Below are positions 1-41,238 of a DNA stretch of 41,238 nucleotides, one piece after another. Under the pieces are notes generated by a model. It saw nothing but the letters and a program-made list of their open reading frames with translations, searched no databases and was not told the origin of the DNA. Numbering within the stretch: position 1 is the first letter of the stretch; each line of letters starts with the position of its first letter. Source of the stretch: a virus; IMG/VR virus record IMGVR_UViG_3300033064_006821, positions 1 to 41,238 of that record; one strand, given 5' to 3'. The position numbers and the translations under genes were made by a program.

Positions 1-335
1 AGTTCCTGCCAGCCGCCGCGGAGGTTGACGACGACCGCCTGGGCCTCGCCGCCTTGGGCCTGGATGGCACCGCGCACGGTGACGGGGATGGCGTCGCGGC
101 CGAGCAGACCGAAGGTCGCGAACACGGCATCATCCAATTCCGCCAGCATCAGCGTGGCTTCGAGCGCCTCCATTCCCATGTCGAGGCGGATCGGCGCGTC
201 CATGCCGCCGGCACGGTGCTCCTCGGTCTTGACGGTCAGCTTCGGCAGGGTGATCTCGTCGACGCGGCCGGCATAACCGCGACCGTCGACGAAGAGGTTG
301 AGGTTCTTCAGCACGCGCGGCAGCTGGATCGCCAT
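1..335 (-). CDS. Phage tail tube protein (P2 FII-like), partial
   Basis: This is the N-terminal 111 or so codons of a contractile-tail tube protein; its 3' end lies beyond the left window edge. The tube is the inner hollow cylinder around which the sheath contracts. The N-terminus reads MAIQLPRVLKNLNLFVDGRG, which resembles the opening of P2 FII proteins, and it is followed by LPKLTVKTEEHRAGGMDAP, typical of the family. The start ATG overlaps the stop of the sheath gene by one base (TGATG), so translation is coupled, and the sheath-tube gene order is the usual P2 order. The family call is from recognised sequence pattern plus position. Confidence 0.85.
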   Translation of the reverse strand, partial: MAIQLPRVLKNLNLFVDGRGYAGRVDEITLPKLTVKTEEHRAGGMDAPIRLDMGMEALEATLMLAELDDAVFATFGLLGRDAIPVTVRGAIQAQGGEAQAVVVNLRGGWQE

Positions 336-1531
336 CAGAGAATCTCCACGAGGTAGTCGTTCACCAGGTGCGAGCGGAAGGTGACGTGCTCGGCCGGGTA
401 TGGCGGGGTGAAGTCGAGGTTGAAGTAGACCTTGCCCTGGGCGAGGTTGGCCGGGCTGTTCAGGTCTGGATCAGGCCAGCAGCGCCCGCCGAGGATGGCG
501 CCCTGGGCCTTCAGCGACCGCAGGTAAGCGTTCACGCCCTCGCTCACGTCCTCGAGGTAGGTGCGCGTGATGTTGCGGTCGACGGCCCAGAGGTGGGCGC
601 GCAGCAGGCTGTCGTTGATGAGATCGGCGGTGCGGCGCACGGATAGGAAGGCGAACTTCGGATCGGAGGAACAGGTGCGGTTGCCCCAGAGCCGGAAACC
701 GTCCTCGCGGATGATGGTCGCGACCTCGTTCTCGTTCAGATGATTGGCCCGGCTGTTCGGGTCACCCAATGCGAAGTCGACCGGCCGGGACGTGCCGACG
801 ATGCCGAACATCTCCTGGTTCGAGGGCGACCACCAGAAGCCGCGGTCGTTGTCGATGCGGGCGATCATGCCGGCGACGCGGGCGCTCGCCGGCTCCGGCA
901 CGATGGCGCCGCCGCGCGCCACCAGCACCCAGGGATCGACGGTGTAGACGCGCGCACTGCCCCAGTCGCCGCGGAAGGCGATGGCGTCAGCGTCCGACGT
1001 GTTCGGCCCGTCGGCGACGATCACCGCGCGCAGGCGCTCGGCGATGCCGAGCAGCTCGGCGACCACCGCATTGGCGAGCGGACCGTCGGGCCCCGCGGCC
1101 TGCCGGTGGGTGAACCCTGGCGCGATCAGGATGCGTGGCGTGACGCCGAGGCGGGCCTGGGCGCCCATCAGCGCGTGGACGCCGGTGTAGACGCCGGTTC
1201 CGGGGGCCACGCCGCCGATAACGTTGGCTTCAGTCTCGGCGACGTCGGCGCCTTCAGCGACGCGAACCACCACGACCATGGCGCCGGCTTGGTCGAAGAT
1301 GCCGTCGAGGGCGGCCGGCAGGGTGCCGGCGAAATTGCCGGTGGTGTCGAGGCTGGCGAGGGCGGCGAGGGATCCAGCGACCAGGACCGGGGTGTCGAGC
1401 GGGAAGGCCGTGGGATCGGCGTCGGGTGCCGTGCCGACCAGACCGATCACCGAGGATTTCACCGTGCGGATCGGCCGTGGCCCGGTGTCGATCTCGACGA
1501 CCTCGACGCCGTGCAGGAACTGCTCGGGCAT
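335..1531 (-). CDS. Phage tail sheath protein (P2 FI-like)
   Basis: This 398-aa protein is the contractile sheath that surrounds the tail tube and drives it through the cell envelope. The length matches P2 FI (about 396 aa). The N-terminus (LHGVEVVEIDTGPRPI) and the C-terminal part (LWGNRTCSSDP, then a region around VNAYLRSLKAQGAILGGRCW and YFNLDFTPPYPAEHVTF) are typical of the family. A good ribosome site, GGGAGGGAG, lies about 8 bases before the ATG. It is the upstream partner of the tube gene, with a one-base overlap. A strong hairpin separates it from the fibre genes upstream, so it may be transcribed at a different level from them. Confidence 0.96.
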   Translation of the reverse strand: MPEQFLHGVEVVEIDTGPRPIRTVKSSVIGLVGTAPDADPTAFPLDTPVLVAGSLAALASLDTTGNFAGTLPAALDGIFDQAGAMVVVVRVAEGADVAETEANVIGGVAPGTGVYTGVHALMGAQARLGVTPRILIAPGFTHRQAAGPDGPLANAVVAELLGIAERLRAVIVADGPNTSDADAIAFRGDWGSARVYTVDPWVLVARGGAIVPEPASARVAGMIARIDNDRGFWWSPSNQEMFGIVGTSRPVDFALGDPNSRANHLNENEVATIIREDGFRLWGNRTCSSDPKFAFLSVRRTADLINDSLLRAHLWAVDRNITRTYLEDVSEGVNAYLRSLKAQGAILGGRCWPDPDLNSPANLAQGKVYFNLDFTPPYPAEHVTFRSHLVNDYLVEIL

Positions 1532-1557
1532 GGGGATCTCCCTCCCTCAACGTAAGA

Positions 1558-1579
1558 GACCCCGCCAGAGGGCGGGGTC
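1558..1579. terminator. GC-rich hairpin between fibre cluster and sheath gene
   Basis: A perfect 9-bp inverted repeat, GACCCCGCC / GGCGGGGTC, encloses a 4-base AGAG loop. It lies in the 75-bp gap between the DUF4376 gene and the sheath gene. On the minus strand it is followed by TCTCTTAC, a weak U-tract; on the plus strand a TTTT run follows 9 bases later. It could be an imperfect terminator or an mRNA processing or stability element for the abundant sheath and tube transcript. Confidence 0.6.
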
Positions 1580-1606
1580 CGGATGGCTTTTATGAAGAAG
1601 CGCTGG

Positions 1607-2161
1607 CTACGCGGCGTCGGCCGGCCAGCCCGTATCGATCTCGGCGTCGTAAACGGCGACGACGGCGGTCCAGTCGGTGGCTGCGTCCAGCAGGACGCCG
1701 ATCGCGTCTTCGCGGTCGTAGCAGGACTGGACGAACGCGCCTGCCTGCAGGCCGACAGTGATGAGGCCTGTCAGATCGAGAATGATGAAGCCGTCGAGCG
1801 TCTTCCACTTGGCACCATAGGAGCCCGGCCCGTCGCGGGCCTCGACCTCGCGTGCCAGCACCACAGCACCCGTCAGGTTGGCGCAGGCCTCCTGGTCGGT
1901 GTGGAACCGGAAGCTGCCGACCGTGACACCCCGTCCCTGCTCCTGGTAACGGCGGGCAGCCACGCGGGCTCGTGCCTGGGCTTTGATGGTGTCGAGCGAC
2001 GGCGGCCGCAGCCCGTCCTCGGTGTCGGCGACGTAGGTGGTATCGGCCCAGCTGTGAAGACTCGGCGGAACCGCTACCCAAGTCAGGTCGGGATGGAACC
2101 GGTCTGACGGATCCTCGCTGGTGAACTCGACGGCCAAGCCGTTGTCGATCCGCGCCCACAT
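1607..2161 (-). CDS. DUF4376-type tail fibre accessory protein
   Basis: This 184-aa protein sits directly after the fibre genes, the usual place for fibre-assembly chaperones or small fibre caps. The C-terminal half (from about residue 75: ARARVAARRYQEQGRGVTV through LDGFIILDLTGLI) fits the DUF4376 pattern found in phage tail-fibre assembly proteins. The N-terminus, MWARIDNGLAVEF, resembles the short virion-associated start of such proteins. I chose the ATG at 2161 because GGGAGG lies 7 bases before it; the longer open frame upstream has no such site. The stop of the large fibre gene is 2 bases upstream, so the genes are coupled. The exact role is inferred from position and family. Confidence 0.75.
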   Translation of the reverse strand: MWARIDNGLAVEFTSEDPSDRFHPDLTWVAVPPSLHSWADTTYVADTEDGLRPPSLDTIKAQARARVAARRYQEQGRGVTVGSFRFHTDQEACANLTGAVVLAREVEARDGPGSYGAKWKTLDGFIILDLTGLITVGLQAGAFVQSCYDREDAIGVLLDAATDWTAVVAVYDAEIDTGWPADAA

Positions 2162-2163
2162 GA

Positions 2164-4560
2164 TCAGCCTCCCCAAGTGATGGTGACCCGCCCGACACCG
2201 CCCAGCCCATTGCCACCGCCGCCACCCTGCCCGGCCCCGTCGTTCAGGGCGCCGGCACCGGAGCCACGCATCCAGCCGCCACCGCCGCCGCCACCGATGC
2301 CGATGGCGTTACCGCCGTCGGTCGCGTCACCCGACTGGTTGTCGCTCTCGCCCATGCCGCCGGCCCCACCGGTACCGTTCAGAGTGCTTCCGCCAGCACC
2401 AACCCCGCCCGCACCACCGCTGCGATTGGGGTCGCTGCCTCCGGCTGCACCGCCGGTCGCAGACAGGAACGACCCGAAGCTGCTGGAGCCGCCATTGGGG
2501 TTGCCGGAGGGGGTACCGCCGGCACCAATCGTCACGGCGTAACCGGTGCCGGGGATCACGGTGTAGGTGCCCATGGCACCGCCACCTCCGCCGCCACCTC
2601 CGGGTGATGGCCCACCTCCATAGTCGTTGCCGCCGGCACCGCCAGCGCCGATCACCTTGACGGTGACGCTGGTGACACCGGCCGGAGCGGTCCAGGTGAA
2701 GGTTCCCGAGCTCGCGTAGGCCGTGGATCCGGATGGCAGACGGGTGGTGAAGCTGGTTGGCGCCGACCACGGCCCCCAGCCGGTGACGAGGCCCTTGTGG
2801 CGGGCACGCCAGTGATAGGTCGTCAGCGCCACGAGGCCGCTGGACGCCACATGCGACGTCAGATCGGCAGTCTCCGCGCTGTCATAGACGATGGTCGCGA
2901 AGCCGCTGTCCGTCGCCACATGGAACTGCGACTTGGCGTGGGTGTCGCCGCCGCCTGGAATGTAGAACGCCGAGGTCTGGAGGGTCGGCGCCACCGCCAC
3001 GTCGGTCGCCCCGTTCGCCGGCGCGGTGTTGGTCGGTGCTGCCGGCACCGCCTGGGTGCTGAAGCCGGTCGGGCTGGAGTATGGCGACCAGCCGAGTGCG
3101 GCCCCCTTGTAGCGGACCCGGAAGAAATAGGCGGTCTGATCCTGCAGGATGCCGGCCGGGACCGCGTGACTGGTCTTGCTGGACGAGGTCTCTCCGGTAT
3201 CGAGCACGATTGCGGTGAAGGCGCTGTCGGTGGCCACCTGCCACTGCGACGCCGCGTGGGTGTCCGTGCCGCCGATCACCGTGAAGGCCGATGCCTGCAG
3301 GGTCGGCACGACCGACGCGCTGGTGGTTCCGGCGGCCGGCGCGGTGTTGGTCGGCTGCTGGATATACTGGAACACCGACCCGGTGGTGAAGGCGGAGGGC
3401 TCGGACCAGGGTGACCATGTGCCGTCCGCGTCCTGATAGCGGAGCTGCCAGAAGTACACGGTGTCCACGGCCAGGTTGCCGGCGGGAATGGTGTGGGTGT
3501 TGCTCGCGATACCCAACAGCGACGAGTACACGACGTTGACCATCTCGGCCTCGGTCGCCACCCGGAACTCCTGCTTGTCCTGGGCGATGCCGTAAAGGCT
3601 CCGGTAGGCGCTGCCCACCAGCGGGACGGTATCGTTCAGGCCGGAGGCGCCGTCGGCCGGGGACAGGTTCACCGGCTGGGCCACGTCCCAGGCCCGTCCA
3701 GCCGCATCGCCGGGGAAGGCCACCATGTGGAACACCGTCATGTCCCTGGCGGAGGGACCATTGGCCATTTCCAGGCGGAACTCGACCAGGCTTCCGCCGA
3801 CCACCCGGTACTCCTCGTCGCGGGAGTTCTCCGCGCGGGCGACCGTTCCGAGCAGGGTGGCGTCCTGCCAGGCACCACCCGTGCCGGCGACCCGGTACTG
3901 AAGGCCAAGCATGCCGTCGCTGTCGTCGCGGCGGATAACCACGCGACCATCGCCGTAGTAGCGCAGCGACCGCACCGGGCGGGAGTAGAAGACGCCGCCA
4001 TTCTTCGCGACCGCGTAGCCAGCACGGACGTCCCACGATGTGCGGGCCAGGGTCGCGCCGGAGAGGCTGACCGACAGCACCTCGCTCGCGCGGAACCGCA
4101 CAGGCGACAGGACCGCGGATACCGTCACCGGATAGGCGACGCCAGTACCGGAATAGATCGCGTAGGTGCCGCCCACCTGGAGTTCCGAGGTATCCGACAC
4201 ATCGATGCTCTCGTCACCGGCGACGGTCTGCACGACCGTGACCGGGTCCATGTCGCGCCACTCGAAGCCCTGCGAGAACAGCTCGAAGTCGTAGCCCTCG
4301 TCCCCGTACTCCCAAGCGAGCGGTACTGCCCGGCCGACGGACCCGACCGAGCTCGCCTCAAGCGTCTCGACCCGGGCGTCGACCGCACTCACGGCCGATG
4401 CAGTGCTGTCGGCTCGCTGCTTCAGGTACAGGGTGCGTTCCGCCAGCTGCTTGTGCGGGAGGTTGTCGACTCCGTCCGGACCGCCCGCGACCGGGTCGTC
4501 CACGGCCAGTTCGTAGACCTCCGGGAAGCCCGGCGTGGTCACATCGGGAAGGTTCGCCAT
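2164..4560 (-). CDS. Large tail fibre / adhesin with three FN3-like repeats and a glycine-rich tip
   Basis: This 798-aa protein is probably a receptor-binding fibre. The N-terminal 40-60 residues (ELAVDDPVAGGPDGVDNLPHK then a short coiled-coil-like stretch around 45-70) look like a baseplate-attachment segment. Three tandem repeats of about 100 aa cover roughly residues 295-610; each contains a variant of FRVATDSAF..IV and a WSPWS-type end, as in FN3-like phage domains. From about 615 the sequence turns into a glycine-rich domain starting with a GTFTWTAPAGVTSVTV-type strand and then many GGGG runs, ending VGRVTITWGG. This matches the polyglycine adhesin architecture known in some phage tips. 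The neighbouring 357-aa fibre has the same plan. A GAGGAA ribosome site precedes the ATG. Confidence 0.85.
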   Translation of the reverse strand: MANLPDVTTPGFPEVYELAVDDPVAGGPDGVDNLPHKQLAERTLYLKQRADSTASAVSAVDARVETLEASSVGSVGRAVPLAWEYGDEGYDFELFSQGFEWRDMDPVTVVQTVAGDESIDVSDTSELQVGGTYAIYSGTGVAYPVTVSAVLSPVRFRASEVLSVSLSGATLARTSWDVRAGYAVAKNGGVFYSRPVRSLRYYGDGRVVIRRDDSDGMLGLQYRVAGTGGAWQDATLLGTVARAENSRDEEYRVVGGSLVEFRLEMANGPSARDMTVFHMVAFPGDAAGRAWDVAQPVNLSPADGASGLNDTVPLVGSAYRSLYGIAQDKQEFRVATEAEMVNVVYSSLLGIASNTHTIPAGNLAVDTVYFWQLRYQDADGTWSPWSEPSAFTTGSVFQYIQQPTNTAPAAGTTSASVVPTLQASAFTVIGGTDTHAASQWQVATDSAFTAIVLDTGETSSSKTSHAVPAGILQDQTAYFFRVRYKGAALGWSPYSSPTGFSTQAVPAAPTNTAPANGATDVAVAPTLQTSAFYIPGGGDTHAKSQFHVATDSGFATIVYDSAETADLTSHVASSGLVALTTYHWRARHKGLVTGWGPWSAPTSFTTRLPSGSTAYASSGTFTWTAPAGVTSVTVKVIGAGGAGGNDYGGGPSPGGGGGGGGAMGTYTVIPGTGYAVTIGAGGTPSGNPNGGSSSFGSFLSATGGAAGGSDPNRSGGAGGVGAGGSTLNGTGGAGGMGESDNQSGDATDGGNAIGIGGGGGGGWMRGSGAGALNDGAGQGGGGGNGLGGVGRVTITWGG

Positions 4561-4572
4561 GTCGTGTGTTCC

Positions 4573-4923
4573 TCAGACCAGCAGTTCCCAGCTGTCCCCG
4601 ATCGCCATGTCCGGGGTCTTCACGATCGGGTTGCGCACCTTGCGGGCGACAAGCTGTCCATCCGCGGTGAACAGGCCGATCTCGGTGATCGCCATGCCGT
4701 TAGCCTCGCCGCGCAGCAGCTTGTAGGTGAAGCGCAGCAGACGGGGGTTCGCGGGGTCCATCTCGAAGCCGGACAGCGCCTTGACGTAGGCGCCGGTGAG
4801 CGCGGTATCGCCCGCAGCCTCGGGAGCGGTTCCGATCCCGAAGCCGATCCGTGCGACCACCTTGTCGGCGTTCCCCGTCGCCAGCAGTTCGCGCAGGGTC
4901 GTGTAATAGCCGTCGACGATCAC
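4573..4923 (-). CDS. Small phage tail / fibre-associated protein
   Basis: This protein of 116 aa lies between two fibre genes on the same strand. It contains a segment (about residues 60-85) reading LRFTYKLLRGEANGMAITEI followed by GLFTADGQLVARKVR, a pattern seen in phage fibre or baseplate proteins that link to a fibre. I place the start at the GTG at 4923 because a perfect AGGAGG lies 6 bases upstream; an ATG at 4941 would lie upstream of that site and gives 122 aa. There is no signal peptide or membrane segment. The molecular role is inferred from its neighbours only. Confidence 0.65.
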   Translation of the reverse strand: MIVDGYYTTLRELLATGNADKVVARIGFGIGTAPEAAGDTALTGAYVKALSGFEMDPANPRLLRFTYKLLRGEANGMAITEIGLFTADGQLVARKVRNPIVKTPDMAIGDSWELLV

Positions 4924-5000
4924 GGGCCACCTCCTGGACATCGGATGTTTGATTGATTGCGGGACTGGCAGGCCGAACGAGCGGCAGATCTGTCGGGCGC

Positions 5001-6074
5001 CTACAAGACGCTGAACGTGCCCGCCCCGGCAAACGTGTGGTAGGTGAAGACCCCATCGGTCGTGATGGCGCCGCCACTGGCTTTCACGGTTGTGCCGGAG
5101 TAGGCGAGGACCACGCAGCCGGCAGCACCGCCGCCGCCGTTGGACCCACCGTAGTTGGGACCGCCACCCCCTCCGCCGCCACGGGCGGTAGCGCTCTGCC
5201 CAGGGCCGTAAACGCCGTTGCCCATGACGCCCGCACCGGCACCTGGACCGCCTGCGTTACCAGCGGAGCCGGCCTCGGTTCGCGCTCCAGCGCCACCGCC
5301 GGAGCCATAGTCGAGGCCGTCTATCCAGGTGTGGCCGGCACCGCCATTCCGGCCGGGGGCCGCTGCGCCTGCGCCGCCGCCGCCGCCGCCAACCCAGTTG
5401 ATACCCACAGCCGAATAGCCGTTGTTCCCGAGGTAGGAGCCCGTCTTTGAGCCTGCTGGGCCTCCCGATCCATCGTTGTCGCCTGCGCCACCGCCGCCGC
5501 TACCGCCATTTCCACCACCGCCACTGCCAGTGCCGCCGACACCGCCGGCGATGACCGTGATGCCGTTCGCGACGGTGTTCTGTCCGGGCCCGCCGACCGA
5601 GGTGACGACGAACGTGTCGTTCGTCGTCAGCACCAGGGACGCGTGATAGACCTCGCCACCGCCTCCACCACCGCCGATGTTCGATCCGCCGTTACCGCCA
5701 CCGGCCACCATGATGGTGTTGACCGTCAGCGGTGTGACGGCCGATGTGGCGAAACCGATCGCGGGCGCCCAGGGGCTGGTCGAGGCATCGGCATAGTTCG
5801 CCCGCCATCGTGCGTAGTAGGCGGTTGCGATCGCGAGCGTGCTCGCCGGAACCGTTGCGGTGAACGGATCGGCCACCTGACCAAGGCTCTGCCAGACGAC
5901 CGTCGAGAAGCTCGGAGAAGCTGATACTTGCCAGTCCGTGCTCACCACAACCGACCGGCCGACGATGGTGTGCGACTGGCTCGCAACGACTTCGGCACCT
6001 TGGTATATCGACCCGCTGGAGAGCGTCAGGAGGGTGGGGCCGGTGCCGGACGCCCTATAATGCCGGAACGCCAT
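5001..6074 (-). CDS. Second tail fibre / adhesin with FN3-like and glycine-rich domains
   Basis: This 357-aa protein has one copy of the FN3-like repeat present three times in the 798-aa fibre (about residues 35-115, with WQVSASPSFSTVVW and an SPWAP end). A glycine-rich domain of about 200 residues with repeated GGGG blocks follows. It ends with GVFTYHTFAGAGTFSVL, a common closing strand of phage glycine-rich tip domains. It lacks a long shaft, so it may be a tip or a paralogue that arose by recombination between the two fibre genes. A GGAGGGTGAGG ribosome site precedes the ATG, and the upstream fibre stops 3 bases before the gene. Receptor binding is an inference. Confidence 0.8.
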   Translation of the reverse strand: MAFRHYRASGTGPTLLTLSSGSIYQGAEVVASQSHTIVGRSVVVSTDWQVSASPSFSTVVWQSLGQVADPFTATVPASTLAIATAYYARWRANYADASTSPWAPAIGFATSAVTPLTVNTIMVAGGGNGGSNIGGGGGGGEVYHASLVLTTNDTFVVTSVGGPGQNTVANGITVIAGGVGGTGSGGGGNGGSGGGGAGDNDGSGGPAGSKTGSYLGNNGYSAVGINWVGGGGGGAGAAAPGRNGGAGHTWIDGLDYGSGGGAGARTEAGSAGNAGGPGAGAGVMGNGVYGPGQSATARGGGGGGGPNYGGSNGGGGAAGCVVLAYSGTTVKASGGAITTDGVFTYHTFAGAGTFSVL

Positions 6075-6077
6075 GCC

Positions 6078-8168
6078 TCACCCTCCGAACCACACTTCCA
6101 GGCCTTCGCAGCCATCGACTGCGGTCACGTTCAGGTAGAGCCGCTCGCCAGCCGCCACGACGTGCGACACAGCCGCATCGACGGCTGCAGATGTCGACAC
6201 GGACAGCGTGGCCAGCACCCCGCCATCGTCGCGAAGTTCCACCGTCGCGGTGCCGACGGTGCAGATGTGCCGGATCATCTCGATCCGTCGTGCCGCCGGC
6301 AGCGAGCGCGCGTAGTCGTAGGTCCCGACCGCGGGCGCCTCGATGCCGATGCCGTCGAAGGTGTCGGCCTTCTGCTGGAAATCGGTCCCCTGGACGCCGT
6401 CGAGCAGGTCGGCGTCGAGACCCGAGCCGAGCCCGTCGGTACCGGACGTCCAGACGGTCAGCCAGCCGCCCCATCCCCCGTTCTGCAGGACACGCAGGTA
6501 AGCGCGCCCGACGGCAGTGTCGGATACCGCCAGCTGGACGCCGTACCCGCCGCTGCGGGCGGTCGTCGACTTGATCCAGTGCCAACCCTGGGTCACACCG
6601 TCGATATTGGAGTCGCCGCTGGAGAAGCCCTCCGGTGCCGCGTTCGGATCGGACGTCGTGTGCGCGTTGGTGTACCGGGCAAAGCTGCTCGCCTGGACGC
6701 CGTCCAGCAGGTCTGCGTCGAGCCCGGAACCGGTCCCGTCCACCGACTTGATCGCGTCGAGGATCTCGCCAGCCGTCTGATCGGCGGTCGCACCACTCTC
6801 CACCGCGTCGAGCTTGGCCTTGTCGCCAGGCGCCATGAACCCGGCGAACCCACTCGTCGCCAGCCCGTGCGAATGCCCCGACCATGCTGCGCCGACGTCC
6901 GTGTGGGACAGCACCACGGCACCGGCCTGACCGTTGACCGACTGCACGGCATTAGGCTCGGCACCGTCGGTGACGCCGTCGAGCTTGGCCTTGTCGGCGG
7001 CCGACATGAAGCCGGCCATGGCTTGGGTGGCTGCTGCATGCGCTGCCCCGGCCGCCCCGACGTGGCTGGAGGGCGCTGCTCCCACATGCGTGGCGGTCAG
7101 TACCACCGCCCCCGCCATCGCGTTGACGGACTGCACCGGCGCCTGGCCGGCGGTGATGAACCCCGCATCGTTGGCGAATGCGGACAGGACCGTCGGCTTG
7201 CCGAGCAGATCCGCGTACTGGCCGGACAGCGCCACCACCGCCAGTTCCGCCGTAGACAGCGTGGTGTTCGCCCATGCGGCCGCCCCAGGCGACGCATCCA
7301 CGCAGCGATAGGCTTCGTCACCGAGCACGTCGATCCACAGAGACCCGACTGTCCAGCCGGCAGTGGCGTCGTCCGACGCGTTCGGTGCCCGGATGGCGTC
7401 GACATTGTATGGAAGGGTGTTGTTCACCTTGGCGGCCAGAGCCGCTTCCAGTTGCCCTTCCGTCACGCTCCCAGTCAGGCTCCCGAAGCTGCCCGCGATC
7501 GCGACTGGCGCCAGATCGGCCGGCTGCACGGCGGTATCCGCCTTGGCGCCCTGAGCCGCCGTCGCGTAGGCGGTGGCGTCGGTGGAGGCGGCGGTCCCCA
7601 GGACCGGGACACCCACCAGGTCGCCGTAGCTCCCTGACGTGGCGACGGGGGCCAGGTCGGCTGGCTGCACCGCGGTATCGGCCTTCGCGCCCTGGGCGGC
7701 ACCGGCGAATGCCTCGACGTTCTGCGCCGCCGCCGTGCCCAATGCCGGCCGCCCCGTCAGGTCTGAATAGACGCCCGTCCGCGCGACCTGCGGGAGTGCC
7801 GTTATCAGACCCTGAGCCTGCTGGAACGTCACCGGCATCAACGCCGCAGTCGCGTTGCCGTGAAGCGTGAGCGGGCCGGTCAGCGTGCCGCCAGCCAGCG
7901 GAACAGCGCCGATATCGCCAGCGCTGCCGGGGATCGTCGGCCGGTGCTGAAGGTGGAAGTACGACCCCGACAGGGCGACCTGGGCCAACTGTGTCAGGCG
8001 CACCGCATCGGCCGGCAATGCGATGCCGGCAGCGAGCGCCGCCTCCAACCCCACCAACTGATCCTGCAGGGCCTCGAGTTCCGCCTTGATGGTTGCGAAC
8101 TGGCGGCGCAGGCGCGCGGTATCGGCGTTGCCGGTTCTCGGCACCGTGGGATCAACGGCACTGGCCAA
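6078..8168 (-). CDS. Tail fibre protein with Stf-like repeats
   Basis: This 696-aa protein is a side tail fibre. Residues 20-50 form a likely coiled coil. Residues about 60-330 hold five variants of the phage fibre repeat (SGSYGDLVGVP; also SGSYFHLQHRP, TGVYSDLTGRP, SGQYADLLGKP and a degenerate SGSFGSLTGSV), and QGAKADTAVQPADLAPVA occurs twice. Three further shaft segments contain KAKLDGV or QSVNG and VVL motifs. The C-terminal region (from about 480) carries two copies of GSGLDADLLDGVQ, common in phage fibres. The open frame begins with a TTG codon four bases after the gpI stop; no better in-frame start is visible nearby. It follows gpI, which matches the position of P2 gpH. Confidence 0.88.
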   Translation of the reverse strand: MASAVDPTVPRTGNADTARLRRQFATIKAELEALQDQLVGLEAALAAGIALPADAVRLTQLAQVALSGSYFHLQHRPTIPGSAGDIGAVPLAGGTLTGPLTLHGNATAALMPVTFQQAQGLITALPQVARTGVYSDLTGRPALGTAAAQNVEAFAGAAQGAKADTAVQPADLAPVATSGSYGDLVGVPVLGTAASTDATAYATAAQGAKADTAVQPADLAPVAIAGSFGSLTGSVTEGQLEAALAAKVNNTLPYNVDAIRAPNASDDATAGWTVGSLWIDVLGDEAYRCVDASPGAAAWANTTLSTAELAVVALSGQYADLLGKPTVLSAFANDAGFITAGQAPVQSVNAMAGAVVLTATHVGAAPSSHVGAAGAAHAAATQAMAGFMSAADKAKLDGVTDGAEPNAVQSVNGQAGAVVLSHTDVGAAWSGHSHGLATSGFAGFMAPGDKAKLDAVESGATADQTAGEILDAIKSVDGTGSGLDADLLDGVQASSFARYTNAHTTSDPNAAPEGFSSGDSNIDGVTQGWHWIKSTTARSGGYGVQLAVSDTAVGRAYLRVLQNGGWGGWLTVWTSGTDGLGSGLDADLLDGVQGTDFQQKADTFDGIGIEAPAVGTYDYARSLPAARRIEMIRHICTVGTATVELRDDGGVLATLSVSTSAAVDAAVSHVVAAGERLYLNVTAVDGCEGLEVWFGG

Positions 8169-8171
8169 GGG

Positions 8172-9323
8172 TCAATCATCCCATTCGGTGGTGTTGCCGT
8201 CCCATTGGGTCTGGTCGTAGTCCCAGACGGTCTGCAGCACCGTGTTGCCCTGCTGGGTGTAGTAGGTGAGTTCGTTCGGCCCGAAGTGGCGGGTGGAGTC
8301 GCGGATTACGGTTCCGTCACGCGGATGGGACCTCACGGCGGAACCATAGACCGGTCCGTCGAGTGGTCGGCCGCCGGCCCAGGCATCGGGGTCCGGGTAG
8401 ACGAGGAACCCCGGAATCTCGGGCCACGCTCCGCGGGTATCGTCGAGCCTGAGCGCCAGCATCCGCGGCTGCGGTTCCAGGGCGTCGGCGAATCCCCTTC
8501 GCATGGCACCGGAGAACCGGACCGAGCCGTCGCGCCAGACACCCTGGACGCGTCGTCCTTCCAGTCCCAGACCGACATCCAGTCTGGTCGTGATCCGAGC
8601 GGTCCCAAAACTGAGCCCCACCCACTGCACGGCACCAGTCCGAGATGCGAGTACCCCGTACCGCCACACACCGTCGTGGAGGACACGGGCCGGCGAAGCG
8701 CGCCGATGTGTCCCGTCGCGGAACCCGGGACGCCGGCTGGCCAGAGCCAACCCAGCACGCAGCATCGGCGAGGCCGCCGCGACTGTTGTTCGGTTCTCCG
8801 ACAGCGTCGCCCGTAGCTCGAGGCTGCGCAGGTGCGAGCGGGCGTTCTTCCAAACGTCGATCGCGATACGGGCAAGCCGTGCGACTTCCGGGTCGAACCC
8901 CTTGTCGTTGCCGAGGTCCAGGGTGACGGAGAACAGCGCCCAGCGGCGACCGACGTTGTAGTCCTCCGTGCCGTCACGTCGGACCGTGGCGTCGTGGCGG
9001 AGAACCGCCTGGCCTTCCTGCACCGTGGCGTCCCGGAACCCGGCACTCACCAGACCCCGCCGGACAGCGTAAGGCGTGCCCTTGTAGCGGTGCAGTTCGA
9101 CCGCGGCAGCAACCATCGAGCGGCGCTCCGCCTCAGTTGTCGCCAGAGCCCACTCCTCGCCGATCGACAACGACCAAGCCAGCCAAGGCAGCAGATGCGC
9201 CGGGATGGTCCTCGGGTTCCAGAGATCCCGGTTCGGCACCGGGATGTCCGACAGGCGGGCCAGACTGATAGCCAGTGCCTGCTCGGCCGCACTCGCGTTC
9301 GACGGCAGCAGGGACGCTGTCAT
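8172..9323 (-). CDS. Baseplate / tail protein I (P2 gpI-like), extended
   Basis: The first 170 or so residues match phage tail protein I, a baseplate component joining gpJ to the fibre. They include LPWLAWSLSIGEEWALATTE and an ELHRYKGTPYAVRRGL segment characteristic of the family. The protein is 383 aa, about twice the P2 gpI length (176 aa). The extra C-terminal half has a run of short beta-rich repeats with RDGT, HDGV and RDGS motifs and ends in VWDYDQTQWDGNTTEWDD, which looks like a linker or fibre-attachment domain. The ATG overlaps the gpJ stop (ATGA). Confidence 0.9.
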   Translation of the reverse strand: MTASLLPSNASAAEQALAISLARLSDIPVPNRDLWNPRTIPAHLLPWLAWSLSIGEEWALATTEAERRSMVAAAVELHRYKGTPYAVRRGLVSAGFRDATVQEGQAVLRHDATVRRDGTEDYNVGRRWALFSVTLDLGNDKGFDPEVARLARIAIDVWKNARSHLRSLELRATLSENRTTVAAASPMLRAGLALASRRPGFRDGTHRRASPARVLHDGVWRYGVLASRTGAVQWVGLSFGTARITTRLDVGLGLEGRRVQGVWRDGSVRFSGAMRRGFADALEPQPRMLALRLDDTRGAWPEIPGFLVYPDPDAWAGGRPLDGPVYGSAVRSHPRDGTVIRDSTRHFGPNELTYYTQQGNTVLQTVWDYDQTQWDGNTTEWDD

Positions 9324-10216
9324 CGCGCGTCATCCACCGTGACCGTGATGTCGATGCCCGTGCAGTACGGAGCCTCGTCCTCAGCCACGATCAGATCCGT
9401 CGCCGGTGCCAGCAGAGCGACCGTGCGGCACCCGGGCTGGTGCAGTGCCGCCAGCAGGCCCGACACCGCAACCTCCGCCCCGATCGCATGGCGGTCCGCC
9501 ACATAGGCCGACGCGGCAGCCAGAGCCTCGGCGCGAACCAGATCAGGATCCGGACCCGATCGAACACGCAGCTGCGCCGCAACCGTGTAGGGGATCACGG
9601 TCGCCGATACCACGCTGACGCTGTCGGTGAGCGGCCGCACCTTGTCGGCTGATACCGCGGAGCGGACCGTCGCGATCAGCCCCGCATCGGCAGTGCCGTC
9701 GCCGAGCGTCGACAGGATGGTCACGCGAACCAGCCCCGGTGCTGGGCTCGCCACCGACACGTCCTTGACCATGGAGGACGCCGACAGCGTGTGGAACCGA
9801 TAGGCCTGCCGCGACCCGGCTGTCGGATAGCCCTCGAGGGCAAGGACGATGCGCTGGCGGAACCGTTCGTCGCCCTCCATCATCGCCACTCTCGGTGGCG
9901 TCGCGTTCGGTGCTGCTGCCTCGACCTCCAGACGAGCGACGTTCAGAAGAGCGCCGAGGTGATCGAGGTCGGACCCGATCGCGGTCGCCACCAGGACCGC
10001 GCGCGCCGCGTCGTTGACGCGCTGGCGGAGCAGCACCTCCCGATAGGCGGCGACCTCCAGCAACTTGATAGCGGGATCGCTCTCCAGATCGGCCGTGTAA
10101 TCCGGCCACCGGGCAACCAGATCCGCCTTCAAGGCTGCCAGCACCGTCTCGTAGTCGATCGCCTCGACAACCGTCGGGGCCGGCAGGCGCGACAGATCGA
10201 TCGCGGCGTCGGTCAC
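9320..10216 (-). CDS. Baseplate assembly protein J (P2 gpJ-like)
   Basis: This 298-aa protein forms the baseplate wedge with gp25/W and gpI; the length is close to P2 gpJ (302 aa). Typical family features are the N-terminal region DYTADLESDPAIKLLEVAAY, followed by RQRVNDAARAVLVATAIGSD and LDHLGALLNVAR, and the central MMEGDERFRQRIVLALEGYPTAG-type segment (about residues 113-135). The start is GTG, supported by GGAG about 6-7 bases upstream. It is two to three bases from the gp25 stop and overlaps gpI by four bases, so W-J-I is one tightly packed unit. Confidence 0.94.
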   Translation of the reverse strand: MTDAAIDLSRLPAPTVVEAIDYETVLAALKADLVARWPDYTADLESDPAIKLLEVAAYREVLLRQRVNDAARAVLVATAIGSDLDHLGALLNVARLEVEAAAPNATPPRVAMMEGDERFRQRIVLALEGYPTAGSRQAYRFHTLSASSMVKDVSVASPAPGLVRVTILSTLGDGTADAGLIATVRSAVSADKVRPLTDSVSVVSATVIPYTVAAQLRVRSGPDPDLVRAEALAAASAYVADRHAIGAEVAVSGLLAALHQPGCRTVALLAPATDLIVAEDEAPYCTGIDITVTVDDAR

Positions 10217-10219
10217 GCG

Positions 10220-10558
10220 CTACTCCACGGTGATGCCGTCGAGGGTGATGGTGCGGCCGTCCGGGAGGTGGCGGACCACGAGCTCGATGGTGAGGCGACC
10301 CGGCACCGCCTCGGTGACCGCAATCCGCTCGACGCGAACTCGCGGCTCCCACCGTCGAAGTGCCCGGGCGGTAGCAGCGAAGATCTCCACTCGCAGCCCC
10401 GGCGACATCGGCCGGTCGATCAGTCCCGGCAGATCCGAGCCGTAGTCCCGGCGCATCACCCGGGTCCCGATGCGCGTGGTCAGGATGTCGCGGATCGACT
10501 GGCGCAGATGGTCGATGCCGGCGAGCGCGGCACCGGTGGTGGCATCCATGCCTTCCAT
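10220..10558 (-). CDS. Baseplate wedge protein, GPW/gp25 family
   Basis: This 112-aa protein matches the gp25/P2 W family of baseplate wedge proteins. The family signature is visible: LRQSIRDILTTRIGTRVMRR directly followed by DYGSDLPGLIDRP, then RVEIFAATARALRRWEPRVRVERI. The length is normal for the family. GGGAG lies about 8 bases before the ATG. It follows the PAAR gene and precedes gpJ, the conserved order for contractile phages. Confidence 0.93.
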   Translation of the reverse strand: MEGMDATTGAALAGIDHLRQSIRDILTTRIGTRVMRRDYGSDLPGLIDRPMSPGLRVEIFAATARALRRWEPRVRVERIAVTEAVPGRLTIELVVRHLPDGRTITLDGITVE

Positions 10559-10561
10559 GGA

Positions 10562-10855
10562 TCAGTCTCCCGCGAAGACGTCCGGACTGCCGGTCGCGAC
10601 CGCCGAACCGCAGGCGACGGGGTCGCCGATACGCGCCAGTTGGCGGCCGTTGACGTAAACCGTGCGACTGCCGGCAGCCTGCACGCTCGCATGGGTCTCT
10701 GGAATGTCCGGGCAAGTGTGCGGCAGCCAGGCGTCATGCTGGCGATGCGCCGGTCTGCGGTTGACGAACACGTCCGGGCTGCCCTCGGCATTGGGGCGAG
10801 CCGGCCAGCAGCCGTGGCCGGTGCAGAGATCGGCGAGACGGGCGACGGCGGGCAT
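10562..10855 (-). CDS. PAAR-domain tail spike tip protein
   Basis: This 97-aa protein resembles PAAR proteins that cap the membrane-piercing spike (gpV) of contractile tails. Features are PAVARLADLCTGHGCWPARP near the N-terminus, SPDVFVNRRPAHRQHDAW, and a second half repeating the pattern (RTVYVNGRQLARIGDPVACG and GSPDVFAGD). His and Cys residues in the expected places would bind the metal. The ATG at 10855 follows AAGGTG, and a GTG at 10861 is an alternative start. It is separated from its natural partner gpV by the inserted prlF-yhaV pair, so its transcription must pass through the antisense of that pair or start in the 57-bp gap. Confidence 0.88.
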   Translation of the reverse strand: MPAVARLADLCTGHGCWPARPNAEGSPDVFVNRRPAHRQHDAWLPHTCPDIPETHASVQAAGSRTVYVNGRQLARIGDPVACGSAVATGSPDVFAGD

Positions 10856-10862
10856 GGGCACC

Positions 10863-10891
10863 TTGATTTAGTAAGGACAATTCCTTACGTT
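10863..10891 (+). promoter_or_regulatory. Promoter and palindromic operator of prlF-yhaV
   Basis: A perfect inverted repeat, GTAAGGA-CAAT-TCCTTAC, spans 10871-10888. It lies between a possible -35 (TTGATT, 10863-10868) and a weak -10 (TACGTT, 10886-10891) with 17-bp spacing, about 25 bases upstream of prlF. PrlF is an AbrB-fold antitoxin, and such antitoxins repress their own operons through palindromes, so this is the likely operator. It is also only 15 bases from the divergent PAAR gene start and might affect that gene. Confidence 0.7.
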
Positions 10892-10912
10892 CAACAGGCG
10901 AGGAGACCGACC

Positions 10913-11233
10913 ATGCCGAACGTACATGCAACCGCCACCATCACGTCGAAGGGACAGGTCACCCTGCCCAAGGCGGTCCGTCAGGCGCTCGGCGTCGACG
11001 CCGGCAGCCGCATATCCTTCGACCTACGCGGCGACGACGTCATCGTGACCCGAGCCGAGGAGGAACCGCATGCCGATCCGGCGATCGAGGCGTTCCTCGA
11101 AGTGTTGGCCCAGGACATCCGGTCGGGGCGCAACGTCGGCGCCCTGCCGGAGAGATTGGCCGCTGCGCTGACGGCTCTCCCCGACGGGCCGGTCGACATC
11201 GACGAGCTGATCGACGGTGACGTTGCCCTCTGA
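10913..11233 (+). CDS. prlF: PrlF family antitoxin
   Basis: This 106-aa protein is the antitoxin of a type II system. Residues 8-27 (ATITSKGQVTLPKAVRQALG) are the classical AbrB/SpoVT swapped-hairpin DNA-binding motif, and the acidic C-terminal half (EAFLEVLAQDIRSG and PVDIDELIDGDV) is what binds the toxin in PrlF proteins. GAGGAG stands about 7 bases before the ATG, and a palindromic operator lies upstream. The stop overlaps the yhaV start by one base (TGATG). It is on the strand opposite to all surrounding tail genes, which marks it as an inserted cargo unit. Confidence 0.93.
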   Translation: MPNVHATATITSKGQVTLPKAVRQALGVDAGSRISFDLRGDDVIVTRAEEEPHADPAIEAFLEVLAQDIRSGRNVGALPERLAAALTALPDGPVDIDELIDGDVAL

Positions 11234-11682
11234 TGCAGCGGCATGGCTGGACGCTGCTGTTCCATGACTGTCTGGTCGAGCAGTTGGATCGTCTGGCCGC
11301 AGCGGCCGGAGTGATCAGTGAACCCGAACCCTTGAACGCCAACGCCAAGCTGCTCCTGGCATTGCGGCACGCAATGTTCGAGGTGGTCCCGAGCAACCCC
11401 GGCGCCGACGTACACCGACAGGGCAATACGCTCGGCAAAGCGCACCGGCATTGGCGCCGGATCAAGATCGGCCAACGGTTCCGCTTGTTCTTCCGATATG
11501 ACGCCCGTGCCCGGATCATCGTCTATGCCTGGGTCAACGACGAGAAGACGCTGAGAACCCGAGGTGCGCGCAACGACGCCTACACGGTCTTCCAGAAAAT
11601 GCTGGACCGAGGGAACCCACCGGACAGCTGGGACGCCCTCGTACAGCAGGCTCACAAAGAACCGGAACGCGGACATGGCTAG
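11233..11682 (+). CDS. yhaV: YhaV family ribonuclease toxin
   Basis: This 149-aa protein is the toxin partner of PrlF, a RelE-superfamily endoribonuclease that cuts mRNA. Family features are the N-terminal GWTLLFHDCLVEQLDRLA, the KLLLALRHAMFEVVPSNP segment, LGKAHRHWRRIKIGQRFRLF (basic RNA-contacting region around residues 72-92), and VYAWVNDEKTLRTRGARNDAY near the C-terminus. The length is normal. The gene is coupled to prlF. Its TAG stop is formed with the same CTAG tetranucleotide that ends the convergent gpV gene, so the cassette abuts the tail gene with no spare bases. Confidence 0.94.
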   Translation: MQRHGWTLLFHDCLVEQLDRLAAAAGVISEPEPLNANAKLLLALRHAMFEVVPSNPGADVHRQGNTLGKAHRHWRRIKIGQRFRLFFRYDARARIIVYAWVNDEKTLRTRGARNDAYTVFQKMLDRGNPPDSWDALVQQAHKEPERGHG

Positions 11683-12158
11683 TTCAAATCGATCCGCGTG
11701 GCACGGACAGTGACGTTGTCGGCGGTCATGACCAGTTCGCTGACGCCGATGGCGAACGTGATCGAGCCACCGGCCGGCACCTCGAGGCGGTAGTGGTGCC
11801 CGGCCCGGTCGTAGCGCTCGAACGCCCCGTCCTTCCACACCGTGGTCGACACCTCGACCCGGTCGGCCGGCGCAGGTGCTGCTGCACGATAGAGCGCGCC
11901 CAGGACGCAGCCCTGGTTCAGCTCGCCGCCAGGGCAGAGGACGAGCACCTGCTCGCCGATCTCGGGCGGATGCCAGGTGACGTCGCCCTCGGCGCGGGAG
12001 GTCAGGAACGGCAGCCAGTTGCTGAGGATCGGCCCGCTCCGAACCCGCACGCGGGCGGCGGTGTAGTCGGCCTCGGCGATTGTGCCGTAGAGCGCCATGC
12101 AGCCGAGCCGTCGCTCGATGTCGGCGACGTCACGGTTCAGATGCAGCCGCTCGCCCAT
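11679..12158 (-). CDS. Baseplate assembly protein V (tail spike, P2 gpV-like)
   Basis: This 159-aa protein is the central tail spike. The family pattern is visible: DVADIERRLGCMALYGTIAE, ARVRVRSGPILSNWLPFLTS, WHPPEIGEQVLVLCPGG, and LNQGCVLGALYRAA (an OB-fold domain, about residues 20-95). A beta-helix-like C-terminus (about 100-159, GSITFAIGVSELVMTADNVT) follows. The length is below P2 gpV (211 aa). The start overlaps the stop of the upstream gene (TGATG). Its stop codon shares CTAG with the convergent yhaV gene. Confidence 0.93.
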   Translation of the reverse strand: MGERLHLNRDVADIERRLGCMALYGTIAEADYTAARVRVRSGPILSNWLPFLTSRAEGDVTWHPPEIGEQVLVLCPGGELNQGCVLGALYRAAAPAPADRVEVSTTVWKDGAFERYDRAGHHYRLEVPAGGSITFAIGVSELVMTADNVTVRATRIDLN

Positions 12159-12700
12159 CAGGTCTGCAGCATCAAACTGGTCAGCGACTGGTACTCTGGC
12201 TCGACCGGCGGCCCGAACGGCGAGTAGATCTTCAGCCGAACATCCGTTGGAGCGACAGCTTCCTCATCCGCTTCGCGGACCGTCCAGTACACCACCTCGT
12301 AGCCGAGCCGGGCGACGACAATGGGTGTGTCGCCGTCACCGTCGATATCGATATCGGTGCGCAACAGCCGCATGGACTCGGCAAGCCGGCCGAGGGTGTC
12401 TTCCTCCTCGAAGGCAGTCTCGACATCGGCGGCGATGCGGTCCACCTGACCGTCGGCTTGCTCGCCAGCGGCGACGATCTCGATGGCGAGTTCGAGCACA
12501 CGGCGTGTCGGGCCGCCCGGGCCGTCCGGCGTGCCGTCGACCCGCTCGTCGCGGGCATAGACCAGGATCGCGGGCAGCGCCTTGGCGAACAGCGGTGTGG
12601 TGCGGTTCACGTGTACGCGGTCGCCCGCTTCCGTCCGTGGTGCCGCACCGGCGAGCTGTGTCTGCACGGCGTCGCGGATCTGACTACGGGGATGGGTCAT
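12158..12700 (-). CDS. Probable tail terminator / minor tail protein (gpU-like)
   Basis: This 180-aa protein occupies the position between the head-tail connector and gpV. It opens with HPRSQIRDAVQTQLAGAA, followed by VHVNRTTPLFAKALPAILVY and a stretch LELAIEIVAAGEQADGQVDR, the pattern of tail-terminator proteins (lambda gpU or gpZ-like proteins that close the tail tube at the head end). The start overlaps the upstream stop by four bases (ATGA). I see no catalytic motif. The function is inferred from both sequence pattern and gene order. Confidence 0.75.
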   Translation of the reverse strand: MTHPRSQIRDAVQTQLAGAAPRTEAGDRVHVNRTTPLFAKALPAILVYARDERVDGTPDGPGGPTRRVLELAIEIVAAGEQADGQVDRIAADVETAFEEEDTLGRLAESMRLLRTDIDIDGDGDTPIVVARLGYEVVYWTVREADEEAVAPTDVRLKIYSPFGPPVEPEYQSLTSLMLQT

Positions 12701-13020
12701 GGCTGCACCCGATGCAGTATCAGCTTTGCCCCACCCATGCCGTCGGTGCGGATGTCGACCACGCGGTAGTCGCTGCCGGCGACCGTCAGCGTGTCGCCTT
12801 CCTCCGGCTCGACCGGCAGGTCGGCGAGCAGGACGTCCAGCACGGGGGCCGTCGTGGTCACCGGCACGCCGCCGGCGAGCCCGGCCTCGGCATGCTCGGC
12901 ATGGAAGATGGCGGCGATGGTGACAGGATCGCCGACCTGCGGCCGATAGAGCACCGTGGTGGCGAACGCGTCCCGCGCGGCGCCGCCGACCATGGCGGCC
13001 AGATCGTCCCATCCGGTCAT
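12697..13020 (-). CDS. Head-tail connector protein (lambda FII-like)
   Basis: This 107-aa protein follows the major capsid gene and precedes the tail terminator, where lambda-type phages encode small head-tail joining proteins. The sequence is beta-rich, with VLYRPQVGDPVTIAAIF, VEPEEGDTLTVAGSDYRVVD and a closing GGAKLILHRVQP, as in FII-like connectors that fill the portal exit. It overlaps the next gene by four bases. The assignment rests mainly on fold-like pattern and position. Confidence 0.75.
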   Translation of the reverse strand: MTGWDDLAAMVGGAARDAFATTVLYRPQVGDPVTIAAIFHAEHAEAGLAGGVPVTTTAPVLDVLLADLPVEPEEGDTLTVAGSDYRVVDIRTDGMGGAKLILHRVQP

Positions 13021-13039
13021 GATGTCGACCCCGCCCGCG

Positions 13040-14065
13040 TCAGTTCGAGCTGAAGAGCCGGACGACGAGCGCCGGGCGCTTCACGATCGGCAGCGGGTTC
13101 GACTGGCTGTAGACATCGATGCCGGTGCCGTTCTCGCGGGCGATCTGATAGGCGTACAGTTCCTGGCCGTAGGTACCGACCGCGTCCATCAGGTTGGCCG
13201 GCGCGAAGAACGTCCGGAAGGTGTCGGTCGTCCCCATCGGGAAGGCGATGCCCTCACCGACCGTCAGCAGGCTGTCGGTCTGACCGGTCGATAGCGTGAC
13301 GGTGCCGAGATACTCCTCGAAGGCGAGGCCGCCGAAGCGGAAGCCGGTCCGCAGGTCCTGTCGGAGCGGGTTCAACCCGGCGTTCGCCTCGAAGTACTTG
13401 TAGGCCTCCTCCACCCGCTTGTGGACGATCAGCTTGTCCCAGAACCCGGGGCTGACCAGGGCGTGCACGCTGGTCATGCTCTCGCCCTTCAGGTTCTCCT
13501 CGACGTGGCGCAGCACCTCTCGGCACTTGCCGAGCACGTCCGTGGTCTCGGTGCCGAGCTTGAAGTCGACCGACTTGGCCGTGATCGCGAACTCGGCGTG
13601 CCAGTCATAGACGGTCCGGCCCGCACCATCCTTGGTGATACCGTGAAGCGCCTTGGCCCGCATGTACTCCAGCGTCTGGGCGTGCTTCCAGCGCATGCGG
13701 GTGAGCTTGCGCATCATCACCTGGGCGAGCGGATCCTCGGCGGCGGCGAGCCCGAAGCCACGCTTGCCCTGGACCTCCTCGGGCAGCACCACGTCGTTGT
13801 GTGGGATGTGCGGCACGGTGAAGGAGCGCATGCTGGCGGTCTCGGACGAGCCGACGGTCGCGGGCGCCCCGGGGGCCACGGCCGGCAGCAAGCGCAGCTC
13901 GCCCTCGATCTGCTCGACGGTGACCTGGCGCTGGCTGATGGGCTCGGGCGTGAACAGGCCCAGGCCCCCAAGTCTTCCATAGCGGTTGGGCAGCAGCTGA
14001 ATGGCCGCCGTCATCTCGGCCAGCGTGTAGCCGCCGCCGTCGAAGGGGTTGACGATCACGGTCAC
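13040..14065 (-). CDS. Major capsid protein (lambda gpE family)
   Basis: This 341-aa protein is the HK97-fold major capsid protein; the length equals lambda gpE (341 aa). Features include NPFDGGGYTLAEMTAAIQLL at the N-terminus, then FTPEPISQRQVTVEQIEGEL, RKLTRMRWKHAQTLEYMRAK, and a C-terminal GQELYAYQIARENGTGIDVY followed by SQSNPLPIVKRPALVVRLF, all typical of the family. I chose the GTG at 14065 because GGAGG lies 8 bases upstream and the alignment to gpE-type starts (short leader then NPFDG) fits; the open frame extends further up without support. Confidence 0.96.
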   Translation of the reverse strand: MTVIVNPFDGGGYTLAEMTAAIQLLPNRYGRLGGLGLFTPEPISQRQVTVEQIEGELRLLPAVAPGAPATVGSSETASMRSFTVPHIPHNDVVLPEEVQGKRGFGLAAAEDPLAQVMMRKLTRMRWKHAQTLEYMRAKALHGITKDGAGRTVYDWHAEFAITAKSVDFKLGTETTDVLGKCREVLRHVEENLKGESMTSVHALVSPGFWDKLIVHKRVEEAYKYFEANAGLNPLRQDLRTGFRFGGLAFEEYLGTVTLSTGQTDSLLTVGEGIAFPMGTTDTFRTFFAPANLMDAVGTYGQELYAYQIARENGTGIDVYSQSNPLPIVKRPALVVRLFSSN

Positions 14066-14099
14066 GGGTCGGACCTCCAGAGTTCGCAATGATGAGGGT

Positions 14100-14492
14100 T
14101 CAGACGGCCAGGCGGGCGACGAGGCCGTGAGCGGCGAGTTCGGCCAGCTTCGCGGCGCGCTTGGTCGCATCGTCGACCGAGGCGTCCATCACGAGCGCGG
14201 CATCGGCGAGGACGACGGGCCCGCGCGCGAGCACCACGGCCTCGGTGTTGCCGGCGGTCGCATCGGTGGTGTTCAGCAGCACGGCGGACGCGAGTTCCGC
14301 ACCCTCGATGCCGACGGTCACCGCGGCGGGCGACAGCGCGTAGGTGCCGTCTGCCGTTACACGGCCGAGCACCGCGCCCATCGGATAGGAGCTGCCGGCA
14401 CGAAGCGTCACAGTCTCTCGGGTGTAGTCGCGGTCGAACTCGCGCTTCACCAGGTCGCCCAGGACACTGGGCGCGGTCAGGACAGTGGCCAT
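14100..14492 (-). CDS. Head decoration protein (lambda gpD-like)
   Basis: This 130-aa protein decorates and stabilises the expanded capsid. It shows the family pattern: LVKREFDRDYTRETVTLRAG, SYPMGAVLGRVTADGTYALS, then a beta-rich body and the LARGPVVLADAALVMDAS segment near the C-terminus. It lies between the protease/scaffold gene and the major capsid gene, the same order as lambda C-Nu3-D-E. It starts 3 bases after the protease stop. Confidence 0.92.
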   Translation of the reverse strand: MATVLTAPSVLGDLVKREFDRDYTRETVTLRAGSSYPMGAVLGRVTADGTYALSPAAVTVGIEGAELASAVLLNTTDATAGNTEAVVLARGPVVLADAALVMDASVDDATKRAAKLAELAAHGLVARLAV

Positions 14493-14495
14493 GGA

Positions 14496-14894
14496 TCAGC
14501 CCTCCCGGCCGGCGGCGGCAGCGGCCCGGGCTGCCCGGAGCAGCGGGCTGTCGGCGGACGGTGCGGGGCGCTCGCCAGCCGACGCTGGTCCTGCGACGGG
14601 AGCCGCCGCCACGATGTCGAGACCGGCGTCGCGGGACGCGAGCGTGTCGAGCACGCTGCGGCGGAGCACTGCCGGGTCGAAGCCGCGGCGCATGGCCTCG
14701 GCGGCGTCGACGGTGACGCCGAGGCGTGCGGCCTGGGCGGCGACGGTCATCAGCTCGGCCATCTCAGCGCGGAGCTGTACTGCGAGGCCCGCGTCGGCGG
14801 CGGCCGACACGACCGGTGCTGCGGTCTCAACGATCATGGCCGGCTCGAGTGCATCAGCACCCGCAGGCGGTTGTTCGGGCAAGCCCGTCTTCAT
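14496..14894 (-). CDS. Nested scaffold protein (Nu3-like) from an internal start in the protease gene
   Basis: An in-frame ATG inside the protease gene (codon 294, at 14894) has its own strong ribosome site, AAGGAG, 8 bases upstream. It would give a 132-aa protein starting MKTGLPEQPPAGADALEPAM, rich in Ala, Glu and Pro with a helical middle part, as expected for a capsid scaffold. In lambda the scaffold Nu3 is made in exactly this way from the 3' part of gene C. The start and site are seen directly; production of the separate protein is inferred. Confidence 0.72.
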   Translation of the reverse strand: MKTGLPEQPPAGADALEPAMIVETAAPVVSAAADAGLAVQLRAEMAELMTVAAQAARLGVTVDAAEAMRRGFDPAVLRRSVLDTLASRDAGLDIVAAAPVAGPASAGERPAPSADSPLLRAARAAAAAGREG

Positions 14895-15773
14895 GGGAGT
14901 CTCCTTCACGTGAGGGAACGCTCTGGCGGCAATGGACCGAGGCCGGCCAAGCCGCTCGGCAAATGCGGTCAGCACGGCATCGAAGCTGCCGATCCGGTCG
15001 GCGAGCCCGGCGGCAACTGCGCGCTCGCCCCGGAACGTGGCGGCCTCGGTCTGCCGAATGACGATGGCTGTGATCCCGCGATTGCGGGCGACCAGATCGA
15101 CGAAGGCGTCGTTCAGCGCGTCGACGTCGGCCTGGATCCGGGCGCGCGCCGAGTCCGACAGCGGCAGATGCGGGGAGCCGTCGATCTTGTGCGCCCCGGC
15201 GTGAACGAAGCTGTAGGCAAGACCGGCCTGTCGGTCGGCTGCACTCTGGTCGACATGGACCGCGACCACGCCGATTGATCCGACCTCCGCGGTGCGGGTC
15301 AGCCAGATCTGCTCGGCGACCGACGCGATCGCGTAACCGGCCGAGAGAGCCGCCTCGTCGGCGATTGCCCAGATCGGCTTCCCGCTGGCGCGCTGGAGTT
15401 CGCTGAGCCGGTCGGCCAGATCGAACACCCCGCCCGCCTCGCCCCCGGGCGTGTCGAGCTCGAGCAGCACTCCCCGGACGTCAGCGGACGACAAGGCAGC
15501 TTCGATCTCGTCGCCGATGTCGGCGTAAGCCGTGAGTCCTGACGCGGCGGCCAGGTATGAGGATCGCCGCACCAGGGTGCCGAGCACCGGTACCACAGCG
15601 ATGCCTGGCTCGATGACCTGCGGCGCCGGACGGTCAGTAGCGCCCGACGGCAACGGCAACGAGCCGCCCGCCAGTCGAGGGCCGAGCGCCTCCAGGATGG
15701 CGGCCAGCTTCGGGCGCGCGATCATGAGCGGCGTGCCGTATAGGCGCGCTGCCAGGTGCGGCAGGTCGGTCAT
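14496..15773 (-). CDS. S49 family prohead protease with C-terminal scaffold region (lambda gpC-like)
   Basis: This 425-aa protein is the head maturation protease. The S49/SppA core spans about residues 55-290. The catalytic serine is probably Ser144 in AALSAGYAIAS, and the paired lysine Lys196 in AGAHKIDGSP. The VGSIGVV motif (about 165-170) and LLELDTPGGEAGGVFDLA (103-120) are also diagnostic. From residue 294 the chain becomes the scaffold, which can also start internally. The ATG at 15773 begins MTDLPHLAARLYGTPLMI, a typical family N-terminus, and sits 4 bases after the portal stop. The longer open frame has no support. Confidence 0.95.
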   Translation of the reverse strand: MTDLPHLAARLYGTPLMIARPKLAAILEALGPRLAGGSLPLPSGATDRPAPQVIEPGIAVVPVLGTLVRRSSYLAAASGLTAYADIGDEIEAALSSADVRGVLLELDTPGGEAGGVFDLADRLSELQRASGKPIWAIADEAALSAGYAIASVAEQIWLTRTAEVGSIGVVAVHVDQSAADRQAGLAYSFVHAGAHKIDGSPHLPLSDSARARIQADVDALNDAFVDLVARNRGITAIVIRQTEAATFRGERAVAAGLADRIGSFDAVLTAFAERLGRPRSIAARAFPHVKETPMKTGLPEQPPAGADALEPAMIVETAAPVVSAAADAGLAVQLRAEMAELMTVAAQAARLGVTVDAAEAMRRGFDPAVLRRSVLDTLASRDAGLDIVAAAPVAGPASAGERPAPSADSPLLRAARAAAAAGREG

Positions 15774-15777
15774 GGCG

Positions 15778-17247
15778 TCACTCGGTTGCGGCGGTGCCTG
15801 GCTCAGAAACGCCCTGGCCCGGTTCGTTCCCGGGCACGACGGGCGCTCCAGGCGGCACCGGCGCCGGTCTGGCGAACCCGATGCCAAGCCGCTGCTCGCG
15901 GGCGTGGTCGGCGGCGATCTCGGCGTCGACCTGCTCGGCGTCGTAGCCGCGCTCGGAGATGGCTTGCGAGCGGGACTTCAGCCCGGCGTCGATCGCCTCG
16001 ACCTCTGCGCGGATGTCCTTGATCGGGTCGACCCAGTCCCAGCGCGGCGGCAGCCAGTCGGCGCCGACGGGCGGATCTCCCGCAGCGGCGGGTGCTGTGC
16101 CGGATAATCCGGCAAGGTCGATCCAGCGCCGCCACACCGGTCGGCAGAACTGGAATACAATAACGGCGTGCTGGAACGCGTCGACGCGGCGGCGGAACTC
16201 CAGCAGGGCCGCCCGGGTGTTCGAGTAGTTCGCCTTCAGCATGTCGGCGGTGACGTTGGCGTAAGGCATTCCCAACGCGGCCGATACCTGCAGCAGGGTC
16301 CGGTACTGGAACGCCTCGTAGGAGCCACCGACATCGGCCGGGCTGGAAAACGTGATGTCCTCACCGTCGTCGAGCATCTGCAGCTGGCCAGGTTCCAGCG
16401 GCAACAGCGGCTCGCCGCGGGCGTCGTGCTCCAGCGGGTCCTTCAGCTCCGGCGCCGGGCGGCGCACGAAGCCGACGAACATGGCGGCCACCTTCTTGCG
16501 GTCCAGTTCAGCGTCGTCGTACTGGTCGAGCAGGAACAGCTTGACCAATGCCGGCGCAAACCGGGACGCGCCGCGCAGTTGGCCAGCATCGACCGGGTCA
16601 TAGAGATGGATCACGCTGTCGGCCGGGACAGCGACGGTCTCGCCGACGAGCCCCGGATCGGTCGGATCGCCCGGATGCCGCCGAAGGAAGTGATACGCCA
16701 CCCTCCGGCCGATGCGGTCGAACTCGATGCCCTGGCGCACGACGTGGCCGTTGCCGAGTAACCGGTTGTCGGCGAGCGGCAGCATCTCCGAGGGAAGCAT
16801 CTGGATCTGCAGCGGCACCGTGAGACCGTCGCCAGCCCGGCGCACACGGATGCGAGCAAATGTCTCGCCGGCGATGAACAGCTCGCGCGCGGCCCGGCGC
16901 TGCAAGCCGTAGAAGTCGGTCAGTCCATCGGCATCGGCCTCGTCGGTCCAAGCGAGCCACAGCCGCTGCAGGCGGTCCTTCACCGCCGGATCGGATGCGC
17001 GGGCCGACGGTTTGATGCCTGTGCCGACCACATTGCCGGCCCAGCTCTCGACCGCATTGGCGGCATAGCCGTTGTTGCGCACGAGGTAGCGGGCGCGTGC
17101 CGTCAGGTCCGCCCCGGCGGCCTGGATCAGCGCGTTGACGTGCGCCCGGCTGGCGTGGAAGCCACGCAGCCGCCGCGCCGACAGGCCGCCGTCGAAGCCG
17201 CCGACCATCATGGCGATACGCCGCCGGATGCCGCCGAGCAGGCTCAC
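15778..17247 (-). CDS. Phage portal protein, lambda gpB family
   Basis: This 489-aa protein forms the dodecameric portal through which DNA enters and leaves the head. Family hallmarks are the N-terminal HVNALIQAAGADLTARARYL then VRNNGYAANAVESWAGNVVG and TGIKP (residues about 37-80), GETFARIRVRR (about 125), HLYDPVDAGQLRGASRFAPA (about 215-234) and VTADMLKANYSNTRAALLEF (about 330-350). The length fits the family (about 500 aa). The start overlaps the gpW-like stop by four bases. The C-terminus is Pro/Gly-rich. Confidence 0.97.
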   Translation of the reverse strand: MSLLGGIRRRIAMMVGGFDGGLSARRLRGFHASRAHVNALIQAAGADLTARARYLVRNNGYAANAVESWAGNVVGTGIKPSARASDPAVKDRLQRLWLAWTDEADADGLTDFYGLQRRAARELFIAGETFARIRVRRAGDGLTVPLQIQMLPSEMLPLADNRLLGNGHVVRQGIEFDRIGRRVAYHFLRRHPGDPTDPGLVGETVAVPADSVIHLYDPVDAGQLRGASRFAPALVKLFLLDQYDDAELDRKKVAAMFVGFVRRPAPELKDPLEHDARGEPLLPLEPGQLQMLDDGEDITFSSPADVGGSYEAFQYRTLLQVSAALGMPYANVTADMLKANYSNTRAALLEFRRRVDAFQHAVIVFQFCRPVWRRWIDLAGLSGTAPAAAGDPPVGADWLPPRWDWVDPIKDIRAEVEAIDAGLKSRSQAISERGYDAEQVDAEIAADHAREQRLGIGFARPAPVPPGAPVVPGNEPGQGVSEPGTAATE

Positions 17248-17456
17248 AGGCCCTTCGCCGCAGTGGTGGCAAGGAAGCGCGGGCGGCGTCGGCCCGAGGT
17301 CTGGGCCAGCTCCACCTCGACGGCCGCAATGGCGGCCGCCAGTTCGGCGTCGCTGCGATAGGTGACGCTCTTGTCGCCGGCCTTGACCGTCAGCACTCCC
17401 CGGAACCGTGCCTCCTGAAGCGCCTCGCGCCAGGCGGCAAGACGGTCGGGCGTCAT
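17244..17456 (-). CDS. Phage gpW-like head-tail joining protein
   Basis: This small protein of 70 aa lies between the large terminase and the portal, where lambda encodes gpW (68 aa). The sequence LAAWREALQEARFRGVLTVK followed by AGDKSVTYRSDAELAAAIAA has the helix, beta-hairpin and helix layout of gpW, which joins the head and stabilises packaged DNA. Two ATGs lie 6 bases apart; AAGGAG is 8 bases from the second (17456) and only 2 from the first (17462), so I use the second. Confidence 0.85.
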   Translation of the reverse strand: MTPDRLAAWREALQEARFRGVLTVKAGDKSVTYRSDAELAAAIAAVEVELAQTSGRRRPRFLATTAAKGL

Positions 17457-17469
17457 CGTCATTGCTCCT

Positions 17470-19389
17470 TCAGCCTTGCATGTAAGTCGATGCAATCGCC
17501 CGCCGTCGCCGTGGGCTCGCCGGGAGTGCGACGACAGGTGTGGATGGCGTGGTCTTGGTTTGCGGCACCGGCAGTGCCGCGACGCGGGCATTGAGCGACA
17601 GCCCCATGGCGATCAGGCCGTGCAAGGCGGCGTAGGCGTAGACCCGTGTGTCCAGCGCCTCGTTGCGCCGGCCGTCCGGCTTCCACCAGTAGCGCTGCGG
17701 GAACCCCTTCACGTAGCGGGTGCGCACGCGCTCGGCGGTCAGCTGCTCGAACCACGCCGCGTCCCGTTCCAGCGGGAAGTGGCACGACCCGGCTCCGGGT
17801 GGCATCACCTTTAGCCGGGCATAGACAGCCTCCTTGGCTGCATCGACACCGATGGCGAACAGGTTGACCTTGCCCTTGTTGGCCCGGCTTGGCCGACGTG
17901 GCCAGATCGGTCTGGCACCCGCCATGCCCTTGATCGCCCAGATGCGGCGTCGCTCCTTGCCCCGGCAGAAGGCGTAGGCCGCCAGAGTGTGGTGGCCGCC
18001 GGTGTCGATGCAGGCGGCGTCGATGGCGATGTCCGCGGGCAGCGTCGCGTGCGGGAGCCGCCGGGCGAGCACCGCATCGAGGTCGTCCCAGACCCTGCTG
18101 CCGGCCGGATCCCCCCACAGCACCATGGTGTCGAGAGACCAGCTCTCCTCGTCCCGGCCCCAGCCGACTATCTCCAGTTCCAGGCGATCGTCCTGCACGT
18201 CGATGCCGCAGGTGACCACCGCGACCTCGGCCGGCACGGCGGTGCCCCAGTTTTCGCGGCGGAGCATCAGGCCATCGGCGTCGAGCCGCTCGCCGTCGCG
18301 CTCCTCCCAGGTCTCCGCCAGCTTGGTGTTGACCCAGACCTTGAGACGGACCGGATCCTCCTTGGCAGCGGCATGCTCGGCGGCGATCTCTGCCCACGAC
18401 ACCCACGGGCTGTAGAGGCTGGAGAGATGATAACCAGCCGTCCGTCCGTCACCTGACGCCGTCGCTTGCCAGGCGCCGGCGGCAAGCAACGCGGGCTTGC
18501 GGTGCTCAGGATGCCGGGTTCCGCAGGTCGAGCAGTGCCAAGCCGCTTCCTCGAGGCGCCCCGATGTCCAGCGGATGTCCCGCCACACGATCTGCTGGTG
18601 CTGCCCACAGCCGTCGCAGGGCACGGCGAACACCCGCCGGTCGCTCTCCAGGTACGCCGCCTCGATCCGGCTGAACCCCTTCAGCGTCGGTGTCGACACC
18701 ATCAGGATCTTGCGGTTCAGGAAGGTTGCCGCGCGCTGGATCGCCAGTGCTACCGGATCGCCTTCCCCATCGGCGTCGCCCGGATAGCCGTCGACCTCGT
18801 CGAGGAACAGATAGCGCACCGGCATCGAGCGCAGGCCGACCGCCGAGTTGGCGCCGGTCAGGATCAGCACGCCGCCCGGGAACTCCTTCATCAGCACCGT
18901 GTTGCCGCTGTCGCGCGAGCGCGGGTCTCGGACGCGCGCGGCCAGATCCGGGCTTGCCTCGATCAGCGCGTCGACACGCTGCTTGGAGACGCGTTTGGCG
19001 CCCTCGACGGTCGGCTGAACCAGCAGCAGCGGCCCCGGGGCGTGATGGATCACGTAGCCGAGCCAGTTCAGGCCAGCCTCGGTCCCGCCGAGTTGGGCGC
19101 CCTTCATGAAGACGACCCGCTCGACCGCTGACGACGGCGACAGGTCGTCCATGATGGACCGCAGGTACGGTGTCCGATCCGTTCGCCAGGCGCCGGGCTC
19201 GGCCGACGCCACCGAGGTCAGTCGGCGGTGCCGGTCGGCCCACCTCGATACGGTCAGGTCCGGGTCGGGTGCGAGCCCCTGGAGCCAGGCCGCGAGCACC
19301 TGGTCGCCGCCGTCGTAGCCGTAATCATCTGACAGGTCAGTCGACGGTGAGCCTCGGCTCGGCAAGCGTTGCGAGGTGCTGGCGGACAT
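17470..19389 (-). CDS. Terminase large subunit, GpA family
   Basis: This 639-aa protein is the DNA-packaging motor and nuclease, close in length to lambda gpA (641 aa). The ATPase part has a deviant Walker A, KGAQLGGTEAG (about residues 96-106), and a Walker B, LFLDEVD (194-200). A zinc-finger-like pair, CDGCG (about 260) and CSTCG (about 288), lies between the domains. The nuclease domain starts near CGIDVQDDRLELEIVGWG (about 380-397) and contains IAIDAACIDTGGHHT (about 450). Its ATG lies 53 bases inside the small terminase gene. The C-terminal 40 residues are basic and low in complexity. Confidence 0.96.
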   Translation of the reverse strand: MSASTSQRLPSRGSPSTDLSDDYGYDGGDQVLAAWLQGLAPDPDLTVSRWADRHRRLTSVASAEPGAWRTDRTPYLRSIMDDLSPSSAVERVVFMKGAQLGGTEAGLNWLGYVIHHAPGPLLLVQPTVEGAKRVSKQRVDALIEASPDLAARVRDPRSRDSGNTVLMKEFPGGVLILTGANSAVGLRSMPVRYLFLDEVDGYPGDADGEGDPVALAIQRAATFLNRKILMVSTPTLKGFSRIEAAYLESDRRVFAVPCDGCGQHQQIVWRDIRWTSGRLEEAAWHCSTCGTRHPEHRKPALLAAGAWQATASGDGRTAGYHLSSLYSPWVSWAEIAAEHAAAKEDPVRLKVWVNTKLAETWEERDGERLDADGLMLRRENWGTAVPAEVAVVTCGIDVQDDRLELEIVGWGRDEESWSLDTMVLWGDPAGSRVWDDLDAVLARRLPHATLPADIAIDAACIDTGGHHTLAAYAFCRGKERRRIWAIKGMAGARPIWPRRPSRANKGKVNLFAIGVDAAKEAVYARLKVMPPGAGSCHFPLERDAAWFEQLTAERVRTRYVKGFPQRYWWKPDGRRNEALDTRVYAYAALHGLIAMGLSLNARVAALPVPQTKTTPSTPVVALPASPRRRRAIASTYMQG

Positions 19390-19876
19390 GGTTCTCCAGG
19401 ACGCGGCGCAGGAGACCGGCTTCGACCCCGAGATCGGCCGCCATCAGGCCGGCGACGCGGGCAGGCCACTGCGCCCAGGCGTCCCGTTCCGTCCGCGCCA
19501 GTGCGAACACCTGGCCGACCACGCGCGCCCGGTCGATCAGTTCGCCCTTCATCTTCTGCAGGCGTACCCGGCGTTCCTGCGCCTTCAGCACCTCGTTGGC
19601 GGTCCTTGCCTGCATGAACGTGGTCGCACCGGCCGCTGCCTGGCCCGCTTCGGCGAGGGTGTCGCGGACGCCGGCTATAGCGGTGGCCGGAACCGATTTG
19701 GTGTTCCCGCGCGCCATCGCCGGGTCGGTCGACGATGACCAGCGCGCGTCCGAGCCGACGGCGTCGATCGAGCCGTCGGCGTGCAGCGCCAGGCGCCCGC
19801 TGGTCCGCGCCTTCTGCACCGCACCCCGCGACACACCACGGTGAGCCGCGTACTGACGCTCACTCAGCCCCTGCAT
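19337..19876 (-). CDS. Terminase small subunit-like protein
   Basis: This 179-aa protein opens with an HTH-like segment, MQGLSERQYAAHRGVSRGAV followed by QKARTSGRLAL, as in Nu1-type small terminases that recognise the packaging site. The C-terminal two thirds (about 85-175) is helical: RTANEVLKAQERRVRLQKMK, then GELIDRARVVGQVFALARTE, typical of this group. It directly precedes the large terminase and overlaps it by 53 bases, which supports the assignment. It is the first gene of the late block, and its upstream 98 bp is a divergent intergenic space. Confidence 0.88.
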   Translation of the reverse strand: MQGLSERQYAAHRGVSRGAVQKARTSGRLALHADGSIDAVGSDARWSSSTDPAMARGNTKSVPATAIAGVRDTLAEAGQAAAGATTFMQARTANEVLKAQERRVRLQKMKGELIDRARVVGQVFALARTERDAWAQWPARVAGLMAADLGVEAGLLRRVLENHVRQHLATLAEPRLTVD

Positions 19877-19974
19877 GGGCAGCTCTGATTAGTATTCGAA
19901 ATCATCATCTTATCGACTTGATGGGGGCTTCGATCAGAGCCTGTATGACGTCACCAGCAAGGACGGAGGCAGCC
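19877..19974. promoter_or_regulatory. Divergent intergenic region of late operon and plus-strand genes
   Basis: This 98-bp AT-richer gap separates the small terminase (minus) from the 73-aa gene (plus), so it should contain outward promoters. On the minus strand TACTAAT lies about 20 bases before the terminase ATG as a possible -10. I do not see a convincing -35 on either strand. GGAGG before 19975 is the ribosome site of the plus-strand gene. Confidence 0.4.
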
Positions 19975-20196
19975 ATGATCAAGACCCGGAACAAGCCGCA
20001 AGCCATCGACGCTTTCATCGCCGCCAAGGCCGAGATCGACGCGATGCTCGACCGACTGAAGAGCCTGAGCGACGACCATTTTGGCTACGCGCCCGACGAC
20101 ATCAACTGGGGCCATGTCGGAACGCTCGCCCACTACGCCGAACTTCTGAACCGCATCACCGACGCCGCTTTCAAGGAGGGCGAACACGCCGAGTGA
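19975..20196 (+). CDS. Conserved small protein of unknown function
   Basis: This 73-aa protein (MIKTRNKPQAIDAFIAAKAE at the start) is mainly helical, acidic at its C-terminus, and has no membrane segment. A strong GGAGG lies about 7 bases before the ATG, and the reading frame has codon usage like the phage genes, so I regard it as real. It is followed 97 bases later by the DUF3489 gene on the same strand, and both probably form one transcript that ends at the terminator at 20893. I do not recognise a domain. The middle, HFGYAPDDINWGHVGTLAHY, is the most distinctive part. Confidence 0.7.
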   Translation: MIKTRNKPQAIDAFIAAKAEIDAMLDRLKSLSDDHFGYAPDDINWGHVGTLAHYAELLNRITDAAFKEGEHAE

Positions 20197-20253
20197 ACCC
20201 GGCTACCGCCCGAACTCCGGCCGCGCCATGCCGCGCGGCTTGGGGTCGTAGAA

Positions 20254-20274
20254 GGGCCGCGACGGTCGCGGCCC
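20254..20274. other. GC-rich hairpin upstream of the DUF3489 gene
   Basis: A perfect 8-bp inverted repeat, GGGCCGCG / CGCGGCCC, with a 5-base loop lies 20 bases before the DUF3489 ATG and just upstream of its GGAG ribosome site. There is no U-tract, so it is not a standard terminator. It may modulate translation or mRNA stability. Confidence 0.4.
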
Positions 20275-20293
20275 CGCCGACGGAGACGACCCC

Positions 20294-20866
20294 ATGACCA
20301 AGCTCACCGACACACAAGCCGCAATCCTCCACGCCGCCGCTGCGCGCGAGGGTCACAACGTCCTGCCGCTTCCCGGATCCCTGCGCGGAGGTGCTGCCGC
20401 CAAGGTGGTGGATACCATGATCGCCAAAGGCCTCGTCGAGGGGGTCGATGCCGACCTCCGCAAAGGGGAGCCTGTCTGGCGCGAATCCGGCGACGGTCAC
20501 GGCGTCACGCTGGTCGCCACCGAGGCAGGGCTCGCCGCCATCGGCATCGAGCCGGAGGACACGAACACCGCGCCTGCGGGCGCCACGGACGCGCCGGCCG
20601 AAGAGCCCACGCCGAACACCCCCACCGGACCCGAAGCCGCGCCCAAGACGCGCACGCCGCGCGAGGGCACCAAGCAGGCCACGCTGATCGAAATGCTGCG
20701 CGCGCAGGAAGGCGCGACCATCGAGGAAATCATGGCTGAGACCGGCTGGCAGTCGCACACCGTGCGCGGTGCCATGGCCGGCGCACTTAAGAAGAAACTC
20801 GGCCTGACGATCACCTCCGAGAAGATTGAGGGACGTGGCCGAGTCTACAAAATCGAGCAGGGCTGA
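20294..20866 (+). CDS. DUF3489 domain protein
   Basis: This 190-aa protein has an N-terminal winged-helix-like part (residues 1-90: LTDTQAAILHAAAAREGHNV, GAAAKVVDTMIAKGLVEG, VTLVATEAGLAAIGIEP), a Pro/Ala/Thr-rich linker (about 92-125), and a C-terminal second HTH-like part (GTKQATLIEMLRAQEGATIE, then EIMAETGWQSHTVRGAMAGA). This two-part layout is that of DUF3489, whose C-terminal domain resembles winged-helix regulators. It may be a DNA-binding regulator; its target is not known. GGAG lies 9 bases before the ATG, and a rho-independent terminator follows the gene. Confidence 0.87.
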   Translation: MTKLTDTQAAILHAAAAREGHNVLPLPGSLRGGAAAKVVDTMIAKGLVEGVDADLRKGEPVWRESGDGHGVTLVATEAGLAAIGIEPEDTNTAPAGATDAPAEEPTPNTPTGPEAAPKTRTPREGTKQATLIEMLRAQEGATIEEIMAETGWQSHTVRGAMAGALKKKLGLTITSEKIEGRGRVYKIEQG

Positions 20867-20892
20867 ACGAACGAGGACACACCACGATTATG

Positions 20893-20924
20893 CCGCCGTC
20901 CCGCTGGGGCGGCGGTTGTTGCTT
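20893..20924 (+). terminator. Rho-independent terminator after the DUF3489 gene
   Basis: A 10-bp stem, CCGCCGTCCC / GGGGCGGCGG (one G-U pair), closes a 3-base loop and is followed by TTGTTGCTTT. It lies 27 bases after the DUF3489 stop and would end the plus-strand transcript before the convergent peptidase gene. Confidence 0.8.
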
Positions 20925-21007
20925 TACCGCTGCTTGTCGTCGCCGGCGAGAACCGAGCGCACGACCGCCGGCGAAATGTGGCACTCCATTCTAATTTGGC
21001 AAACACT

Positions 21008-21574
21008 TCACGTTGCAGTAAGTAGAAACGTCTGTGTCGGCCACAAGACATGATGACGCCCTTTCTTCTCTTCTGCGACCGTGCAGTGTCCGCGGCGGAG
21101 TTGGCGCAACCCATCACTGTCGACGAGTTTCATTTGGTCAGAACTGATTGATCCTACACATGTCCAGTGGTCATGCTTGCCGCCTATCCCTAATATTACA
21201 GAAACCCTTTCGCCTTGAAGATGATTTTCCAGTGAACTCCAAAACTCGGCTAATCCTTTCGGCGCCGACCCGAAGGCAATCTTGCGATTGATACTGATCC
21301 CCTTCTCCGTTTTCATGAATTCGGATGCGGCATCGATCAACCGTCCCAGAACACGTACTGTCATTCCTTCAAACAAAGTGTCTTCAAGCCGCCCTTCAGC
21401 AGCCAGCTGGGAGCATAACCTGCGGAACAGCGACCTGACCTGATCTTCCGTCCATTGCGATGGGATGAGACGCAGCGAAGCATTAACAACTGAATACACG
21501 CCGCAAAGGCCATCGAGATTTCCTTGCATTCTTGCCCGAGCAACACTTTTCCGAGACATGAGATTACCCGCCAT
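21008..21574 (-). CDS. Putative papain/C39-fold cysteine peptidase (cargo gene)
   Basis: This 188-aa protein is not a recognised phage component. It begins with a short basic leader and then MQGNLDGLCGVYSVVNA, a nucleophile-cysteine motif (Cys24) like that of papain-like and C39 peptidases. A second motif, HDHWTCVGSI, supplies a histidine (His136), and LVDSDG (Asp152/Asp154) could complete the triad. The spacing fits the fold. There is no signal peptide or ABC-transporter part. The DNA is clearly poorer in GC than its neighbours (43% in the 60 bases from 21181), and the gene has its own sigma70-like promoter, so it looks horizontally acquired and autonomously expressed. Start options are ATG at 21574, 21559 or 21529; none has a strong ribosome site. 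The peptidase call is an inference from motifs. Confidence 0.62.
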   Translation of the reverse strand: MAGNLMSRKSVARARMQGNLDGLCGVYSVVNASLRLIPSQWTEDQVRSLFRRLCSQLAAEGRLEDTLFEGMTVRVLGRLIDAASEFMKTEKGISINRKIAFGSAPKGLAEFWSSLENHLQGERVSVILGIGGKHDHWTCVGSISSDQMKLVDSDGLRQLRRGHCTVAEEKKGRHHVLWPTQTFLLTAT

Positions 21575-21586
21575 GGTTAGGCGAAA

Positions 21587-21614
21587 ATTATGCCATGCTC
21601 TACTCTGATTGCAA
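21587..21614 (-). promoter_or_regulatory. Sigma70-like promoter of the peptidase-like gene
   Basis: On the minus strand TTGCAA (21614-21609) and CATAAT (21592-21587) are separated by 16 bp. Transcription would begin near 21580, only a few bases before the first ATG (21574) and about 20 before the second (21559). Such an autonomous promoter is typical of cargo genes that are expressed from a silent prophage. Confidence 0.6.
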
Positions 21615-21725
21615 TTCGATTCCGCCCTTCGCCGCCTGCGCCCTCGCCAATCGAAAACGCGCCCGGCTGCCCCCAAGGCTTTTCCCACTGCGAGGTCTCC
21701 ACCATCGACATGCTCAGCAACTGCC

Positions 21726-23045
21726 TCATGCCGCCGTCGCGTTCTCGACGCGATTCCTTCCCAGCCGCTCTGCCTTCACCTGAGCGAATGTCCGCCCGTC
21801 ACCGCCCAAAATCGCGTCCTTTCCCGTCTCGGCCTGCCAGCGTTCCACGGCGACGTCCACATAGGCCGGGCTGATCTCCATCGCGTAAACGCGCCGGCCG
21901 TTGGCCTCGCCCGCCATGATCTGCGAGCCGGAGCCCGAGAAGGGTTCGTAGCAGAGCCCACCGCGTGCCACATGCTGGCGCATCGGGATCCCGAACGCGT
22001 CGAGCGGCTTCGGAGTCGGATGGTCGGGCCGCTCGTCCTTCGCGAAGCTCGGCAGCTCCCAGGTCGACGCCAACGTATCGTCCGCCACCTTCGGCGGCCG
22101 GTTCGGGCGGCGCCAGCCCATGAAGCAGGGCTCGTGCTTCCACAGGTAATGGGACCGGGTCAGCACGCCGCGGTCCTTCACCCAGATGATCTGCTGATGT
22201 ACGAAGGCGCCGGCCTTCTCCCAGCACGCTTCGAGCATTCCCTGGCGGCGGGATGCATGCCAGCAGTACCAGGCCGCATCCTCGGTGATGGCTTCGGCTA
22301 CCGCGGCAGCGATGAAGCCGTCGTAGAGGTCGGAGCCCTGGCTGCTGTCGTCCCACGTCACGCCGTAGGAGTGCGACCAGTCCTTGTTCCGCGTCGGGTG
22401 GTTCGAGCCATCGTAGTCGACCAGGTATGGCGGGTCGGTGGCGAACAGCACCGCCCGCTCGCCGTTCATCAGGCGCCGAACGTCCTCGGGCTTCGTGCTG
22501 TCACCGCAGAGAAGCCTGTGATCGCCGAGGATCCAGAGGTCGCCGGTGCGCGATACCGGATTGCGCGGCGGCTCCGGCACCACGACCGGCGGGTTGCCTG
22601 CTTCCGACCCCGTCCCGCCATCTTCGTCGAGCGCCAGCAGACGATCGAGTTCGCCGTCCTCGAAGCCGATCAGCGACAGGTCGAAGTTCTCTGCCACCAG
22701 TTCCTTCAACTCGCCGGCAAGCAGCGCCTCGTCCCAGCCGCCAAGTTCTGTCAGCCGGTTGTCGGCGATGCGGTAAGCCTGACGCTGCGCCGGGGTCAGG
22801 TGATCCAGAACGATCACCGGCACCGCTTCGAGCCCGAGCTTGCGAGCCGCCAGCACCCGGCCGTGGCCGGCGATGATTTCGCCGCTTCCGGCGACCAGCA
22901 CCGGCACGGTCCAGCCGAACTCCGCCATGCTGCCGGCGATCTTCGCCACCTGACTGTCGTCGTGGATCCTGGCGTTGCGGGCATAGGGCAGCAGCCGTCC
23001 GATCGGCCAGGACGCAACCTGGTCGGGCGCGAAGCTGAGCGACAT
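21726..23045 (-). CDS. ParB-domain DNA methyltransferase (N4/N6 type)
   Basis: This 439-aa protein has an N-terminal ParB/Srx-like domain (residues about 10-95, with EIIAGHGRVLAARKLG) and a C-terminal adenine or cytosine-N4 methyltransferase domain. Motif IV is DPPY at 204-207, HPTPKP at 342-347, and the AdoMet-binding motif is EPFSGSGSQ at 367-375, an order typical of beta-class enzymes. No restriction gene lies nearby, so it is an orphan, possibly protecting phage DNA or controlling transcription. ATG 23045 is preceded by GAGG about 13 bases upstream. A GTG at 23108 would add 21 residues, but that stretch is part of a repeat array, so I prefer the shorter form. Confidence 0.93.
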   Translation of the reverse strand: MSLSFAPDQVASWPIGRLLPYARNARIHDDSQVAKIAGSMAEFGWTVPVLVAGSGEIIAGHGRVLAARKLGLEAVPVIVLDHLTPAQRQAYRIADNRLTELGGWDEALLAGELKELVAENFDLSLIGFEDGELDRLLALDEDGGTGSEAGNPPVVVPEPPRNPVSRTGDLWILGDHRLLCGDSTKPEDVRRLMNGERAVLFATDPPYLVDYDGSNHPTRNKDWSHSYGVTWDDSSQGSDLYDGFIAAAVAEAITEDAAWYCWHASRRQGMLEACWEKAGAFVHQQIIWVKDRGVLTRSHYLWKHEPCFMGWRRPNRPPKVADDTLASTWELPSFAKDERPDHPTPKPLDAFGIPMRQHVARGGLCYEPFSGSGSQIMAGEANGRRVYAMEISPAYVDVAVERWQAETGKDAILGGDGRTFAQVKAERLGRNRVENATAA

Positions 23046-23080
23046 GATGGCAAAGACCTCGGTCGAGCGGAGGGTGGATG

Positions 23081-23104
23081 CCGGGGTGGCTTTCCAGGTG
23101 GAGT
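23081..23104. repeat. Repeat copy 1, CCGGGGTGGCTT-CCA-GTGGA type
   Basis: This 24-base stretch recurs with few changes at 23189-23210. It overlaps a set of shorter GTGGA(C/T/G)TCC motifs at 23098-23131 (for example GGTGGAGTCCAC, GGTGGATTCC, GGTGGACTCC) and a CCTGGAGTCCAGG palindrome at 23141-23153. The set lies directly upstream of the methyltransferase and is probably regulatory. Confidence 0.6.
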
Positions 23105-23188
23105 CCACGAGGTGGATTCCGGGTGGACTCCGGAAGTCATCCTGGAGTCCAGGTTAGTCCATTGATATCACGCTAATATTCCGAAATC

Positions 23189-23210
23189 CGGGGTGGCTTC
23201 CAAGTGGATT
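23189..23210. repeat. Repeat copy 2, CCGGGGTGGCTT-CCA-GTGGA type
   Basis: This is the second copy of the repeat at 23081-23104; it differs by one deleted T and two or three substitutions and has the same orientation. The copies are about 108 bp apart. Confidence 0.6.
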
Positions 23211-23356
23211 GGCCTCCCAGATTTTGGCTCTGACGCTAGCGATCCGTTGCGGTGCGCGCGTCCCCCACGAGAAATACAACCGGGAGGAACCATTCTTTGG
23301 TCCCCGGCGGCGTCATCTCGATGACTGATCGCAATTTAAGGGATCACAGAGTCGCC

Positions 23357-23378
23357 GTCTCAGCAAAAAGTGTCTCAC
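23357..23378. repeat. 22-bp direct repeat, copy B (two TGAGAC boxes)
   Basis: This element matches 20 of 22 bases with 24300-24321 in the same orientation. On the minus strand each copy has two TGAGAC boxes whose starts are 15 bp apart, separated by a T-rich spacer. Both copies stand upstream of minus-strand transcription units and are followed, 18 bp after the second box, by a -10-like hexamer (TAAATT here, TAGGAT in the other copy). Confidence 0.65.
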
Positions 23379-23386
23379 GATGTTTT

Positions 23387-23400
23387 CATTGATATCAATG
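23387..23400. promoter_or_regulatory. Perfect 14-bp palindrome CATTGATATCAATG
   Basis: This palindrome lies 8 bases from the 22-bp repeat copy B and just downstream of the tail-like gene. Eleven of its bases (CATTGATATCA) recur at 23160-23170, upstream of the methyltransferase. It looks like a dimeric regulator's operator with a second site. Confidence 0.55.
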
Positions 23401-23424
23401 AGTTGACCATGGTTCTCCACAGAG

Positions 23425-23997
23425 TCACCGCGCCGTCTCCATCGCGCGTCCGAGCGCGAGAGCGAAGCTGGCGGCGAACCCTTCGCCGACCACACGTTCG
23501 ACCGTCTCGGCGAACCCGAAGCGAGGCTTCACGGACACCTGCCGGCGCAGCAGATACACCGCAGCGATCTTCTCGCCCTTGCGCTCGAACACCGAGCCGG
23601 CGCGATAGAAGACGTTCTTGCGGCGCAGCAGCGGTGCGACCCACTGGCTGCGCGGTACCACTCGGGTCTTGTGCACGGCCGCGAGCCGGCCTGCCGGGAT
23701 CGGGCGGGCATCAGGCTTCGGGCCGCCAGTCTCCTGCGTCGCCATGAAGGCGTCGCGCGAGAAGATCCGGGCGGCGGGCTTCGACTTCTTCGCAGACTCG
23801 ACCGAGATGCCGCGAGCCACCCAGGGGCGGCGGATCGTGAAGCGGCCGGGCAGTTCCTTGCGCACCTCGTCGCGGGCAGCGTAGGCGACCGAGGTCAGCG
23901 CTCGGGCCGTGGCGAACGGCACCTGCCGGCGCTCAAGATCGGACAGTGCCGCGACCGCTCGGTCCAGCGTGTGCGCGACGGAGAGTTCAACCGGCAT
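23425..23997 (-). CDS. Phage minor tail-like protein (GPZ-like), tentative
   Basis: This 190-aa protein resembles phage minor tail proteins of the GPZ type in length and layout. Residues 1-75 are helical (VAHTLDRAVAALSDLERRQV, then PFATARALTSVAYAARDEVR), followed by FTIRRPWVARGISVESAKKS, a FSRDAFMATQETGG segment, and a basic C-terminus around RKNVFYRAGSVFERKG. It is odd that a virion-type gene lies among early genes, away from the tail cluster. I use the ATG at 23997 because the sequence from there matches the usual short N-terminus; it overlaps the previous gene by 11 bases. The family call is moderate. Confidence 0.6.
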   Translation of the reverse strand: MPVELSVAHTLDRAVAALSDLERRQVPFATARALTSVAYAARDEVRKELPGRFTIRRPWVARGISVESAKKSKPAARIFSRDAFMATQETGGPKPDARPIPAGRLAAVHKTRVVPRSQWVAPLLRRKNVFYRAGSVFERKGEKIAAVYLLRRQVSVKPRFGFAETVERVVGEGFAASFALALGRAMETAR

Positions 23998-24196
23998 CAC
24001 CGGCCCTCCGGCGTCGGCGCGGGGCCTCGGGCTCGACCGGGGTGTCGGCGTCACCGGCATCGACCACGACGGCAGCCTGCAGCCGGAGGAGCCGGGCCGC
24101 AGTCGCCTCGGCCACGGTGACCGTCAGGCCGGGCATGAACTGGCGCGTGGTGCCGCCATCGGCGACGACCGCCGGGCGCGTGATGCGAAGTTGCAT
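23987..24196 (-). CDS. Small phage protein of unknown function
   Basis: This 69-aa protein starts MQLRITRPAVVADGGTTRQF, contains LTVTVAEATAARLLRLQAAV, and ends in a basic tail (EAPRRRRRAGDAG). The N-terminal beta-hairpin plus a helix resembles small phage head or tail accessory proteins that carry a GDVVDLP-like motif, but the match is weak. It overlaps the next gene by 11 bases, so both are a translational pair. It is separated from the upstream DUF6362 gene by 121 bp that contain the 22-bp repeat and a hairpin. Confidence 0.55.
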   Translation of the reverse strand: MQLRITRPAVVADGGTTRQFMPGLTVTVAEATAARLLRLQAAVVVDAGDADTPVEPEAPRRRRRAGDAG

Positions 24197-24269
24197 GGTG
24201 ATGGTCCTCGGGGAGACAAGGATCGAAGATGCAGCGACCCAGCTTTCGCTCGCGTCTCTCCCGATCCTG

Positions 24270-24292
24270 CCGGGAATCCTATGTATTCCCGG
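24270..24292. promoter_or_regulatory. Inverted repeat CCGGGAAT / ATTCCCGG
   Basis: This is a perfect 8-bp inverted repeat with a 7-base spacer in the gap between DUF6362 and the 69-aa gene. On the minus strand it overlaps the -10-like hexamer that follows the TGAGAC boxes (24300-24321), so it could be an operator or a weak terminator; there is no U-tract. Confidence 0.5.
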
Positions 24293-24299
24293 TTGATCT

Positions 24300-24321
24300 G
24301 TCTCAGCCAAAAATGTCTCAC
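24300..24321. repeat. 22-bp direct repeat, copy A (two TGAGAC boxes)
   Basis: This is the partner of the element at 23357-23378 (20 of 22 identical). It includes the stop codon of the DUF6362 gene and lies 104 bp before the 69-aa gene start. The bases 3' of it on the plus strand also share TCAAT-AGTT with the other copy. See the note on copy B for spacing. Confidence 0.65.
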
Positions 24322-24767
24322 TGGGTTCTGTTGTAGTTCAATAAGTTAGACGACATTCTCTGGACCTGGACACGCTGCGGGCCGCACCCGCGCCGGCCGT
24401 TCAGCCGCCAGGCGATGAAGGCGAGCCCGTACTTCCAGCGCCGGTCGGCGGTCGCCCGGCTGACGGCAAAGCGCCAGCAGATGGGCTTCCAAGGCGTACC
24501 CTCGGCGCGTGCCCAGACGAGCTTGGCGACTTCGGGCTCCAACCACTGGAGCCAGGGCAGCGCCTCCTCCATCCTGCTGATCGCAGCCGACGTGGGCGGC
24601 GGGCGTCGCAGGCGCCGCGGCTCCTGGCCAACCAGGTCGGCGAACTCGTGGACCATCTGCGGCCAGGTGTTGAAGTAGCCCCGCACCTTCACCTCGGGCA
24701 GCCGCTTCAGCACGTCGGCCGCCTCGACGAGCCGCTCCTCGACGAGCGCCGCGGTCCAGCCGGTCAT
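24318..24767 (-). CDS. DUF6362 domain protein
   Basis: This 149-aa protein matches the DUF6362 pattern: WTAALVEERLVEAADVLKRL, then VRGYFNTWPQMVHEFADLVG, ISRMEEALPWLQWLEPEVAK, and WKPICWRFAVSRATADRRWK, the last being an HTH-like segment (about residues 100-120). Members are found in phages and phage-like elements of alphaproteobacteria and probably bind DNA; no function is established to my knowledge. The ATG overlaps the stop of the preceding gene by four bases. The C-terminal 12 residues are encoded partly by the sequence repeated near 23357. Confidence 0.85.
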   Translation of the reverse strand: MTGWTAALVEERLVEAADVLKRLPEVKVRGYFNTWPQMVHEFADLVGQEPRRLRRPPPTSAAISRMEEALPWLQWLEPEVAKLVWARAEGTPWKPICWRFAVSRATADRRWKYGLAFIAWRLNGRRGCGPQRVQVQRMSSNLLNYNRTQ

Positions 24768-24976
24768 CGCGCACCCGCCTTGGCCGGTGTGCAGCCTGCC
24801 GGTTGGGGCCGTCCATAGAGCTTTTCGCCGAGCTGGCGGACCAGCTCCCGTTCGGGCCAGGTGAGGCGCGGATCGGTGGGGCTGATGACGAGGAGGCCCT
24901 GCTCGCGCCAACCCTCCTTTTTGACCTCTTCGGCCGATCGGCGTTCGCCGCCATAGCCCTTCGGCAGCCATTTCAT
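24764..24976 (-). CDS. Small conserved phage protein
   Basis: This 70-aa protein opens MKWLPKGYGGERRSAEEVKK and contains ISPTDPRLTWPERELVRQLG, a segment I recognise as recurrent in alphaproteobacterial prophages but without known function. It overlaps both neighbours by four bases (ATGA), so it is clearly part of the early operon. The sequence is basic and has no membrane segment. It may be a DNA-binding or accessory factor, but nothing in it shows that. Confidence 0.7.
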   Translation of the reverse strand: MKWLPKGYGGERRSAEEVKKEGWREQGLLVISPTDPRLTWPERELVRQLGEKLYGRPQPAGCTPAKAGAR

Positions 24977-25230
24977 CGTCCGACCTCCTGTAGCACCGCT
25001 GCATAGCCGGCAATGTCGAGGATCGAATCCTGATGCTTCGGATCGTGTCCGAGCCGCGCCAGCTTCAGATCGATGAGGCAGAGCACGACCTTGTCCGGCG
25101 TGATGGGACAGCCGAGCGTGATCGACCAGCGTCTGGCGACCGTGGCCATCGAGGCGGCCGGATCGCCATAGATCGTGCGGCGCTCGGCGACGACCGACGC
25201 GGCGTGCCTGAGCATCGTCTCCCCACTCAT
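24973..25230 (-). CDS. DUF6378 domain protein
   Basis: This 85-aa protein has the DUF6378 pattern seen in many phages: AASVVAERRTIYGDP, a central VARRWSITLGCPITPDKVVL, and LIDLKLARLGHDPKHQDSIL followed by DIAGYAAVL. The layout of short helices with conserved acidic and His residues recalls MazG-like nucleotide hydrolases, but no clear catalytic motif is established. It overlaps the RuvC-like gene and the 70-aa gene by four bases each. Confidence 0.85.
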   Translation of the reverse strand: MSGETMLRHAASVVAERRTIYGDPAASMATVARRWSITLGCPITPDKVVLCLIDLKLARLGHDPKHQDSILDIAGYAAVLQEVGR

Positions 25231-25745
25231 CGCACACCTCCATCGGTCTCGATGGCCCAGAGCAGGATGGCGATGGCGTCGGCTTCATTGTCGTCCGCGG
25301 GCGAGAAACCCCGGGCGCGAACGGCAGCCATGACGGTGGCCTTATCAGCGTTGCCCTTGGCGGCGACGTGCCGCTTGATGGTGCTGACGGGAACACCCTG
25401 ATAGGCGATTTCCCGCTGCTCGCACCAGGCGGTCAGCGTTGCCAGGAAGCCGCCGTAGAGATGCGCGGCGTCGGTGCCCACGTGTCGACGGACCTCTTCG
25501 AAATGAATAGTGCTGATCGGACCGGCGTCCGCGGCCAGTTGATCCAGCCAAGCGCGGAAGCGCAGGTAGCGCATGCCGCCACCGTCGTAGCGGCTCGGGC
25601 GGAACGAGACCGTGCCGCTCGTGATCAGGCTGTCCGGCGCCCGCAGCGCCCAGCCGGTGGTGGTGCCGAGATCGAGGGCGAGGACAACCAGCGCGCCGGG
25701 AAACGAGGCGCTCATGGGTTTCGGGGTCAGAGATACGTGGGCCAT
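25227..25745 (-). CDS. RuvC-like Holliday junction resolvase
   Basis: This 172-aa protein cleaves branched DNA, probably Holliday junctions or recombination intermediates of the phage. The RuvC fold acidic residues are visible: Asp25 in LALDLGTTTGWAL, Glu83/Glu84 in IHFEEVRRH, and Asp152/Asp156 in DDNEADAIAILLWA. YQGVPVSTIKRHVAAKGNAD is the typical segment before the last motif. The ATG at 25745 has AAAGGAG upstream; the open frame extends 20 codons further without support. It follows the primase-helicase by 56 bases. Confidence 0.9.
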   Translation of the reverse strand: MAHVSLTPKPMSASFPGALVVLALDLGTTTGWALRAPDSLITSGTVSFRPSRYDGGGMRYLRFRAWLDQLAADAGPISTIHFEEVRRHVGTDAAHLYGGFLATLTAWCEQREIAYQGVPVSTIKRHVAAKGNADKATVMAAVRARGFSPADDNEADAIAILLWAIETDGGVR

Positions 25746-25801
25746 GATCGGCTCCTTTCCGGTTTGATGCGCGATGGGGTGATGGGCGGGGCGTACGGGG
25801 C

Positions 25802-28753
25802 TCATGGATCGAGCTCCCGCAGCCAGTCGGGGGGGTCGGCGCCGAGGGGATCGGTCCGTCGTGAAGGTTGGTCAGGGTGGTGAGGGTGAGGCTCCGTACC
25901 CTCCAGGCCGTAACCTGTTGTTTCAAAAGCCTCCCGTGAGGGTGGTGAGGGTTGTGAGGGTTTTCCGGGGTCTTCTATCGTGTGCGCGTGCGCGCACGCG
26001 TAAGGGTCTGGGAAACATTCACGACCCTCACGACCCTCACGAGCGCCCTTCAAGACATTGATTTCATGTCTCTTTATTTCGTGAGGGTTGTCGAACCAAC
26101 CCTCACGAGAATACGCAACCCTCACCGAAAGTTCGGCCGATGCCGAACCTGAGCCTTCGGCGGAGAGCACGATCTGGAGCCTCCAGCGCGCCGCACCCTG
26201 GTATTTGCCCGCCGATGCAAGGCGCAGATCGAGGTCGCCGCAGCGAAAGATGCGGTCGCGCATTTTCGGCAGTGCCTTACCGAGCCGCACCCGTTGCGAT
26301 TGATCGTTGCCTGTTCCGAGCGGCAATGGCGGTTCGAGCGTCTGCGCAATCGCGAACAGGTCAACGGTTCCGACCTCGGCGGTGCCGAAGCGATCCCACC
26401 AGGCCGACACGAAGCTGCGCCAGACGGCACCCTCGCTGTCGGAGGCATCCATCATCTCGTCGAGATTGCCGAGGAAACCTGGAATGCCGGCGACCTCGAG
26501 CACACCACCGATGATTTGCGCCCAGTTCTCGTAGGAGCCGATGGTGCGTGAGGCGCGGGGTTTTCCCGCGGCGATCCAGGCCTGGCAAAGCGTCAGACAG
26601 GCGGCGACGAGACGCGGGCGATTGGCGCGCACCCAGGTCATCAGATCGGGGTGGCGGAAATCGGTGCGCTGCCAGGGCCGCTCGACATGCGGATCGAGCC
26701 GGATGCGCACAAGACGTCGCGCCATCTCGTTGGAGAACTCGGGATTGTTGCCGGTGGCGATCCACAGGCAGCGGATCGGCAGCCGCGCCATCTCCGAGGC
26801 GCCGAGAATGCGGTCCTCCCAGAACGGCGCGGTGAGAGCCGCCGCAACGGCCGCGCTATCGAGCTTGTTGCGCAGATTGTCGATCAGCACGATCGCCGGG
26901 ATCTGGCGCAGCTTCGCAGTGACGCGCTTGCGCCACTCCTCGTCGTCGCGGCCCTCGGTCATGACGCTGGCGCCAGCGCCGGTGAGGATCGTGGCGATGG
27001 CGTCGACCATCAGCGTCGCCCCGGAGCCGGGCGTCGGCTTCTCGATCAGATGCAGCGGCGTCGGCCCATCGATCATGCCGCGCAGGAAGCCGAGCAGCAG
27101 GAGGGCGACGACATGGGCCAGCTCGGCCGGACCGACGAACGGGAAGTCGCCCAGCAGGTCCTCACACAGAAGGCTGCGTGCGCCGGCAATCTCTTCGGCT
27201 GATGGCCTGACGGAAATGGCAGGCACGGTGAACCCGGGCATCGGGGCGTAGAGAAGCCGCGCATCGGGGTGATAGCCGGGGCTCGTGAGGAGCTTGCCGT
27301 TTCGGCCGAAGACCGGCGTGTTCACGATGCCGACCAGCACGGGCAGTGCCGGATCGGGTGTTGCGAGCACGGACTTGACGACGCCGAGCGGCGGCGGTGC
27401 CGCAACCAGTTCGCCCTTGGCGTTGAGCCGCTTCCAGTGCGCGAGCCGCGCCAGCATGTGGCGCAGCCGTTCCTCGGTGATGGTGGTCGCGACGGGTCGC
27501 CCCTCGTCGTCCGGCACGACCCATGTGAGCTGGCCGGCGAAGCGGTACACCCAGGGTGTCCGGTTCGATGCCAGGAGCAGGCTCCAGACCCGCTCGACGG
27601 CACGCCCCAGGTCGCCCTCGTCGGCCCGCAGCGTCGGCAGCGCCTGGGGCTCTTCGTAGTTGAGGGGCCGGTGCCGGCCGATCTGCAGGACCGTTTCGGC
27701 ATCGACGGCGCTGTCCGCCTCGGCGATCGCCCGCGCGACAGCCTCGGGCCCCTCGCGGAGCAGAAAGTCGTTGAAATCCTCGCCCTCAAGAGGCGGCAGC
27801 ACGATCGCCACGTCGCGGCCCTGCGCGCGCAGGCGCCGGGCGGCGGCGTCCGCGGCGCGCATGCCGGCGCCGGAGACATCGTTGTCGGCGAGGATCAGGA
27901 TGCGCCGTGCGGCGGGCGGCAGATCGATCTGCTCCAGGCCGGAGGTCGAAAGCGTCGCCCAGACCGGTAGACCAGCGCATGCGGTCATCGCCGCGAGCCC
28001 GGTCTCGATGCCTTCGCAAAGCGCCAGCCGATCGCCGTCGCCGAGCTCGGCGAGACGCATGGCGCCGCCGGCCACCCGGCCGAGCATCTTCCTTGCCTTG
28101 TCCAGGGGCGCCTTGGTGACCGCTCCCTCGTCGATCGCGAGGTAGGTACGGTGCAGACCGATGATGGTGCCGTTCCGGTCGCGAACCTGCCCCAGCATCG
28201 CGGGATAGCCGGTTTTGGTCTCCCAATGCGTCAGGTCGGGATGGAACAGCAGGTCGGCCCCGCCGGGGACGGTCAGGCCGCGCCCGACCAGATACCGCGC
28301 GACCGGCGATCCGGCGATGGGTTGCGCGGCGGACAGGATATGGGCGATCTCAAGGGCGGGATCGCGCTTGGAGGGCGGTGGTGTCGGCGGCGCGCGCCGC
28401 GCCGGCGCTCCGGGAGCGACGCCCGTCATCTCGGCCGCCTCTACGATCAGCGCTCGGCCCTTGAGACCCGTCGCCTCCTCGATGGCGCTGATTGGCCCGC
28501 CGCCCTGGTTGCCGTCGAAGTCGATCCAGTCACCGGCATGGGCGCCGCGCAGCGTGATGACGCAAGAGCCCATCTTGCGCGGCGCATCGCCCCGGATGTT
28601 GGCCAGCCGCCATTCGTCGCCGGACCGGCGACCGTTCGGAAAGAGACGCGGCACCCATGTCTCGGCGGTCTCGCGCAGACGATGCACGACGAGATCGAGA
28701 TCGTAGCGCAGGGGCTCGTCGCCGAGCGGCTTGACCTCGTTGAAGTCAAGCAA
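25802..28753 (-). CDS. Toprim primase-helicase replication protein
   Basis: This 983-aa protein probably initiates and drives phage replication. Residues about 1-115 are a DUF7146-like domain (HAGDWIDFDGNQGGGPISA), and 235-330 a Toprim domain with CEGIETG (246-252, catalytic Glu248) and LILADNDVSGAGM (286-298, Asp290/Asp292). The C-terminal half has an AAA or SF3-like ATPase: a P-loop-like KPTPGSGAT (572-580), IVLIDNLRN (621-629) as Walker B, ATGNN (666-670) as sensor, and an RR pair (679-680). The last 100 residues are low in complexity and encoded by the iteron region. The start is TTG, 8 bases inside the helicase stop; no better start is seen. Confidence 0.9.
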   Translation of the reverse strand: MLDFNEVKPLGDEPLRYDLDLVVHRLRETAETWVPRLFPNGRRSGDEWRLANIRGDAPRKMGSCVITLRGAHAGDWIDFDGNQGGGPISAIEEATGLKGRALIVEAAEMTGVAPGAPARRAPPTPPPSKRDPALEIAHILSAAQPIAGSPVARYLVGRGLTVPGGADLLFHPDLTHWETKTGYPAMLGQVRDRNGTIIGLHRTYLAIDEGAVTKAPLDKARKMLGRVAGGAMRLAELGDGDRLALCEGIETGLAAMTACAGLPVWATLSTSGLEQIDLPPAARRILILADNDVSGAGMRAADAAARRLRAQGRDVAIVLPPLEGEDFNDFLLREGPEAVARAIAEADSAVDAETVLQIGRHRPLNYEEPQALPTLRADEGDLGRAVERVWSLLLASNRTPWVYRFAGQLTWVVPDDEGRPVATTITEERLRHMLARLAHWKRLNAKGELVAAPPPLGVVKSVLATPDPALPVLVGIVNTPVFGRNGKLLTSPGYHPDARLLYAPMPGFTVPAISVRPSAEEIAGARSLLCEDLLGDFPFVGPAELAHVVALLLLGFLRGMIDGPTPLHLIEKPTPGSGATLMVDAIATILTGAGASVMTEGRDDEEWRKRVTAKLRQIPAIVLIDNLRNKLDSAAVAAALTAPFWEDRILGASEMARLPIRCLWIATGNNPEFSNEMARRLVRIRLDPHVERPWQRTDFRHPDLMTWVRANRPRLVAACLTLCQAWIAAGKPRASRTIGSYENWAQIIGGVLEVAGIPGFLGNLDEMMDASDSEGAVWRSFVSAWWDRFGTAEVGTVDLFAIAQTLEPPLPLGTGNDQSQRVRLGKALPKMRDRIFRCGDLDLRLASAGKYQGAARWRLQIVLSAEGSGSASAELSVRVAYSREGWFDNPHEIKRHEINVLKGAREGREGRECFPDPYACAHAHTIEDPGKPSQPSPPSREAFETTGYGLEGTEPHPHHPDQPSRRTDPLGADPPDWLRELDP
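25871..26125. repeat. Iteron array, candidate phage replication origin
   Basis: The 8-bp word GTGAGGGT occurs five times on the plus strand (25880, 25936, 25945, 25954, 26081) and four times on the minus strand (26024, 26033, 26099, 26118). Three plus copies and two minus copies are spaced by exactly 9 bp. A perfect 16-bp palindrome lies in the middle (25985-26000), and an AT-rich stretch follows at 26053-26080. The array lies inside the 3' end of the replication gene, as the lambda ori lies in gene O. Confidence 0.7.
25985..26000. repeat. 16-bp palindrome CGCGTGCGCGCACGCG
   Basis: This perfect palindrome of alternating purine and pyrimidine bases lies between the two iteron clusters. It could be a structured element of the origin or just an effect of His/Ala codons (it encodes part of a CAHAH run); the flanking iterons make the first more likely. 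Confidence 0.5.
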
Positions 28754-30029
28754 GGATCACCAGCCCTCTCTCGGCCCGCGTGATCGCGGTGTAGAGCCAG
28801 CGGTTGCGGTCGGCTGCGGTGCGCCCGAATCCGTCGTCGAACACGACGACGTTCTCCCATTGCGAGCCCTGCGATTTGTGACAGGTGATCGCGTAGCCCC
28901 AGCTGGTCTCGATCAGACCGCGCCGTGCCTGCCATTCCCGCCGTCCGCGCTCGGGATCTAAAGCGACATGGTCGGCATATTCGCCGCGCCAGAAGCTCTG
29001 CCGTCCGGCGATGCTCAGGCCGTCCTCGGTCTCGACCATGGCGCTGAAGGCGAAGGCGTCGCCCGGGTCCAGCCGCACGTCGGTGAGGGTCAGGAACATG
29101 CCGTTGATCAGCCCGAGATCGTGGCGGTTCTTGAGGCAGATGATTTTCTCGCCGCTGCCGGTGGGATAGTCGGCGCCGAAACCGGCCGCGCGCTTCATCG
29201 CGGTGTTGAGAGAGCGCCGCGTCGCGTTGGTGCCGCAGATCACCTGTCCGCCCTGCAGCATCTGCGCAGGCCCGACATCGTGGCGGGACATCTTCCAGAC
29301 ATGGTCATCATGCGCGCCGGGCGGGATCGGCAGCCCCTCGCGGGCCAGTGTCGCGAGTCGCAGGATGGCGCTGTCGCCCGCCTGGCGATGCACCTCGGTC
29401 AGCATCACGTCGGGCGCTGCTTCGGTGAAGAAGCCGAGGCCCTTGATCGGCGGCAACTGGCCGGGATCGCCCAGCACCAGGATCGGTTTGCCGAAAGCCA
29501 GCAGGTCGTGCGCCATGTCCGCGCCGACCATGGACACCTCGTCGAGGACGAGCAGGTCAGCATCGCGCAGAGCCGACTGCTCGTTGATCAGGAACTTCGG
29601 CTGGTGGATGTCCTCCAGGCGCAGCTCGAGCTGCGCGATCCGGGTCATTGCGAAGTCCCGCTCGGCCGGCCCCATGCGCGGCAGGTCGCGGCGCAGCGAG
29701 GCCAGATCCTCGGTCACCCGCGCGATCTCCTCGGGCGTCGCCTCGGAGACCCGGTAGATGAGGCTGTGGATGGTCTGCGCGGGTGTGCCCTTGCGCGTCA
29801 TGACCAATGCCGCCTTGCCGGTGAAGGCGGCGAAGAGCACGCCGCCAAGGCCGCCGGGGGTCATGGGTTCGAACCCGAGCGCATCGATCGCGAGAGCGGT
29901 GATCGTCGTCTTGCCGGTTCCGGCATAGCCGAAGAGCCGGAAAATCTGCTGCTCGCCGCGGCGGTTCTCGTACCAGTCGCGGATGGCCGCGATGGCGCGC
30001 GCCTGCATGTCTGACAGGTTGATGGTCAT
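28746..30029 (-). CDS. RecD/Dda-like SF1 DNA helicase
   Basis: This 427-aa protein is an ATP-dependent 5'-3'-type SF1B helicase. Motif I is GYAGTGKTT (34-42), motif II VLDEVSMV (161-168), motif III GDPGQLPPIKGLGFF (187-201). The C-terminal motifs ITCHKSQGSQWENVVVFDD (about 385-403) and RWLYTAITRAERGLVIL (about 410-426) are those of RecD and T4 Dda. The ATG at 30029 overlaps the nuclease stop by four bases, whereas the longer open frame reads through the nuclease gene out of frame. It is followed by the primase with an 8-bp overlap, so both act in replication and repair. Confidence 0.95.
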   Translation of the reverse strand: MTINLSDMQARAIAAIRDWYENRRGEQQIFRLFGYAGTGKTTITALAIDALGFEPMTPGGLGGVLFAAFTGKAALVMTRKGTPAQTIHSLIYRVSEATPEEIARVTEDLASLRRDLPRMGPAERDFAMTRIAQLELRLEDIHQPKFLINEQSALRDADLLVLDEVSMVGADMAHDLLAFGKPILVLGDPGQLPPIKGLGFFTEAAPDVMLTEVHRQAGDSAILRLATLAREGLPIPPGAHDDHVWKMSRHDVGPAQMLQGGQVICGTNATRRSLNTAMKRAAGFGADYPTGSGEKIICLKNRHDLGLINGMFLTLTDVRLDPGDAFAFSAMVETEDGLSIAGRQSFWRGEYADHVALDPERGRREWQARRGLIETSWGYAITCHKSQGSQWENVVVFDDGFGRTAADRNRWLYTAITRAERGLVILA

Positions 30030-30796
30030 GCCCGGTCCTTCCAGCAGCGCGCGGCGTAAGGACAGAACCGGCACAAATAGAAATCCTGGGCCGCAGCGAT
30101 CCGCGGTGGGAGTTCGCCGGCTGCCGCCGCGCGTAGGACATCGACGGCCTTGTCGGACAGCGCCTGCGCGCAGGGCGGATCGAACGCGACCACCTCGTGG
30201 TGGAGCGCCTCGGTGTCCTTGTTGAGCGCCGTGACGAGGGCGGTCTCCAGTTCCAGGTAGCCCATGTAGAGCTGGACTTGGGCGAAGTAGACCGGCTTCG
30301 AGAGCGCGAGGCCGCGCTTGACGAGGTCGTTCCAGGATTTGGCGTTGAGCGCCTTGTGCTCCCACAGTGCCGGCCAGCGCAGGCCGACATCGGGGCCTGC
30401 GACGATCACGCCGTCGATGTGGCCACGCAGTCTGCCGCCCGCCGCCTCGAACCCGAATTGTCCGCCATCGGCGCGCTCGGTGCGAAGATCGAAGCCTGCG
30501 CCGCGAAGCCAGCGGATGGAGAGGGTCTCGAATTGGTGGCCGGCGTCGAAGATGCGCAGGATCGCGCCATCGAAATCCCGTCCATCATCCTTGGGCGTAT
30601 GGGTCACCTCGTAGACGAGCTTGCGCGCGCAGGGCTCGCCGATCCGGCTGCCGCCGAGATAGTCGCGCGGCGTCTGCCGGCGATTGCGTGCGACGAGCGC
30701 CGCATCGATCAGGGTATTGACCCGATCGGACACGCTGATCGCGTGGCCGATGCGGCCATAGACGAAGCCGGAGCCGTGATTGAGATCGATACCCAT
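30026..30796 (-). CDS. Cas4/RecB-like PD-(D/E)XK nuclease with Fe-S cysteines
   Basis: This 256-aa protein is an exonuclease of the RecB/Cas4 superfamily. The active-site elements are GHIDG (125-129, Asp128), WEHKA (145-149, E and K) and QVQLYMGY (173-180, Q). Four cysteines fit an iron-sulphur cluster: Cys56 in IGEPCARKLVYE, and Cys242, Cys245, Cys251 in the C-terminal LCRFCPYAARCW. GAGGTG lies 6 bases before the ATG. It overlaps the helicase gene by four bases, and lies next to Sak4 and SSB genes, so it probably makes single strands for annealing. Confidence 0.92.
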   Translation of the reverse strand: MGIDLNHGSGFVYGRIGHAISVSDRVNTLIDAALVARNRRQTPRDYLGGSRIGEPCARKLVYEVTHTPKDDGRDFDGAILRIFDAGHQFETLSIRWLRGAGFDLRTERADGGQFGFEAAGGRLRGHIDGVIVAGPDVGLRWPALWEHKALNAKSWNDLVKRGLALSKPVYFAQVQLYMGYLELETALVTALNKDTEALHHEVVAFDPPCAQALSDKAVDVLRAAAAGELPPRIAAAQDFYLCRFCPYAARCWKDRA

Positions 30797-30805
30797 GCGC
30801 CACCT

Positions 30806-31330
30806 CTAGAAAGGCAAAGGATCGTCGAGCGGGTCGCGGGCGGCTGCCTGGCGCTGCATCGATTCCTGGAACCCGTCGACGCAGGCTTCGATGATGCGGT
30901 CGATCTCGGCCGCGCTGCGGTCGTGGAACGGCGCCATCAGGTCGAGCTCGGTGAGCGTCTCGGCGAAAAGCCGGCGCGCCTCTTTGATCGCTCGGGTCTC
31001 CATGTCGGTCTTGTCGATCATCCCGTTGTTCCCGTTGGCGAGCGCCGAGCCGACATCGAGGCAGCGCATCGAGCAGAAGCGGTGGTAGGGAAAGCGGTCC
31101 CAGCGCAGCTGGTGGACGTAGCCGAAGCCCCCCGCTTGCCGTCCGCAGACGGCGCAGACGCCTACCCGAGCAAGAGCCGGGTCAGGTCCTCTGCGTCGTC
31201 CGGCTGGTCCTTGATCCGGTGTGAGGCCAGGACGACGAACCGCGAGATCGCGTTCACCGCCATGGCCTCCAGATCGTGGAGCGTGAGAGCGGCGATGGGT
31301 TGGTGAAGCCTTCCGCGTCCTTCGAGCCAT
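30806..31330 (-). CDS. DUF6511 domain protein, start uncertain
   Basis: The C-terminal 115 residues match DUF6511: VGVCAVCGRQAGGFGYVHQL, FCSMRCLDVGSALANGNNGM, then IDKTDMETRAIKEARRLFAE, with four Cys for a zinc site (CxxC and the Cys pair in FCSMRC). The family normally begins a few residues before the first CxxC, that is near 31155, but no ATG, GTG or TTG exists there in frame. The next start, ATG at 31330, gives 174 aa with a 55-residue basic leader that overlaps the 75-aa gene out of frame and looks unreal. A lost start, a rare start codon, a frameshift fusion with the upstream gene or a sequence error are possible. Confidence 0.75.
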   Translation of the reverse strand: MARRTRKASPTHRRSHAPRSGGHGGERDLAVRRPGLTPDQGPAGRRRGPDPALARVGVCAVCGRQAGGFGYVHQLRWDRFPYHRFCSMRCLDVGSALANGNNGMIDKTDMETRAIKEARRLFAETLTELDLMAPFHDRSAAEIDRIIEACVDGFQESMQRQAAARDPLDDPLPF

Positions 31331-31389
31331 TGTCCCATCGCCTTCGCCGCCTCGCGCGTGACGTGCGCCTGCCACTCATCCGCCGTCAT
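31162..31389 (-). CDS. Small conserved phage protein
   Basis: This 75-aa protein, MTADEWQAHVTREAAKAMGQ followed by LEAMAVNAISRFVVLASHRI and a short acidic end, is helical and has no recognised domain. It lies between the SSB-like gene (5 bases upstream) and DUF6511. Its stop, TAG, lies immediately before the DUF6511 cysteine region in the -1 frame, so the two genes may be coupled or fused by frameshifting. The ATG at 31389 is the only plausible start. Confidence 0.68.
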   Translation of the reverse strand: MTADEWQAHVTREAAKAMGQWLEGRGRLHQPIAALTLHDLEAMAVNAISRFVVLASHRIKDQPDDAEDLTRLLLG

Positions 31390-31394
31390 GGTTG

Positions 31395-32138
31395 TCAGGT
31401 GTTGAGCCAGGCAGGACCGGCCGGGGCCGGCGTCGCTGCAGGTGCGGCTGCTGGGACTGTTGCCGGAGCCGTGCCCGGCTGTGCAGGTCGGCTCCAGGCC
31501 GGCGCAGCGTTCGCGGGCGGCGACGCGGAGGCCTGTCCCCAGGCCGGAGCTGCGGGCGATGCCGATGACGCAGCCTTCGGCCGCGCGCGGGTGCTGGGGC
31601 TCGGCGCCAGGACCTCGCCGTCCATCACCTTCCGCCATTCCGGCTCGCTCGGCAGAACCACACGGTCGAGCTTGTTGCTGTCGCCGTAGCGCGGGTCGTC
31701 GCTGGGCTCGACCTTGATCTTGGCGACAAAGGTGATGCCGTTGAGATCGGCCAGACCGCGCAGGATCCGCTTCGTCTTCGCCGCCTCGCTCATGTCGCTC
31801 GGATCGAGGCCGAGCGCGCTGTCGATCATCGCGCGGAAGCTGCCCTTGGAGATCTTCCAGCCGATCGAAACACCCTGCTCGTCAACCTTCCCGCCTGAGA
31901 CGGTGAACACCTGCCAGAACTTGCGCCGGATGTGCGGGCCCTCGACGACGGTGAACTCCGCGTCCACCATCAGCACATCGCTGCCGGGCGCGTTCGATGC
32001 CTTGAGCAGCCCGCGGTCGATCTCGCTCTGGCCGTCGGTGCCGCCCGGCCGGATGGTCATGGTGACCTTGGCGAAGGCGCCGTCGGGGATCAGTTCGCCG
32101 CTCTTCTGCGGCTCAGCGTCGTTCATGTCGAAGCTCAT
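31395..32138 (-). CDS. Single-stranded DNA-binding-like protein (DUF669-like)
   Basis: This 247-aa protein lies directly after the Sak4-like ATPase gene, where phages usually encode an SSB or DUF669 protein. Residues about 10-165 form a beta-rich domain: GELIPDGAFAKVTMTIRPGG, VDAEFTVVEGPHIRRKFWQV, GWKISKGSFRAMIDSALGLD and DLNGITFVAKIKVEPSDDPR. The last 75 residues are a disordered Pro/Ala-rich tail ending PAGPAWLNT, resembling SSB tails though not acidic. The AAGGATGA ribosome site is weak. It would coat single strands for annealing by Sak4. Confidence 0.8.
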   Translation of the reverse strand: MSFDMNDAEPQKSGELIPDGAFAKVTMTIRPGGTDGQSEIDRGLLKASNAPGSDVLMVDAEFTVVEGPHIRRKFWQVFTVSGGKVDEQGVSIGWKISKGSFRAMIDSALGLDPSDMSEAAKTKRILRGLADLNGITFVAKIKVEPSDDPRYGDSNKLDRVVLPSEPEWRKVMDGEVLAPSPSTRARPKAASSASPAAPAWGQASASPPANAAPAWSRPAQPGTAPATVPAAAPAATPAPAGPAWLNT

Positions 32139-32144
32139 GGCTCG

Positions 32145-32978
32145 TCATCCTTTCCGGGTTGCGTTGATCTTGGAGAGCAGCGCGCCGAGGTCGGGTGGCT
32201 CGGTCACGTCGAGACGACCGCTGCGATCCTTGGCCAGCAGGCCGAAGGGATTGCCGGCGCGGCAGACAAGCCGGCGTTCGTTTGATTTCTCGTCGAGGGT
32301 CCACTCGTCGCCGGCGGACCTGGAGAACAGGTGCATCGAGACGACCTGATCGACGATGCCAGGAAGCTCGCGGGCCGCCTTCCCGCCCTCCATCTGCGGC
32401 TGCCAGGTCGTGCGGTTGAACTCGTCGGTGACGCGTTCAAGGATCCCGACGAAGATCACGGTCTTTGCCTGCGCGTGCTGCAGATGCTTAAGCAGGCCGA
32501 TGACTTCGCGGGCGAGCAGCCCGTAGGCGCCGCGGGTATCCGGTTTGCCGGTCTTGTCGGAAAAAGCCTCAGGCCGGGTCTTCGCCCAGGCCATGGCCTG
32601 GCGCGTGAGGTCGGTGATCGAGTCGACGAAGATGATGCGCTTGCCCGCGATCATCTGAACGAGATCGGGGTAGGTCTGGCTCAGGTGCTGGTAATGCGCC
32701 TCGCAGAAGAAGCCGCTCGGATCGGCCGATGGATTGACCCCGCCGACGAGACAGCCGATGTCGAGGGCGTCGGCGAAGGTGCGCACCGGGATGCTGTCGC
32801 CAGGCCAGTCCTGGACCGACTTCATGCCCGCCTCGAGGTCGATGCAGAGCGTTTCCGCAGGCGGCAGCGATTTGAGCAAGGATGTCTTGCCGACTCCGCT
32901 CGGACCGAAGATCGCCATGGTGGTCTTGGCGCCCGCGGCGGACAGTCGTTCGTCGGCGCTGACGAGACGCAGGGCCAT
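32145..32978 (-). CDS. Sak4-like phage recombination ATPase (AAA/RecA fold)
   Basis: This 277-aa protein belongs to the AAA_24/Sak4 group of RecA-fold ATPases that stimulate single-strand annealing. Walker A is GPSGVGKTSLL (25-35), Walker B IIFVDSITD (115-123), and a second motif, AKTVIFVGILERV, follows around 165-180. The longer open frame starts in the preceding gene; the ATG at 32978 overlaps that gene's stop by one base (TGATG), and MALRLVSADERLS is a normal N-terminus. With the SSB-like protein, Cas4-like nuclease and RuvC-like resolvase it forms the phage recombination kit. Confidence 0.9.
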   Translation of the reverse strand: MALRLVSADERLSAAGAKTTMAIFGPSGVGKTSLLKSLPPAETLCIDLEAGMKSVQDWPGDSIPVRTFADALDIGCLVGGVNPSADPSGFFCEAHYQHLSQTYPDLVQMIAGKRIIFVDSITDLTRQAMAWAKTRPEAFSDKTGKPDTRGAYGLLAREVIGLLKHLQHAQAKTVIFVGILERVTDEFNRTTWQPQMEGGKAARELPGIVDQVVSMHLFSRSAGDEWTLDEKSNERRLVCRAGNPFGLLAKDRSGRLDVTEPPDLGALLSKINATRKG

Positions 32979-33277
32979 CAGCGGTCTCCCGCGTCGCGTG
33001 ACGCGACATCGAGCGCACATTCACTCCCGCGCGCGCCGGCCTGCCGGGCGAGACCATAGAGTTTGCGCAGCGCGTGAAGGCGGTCGCCGACCGCGCTGAA
33101 CTCGGCTTCGACGCCCAGCAAGGCGAAGGCGATGTCGTCGAGCGTGGCGTCCTCGATCGGCTTGACGACCTGTTCGCGGCGGATCTCGCCGAGCACTGGA
33201 ATGACGATGGTGTCGGGCAGCGCTTCGAGCGCGTAGTGGCGCTTGCGCAATTCGCTCAGAGCAGCAGTGCTGGTCAT
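32978..33277 (-). CDS. Conserved phage protein of unknown function
   Basis: This 99-aa protein begins MTSTAALSELRKRHYALEAL and has a middle ILGE-like strand (DTIVIPVLGEIRREQVVK) and a helical C-terminus (DATLDDIAFALLGVEAEFSA, then RLHALRKLYGLARQAG). No domain is recognised. It overlaps both neighbours (ATGA upstream, TGATG downstream), so it is an integral part of the recombination operon. The real start is this ATG; the longer open frame reads through the previous gene in another frame. Confidence 0.75.
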   Translation of the reverse strand: MTSTAALSELRKRHYALEALPDTIVIPVLGEIRREQVVKPIEDATLDDIAFALLGVEAEFSAVGDRLHALRKLYGLARQAGARGSECALDVASRDAGDR

Positions 33278-33768
33278 CGGGCGTCCTCGGACTTGATGGT
33301 GAGGCGGAATGTCGGCTTGGCGGTCCGCACGGTGCGGGCGTCGGCGAATGCATCGCGGATGGCGGCGGGCCAGGCGGTGTATTTGCGCTCCGGGACCTTG
33401 AAGCCGATGTCGACGTAATCGGTCGGGTTCTCCCCGCACGCACGGATCCTCTCGACGAGAGCTGCGAGCAGCGATTGGTCCCACTCGATCTTCTTCGGAA
33501 GATCGGCGGCGACAGCGACGGCGCCGTCCTCGAAGCGGACAAGGCCGGTGTCCTTGCCTTCGGCCCTGCGCTTGGCGGTGGCCGCGGCGGCGTAGCGAAG
33601 GGCGATCGCGCCTTCGAGCCACTCCTTGAGCCGCTTGGCGGCATCAAGGGCGGCGTCGGCTTCCTCCTGGAGCAGCGCCAGATGCTCCGCCGGCAGCCTG
33701 GCGATCTCGCCGACCGGCATGGCGCGGATGTCGTCGAGGCTGGGGCGGTTATTGCGAGCGGACGCCAT
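33274..33768 (-). CDS. Conserved phage protein of unknown function
   Basis: This 164-aa protein starts MASARNNRPSLDDIRAMPVG and has a helical first half (LPAEHLALLQEEADAALDAA, then KRLKEWLEGAIALRYA, about 23-60), and a second half with VRFEDGAVAVAADLPKKIEW and PERKYTAWPAAIRDAFADAR. Such proteins lie beside Sak4 and SSB genes in alphaproteobacterial phages and probably help recombination, but no activity is known to me. The start shares a base with the stop of the gene before it. Coiled-coil tendency is visible in the first half. Confidence 0.75.
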   Translation of the reverse strand: MASARNNRPSLDDIRAMPVGEIARLPAEHLALLQEEADAALDAAKRLKEWLEGAIALRYAAAATAKRRAEGKDTGLVRFEDGAVAVAADLPKKIEWDQSLLAALVERIRACGENPTDYVDIGFKVPERKYTAWPAAIRDAFADARTVRTAKPTFRLTIKSEDAR

Positions 33769-34109
33769 CACGCCACATCCGCCAACAGGAGCGAGGACAG
33801 CGAGACCGAGGCCTGCTTCGGCTTCGAGCGGGCGATGGCGAGATAGCTGTAGTCGTCCGAACCGTGGCGACGCTGGACGAGATGGATCAATCCGCGCTCG
33901 GCCGCCCACCAAGCGCGACGCGCGACGCGGGCAAGCTCCGCCCGATCCCTCTCGGCAAGGCGCGTGCCCTGCGGCGTGGTGTCGAGGGCGAGGAAGCCAC
34001 GGTGATATTCGAGCGTGTCGCCGGGCGCTGCCTGGCCGACCCAGCCACAGAGATCGATCTCGGTGAGCGGCTTCCGGACAGCGGGGAATCTGGGTGCAAT
34101 GACGTTCAT
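33768..34109 (-). CDS. Small conserved phage protein
   Basis: This 113-aa protein starts MNVIAPRFPAVRKPLTEIDL and contains CGWVGQAAPGDTLEYHRGFL, LAERDRAELARVARRAWWAA and GLIHLVQRRHGSDDYSYLAI. The last part (a helix then a strand with HGSDDYSYLA) is similar to winged-helix ends, so a regulatory role is possible but not shown. It is coupled to both neighbours by overlaps. Confidence 0.7.
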   Translation of the reverse strand: MNVIAPRFPAVRKPLTEIDLCGWVGQAAPGDTLEYHRGFLALDTTPQGTRLAERDRAELARVARRAWWAAERGLIHLVQRRHGSDDYSYLAIARSKPKQASVSLSSLLLADVA

Positions 34110-34381
34110 GATTGGCTCCTACTCACGCACTCGCCGAACCGTCTCAGGCGGCCCGCATGCCGATCGCCGTCAGGGCGAGGCGGATGCTCGATCGTTACCG
34201 AGACGCCTGAGACCGGATCGCTGACGTAGATCGCCAGCAGCGGCGTTCCGTCGGCATGGGCGCCGGCGTCCTCGATCTGATAATTGTGGTTGGGCTCGCA
34301 GACCTCGGTGAGTTCCCAGCGCCGGTAGAGCCCCGGGAGCCGCCTGAAGTCCTCAAGAGACAGGTCGGCAGTACGATTCAT
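34106..34381 (-). CDS. Small protein of unknown function
   Basis: This 91-aa protein, MNRTADLSLEDFRRLPGLYR followed by HNYQIEDAGAHADGTPLLAI and PVSGVSVTIEHPPRPDG, is beta-rich with a basic C-terminus. I do not recognise the family. It overlaps the next gene by four bases. No good ribosome site is seen before its ATG, so it may be translated by coupling from further upstream or poorly. It is preceded by an 84-bp gap that follows the sigma-like gene. Confidence 0.55.
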   Translation of the reverse strand: MNRTADLSLEDFRRLPGLYRRWELTEVCEPNHNYQIEDAGAHADGTPLLAIYVSDPVSGVSVTIEHPPRPDGDRHAGRLRRFGECVSRSQS

Positions 34382-34465
34382 GCTCGTCTGCTTTCGGTTG
34401 GAGTGGGGCGCTTGGCGGCGCTCGAATGGGAAAAGCCGCCGGCGGGACTGGATCGGGACATCGGC

Positions 34466-35188
34466 TCAGGGGATTTCCTCGAGGGCGTCGTGCAGCCGGC
34501 GCATCGCGCGCTGGTACCGCTTGCGGGCGGCGGCCTCGGTCAGCCCCAGTTCGAAGGCCACCTCGGCTTGCGAGAAACCCTCGATCGCCACGCGGATCAC
34601 CAGCAGTGCGTCATCGCCGAGCAGCTTCCGCACGGCGCCGTTCAGCCTCGCGTACCCGGTCGCGCCGATTCCGCTGTCGCCGCTGTCCGCCACCTCGTCG
34701 GGGTCGGCGCCGCTGGCGAGATGTTCGCGCGCCTGGTCGCGCTGGCGCACGCGGACCATGTCGCGCTCGACGTTCCGCAGCACCGTGGCCGCGATCCAGT
34801 TGACGCGCCCGAGGTCGAGTCCGCGGACTGCCTCGGTGGTGCGCGCCAGCATGTCGGACGCGATCTCGTCGGCGCTGCCGAGCCTCCGCCAGAGCGACCG
34901 GCGGCGGATGGCGTCGAGGCCGGGCCAGAGCGCCAGCAACAGCAGCGTCAGGGCGCAGTCGGACGCGGGCCCGTCGCCCTGCGCCGCCCTGACGAGAGTG
35001 GAGAGGATCAGGTTTTTCTGGCCCTGATCGCCGGGCGTGCGGTGCAGCCTGTCCAGCAGGGCCGCCGGATCCCGGAACGCCGCAAGGGCGGCCTGTTCAC
35101 GCCGGACGGCGTCGAAACTGCGCTGGAAGTGAAGGTTCGTGGATGAATGCATGAGGTGATCACGGATCTCGTGCCACGCGAAGGACAT
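34466..35188 (-). CDS. Divergent sigma-70-like regulatory factor
   Basis: This 240-aa protein has the layout of an ECF-type sigma factor. Residues about 76-150 resemble region 2 (ALTLLLLALWPGLDAIRRRS, then SDMLARTTEAVRGLDLG and VNWIAATVLRNVERDMVRVR), and 192-236 are a region 4 HTH (DALLVIRVAIEGFSQAEVAF, ELGLTEAAARKRYQRAMRRL). A long N-terminal part of 75 residues is unusual. It may direct RNA polymerase to phage promoters such as those next to the TGAGAC boxes. The ATG lies one base after a perfect 9-bp hairpin that leaves no free ribosome site, so translation is probably controlled. Confidence 0.78.
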   Translation of the reverse strand: MSFAWHEIRDHLMHSSTNLHFQRSFDAVRREQAALAAFRDPAALLDRLHRTPGDQGQKNLILSTLVRAAQGDGPASDCALTLLLLALWPGLDAIRRRSLWRRLGSADEIASDMLARTTEAVRGLDLGRVNWIAATVLRNVERDMVRVRQRDQAREHLASGADPDEVADSGDSGIGATGYARLNGAVRKLLGDDALLVIRVAIEGFSQAEVAFELGLTEAAARKRYQRAMRRLHDALEEIP

Positions 35189-35189
35189 C

Positions 35190-35216
35190 GGACGCCTGCC
35201 TTGCGGCCAGGCGTCC
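35190..35216. promoter_or_regulatory. Hairpin directly before the sigma-like gene
   Basis: GGACGCCTG (35190-35198) and CAGGCGTCC (35208-35216) form a perfect 9-bp stem with a 9-base loop. In the minus-strand mRNA the 3' arm ends one base before the sigma-like ATG, so it covers the place of the ribosome site. There is no U-tract after it. This is a candidate translational switch. Confidence 0.65.
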
Positions 35217-35287
35217 GGCGCCTTCTCGTGGCCAAGTCAGGACGTCGCGCGTCTCTGTGATTTCAGGGGGTTGGGTGAATGCGCGCG

Positions 35288-35533
35288 TCAGCGCGCGGGC
35301 GCGGTCGCGTTGTTCAGCGTGCCGCAGCCCCGACAGGTGGCCTGAACCGGGAAGCCCACGAGATACTCGTGCCCCCGCGCGAAGCGCAGGTGCATGCGGC
35401 CGTCCCGGCAGACGCCGAGCAGCTTGTCACAGCGCGTACAGCGCCATTCCGAGTTGGAGGTGGTGGGCTTGGTATTCGCGGCGCCGGTCCAGCTCGTCGG
35501 AGCTGCCTGGCGCGAGGGGAAGGGAGTCGGCAT
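35288..35533 (-). CDS. Com-like zinc-ribbon protein
   Basis: This 81-aa protein carries a zinc ribbon: WRCTRCDKLLGV (Cys32, Cys35) and ATCRGCGTLNN (Cys67, Cys70), separated by 31 residues with a HLRFARGHEYLVG strand. This pattern matches the Com family; phage Mu Com is a zinc-binding protein that activates translation of mom by binding its mRNA. No mom gene is seen here, but the next gene is the sigma-like factor whose start is masked by a hairpin. The first 29 residues are a flexible Pro/Ser/Thr-rich leader. GAGGAG lies 7 bases before the ATG. Confidence 0.8.
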   Translation of the reverse strand: MPTPFPSRQAAPTSWTGAANTKPTTSNSEWRCTRCDKLLGVCRDGRMHLRFARGHEYLVGFPVQATCRGCGTLNNATAPAR

Positions 35534-35577
35534 GGAAGTGCTCCTCTATGTGGAGCCCTTCCAGTAATCAGCGGCTT

Positions 35578-35617
35578 GTTAGACCGTCTCCCGCCGCATG
35601 TTAGACTGTTGTTAGAC
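35578..35617. repeat. Three GTTAGAC repeats upstream of the zinc-ribbon gene
   Basis: GTTAGAC occurs at 35578-35584, 35600-35606 and 35611-35617 in the same orientation, the last overlapping the stop codon of the 749-aa gene. The copies start 22 and 11 bp apart, one helical turn steps, which suggests binding sites for a protein on one DNA face. Confidence 0.55.
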
Positions 35618-37861
35618 GGGTTCTTCGACCGCAGTCTGGGTGACACTCTCCGTCGGCAGCGCGGCCAGCACCAAACGCCAGTAGCCGTTCTTTGCGCCCT
35701 TGCCGATATAGACGTCCCGGATGCTGTCCCACGTCTCCTTCCGGAATGCCTGCTGCGGGCTTCTGCAGTCGAAGCCATCCATCAAGGCCTTGACCTGAAC
35801 GTCCGGGCTGCCCTTTCCGGCGGCGACGACAAGGCGTTCGAAGATCGTCAATTGATCGTTCCCGCCCAGGTGCAACGGCTCCTTGCCCGGGATGTACAGT
35901 GTGCCGGATTGGGTACCTGTCCGGATGACACGCGGCGACACGCCGCCCCGCGCGAGCGAGAGGCTGTTCCGATATGCGAGTTCGAGGCCGTCGCGGGAGA
36001 ACAGCAGATCATCGTCGGCGGGTGATAGGTGCGACAGAAGCGGCACGACCACGTTCGGCCCGAGATGCGATGGCATTTCCTCGCTCGCCGCCAGAATGAT
36101 CCCGACACCTGCAGTATCCCTCGCGCGCAACACCAGATCCAACCGCTGTGCAGTTTTTGGGTCATTGAGGCGCCGGGCAAAATAGACGGGAACGTCGCCA
36201 TCATTGATCCGCATCGCACCGAGAAGGGTCAGGTCCGGGTCGAGGATCTGGGCTGCCCGCTTGCTCAAGATCGGCTTCATCAGACGCGTGAGCGTCTCAT
36301 GAAGCCACTGGCCGTTGATGGCGAACATCTTGACATCCGACAAAGGTCTCTTGCCCGCGTCCTCACCGAACGGCCCCTCCGTGCGGACCATGCCTTCTGT
36401 CGCAGATGGCTTGACGCTGCCTTCCCCGTCGATGTCGTCGTCTTCGATGAGGACTATGTCCTGCCGGTCGCGGCGCTCGAGCAGGCCGCCTTCAATAAGG
36501 CGGCTGGCGTCGAGCCCCAGTTCCAGAAGATACCCGCCGCTGACCTCGTCCTCGACCCGATCGTGGAGTTGGACCAGCTGGGCGAATATCGCGCGCAGAT
36601 CGTCGGGTGCGATCTGCCGGAATGCGCTGAGAATCCCCCATTCCTTCAGGAGCGCAAAGCCAAGGCTGCGTTCTTCCGGATCCGTCTTGCTCTGCAGGTT
36701 GCAGCTCTTCGTTCCGGCTATAGTGATGTTGATCGACCGCTCCTTCTCGTCGCCGACGCGATTGTAGGCGACGGCGATCCCGATACGGCTGAAGGCTTCG
36801 GCGCGCCGAAAGATGTTCCTGGCACCGAGATACTGGTCCGCCACTTCCTCGATATCGTCGTCAACGGTGACCTTCAGCTGCAGCTTGCGGCGCCAGGTGC
36901 CAAGCCGGACCTCGGCCTCGAGGACGCGTGCAAACTCGAACTCGTAGCCCTCGATCTCGGGCGGCTCCAGAAGCAGCGAGGTACGGAATCGGGAGAGGTT
37001 GTAGCGCTTCCAGGTCAATGGCTTCTGAGAGATGTCGTGCCCGAGGGCGACTTCGGCGAACGAGTCGCTGACCGTCTGGCGGACCACCGGGCTGTCCGCG
37101 CAGACCTCGATCTGACGCAGCGAGGGCGTGTAGATGAGCGTCGCCTCGTTCGGCGGGCGATAGTAGATGGTCCCCCTGCGTCCGTCATGCCGGTGGTCAT
37201 AAACGCTCGACAGCGGCCCGCCATGCCGGACGATCAGCATGATCGATGCAGGGTGCGTGTCGGTGGCGGGAAGATCCAGCGCTTTCACGGTGCAGGAAAT
37301 GTCGGACTTCAGCTCAAGCATGTACTTGATCTTGGCAGCCAGCGCTGCCTCGTTGATTGCCGCAGCATCGAGGGCCAGGTGGTTCTCGAGTTCGACCTCG
37401 AAAGCGTCATAGAGCTTGCCATGGTCGCGGAACTGCCGTGCGAAATGAAAACTTTCCGCATCCTCGAACGTCTCGCGCGCGTTCAGATAGACCCATATGC
37501 TTCTGCATAGCCGATCGGGCTGGCGCTCGAAGTCTTCCGACTGGTCGTCGTCGAGCCGCTGCTCGACGATCGTCGAGAGGGAGGTGACGCCCTTGCCGTC
37601 CGCGAGAGACCGGATTCGTCGTGCTCGCTGCTCTGCGGGTCGCAGTTCGTCCTGATCGAATTCCGATAGCGTCTGGACGAGTCTTTGCCGGAAAGCCTCG
37701 ACCGCTTCTTCGTCAGAGTGGTCGGGAATGTCGTCGGGCAACTTGAAGTCCGGCTCGTTGTCACCCTCCCGAAGAGCAAGGGCTGATCGGGCGAGGTCCA
37801 CGCGCGCATCCTCGATCAGCGCCAGGACATGGGGACCGATCGGATTTGCTTTGCGCGCCAT
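35612..37861 (-). CDS. Large orphan protein of unknown function (749 aa)
   Basis: I do not recognise this protein. It starts MARKANPIGPHVLALIEDAR. Residues 1-100 are acidic and helical, about 100-330 alpha/beta, and about 330-460 beta-rich (RVLEAEVRLGTWRRKLQLKV, then VADQYLGARNIFRRAE). An acidic linker around 490-510 is followed by about 530-660 (GQWLHETLTRLMKPILSKRA, VVVPLLSHLSPADDDLLFS) and a C-terminal winged-helix-like end (NDQLTIFERLVVAAGKGSPD, AFRKETWDSIRDVYIGKGAK and NGYWRLV). No ATPase, nuclease or membrane motif is visible. The gene has its own promoter and sits between the early operon and the recombinase module, a usual place for cargo or defence genes and for regulators. Confidence 0.8.
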   Translation of the reverse strand: MARKANPIGPHVLALIEDARVDLARSALALREGDNEPDFKLPDDIPDHSDEEAVEAFRQRLVQTLSEFDQDELRPAEQRARRIRSLADGKGVTSLSTIVEQRLDDDQSEDFERQPDRLCRSIWVYLNARETFEDAESFHFARQFRDHGKLYDAFEVELENHLALDAAAINEAALAAKIKYMLELKSDISCTVKALDLPATDTHPASIMLIVRHGGPLSSVYDHRHDGRRGTIYYRPPNEATLIYTPSLRQIEVCADSPVVRQTVSDSFAEVALGHDISQKPLTWKRYNLSRFRTSLLLEPPEIEGYEFEFARVLEAEVRLGTWRRKLQLKVTVDDDIEEVADQYLGARNIFRRAEAFSRIGIAVAYNRVGDEKERSINITIAGTKSCNLQSKTDPEERSLGFALLKEWGILSAFRQIAPDDLRAIFAQLVQLHDRVEDEVSGGYLLELGLDASRLIEGGLLERRDRQDIVLIEDDDIDGEGSVKPSATEGMVRTEGPFGEDAGKRPLSDVKMFAINGQWLHETLTRLMKPILSKRAAQILDPDLTLLGAMRINDGDVPVYFARRLNDPKTAQRLDLVLRARDTAGVGIILAASEEMPSHLGPNVVVPLLSHLSPADDDLLFSRDGLELAYRNSLSLARGGVSPRVIRTGTQSGTLYIPGKEPLHLGGNDQLTIFERLVVAAGKGSPDVQVKALMDGFDCRSPQQAFRKETWDSIRDVYIGKGAKNGYWRLVLAALPTESVTQTAVEEPV

Positions 37862-37906
37862 GAACTCACCTCAATGAACAACTGCTCTTGATTGACTCAA
37901 CCTACG

Positions 37907-37935
37907 ATAATCACGGAGGAAGGGGCCGGGTGCAA
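37907..37935 (-). promoter_or_regulatory. Promoter of the 749-aa gene and possibly the early operon
   Basis: On the minus strand TTGCAC (37935-37930) and GATTAT (37912-37907) are separated by 17 bp. A near-palindromic TTGAGTCAA lies immediately downstream (37892-37900), in the position of an operator. This is the first promoter-like site of the leftward early genes. Confidence 0.6.
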
Positions 37936-38049
37936 CACCGGACGTTCTGCACCCGTTCGCATTCTTGAACTTCGGTCTCGCTGGATGTCCCAGAGTGAGC
38001 GCCCGGTTGGCTTTTGGTCGGTAAGGACGACACCGATCACGGCACGGAC

Positions 38050-38253
38050 ATGAAACGCCCCAATCCGTTCCCACCCGACCAGATGACGCCCGCAGAGCGC
38101 CGCACTGAGTTGTGCGGCCTGCTGGCGCTTGGGTTGGTTCGGTTGCGGATGCGGGATGGGCGGGAAATATCTGAAGATACTGGAGATCGTTGCCTACACT
38201 ATCCGCCCGACCAATGCCGTCATGCAACTCCAACTCACCGGAGAAATGCATGA
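38050..38253 (+). CDS. Small conserved protein of the recombinase cassette
   Basis: This 67-aa protein begins MKRPNPFPPDQMTPAERRTE and contains LCGLLALGLVRLRMRDGR, a short amphipathic pattern that I recognise as recurrent just upstream of DUF2924 genes in alphaproteobacteria. Its function is unknown. The stop overlaps the DUF2924 start by four bases. I see no strong ribosome site. Confidence 0.65.
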   Translation: MKRPNPFPPDQMTPAERRTELCGLLALGLVRLRMRDGREISEDTGDRCLHYPPDQCRHATPTHRRNA

Positions 38254-38705
38254 ACAAGCCCGATTCCATCCCCGCGCGTCTGGCTGCGCTCAAGGCCACG
38301 CCGGCGCCCGACCTGAAGCAACAGTGGCGCGACCTGTTCGACAGCGAGCCGCCGCCCTTCAATCGCCGCTATCTCGAAAGCCGCATCGCGTATCGCATCC
38401 AGGAACTCGCCTATGGCGGGCTGAAGCCCGAGACGATCCGGCGGCTTGAGCGGCTGGGCGAAGAACTGGACGGCGGCGACAGGAAGAAGCGCAGCATCCG
38501 CGCCGATCGCGACCGCCCAATCACCGGCACGCGGCTGCTGCGCGAATGGCAGGGCGTCGAGCAGATCGTCACCGTCACCGCCGATGGCTTCGAATGGCAG
38601 GGGCGGCCCTACAAGTCGCTCTCCGCCATCGCGCGGGCGATCACCGGCACGCGCTGGAACGGGTGGACCTTCTTCGGGCTGAAGAACCACAGGAGGCGGA
38701 CATGA
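38250..38705 (+). CDS. DUF2924 domain protein
   Basis: This 151-aa protein matches DUF2924: SIPARLAALKATPAPDLKQQ, WRDLFDSEPPPFNRRYLESR, IAYRIQELAYGGLKPETI, PITGTRLLREWQGVEQIVTV, FEWQGRPYKSLSAIARAITG and RWNGWTFFGL near the C-terminus. The family almost always precedes a serine recombinase, as here, and may act as its accessory DNA-binding factor; the C-terminal part resembles a homing-type DNA-binding fold. GGAGA lies about 6 bases before the ATG. It overlaps the recombinase start by four bases. Confidence 0.93.
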   Translation: MNKPDSIPARLAALKATPAPDLKQQWRDLFDSEPPPFNRRYLESRIAYRIQELAYGGLKPETIRRLERLGEELDGGDRKKRSIRADRDRPITGTRLLREWQGVEQIVTVTADGFEWQGRPYKSLSAIARAITGTRWNGWTFFGLKNHRRRT

Positions 38706-40033
38706 CGAAGCCGCCGGAAAAATCGAAGGTCGTCCGCAAGCTGCGGTGCGCCGTCTACACCCGGAAATCATCCGAGGAAGGGCTTGAGCAGGAGTTCAAC
38801 AGCCTGCATGCCCAGCGTGAGGCCTGCGAGGCGTACATCGCCAGCCAGCGGTCGGAAGGGTGGGTGCTGGTCCGCGATCAGTATGACGACGGCGGCATCT
38901 CGGGCGGCACGCTGGAACGGCCGGCGCTGAAGCGGTTGCTCGCCGACATCGAGAGCGGGCGGGTCGATGTGATCGTCGTCTACAAGATCGACCGGCTGTC
39001 GCGCGCGCTGATGGATTTTGCCAAGCTGGTCGAGGTGTTCGATCGGAACGACGTCACATTTGTCAGCGTCACGCAGTCGTTTAACACGACGACCTCGATG
39101 GGCCGGCTGACGCTGAATATCCTGCTTTCCTTCGCCCAGTTCGAGCGCGAGGTCATTGGCGAGCGGATCCGCGACAAGTTCGCCGCCTCGCGCAAGAGGG
39201 GCATGTGGATGGGCGGCCATCCACCGCTCGGCTATGCCGTCAGGGATAGGAAGCTGGAGATCAACGACGCTGAGGCGGCCACGGTACGCATGATCTTCGA
39301 GCGCTTCCTCGAGATCGGCTCGGCCACCACCCTCGCGAGGGACCTCGCGAATGAGGGCGTCACCACCAAGCGCGGCCGGCCAATCGACAAGGGTGTCATC
39401 TACAAGCTGCTCGCGAACCGGGTCTACATCGGCGAGGCCGTTCACAAGGGCACAGCCTATCCCGGCGAGCACAAGGCCATCATCAGCCGCGACCTGTGGG
39501 ACAAGGCGCACAGCATCATGGCGGTGAGCCCACGAACCCGTGCCTCCAACACGCGCGCGCAGACGCCGTCGCTGCTGAAGGGGTTACTCTTCGGGCCCAC
39601 CGGTTGCGCCATGTCGCCGTCGCACACGCGCAAGGGTGGGCGGCTCTACCGCTACTATGTCAGCCAGTCGGTGATCAAACGCGGCGCCGGTGCATGTCCC
39701 GTGGCCCGGCTACCGGCGGCCGAGATTGAAGCCGGAGTCGTTGACCAGCTGCGCGGCATGTTGCGCGCGCCGGAAATCATCATCGGCACGTGGCGCGCGG
39801 CCCGCCCGGAGATCGAGGGGATTGCGGAAGCTGAGGTGCGCGAAGCCATCGAACGGCTGGATCCGCTTTGGGACGAGCTCTTCCCCGCCGAGCAGGCGCG
39901 CATCGTCCAACTCCTGATCGAGCGTGTCGATGTTGGCATCGGCGGTGTCGACATCCGGTTGCGGACCGCCGGGCTGGCAAGCCTGGTTGGTGAGCTCCGC
40001 GTCATTGATGCCGGTCAGCGGAGCGCTGCATGA
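38702..40033 (+). CDS. Large serine recombinase (resolvase/integrase family)
   Basis: This 443-aa protein is a site-specific serine recombinase. The catalytic domain covers residues 14-165: the nucleophile is Ser23 in CAVYTRKSSEEG, followed by GGISGGTLERPALKRL, VDVIVVYKIDRLSRALMDF and the FAQFEREVIGERIRDK motif. A recombinase domain (about 175-290) includes GGHPPLGYAV, RPIDKGVIYKLLANRVYIGE and HKAIISRDLWDKA. A zinc-ribbon-like part with few cysteines (GLLFGPTGCAMSPSHTRKGG) and a coiled-coil end follow. It is rather short for this group. Placed at the right end of the phage genes, it is the best candidate for the integrase. Confidence 0.94.
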   Translation: MTKPPEKSKVVRKLRCAVYTRKSSEEGLEQEFNSLHAQREACEAYIASQRSEGWVLVRDQYDDGGISGGTLERPALKRLLADIESGRVDVIVVYKIDRLSRALMDFAKLVEVFDRNDVTFVSVTQSFNTTTSMGRLTLNILLSFAQFEREVIGERIRDKFAASRKRGMWMGGHPPLGYAVRDRKLEINDAEAATVRMIFERFLEIGSATTLARDLANEGVTTKRGRPIDKGVIYKLLANRVYIGEAVHKGTAYPGEHKAIISRDLWDKAHSIMAVSPRTRASNTRAQTPSLLKGLLFGPTGCAMSPSHTRKGGRLYRYYVSQSVIKRGAGACPVARLPAAEIEAGVVDQLRGMLRAPEIIIGTWRAARPEIEGIAEAEVREAIERLDPLWDELFPAEQARIVQLLIERVDVGIGGVDIRLRTAGLASLVGELRVIDAGQRSAA

Positions 40034-40425
40034 TGGTAGAGGGAAGTTTCGCAGAAGCCGAAGGCACCGTCACGGTCCACATCCCGTTCGAGATCCGCAA
40101 ACGCGGCGGCCGCAAGCTGATCCTCGCGCCGGACGGCACCAATACCTGGGCACCACCCCGGCGCCGCATCGACAACGCCATGATCAAGGCGATCGCACGA
40201 GCGTTCCGGTGGCGGAAGCTGCTGGAGACCGGCGTCTACGCCACCGTCGAGGAGATTGCCGCAGCCGAGAAGATCAACGCGTCCTACGTCAGTCGCGTGC
40301 TGCGGATGACGCTGTTCGCCCCGGACATCGTTGAGGCGATTCTGGATGGGCGGCAGCCGACCGAGATGACGCTCGACTTTCTGATGCGGCCGTTTCCGGT
40401 CGTGTGGCGGGAGCAAGGGATCTAA
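40030..40425 (+). CDS. HTH-like protein linked to the serine recombinase
   Basis: This 131-aa protein starts MMVEGSFAEAEGTVTVHIPF, with FEIRKRGGRKLILAPDG near the N-terminus and an HTH around residues 70-100 (TGVYATVEEIAAAEKINASY, then VSRVLRMTLFAPDIVEAIL), resembling ParB-type HTHs. The C-terminus reads DGRQPTEMTLDFLMRPFPVV. Such a gene directly follows the DUF2924-linked recombinase in many alphaproteobacterial elements; it probably binds the same DNA and controls or directs recombination, but this has not been shown to my knowledge. Its ATG overlaps the recombinase stop by four bases. Confidence 0.82.
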   Translation: MMVEGSFAEAEGTVTVHIPFEIRKRGGRKLILAPDGTNTWAPPRRRIDNAMIKAIARAFRWRKLLETGVYATVEEIAAAEKINASYVSRVLRMTLFAPDIVEAILDGRQPTEMTLDFLMRPFPVVWREQGI

Positions 40426-40464
40426 AGGTCAGAAGCGACCGGCTGACGTAATCGGCAACGCTGT

Positions 40465-40683
40465 TCATGTCATACGGATCTCATACTCGCGTCGCTCGCA
40501 CGGCGCATCGCGGATTTCGACGTCGGTCAGTGACAGGTCGTAGCGGTCGAGCAACTCGGCGACCTTGGCGGCGTCCAACAGGGCCTCGCCTTCGGTGCAG
40601 CCGTTGTCGATGGTCTTGGCGCGCAGTCCCTGGATGCGCGTCTTGAGCTTGTCGAGGGCGGCGAGATTGGGGTGTTCGTTCAC
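40465..40683 (-). CDS. DUF2786-like protein
   Basis: This protein of about 72 aa reads NEHPNLAALDKLKTRIQGLR, then AKTIDNGCTEGEALLDAAKV and AELLDRYDLSLTDVEIRDAP, which resembles the helical DUF2786 domain (a leader helix, a CTEGEA-type turn and a second helix). It is on the minus strand and convergent with the recombinase cassette, so it may belong to the host or to another element. The start is uncertain: I use the GTG at 40683; a GTG at 40767 would give 100 aa. No strong ribosome site is visible. Confidence 0.6.
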   Translation of the reverse strand: MNEHPNLAALDKLKTRIQGLRAKTIDNGCTEGEALLDAAKVAELLDRYDLSLTDVEIRDAPCERREYEIRMT

Positions 40684-41238
40684 GGATGCGTCCAAAAAAT
40701 GAAGCCGACTATATCGACCCTCGTCGCCGACGCCGACATGAGGGAGCGCGATGCCGAGCAATGCCACCGTACCGGAGACACGAAAATCGCCAACAAAATC
40801 ATCCCGCGATTCCGCCGCCAGACCGTCTTGCTGCCCGATGAGATGCGCGGAAAGTACGGAAATTTCATCCTGATTAATCGAGTCAAATCAGTAGCTTATA
40901 AATCCGTACTGATTGGGCGAAGTCAGGAGGTTTGGAGAGAATGGGCCAGAGAGAGACGAAACAGGCCTTCCGGCGGGCGAGCGAAGTCAGGAGCTTTTGC
41001 CGCTGAGGCCCGCATTTCCTGGGCTTTTGAGTGGTCGCGAATTGGCTCAGAGAAAGTTGTCGTGGGTAGAATTGGCGGAGGGAGAGTCCGCCAGATTATG
41101 CTATAATTCTGTTCTATTATAGTGACTTATGTGATAAATAATAATTGGTGCCCACATTTTTGCCCACAAAAACTGAGGCGAAATAATAGTTATTTCTGTC
41201 ATTGTTTTGTGACCGTCCGGTGAAGTCGCTCTGGCGGA
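40684..41238. other. AT-rich non-coding stretch with repeats at the right edge
   Basis: I find no convincing gene here. It holds a perfect 8-bp inverted repeat AATCAGTA (40886-40893) / TACTGATT (40907-40914), a 13-bp direct repeat GCGAAGTCAGGAG (40917-40929 and 40981-40993), an inverted repeat CTATAAT (41101-41107) / ATTATAG (41116-41122), and two copies of TGCCCACA (41149-41156, 41161-41168). The GC content falls towards the right edge. It could be the prophage border or the leader of a gene beyond the window. Confidence 0.5.
41099..41107 (+). promoter_or_regulatory. Extended -10 promoter element TGCTATAAT
   Basis: A TATAAT hexamer (41102-41107) with an upstream TG at the extended -10 position points rightwards out of the window. 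No -35 is recognised. It overlaps one arm of the 7-bp inverted repeat CTATAAT / ATTATAG, which could be an operator. Confidence 0.5.

Follow-up and report, generated by a model that had tools for sequence, protein, structure and literature searches.

In P4 alpha, SaPI/PICI Rep and pWTY27 RepA, a primase-helicase or helicase reads an iteron origin through its C-terminal domain, and lambda O and RA3 offer examples of origins that lie inside an initiator gene. The P4 alpha protein unites a Toprim-type primase, a helicase and a C-terminal winged-helix origin-binding domain, and its octamer iterons stand in both orientations; P4 also carries iterons at crr, a second site separate from ori, and plasmid iterons often serve copy control, incompatibility or autoregulation. 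In lambda the iteron origin lies inside gene O, where longer iterons follow one another in the same direction in mid-gene, and the O protein binds DNA through its N terminus and is not a primase-helicase. For RA3, oriV is reported at the 3′ end of repB (PMC9455977). In the Rep-ori modules of SaPI/PICI elements, two iteron sets flank an AT-rich centre 3′ of rep and are read by the C-terminal domain of the protein (PMC6092414, PMC7581432). The archaeal plasmid pRN1 encodes ORF904, a primase-helicase-winged-helix initiator whose origin lies 3′ of its gene, is described as a stem-loop without iterons and forms the sequence-variable part of a conserved region; P4 alpha is also compared in that work (PMC4234260). 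Finally, RepA of the Streptomyces plasmid pWTY27 binds the adjacent 300-bp iteron region in EMSA and protects 405-447 and 462-509 from DNase I, replication requires repA, repB and the iteron region, and the locus can drive bidirectional replication (PMC3583192).

Here we describe an iteron cluster in a contractile-tailed prophage that fills the analysed stretch of 41,238 nucleotides (the window). On the basis of sequence comparison, we consider it very likely (probability about 0.9) that the cluster at 25880-26125 is the replication origin of the prophage, read by the winged helix of its own primase-helicase. This reading is supported by the sites, by how they are laid out, by covariation between their bases and winged-helix residues, and by homology to pWTY27 RepA, whose iteron binding has been measured.

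The locus resembles P4 in its Toprim-type primase (Pfam Toprim_3, with a DnaG-like fold here) and in octamer iterons in both orientations, but its Walker A motif is altered (GSGAT), so that there is no canonical P-loop, and no sequence match to P4 alpha structures was found. A winged-helix topology is predicted here with no significant PDB fold or sequence match, and a separate crr element is a feature of P4 that the window does not share. Two iteron sets around a central region and a C-terminal reading domain are common to the window and SaPI/PICI, whereas the centre in the window is alternating and G+C-rich (AT 0.19 at the dyad) rather than AT-rich, and the candidate origin lies inside the gene of a full-size prophage rather than 3′ of the gene. 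With pRN1 the locus shares the initiator architecture and an origin that is the sequence-variable part of a conserved region; pRN1 differs in its archaeo-eukaryotic prim-pol and its stem-loop without iterons. An earlier note on this DNA had likened the cluster to the lambda origin. The likeness holds for the location inside the replication gene and fails otherwise: the N terminus of the window's protein is a primase, the covariation maps to its C-terminal domain, and the closer matches are pWTY27 RepA and, by design, P4 alpha and SaPI/PICI Rep.

New here are the prophage family, an octamer origin that is overprinted on coding sequence and keeps its layout, the number of distinct words, and a predictive residue-to-base code; our literature search, mostly outside subscription journals, returned no description of this prophage initiator family. 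How initiator and origin specificity change together without loss of replication has usually been studied one pair at a time. The family offers about 130 natural pairs with more than 20 words, which yield residue partners base by base and a rule that predicts unseen words.

An iteron cluster within the primase-helicase gene

The octamer GTGAGGGT has 10 exact matches in the whole window against a chance expectation of 1.17, and no shuffle gave 10. Nine of the ten fall in 25880-26125, at the 3′ end of the prophage primase-helicase gene, on the plus strand at 25880, 25936, 25945, 25954 and 26081 and on the minus strand at 26024, 26033, 26099 and 26118. The spacing is exactly 9 bp at 25936/45/54 and 26024/33, and degenerate copies at 25871 (GTCAGGGT) and 26015 (ACATTCAC; GTGAATGT on the gene strand) extend the pattern. 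Shuffling of 25801-26200 gave at most 3 copies of any octamer, and in a scan of the whole window no octamer outside the cluster occurred more than four times per 300 bp. A 16-bp palindrome (CGCGTGCGCGCACGCG) occupies 25985-26000, midway along the spacer that separates the two main iteron blocks, and the DNA around 26050-26080 is AT-rich; an Rfam search of 25700-26300 gave no match to a known RNA family. These results bear out the earlier note, which had reported nine copies in both orientations within about 250 bp, several at exact 9-bp spacing, with the palindrome and the AT-rich stretch between copies, inside the 3′ end of the primase-helicase gene. Its reading of the cluster as a phage origin is supported by the cluster itself, the layout in 58 homologues, the covariation and the homology to pWTY27 RepA described below.

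Table 1. Features of the initiator gene and the candidate origin in the window
Feature	Positions	Strand	Basis
Initiator gene, 983 aa: N-terminal Toprim-type primase, P-loop helicase-like region, winged helix at the C terminus, tail encoded by the iterons	25802-28753	-	ORF, DUF7146, Toprim_3, phrog_10537, DNA primase families, AlphaFold, fold search of the primase part
Predicted winged-helix DNA-binding domain, residues 786-862	26168-26398	-	AlphaFold, mostly pLDDT about 90 over 777-862; word-covarying residues lie here
Putative recognition helix, residues 817-831, including 818, 822 and 826	26261-26305	-	Covary with word positions 4, 3 and 2; helix in model
Wing tip, residues 850-854	26192-26206	-	Covary with word positions 7 and 5; hairpin turn in model
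Conserved C-terminal peptide PDWLRELDP, end of the frame running through the candidate origin	25805-25831	-	P975 and W977 invariant in A3; short helix in model
Core iteron block 1: three GTGAGGGT at 9-bp pitch (25936, 25945, 25954)	25936-25961	+	Octamer search, layout comparison
Core iteron block 2, head to head with block 1: GTGAGGGT at 26024 and 26033, degenerate GTGAATGT at 26015	26015-26040	-	Octamer search, layout
Central spacer, 53 nt: palindrome 25985-26000 and alternating purine-pyrimidine stretch	25962-26014	.	Conserved in homologues
Outer iterons: degenerate 25871-25878, exact 25880-25887	25871-25887	+	Sequence, octamer search
Outer iteron	26081-26088	+	Octamer search, homologue comparison
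Outer iteron, inverted relative to 26081-26088	26099-26106	-	Octamer search, inverted repeats, homologue comparison
Outer iteron	26118-26125	-	Octamer search, homologue comparison
Dda-like helicase gene, neighbour of the initiator gene	28746-30365		

Tail sheath, baseplate, major head protein, portal and terminase genes occupy about 0.3-20 kb of the window, replication and recombination genes about 20-33 kb, and the integrase gene 38546-40033. A minus-strand gene at 21726-23108 encodes a ParB-like domain fused to a DNA methyltransferase. Near the integrase, a 749-aa ORF (35612-37861, minus strand) matches phrog_37634 alone, a group of unassigned function, and no Pfam or PADLOC entry; it is possibly a cargo gene.

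In the initiator, DUF7146 and Toprim_3 (primase) are followed by a region that matches phrog_10537. An AlphaFold model gave a DnaG/T7-type primase N terminus, low confidence over the P-loop region and a tail that is predicted to be disordered from about residue 864, except for the last short helix. No Pfam family matched the initiator region (helicase-like part and winged helix), PDB sequences searched by profile gave no match, P4 alpha structures included, and a fold search of the PDB with the winged-helix model returned weak matches alone, several of them winged-helix entries (Kin17, FOXN1) and none significant. The Walker A motif of the window's family reads GSGAT (residues 572-580, 27014-27040), with alanine for the usual lysine, and not GxGK[ST]; plasmid relatives have GSGK[ST] or GTGK[ST]. 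Viral relatives without the Walker A lysine have a lysine nearby, four residues N-terminal to the first G of GxG (EKPTPGSGAT); it is absent from the plasmid relatives and is possibly a relocated Walker A lysine. Because the usual lysine is missing, helicase activity of the window's initiator is uncertain, and the neighbouring Dda-like helicase could supply the unwinding activity.

Homologues share the layout and differ in the word

Among the distinct homologues found in scans of viral contigs and bacterial genomes, 120 had a readable tail. For 113 of them we could define a clear octamer particular to that homologue, which follows the pattern A N N Y Y C M C when read on the gene strand (the first two bases being left open in four of the 113), for example AGGTTCAC, AGGTTCCC, AGGCTCAC, AGGTCCCC, ACATTCAC, ACGTTCCC, ATCCTCCC and AGACCCCC. 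Five of the remaining seven have a repeated word that is of uncertain register, off-pattern or present in few copies, and the tails of the most distant homologues, L162 and L163 (41-42% identical), hold no repeated word. In L163 (Planctomycetota, about 7700-8200), which has no cluster at the gene end, AGTGAACC occurs three times in each orientation about 2 kb downstream, and this may be the L163 origin. Among isolated phages we found distant relatives only (less than 60% identity over at most half of the protein); phages RpAliso and phiCbK had no comparable cluster near the gene, and genome searches around two of the matches gave no further element.

All 58 non-redundant representatives have one octamer in 5-14 exact copies, in both orientations and in the same stretch; elsewhere in these loci the words are no more frequent than chance predicts (17 seen, about 17 expected). 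There are 20 word types among the 58, all copies within one element change together, and the word switched at least 40 times on a tree of the protein body (residues 381-775). The layout of the core is shared: two head-to-head blocks of up to three sites each, at 9-bp pitch, enclose a spacer of 53-71 nt. The spacer sequence is conserved in the homologues, including a strongly alternating purine-pyrimidine stretch (alternation of 0.89 in most homologues against 0.54 in the coding background), and in the window the spacer is a candidate Z-DNA-forming element. DNA and peptide constraint on the spacer are inseparable because it is nearly always in one frame. By eye, only a CCCTAYGYG-like piece of the spacer seems common to distant relatives.

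Since the candidate origin overlaps the 3′ end of the initiator gene, the iterons dictate a repetitive, predicted-disordered protein tail, and the octamers might conversely have been selected as simple peptide repeats of that tail, with the DNA repeats as a by-product. Consistent with this, 9 bp equal three codons, most same-orientation copies share a frame, and the frame stays open to a conserved PxWL-like end in 51 of the 58 representatives. Yet the copies stand in both orientations and use all three frames in each, the peptide changes with the word (GRE, GEP, CEP, GGP, GEC), and tail identity is 36% between different-word pairs; L072 keeps six of nine sites past a stop codon (possibly a sequencing error), and in distant relatives sites lie outside coding sequence. 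With all frames used and a peptide that varies with the word, we rejected the repeat peptide as the selected feature and give this explanation practically no credence. The PxWL end may serve as a short interaction motif, in which case it would hold the reading frame open across the candidate origin.

The earlier note had held that the DNA rather than the peptide is conserved, and proposed to ask whether homologues keep the sites while the peptide drifts. The homologues showed this in a stronger form, in that the word itself differs and its copies change jointly with the residues that would read them, and none of them was seen to keep the peptide and lose the DNA words. The locus is a remarkably clear example of a functional DNA element that overprints protein-coding sequence.

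A residue-to-base code in the predicted winged helix

Mutual information between each variable base and about 735 protein columns singled out column 826 for base 2, 822 for base 3, 818 for base 4, 854 for base 5 and 852/853 for base 7, and outside these columns the protein hardly covaried with the word. Across the 58 tabulated representatives, R or K at 818 goes with T4 and other residues with C4, with one exception; T822 pairs with G3 in 33 of 34, H852 with C7 in 30 of 31, Q or R852 with A7 in 27 of 27 and A854 with T5 in 45 of 45. An AlphaFold model of the domain, built from the protein alignment alone, places 818, 822 and 826 together on a helix (817-831), putatively the recognition helix of a winged helix, and 852/853 at a beta-hairpin tip, putatively its wing. 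When independent row pairs on the tree were compared, using two-state groupings picked after the table was seen, base and residue changed together in practically every case, base 5 having too few such pairs for significance alone.

The rule for position 7 was written down before a genome scan and was correct in 25 of 25 representatives from that later scan. The full rule was likewise fixed beforehand and applied to 17 new distinct loci, 14 of which had a readable word. By script score it predicted 9 of 14 whole words; four of the five misses (L241, L294, L295 and L296) were register ties, in which the predicted ACGTTCCC equals CGTTCCCC in count, and with these resolved the rule predicted 13 of 14. 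Correctly predicted words included AGACTCCC and AGACCCAC, both absent from the training set, and the sole remaining miss, L276, had a wrong base 2. The unscored loci were L309, with an off-pattern word (it would miss base 2), L319, with no repeated word, and L285, a truncated sequence.

The same data bear on how the sites are read. The initiator might recognize a folded stem-loop of the inverted blocks, as a single strand or a cruciform, rather than duplex octamers, which would preserve the origin role. The blocks are inverted repeats, a stem-loop was proposed by the pWTY27 authors (PMC3583192), and pRN1-type initiators need one 3′ of their gene (PMC4234260). We nevertheless consider recognition of a folded structure improbable: each base goes with particular recognition-helix or wing residues across 20 words, as duplex reading predicts, same-orientation sites at 9-bp pitch are kept, and several elements have extra unpaired sites. 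There is hardly any chance, in our estimate, that the cluster is a partition or methylation site of another protein such as the ParB-like/methyltransferase fusion (21726-23108); the gene for the ParB-like domain is 3 kb away, but the octamer changes with the winged helix of the primase, and clusters also stand beside the initiator gene in relatives from unrelated plasmids and an archaeal virus.

Homologous initiators in plasmids and an archaeal virus

A tblastn comparison of residues 400-836 matched a protein of pWTY27 at 32% identity (E about 1e-45, 44% of the protein), which by its position (621-2198 in PMC3583192) is RepA. Its inner octamer pairs, head to head and at 9-bp pitch, lie at 405-421 and 486-502 (coordinates converted), inside both footprints; the middle of the spacer is unprotected, and one of the four inner sites has one mismatch. 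pWTY27 and the window thus have in common a homologous initiator region, octamers in both orientations and a head-to-head core of 9-bp pitch beside repA or its counterpart. They differ in that the pWTY27 iterons are noncoding and downstream of the gene, whereas those of the window lie inside the reading frame, and in that the pWTY27 primase is a separate prim-pol, RepB, whereas the Toprim-type primase of the window is fused to the initiator. Further differences are two sites per core block against three, a canonical Walker A motif against GSGAT, and a plasmid against a prophage.

Other relatives also carry their sites outside coding sequence. In Azospirillum AZO_p2 the core stands alone, as three plus three AAACCCAC beside the homologue, and clusters outside coding sequence were also found in S. 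cyaneofuscatus, Streptomyces NBC_01335, pCM32 and the archaeal virus vir525. Judged from these sequences, noncoding sites downstream of the gene are the usual condition in distant relatives; the window's family, in which the frame passes across the candidate origin to the PxWL end, is a candidate for the derived state. The comparison links alphaproteobacterial prophages, for a large group of which it suggests an origin, to plasmid and archaeal-virus replicons through a common initiator region.

Replication might still start elsewhere, with the primase-helicase binding the iterons for copy control, incompatibility or autoregulation, roles that are known for plasmid iterons; in P4, too, crr is separate from ori. 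This we regard as very improbable, as the window holds no second cluster and the paired site was found nowhere else in the genome. The homologous pWTY27 region, moreover, is essential for replication (PMC3583192).

Proposed mechanism and cassette behaviour

If the cluster is the origin, the C-terminal winged helix would bind the octamer ACCCTCAC (gene strand) as iterons, and the two blocks, facing head to head with about three sites each at 9-bp pitch, would seat several initiators on each side of the 53-bp spacer, with the outer sites adding further initiator molecules. Once assembled, the initiators would open the spacer, or the DNA at its edges, for priming; their primase and helicase/P-loop modules, brought to both sides of the spacer, would start replication, which would probably be bidirectional, as the symmetry of the core suggests. 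Within this scheme the recognition step alone is well supported; we infer binding by the window's own protein, strand opening, subunit number, direction and the start of replication at this site. The cumulative GC-skew minimum of the window lies at 22950, 3 kb from the core, which counts against the scheme. In 28 of 31 loci the G-C skew is higher in the 3 kb downstream of the core than in the 3 kb upstream, as expected of an origin, a result that counts little because much the same genes probably flank the core each time.

A broader proposal, to which we give even odds, is that these proteins form a so far unnamed family of initiators whose own genes overprint the origin, and that winged helix and origin change as one cassette, by drift and by exchange. 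If so, cassette change would produce many distinct replication specificities with a simple residue-to-base code, and prophages could use this natural system to escape cross-talk or incompatibility with relatives that are already resident. Protein bodies that are nearly identical can go with words that differ and with winged helices that differ strongly: between the window and L018, identity is 97% over residues 381-740 and 47% over 786-862. Recombination that exchanged the winged helix together with the origin would be the simplest reading of the sharpest such cases. At every level of body identity, same-word pairs have the more similar winged helices.
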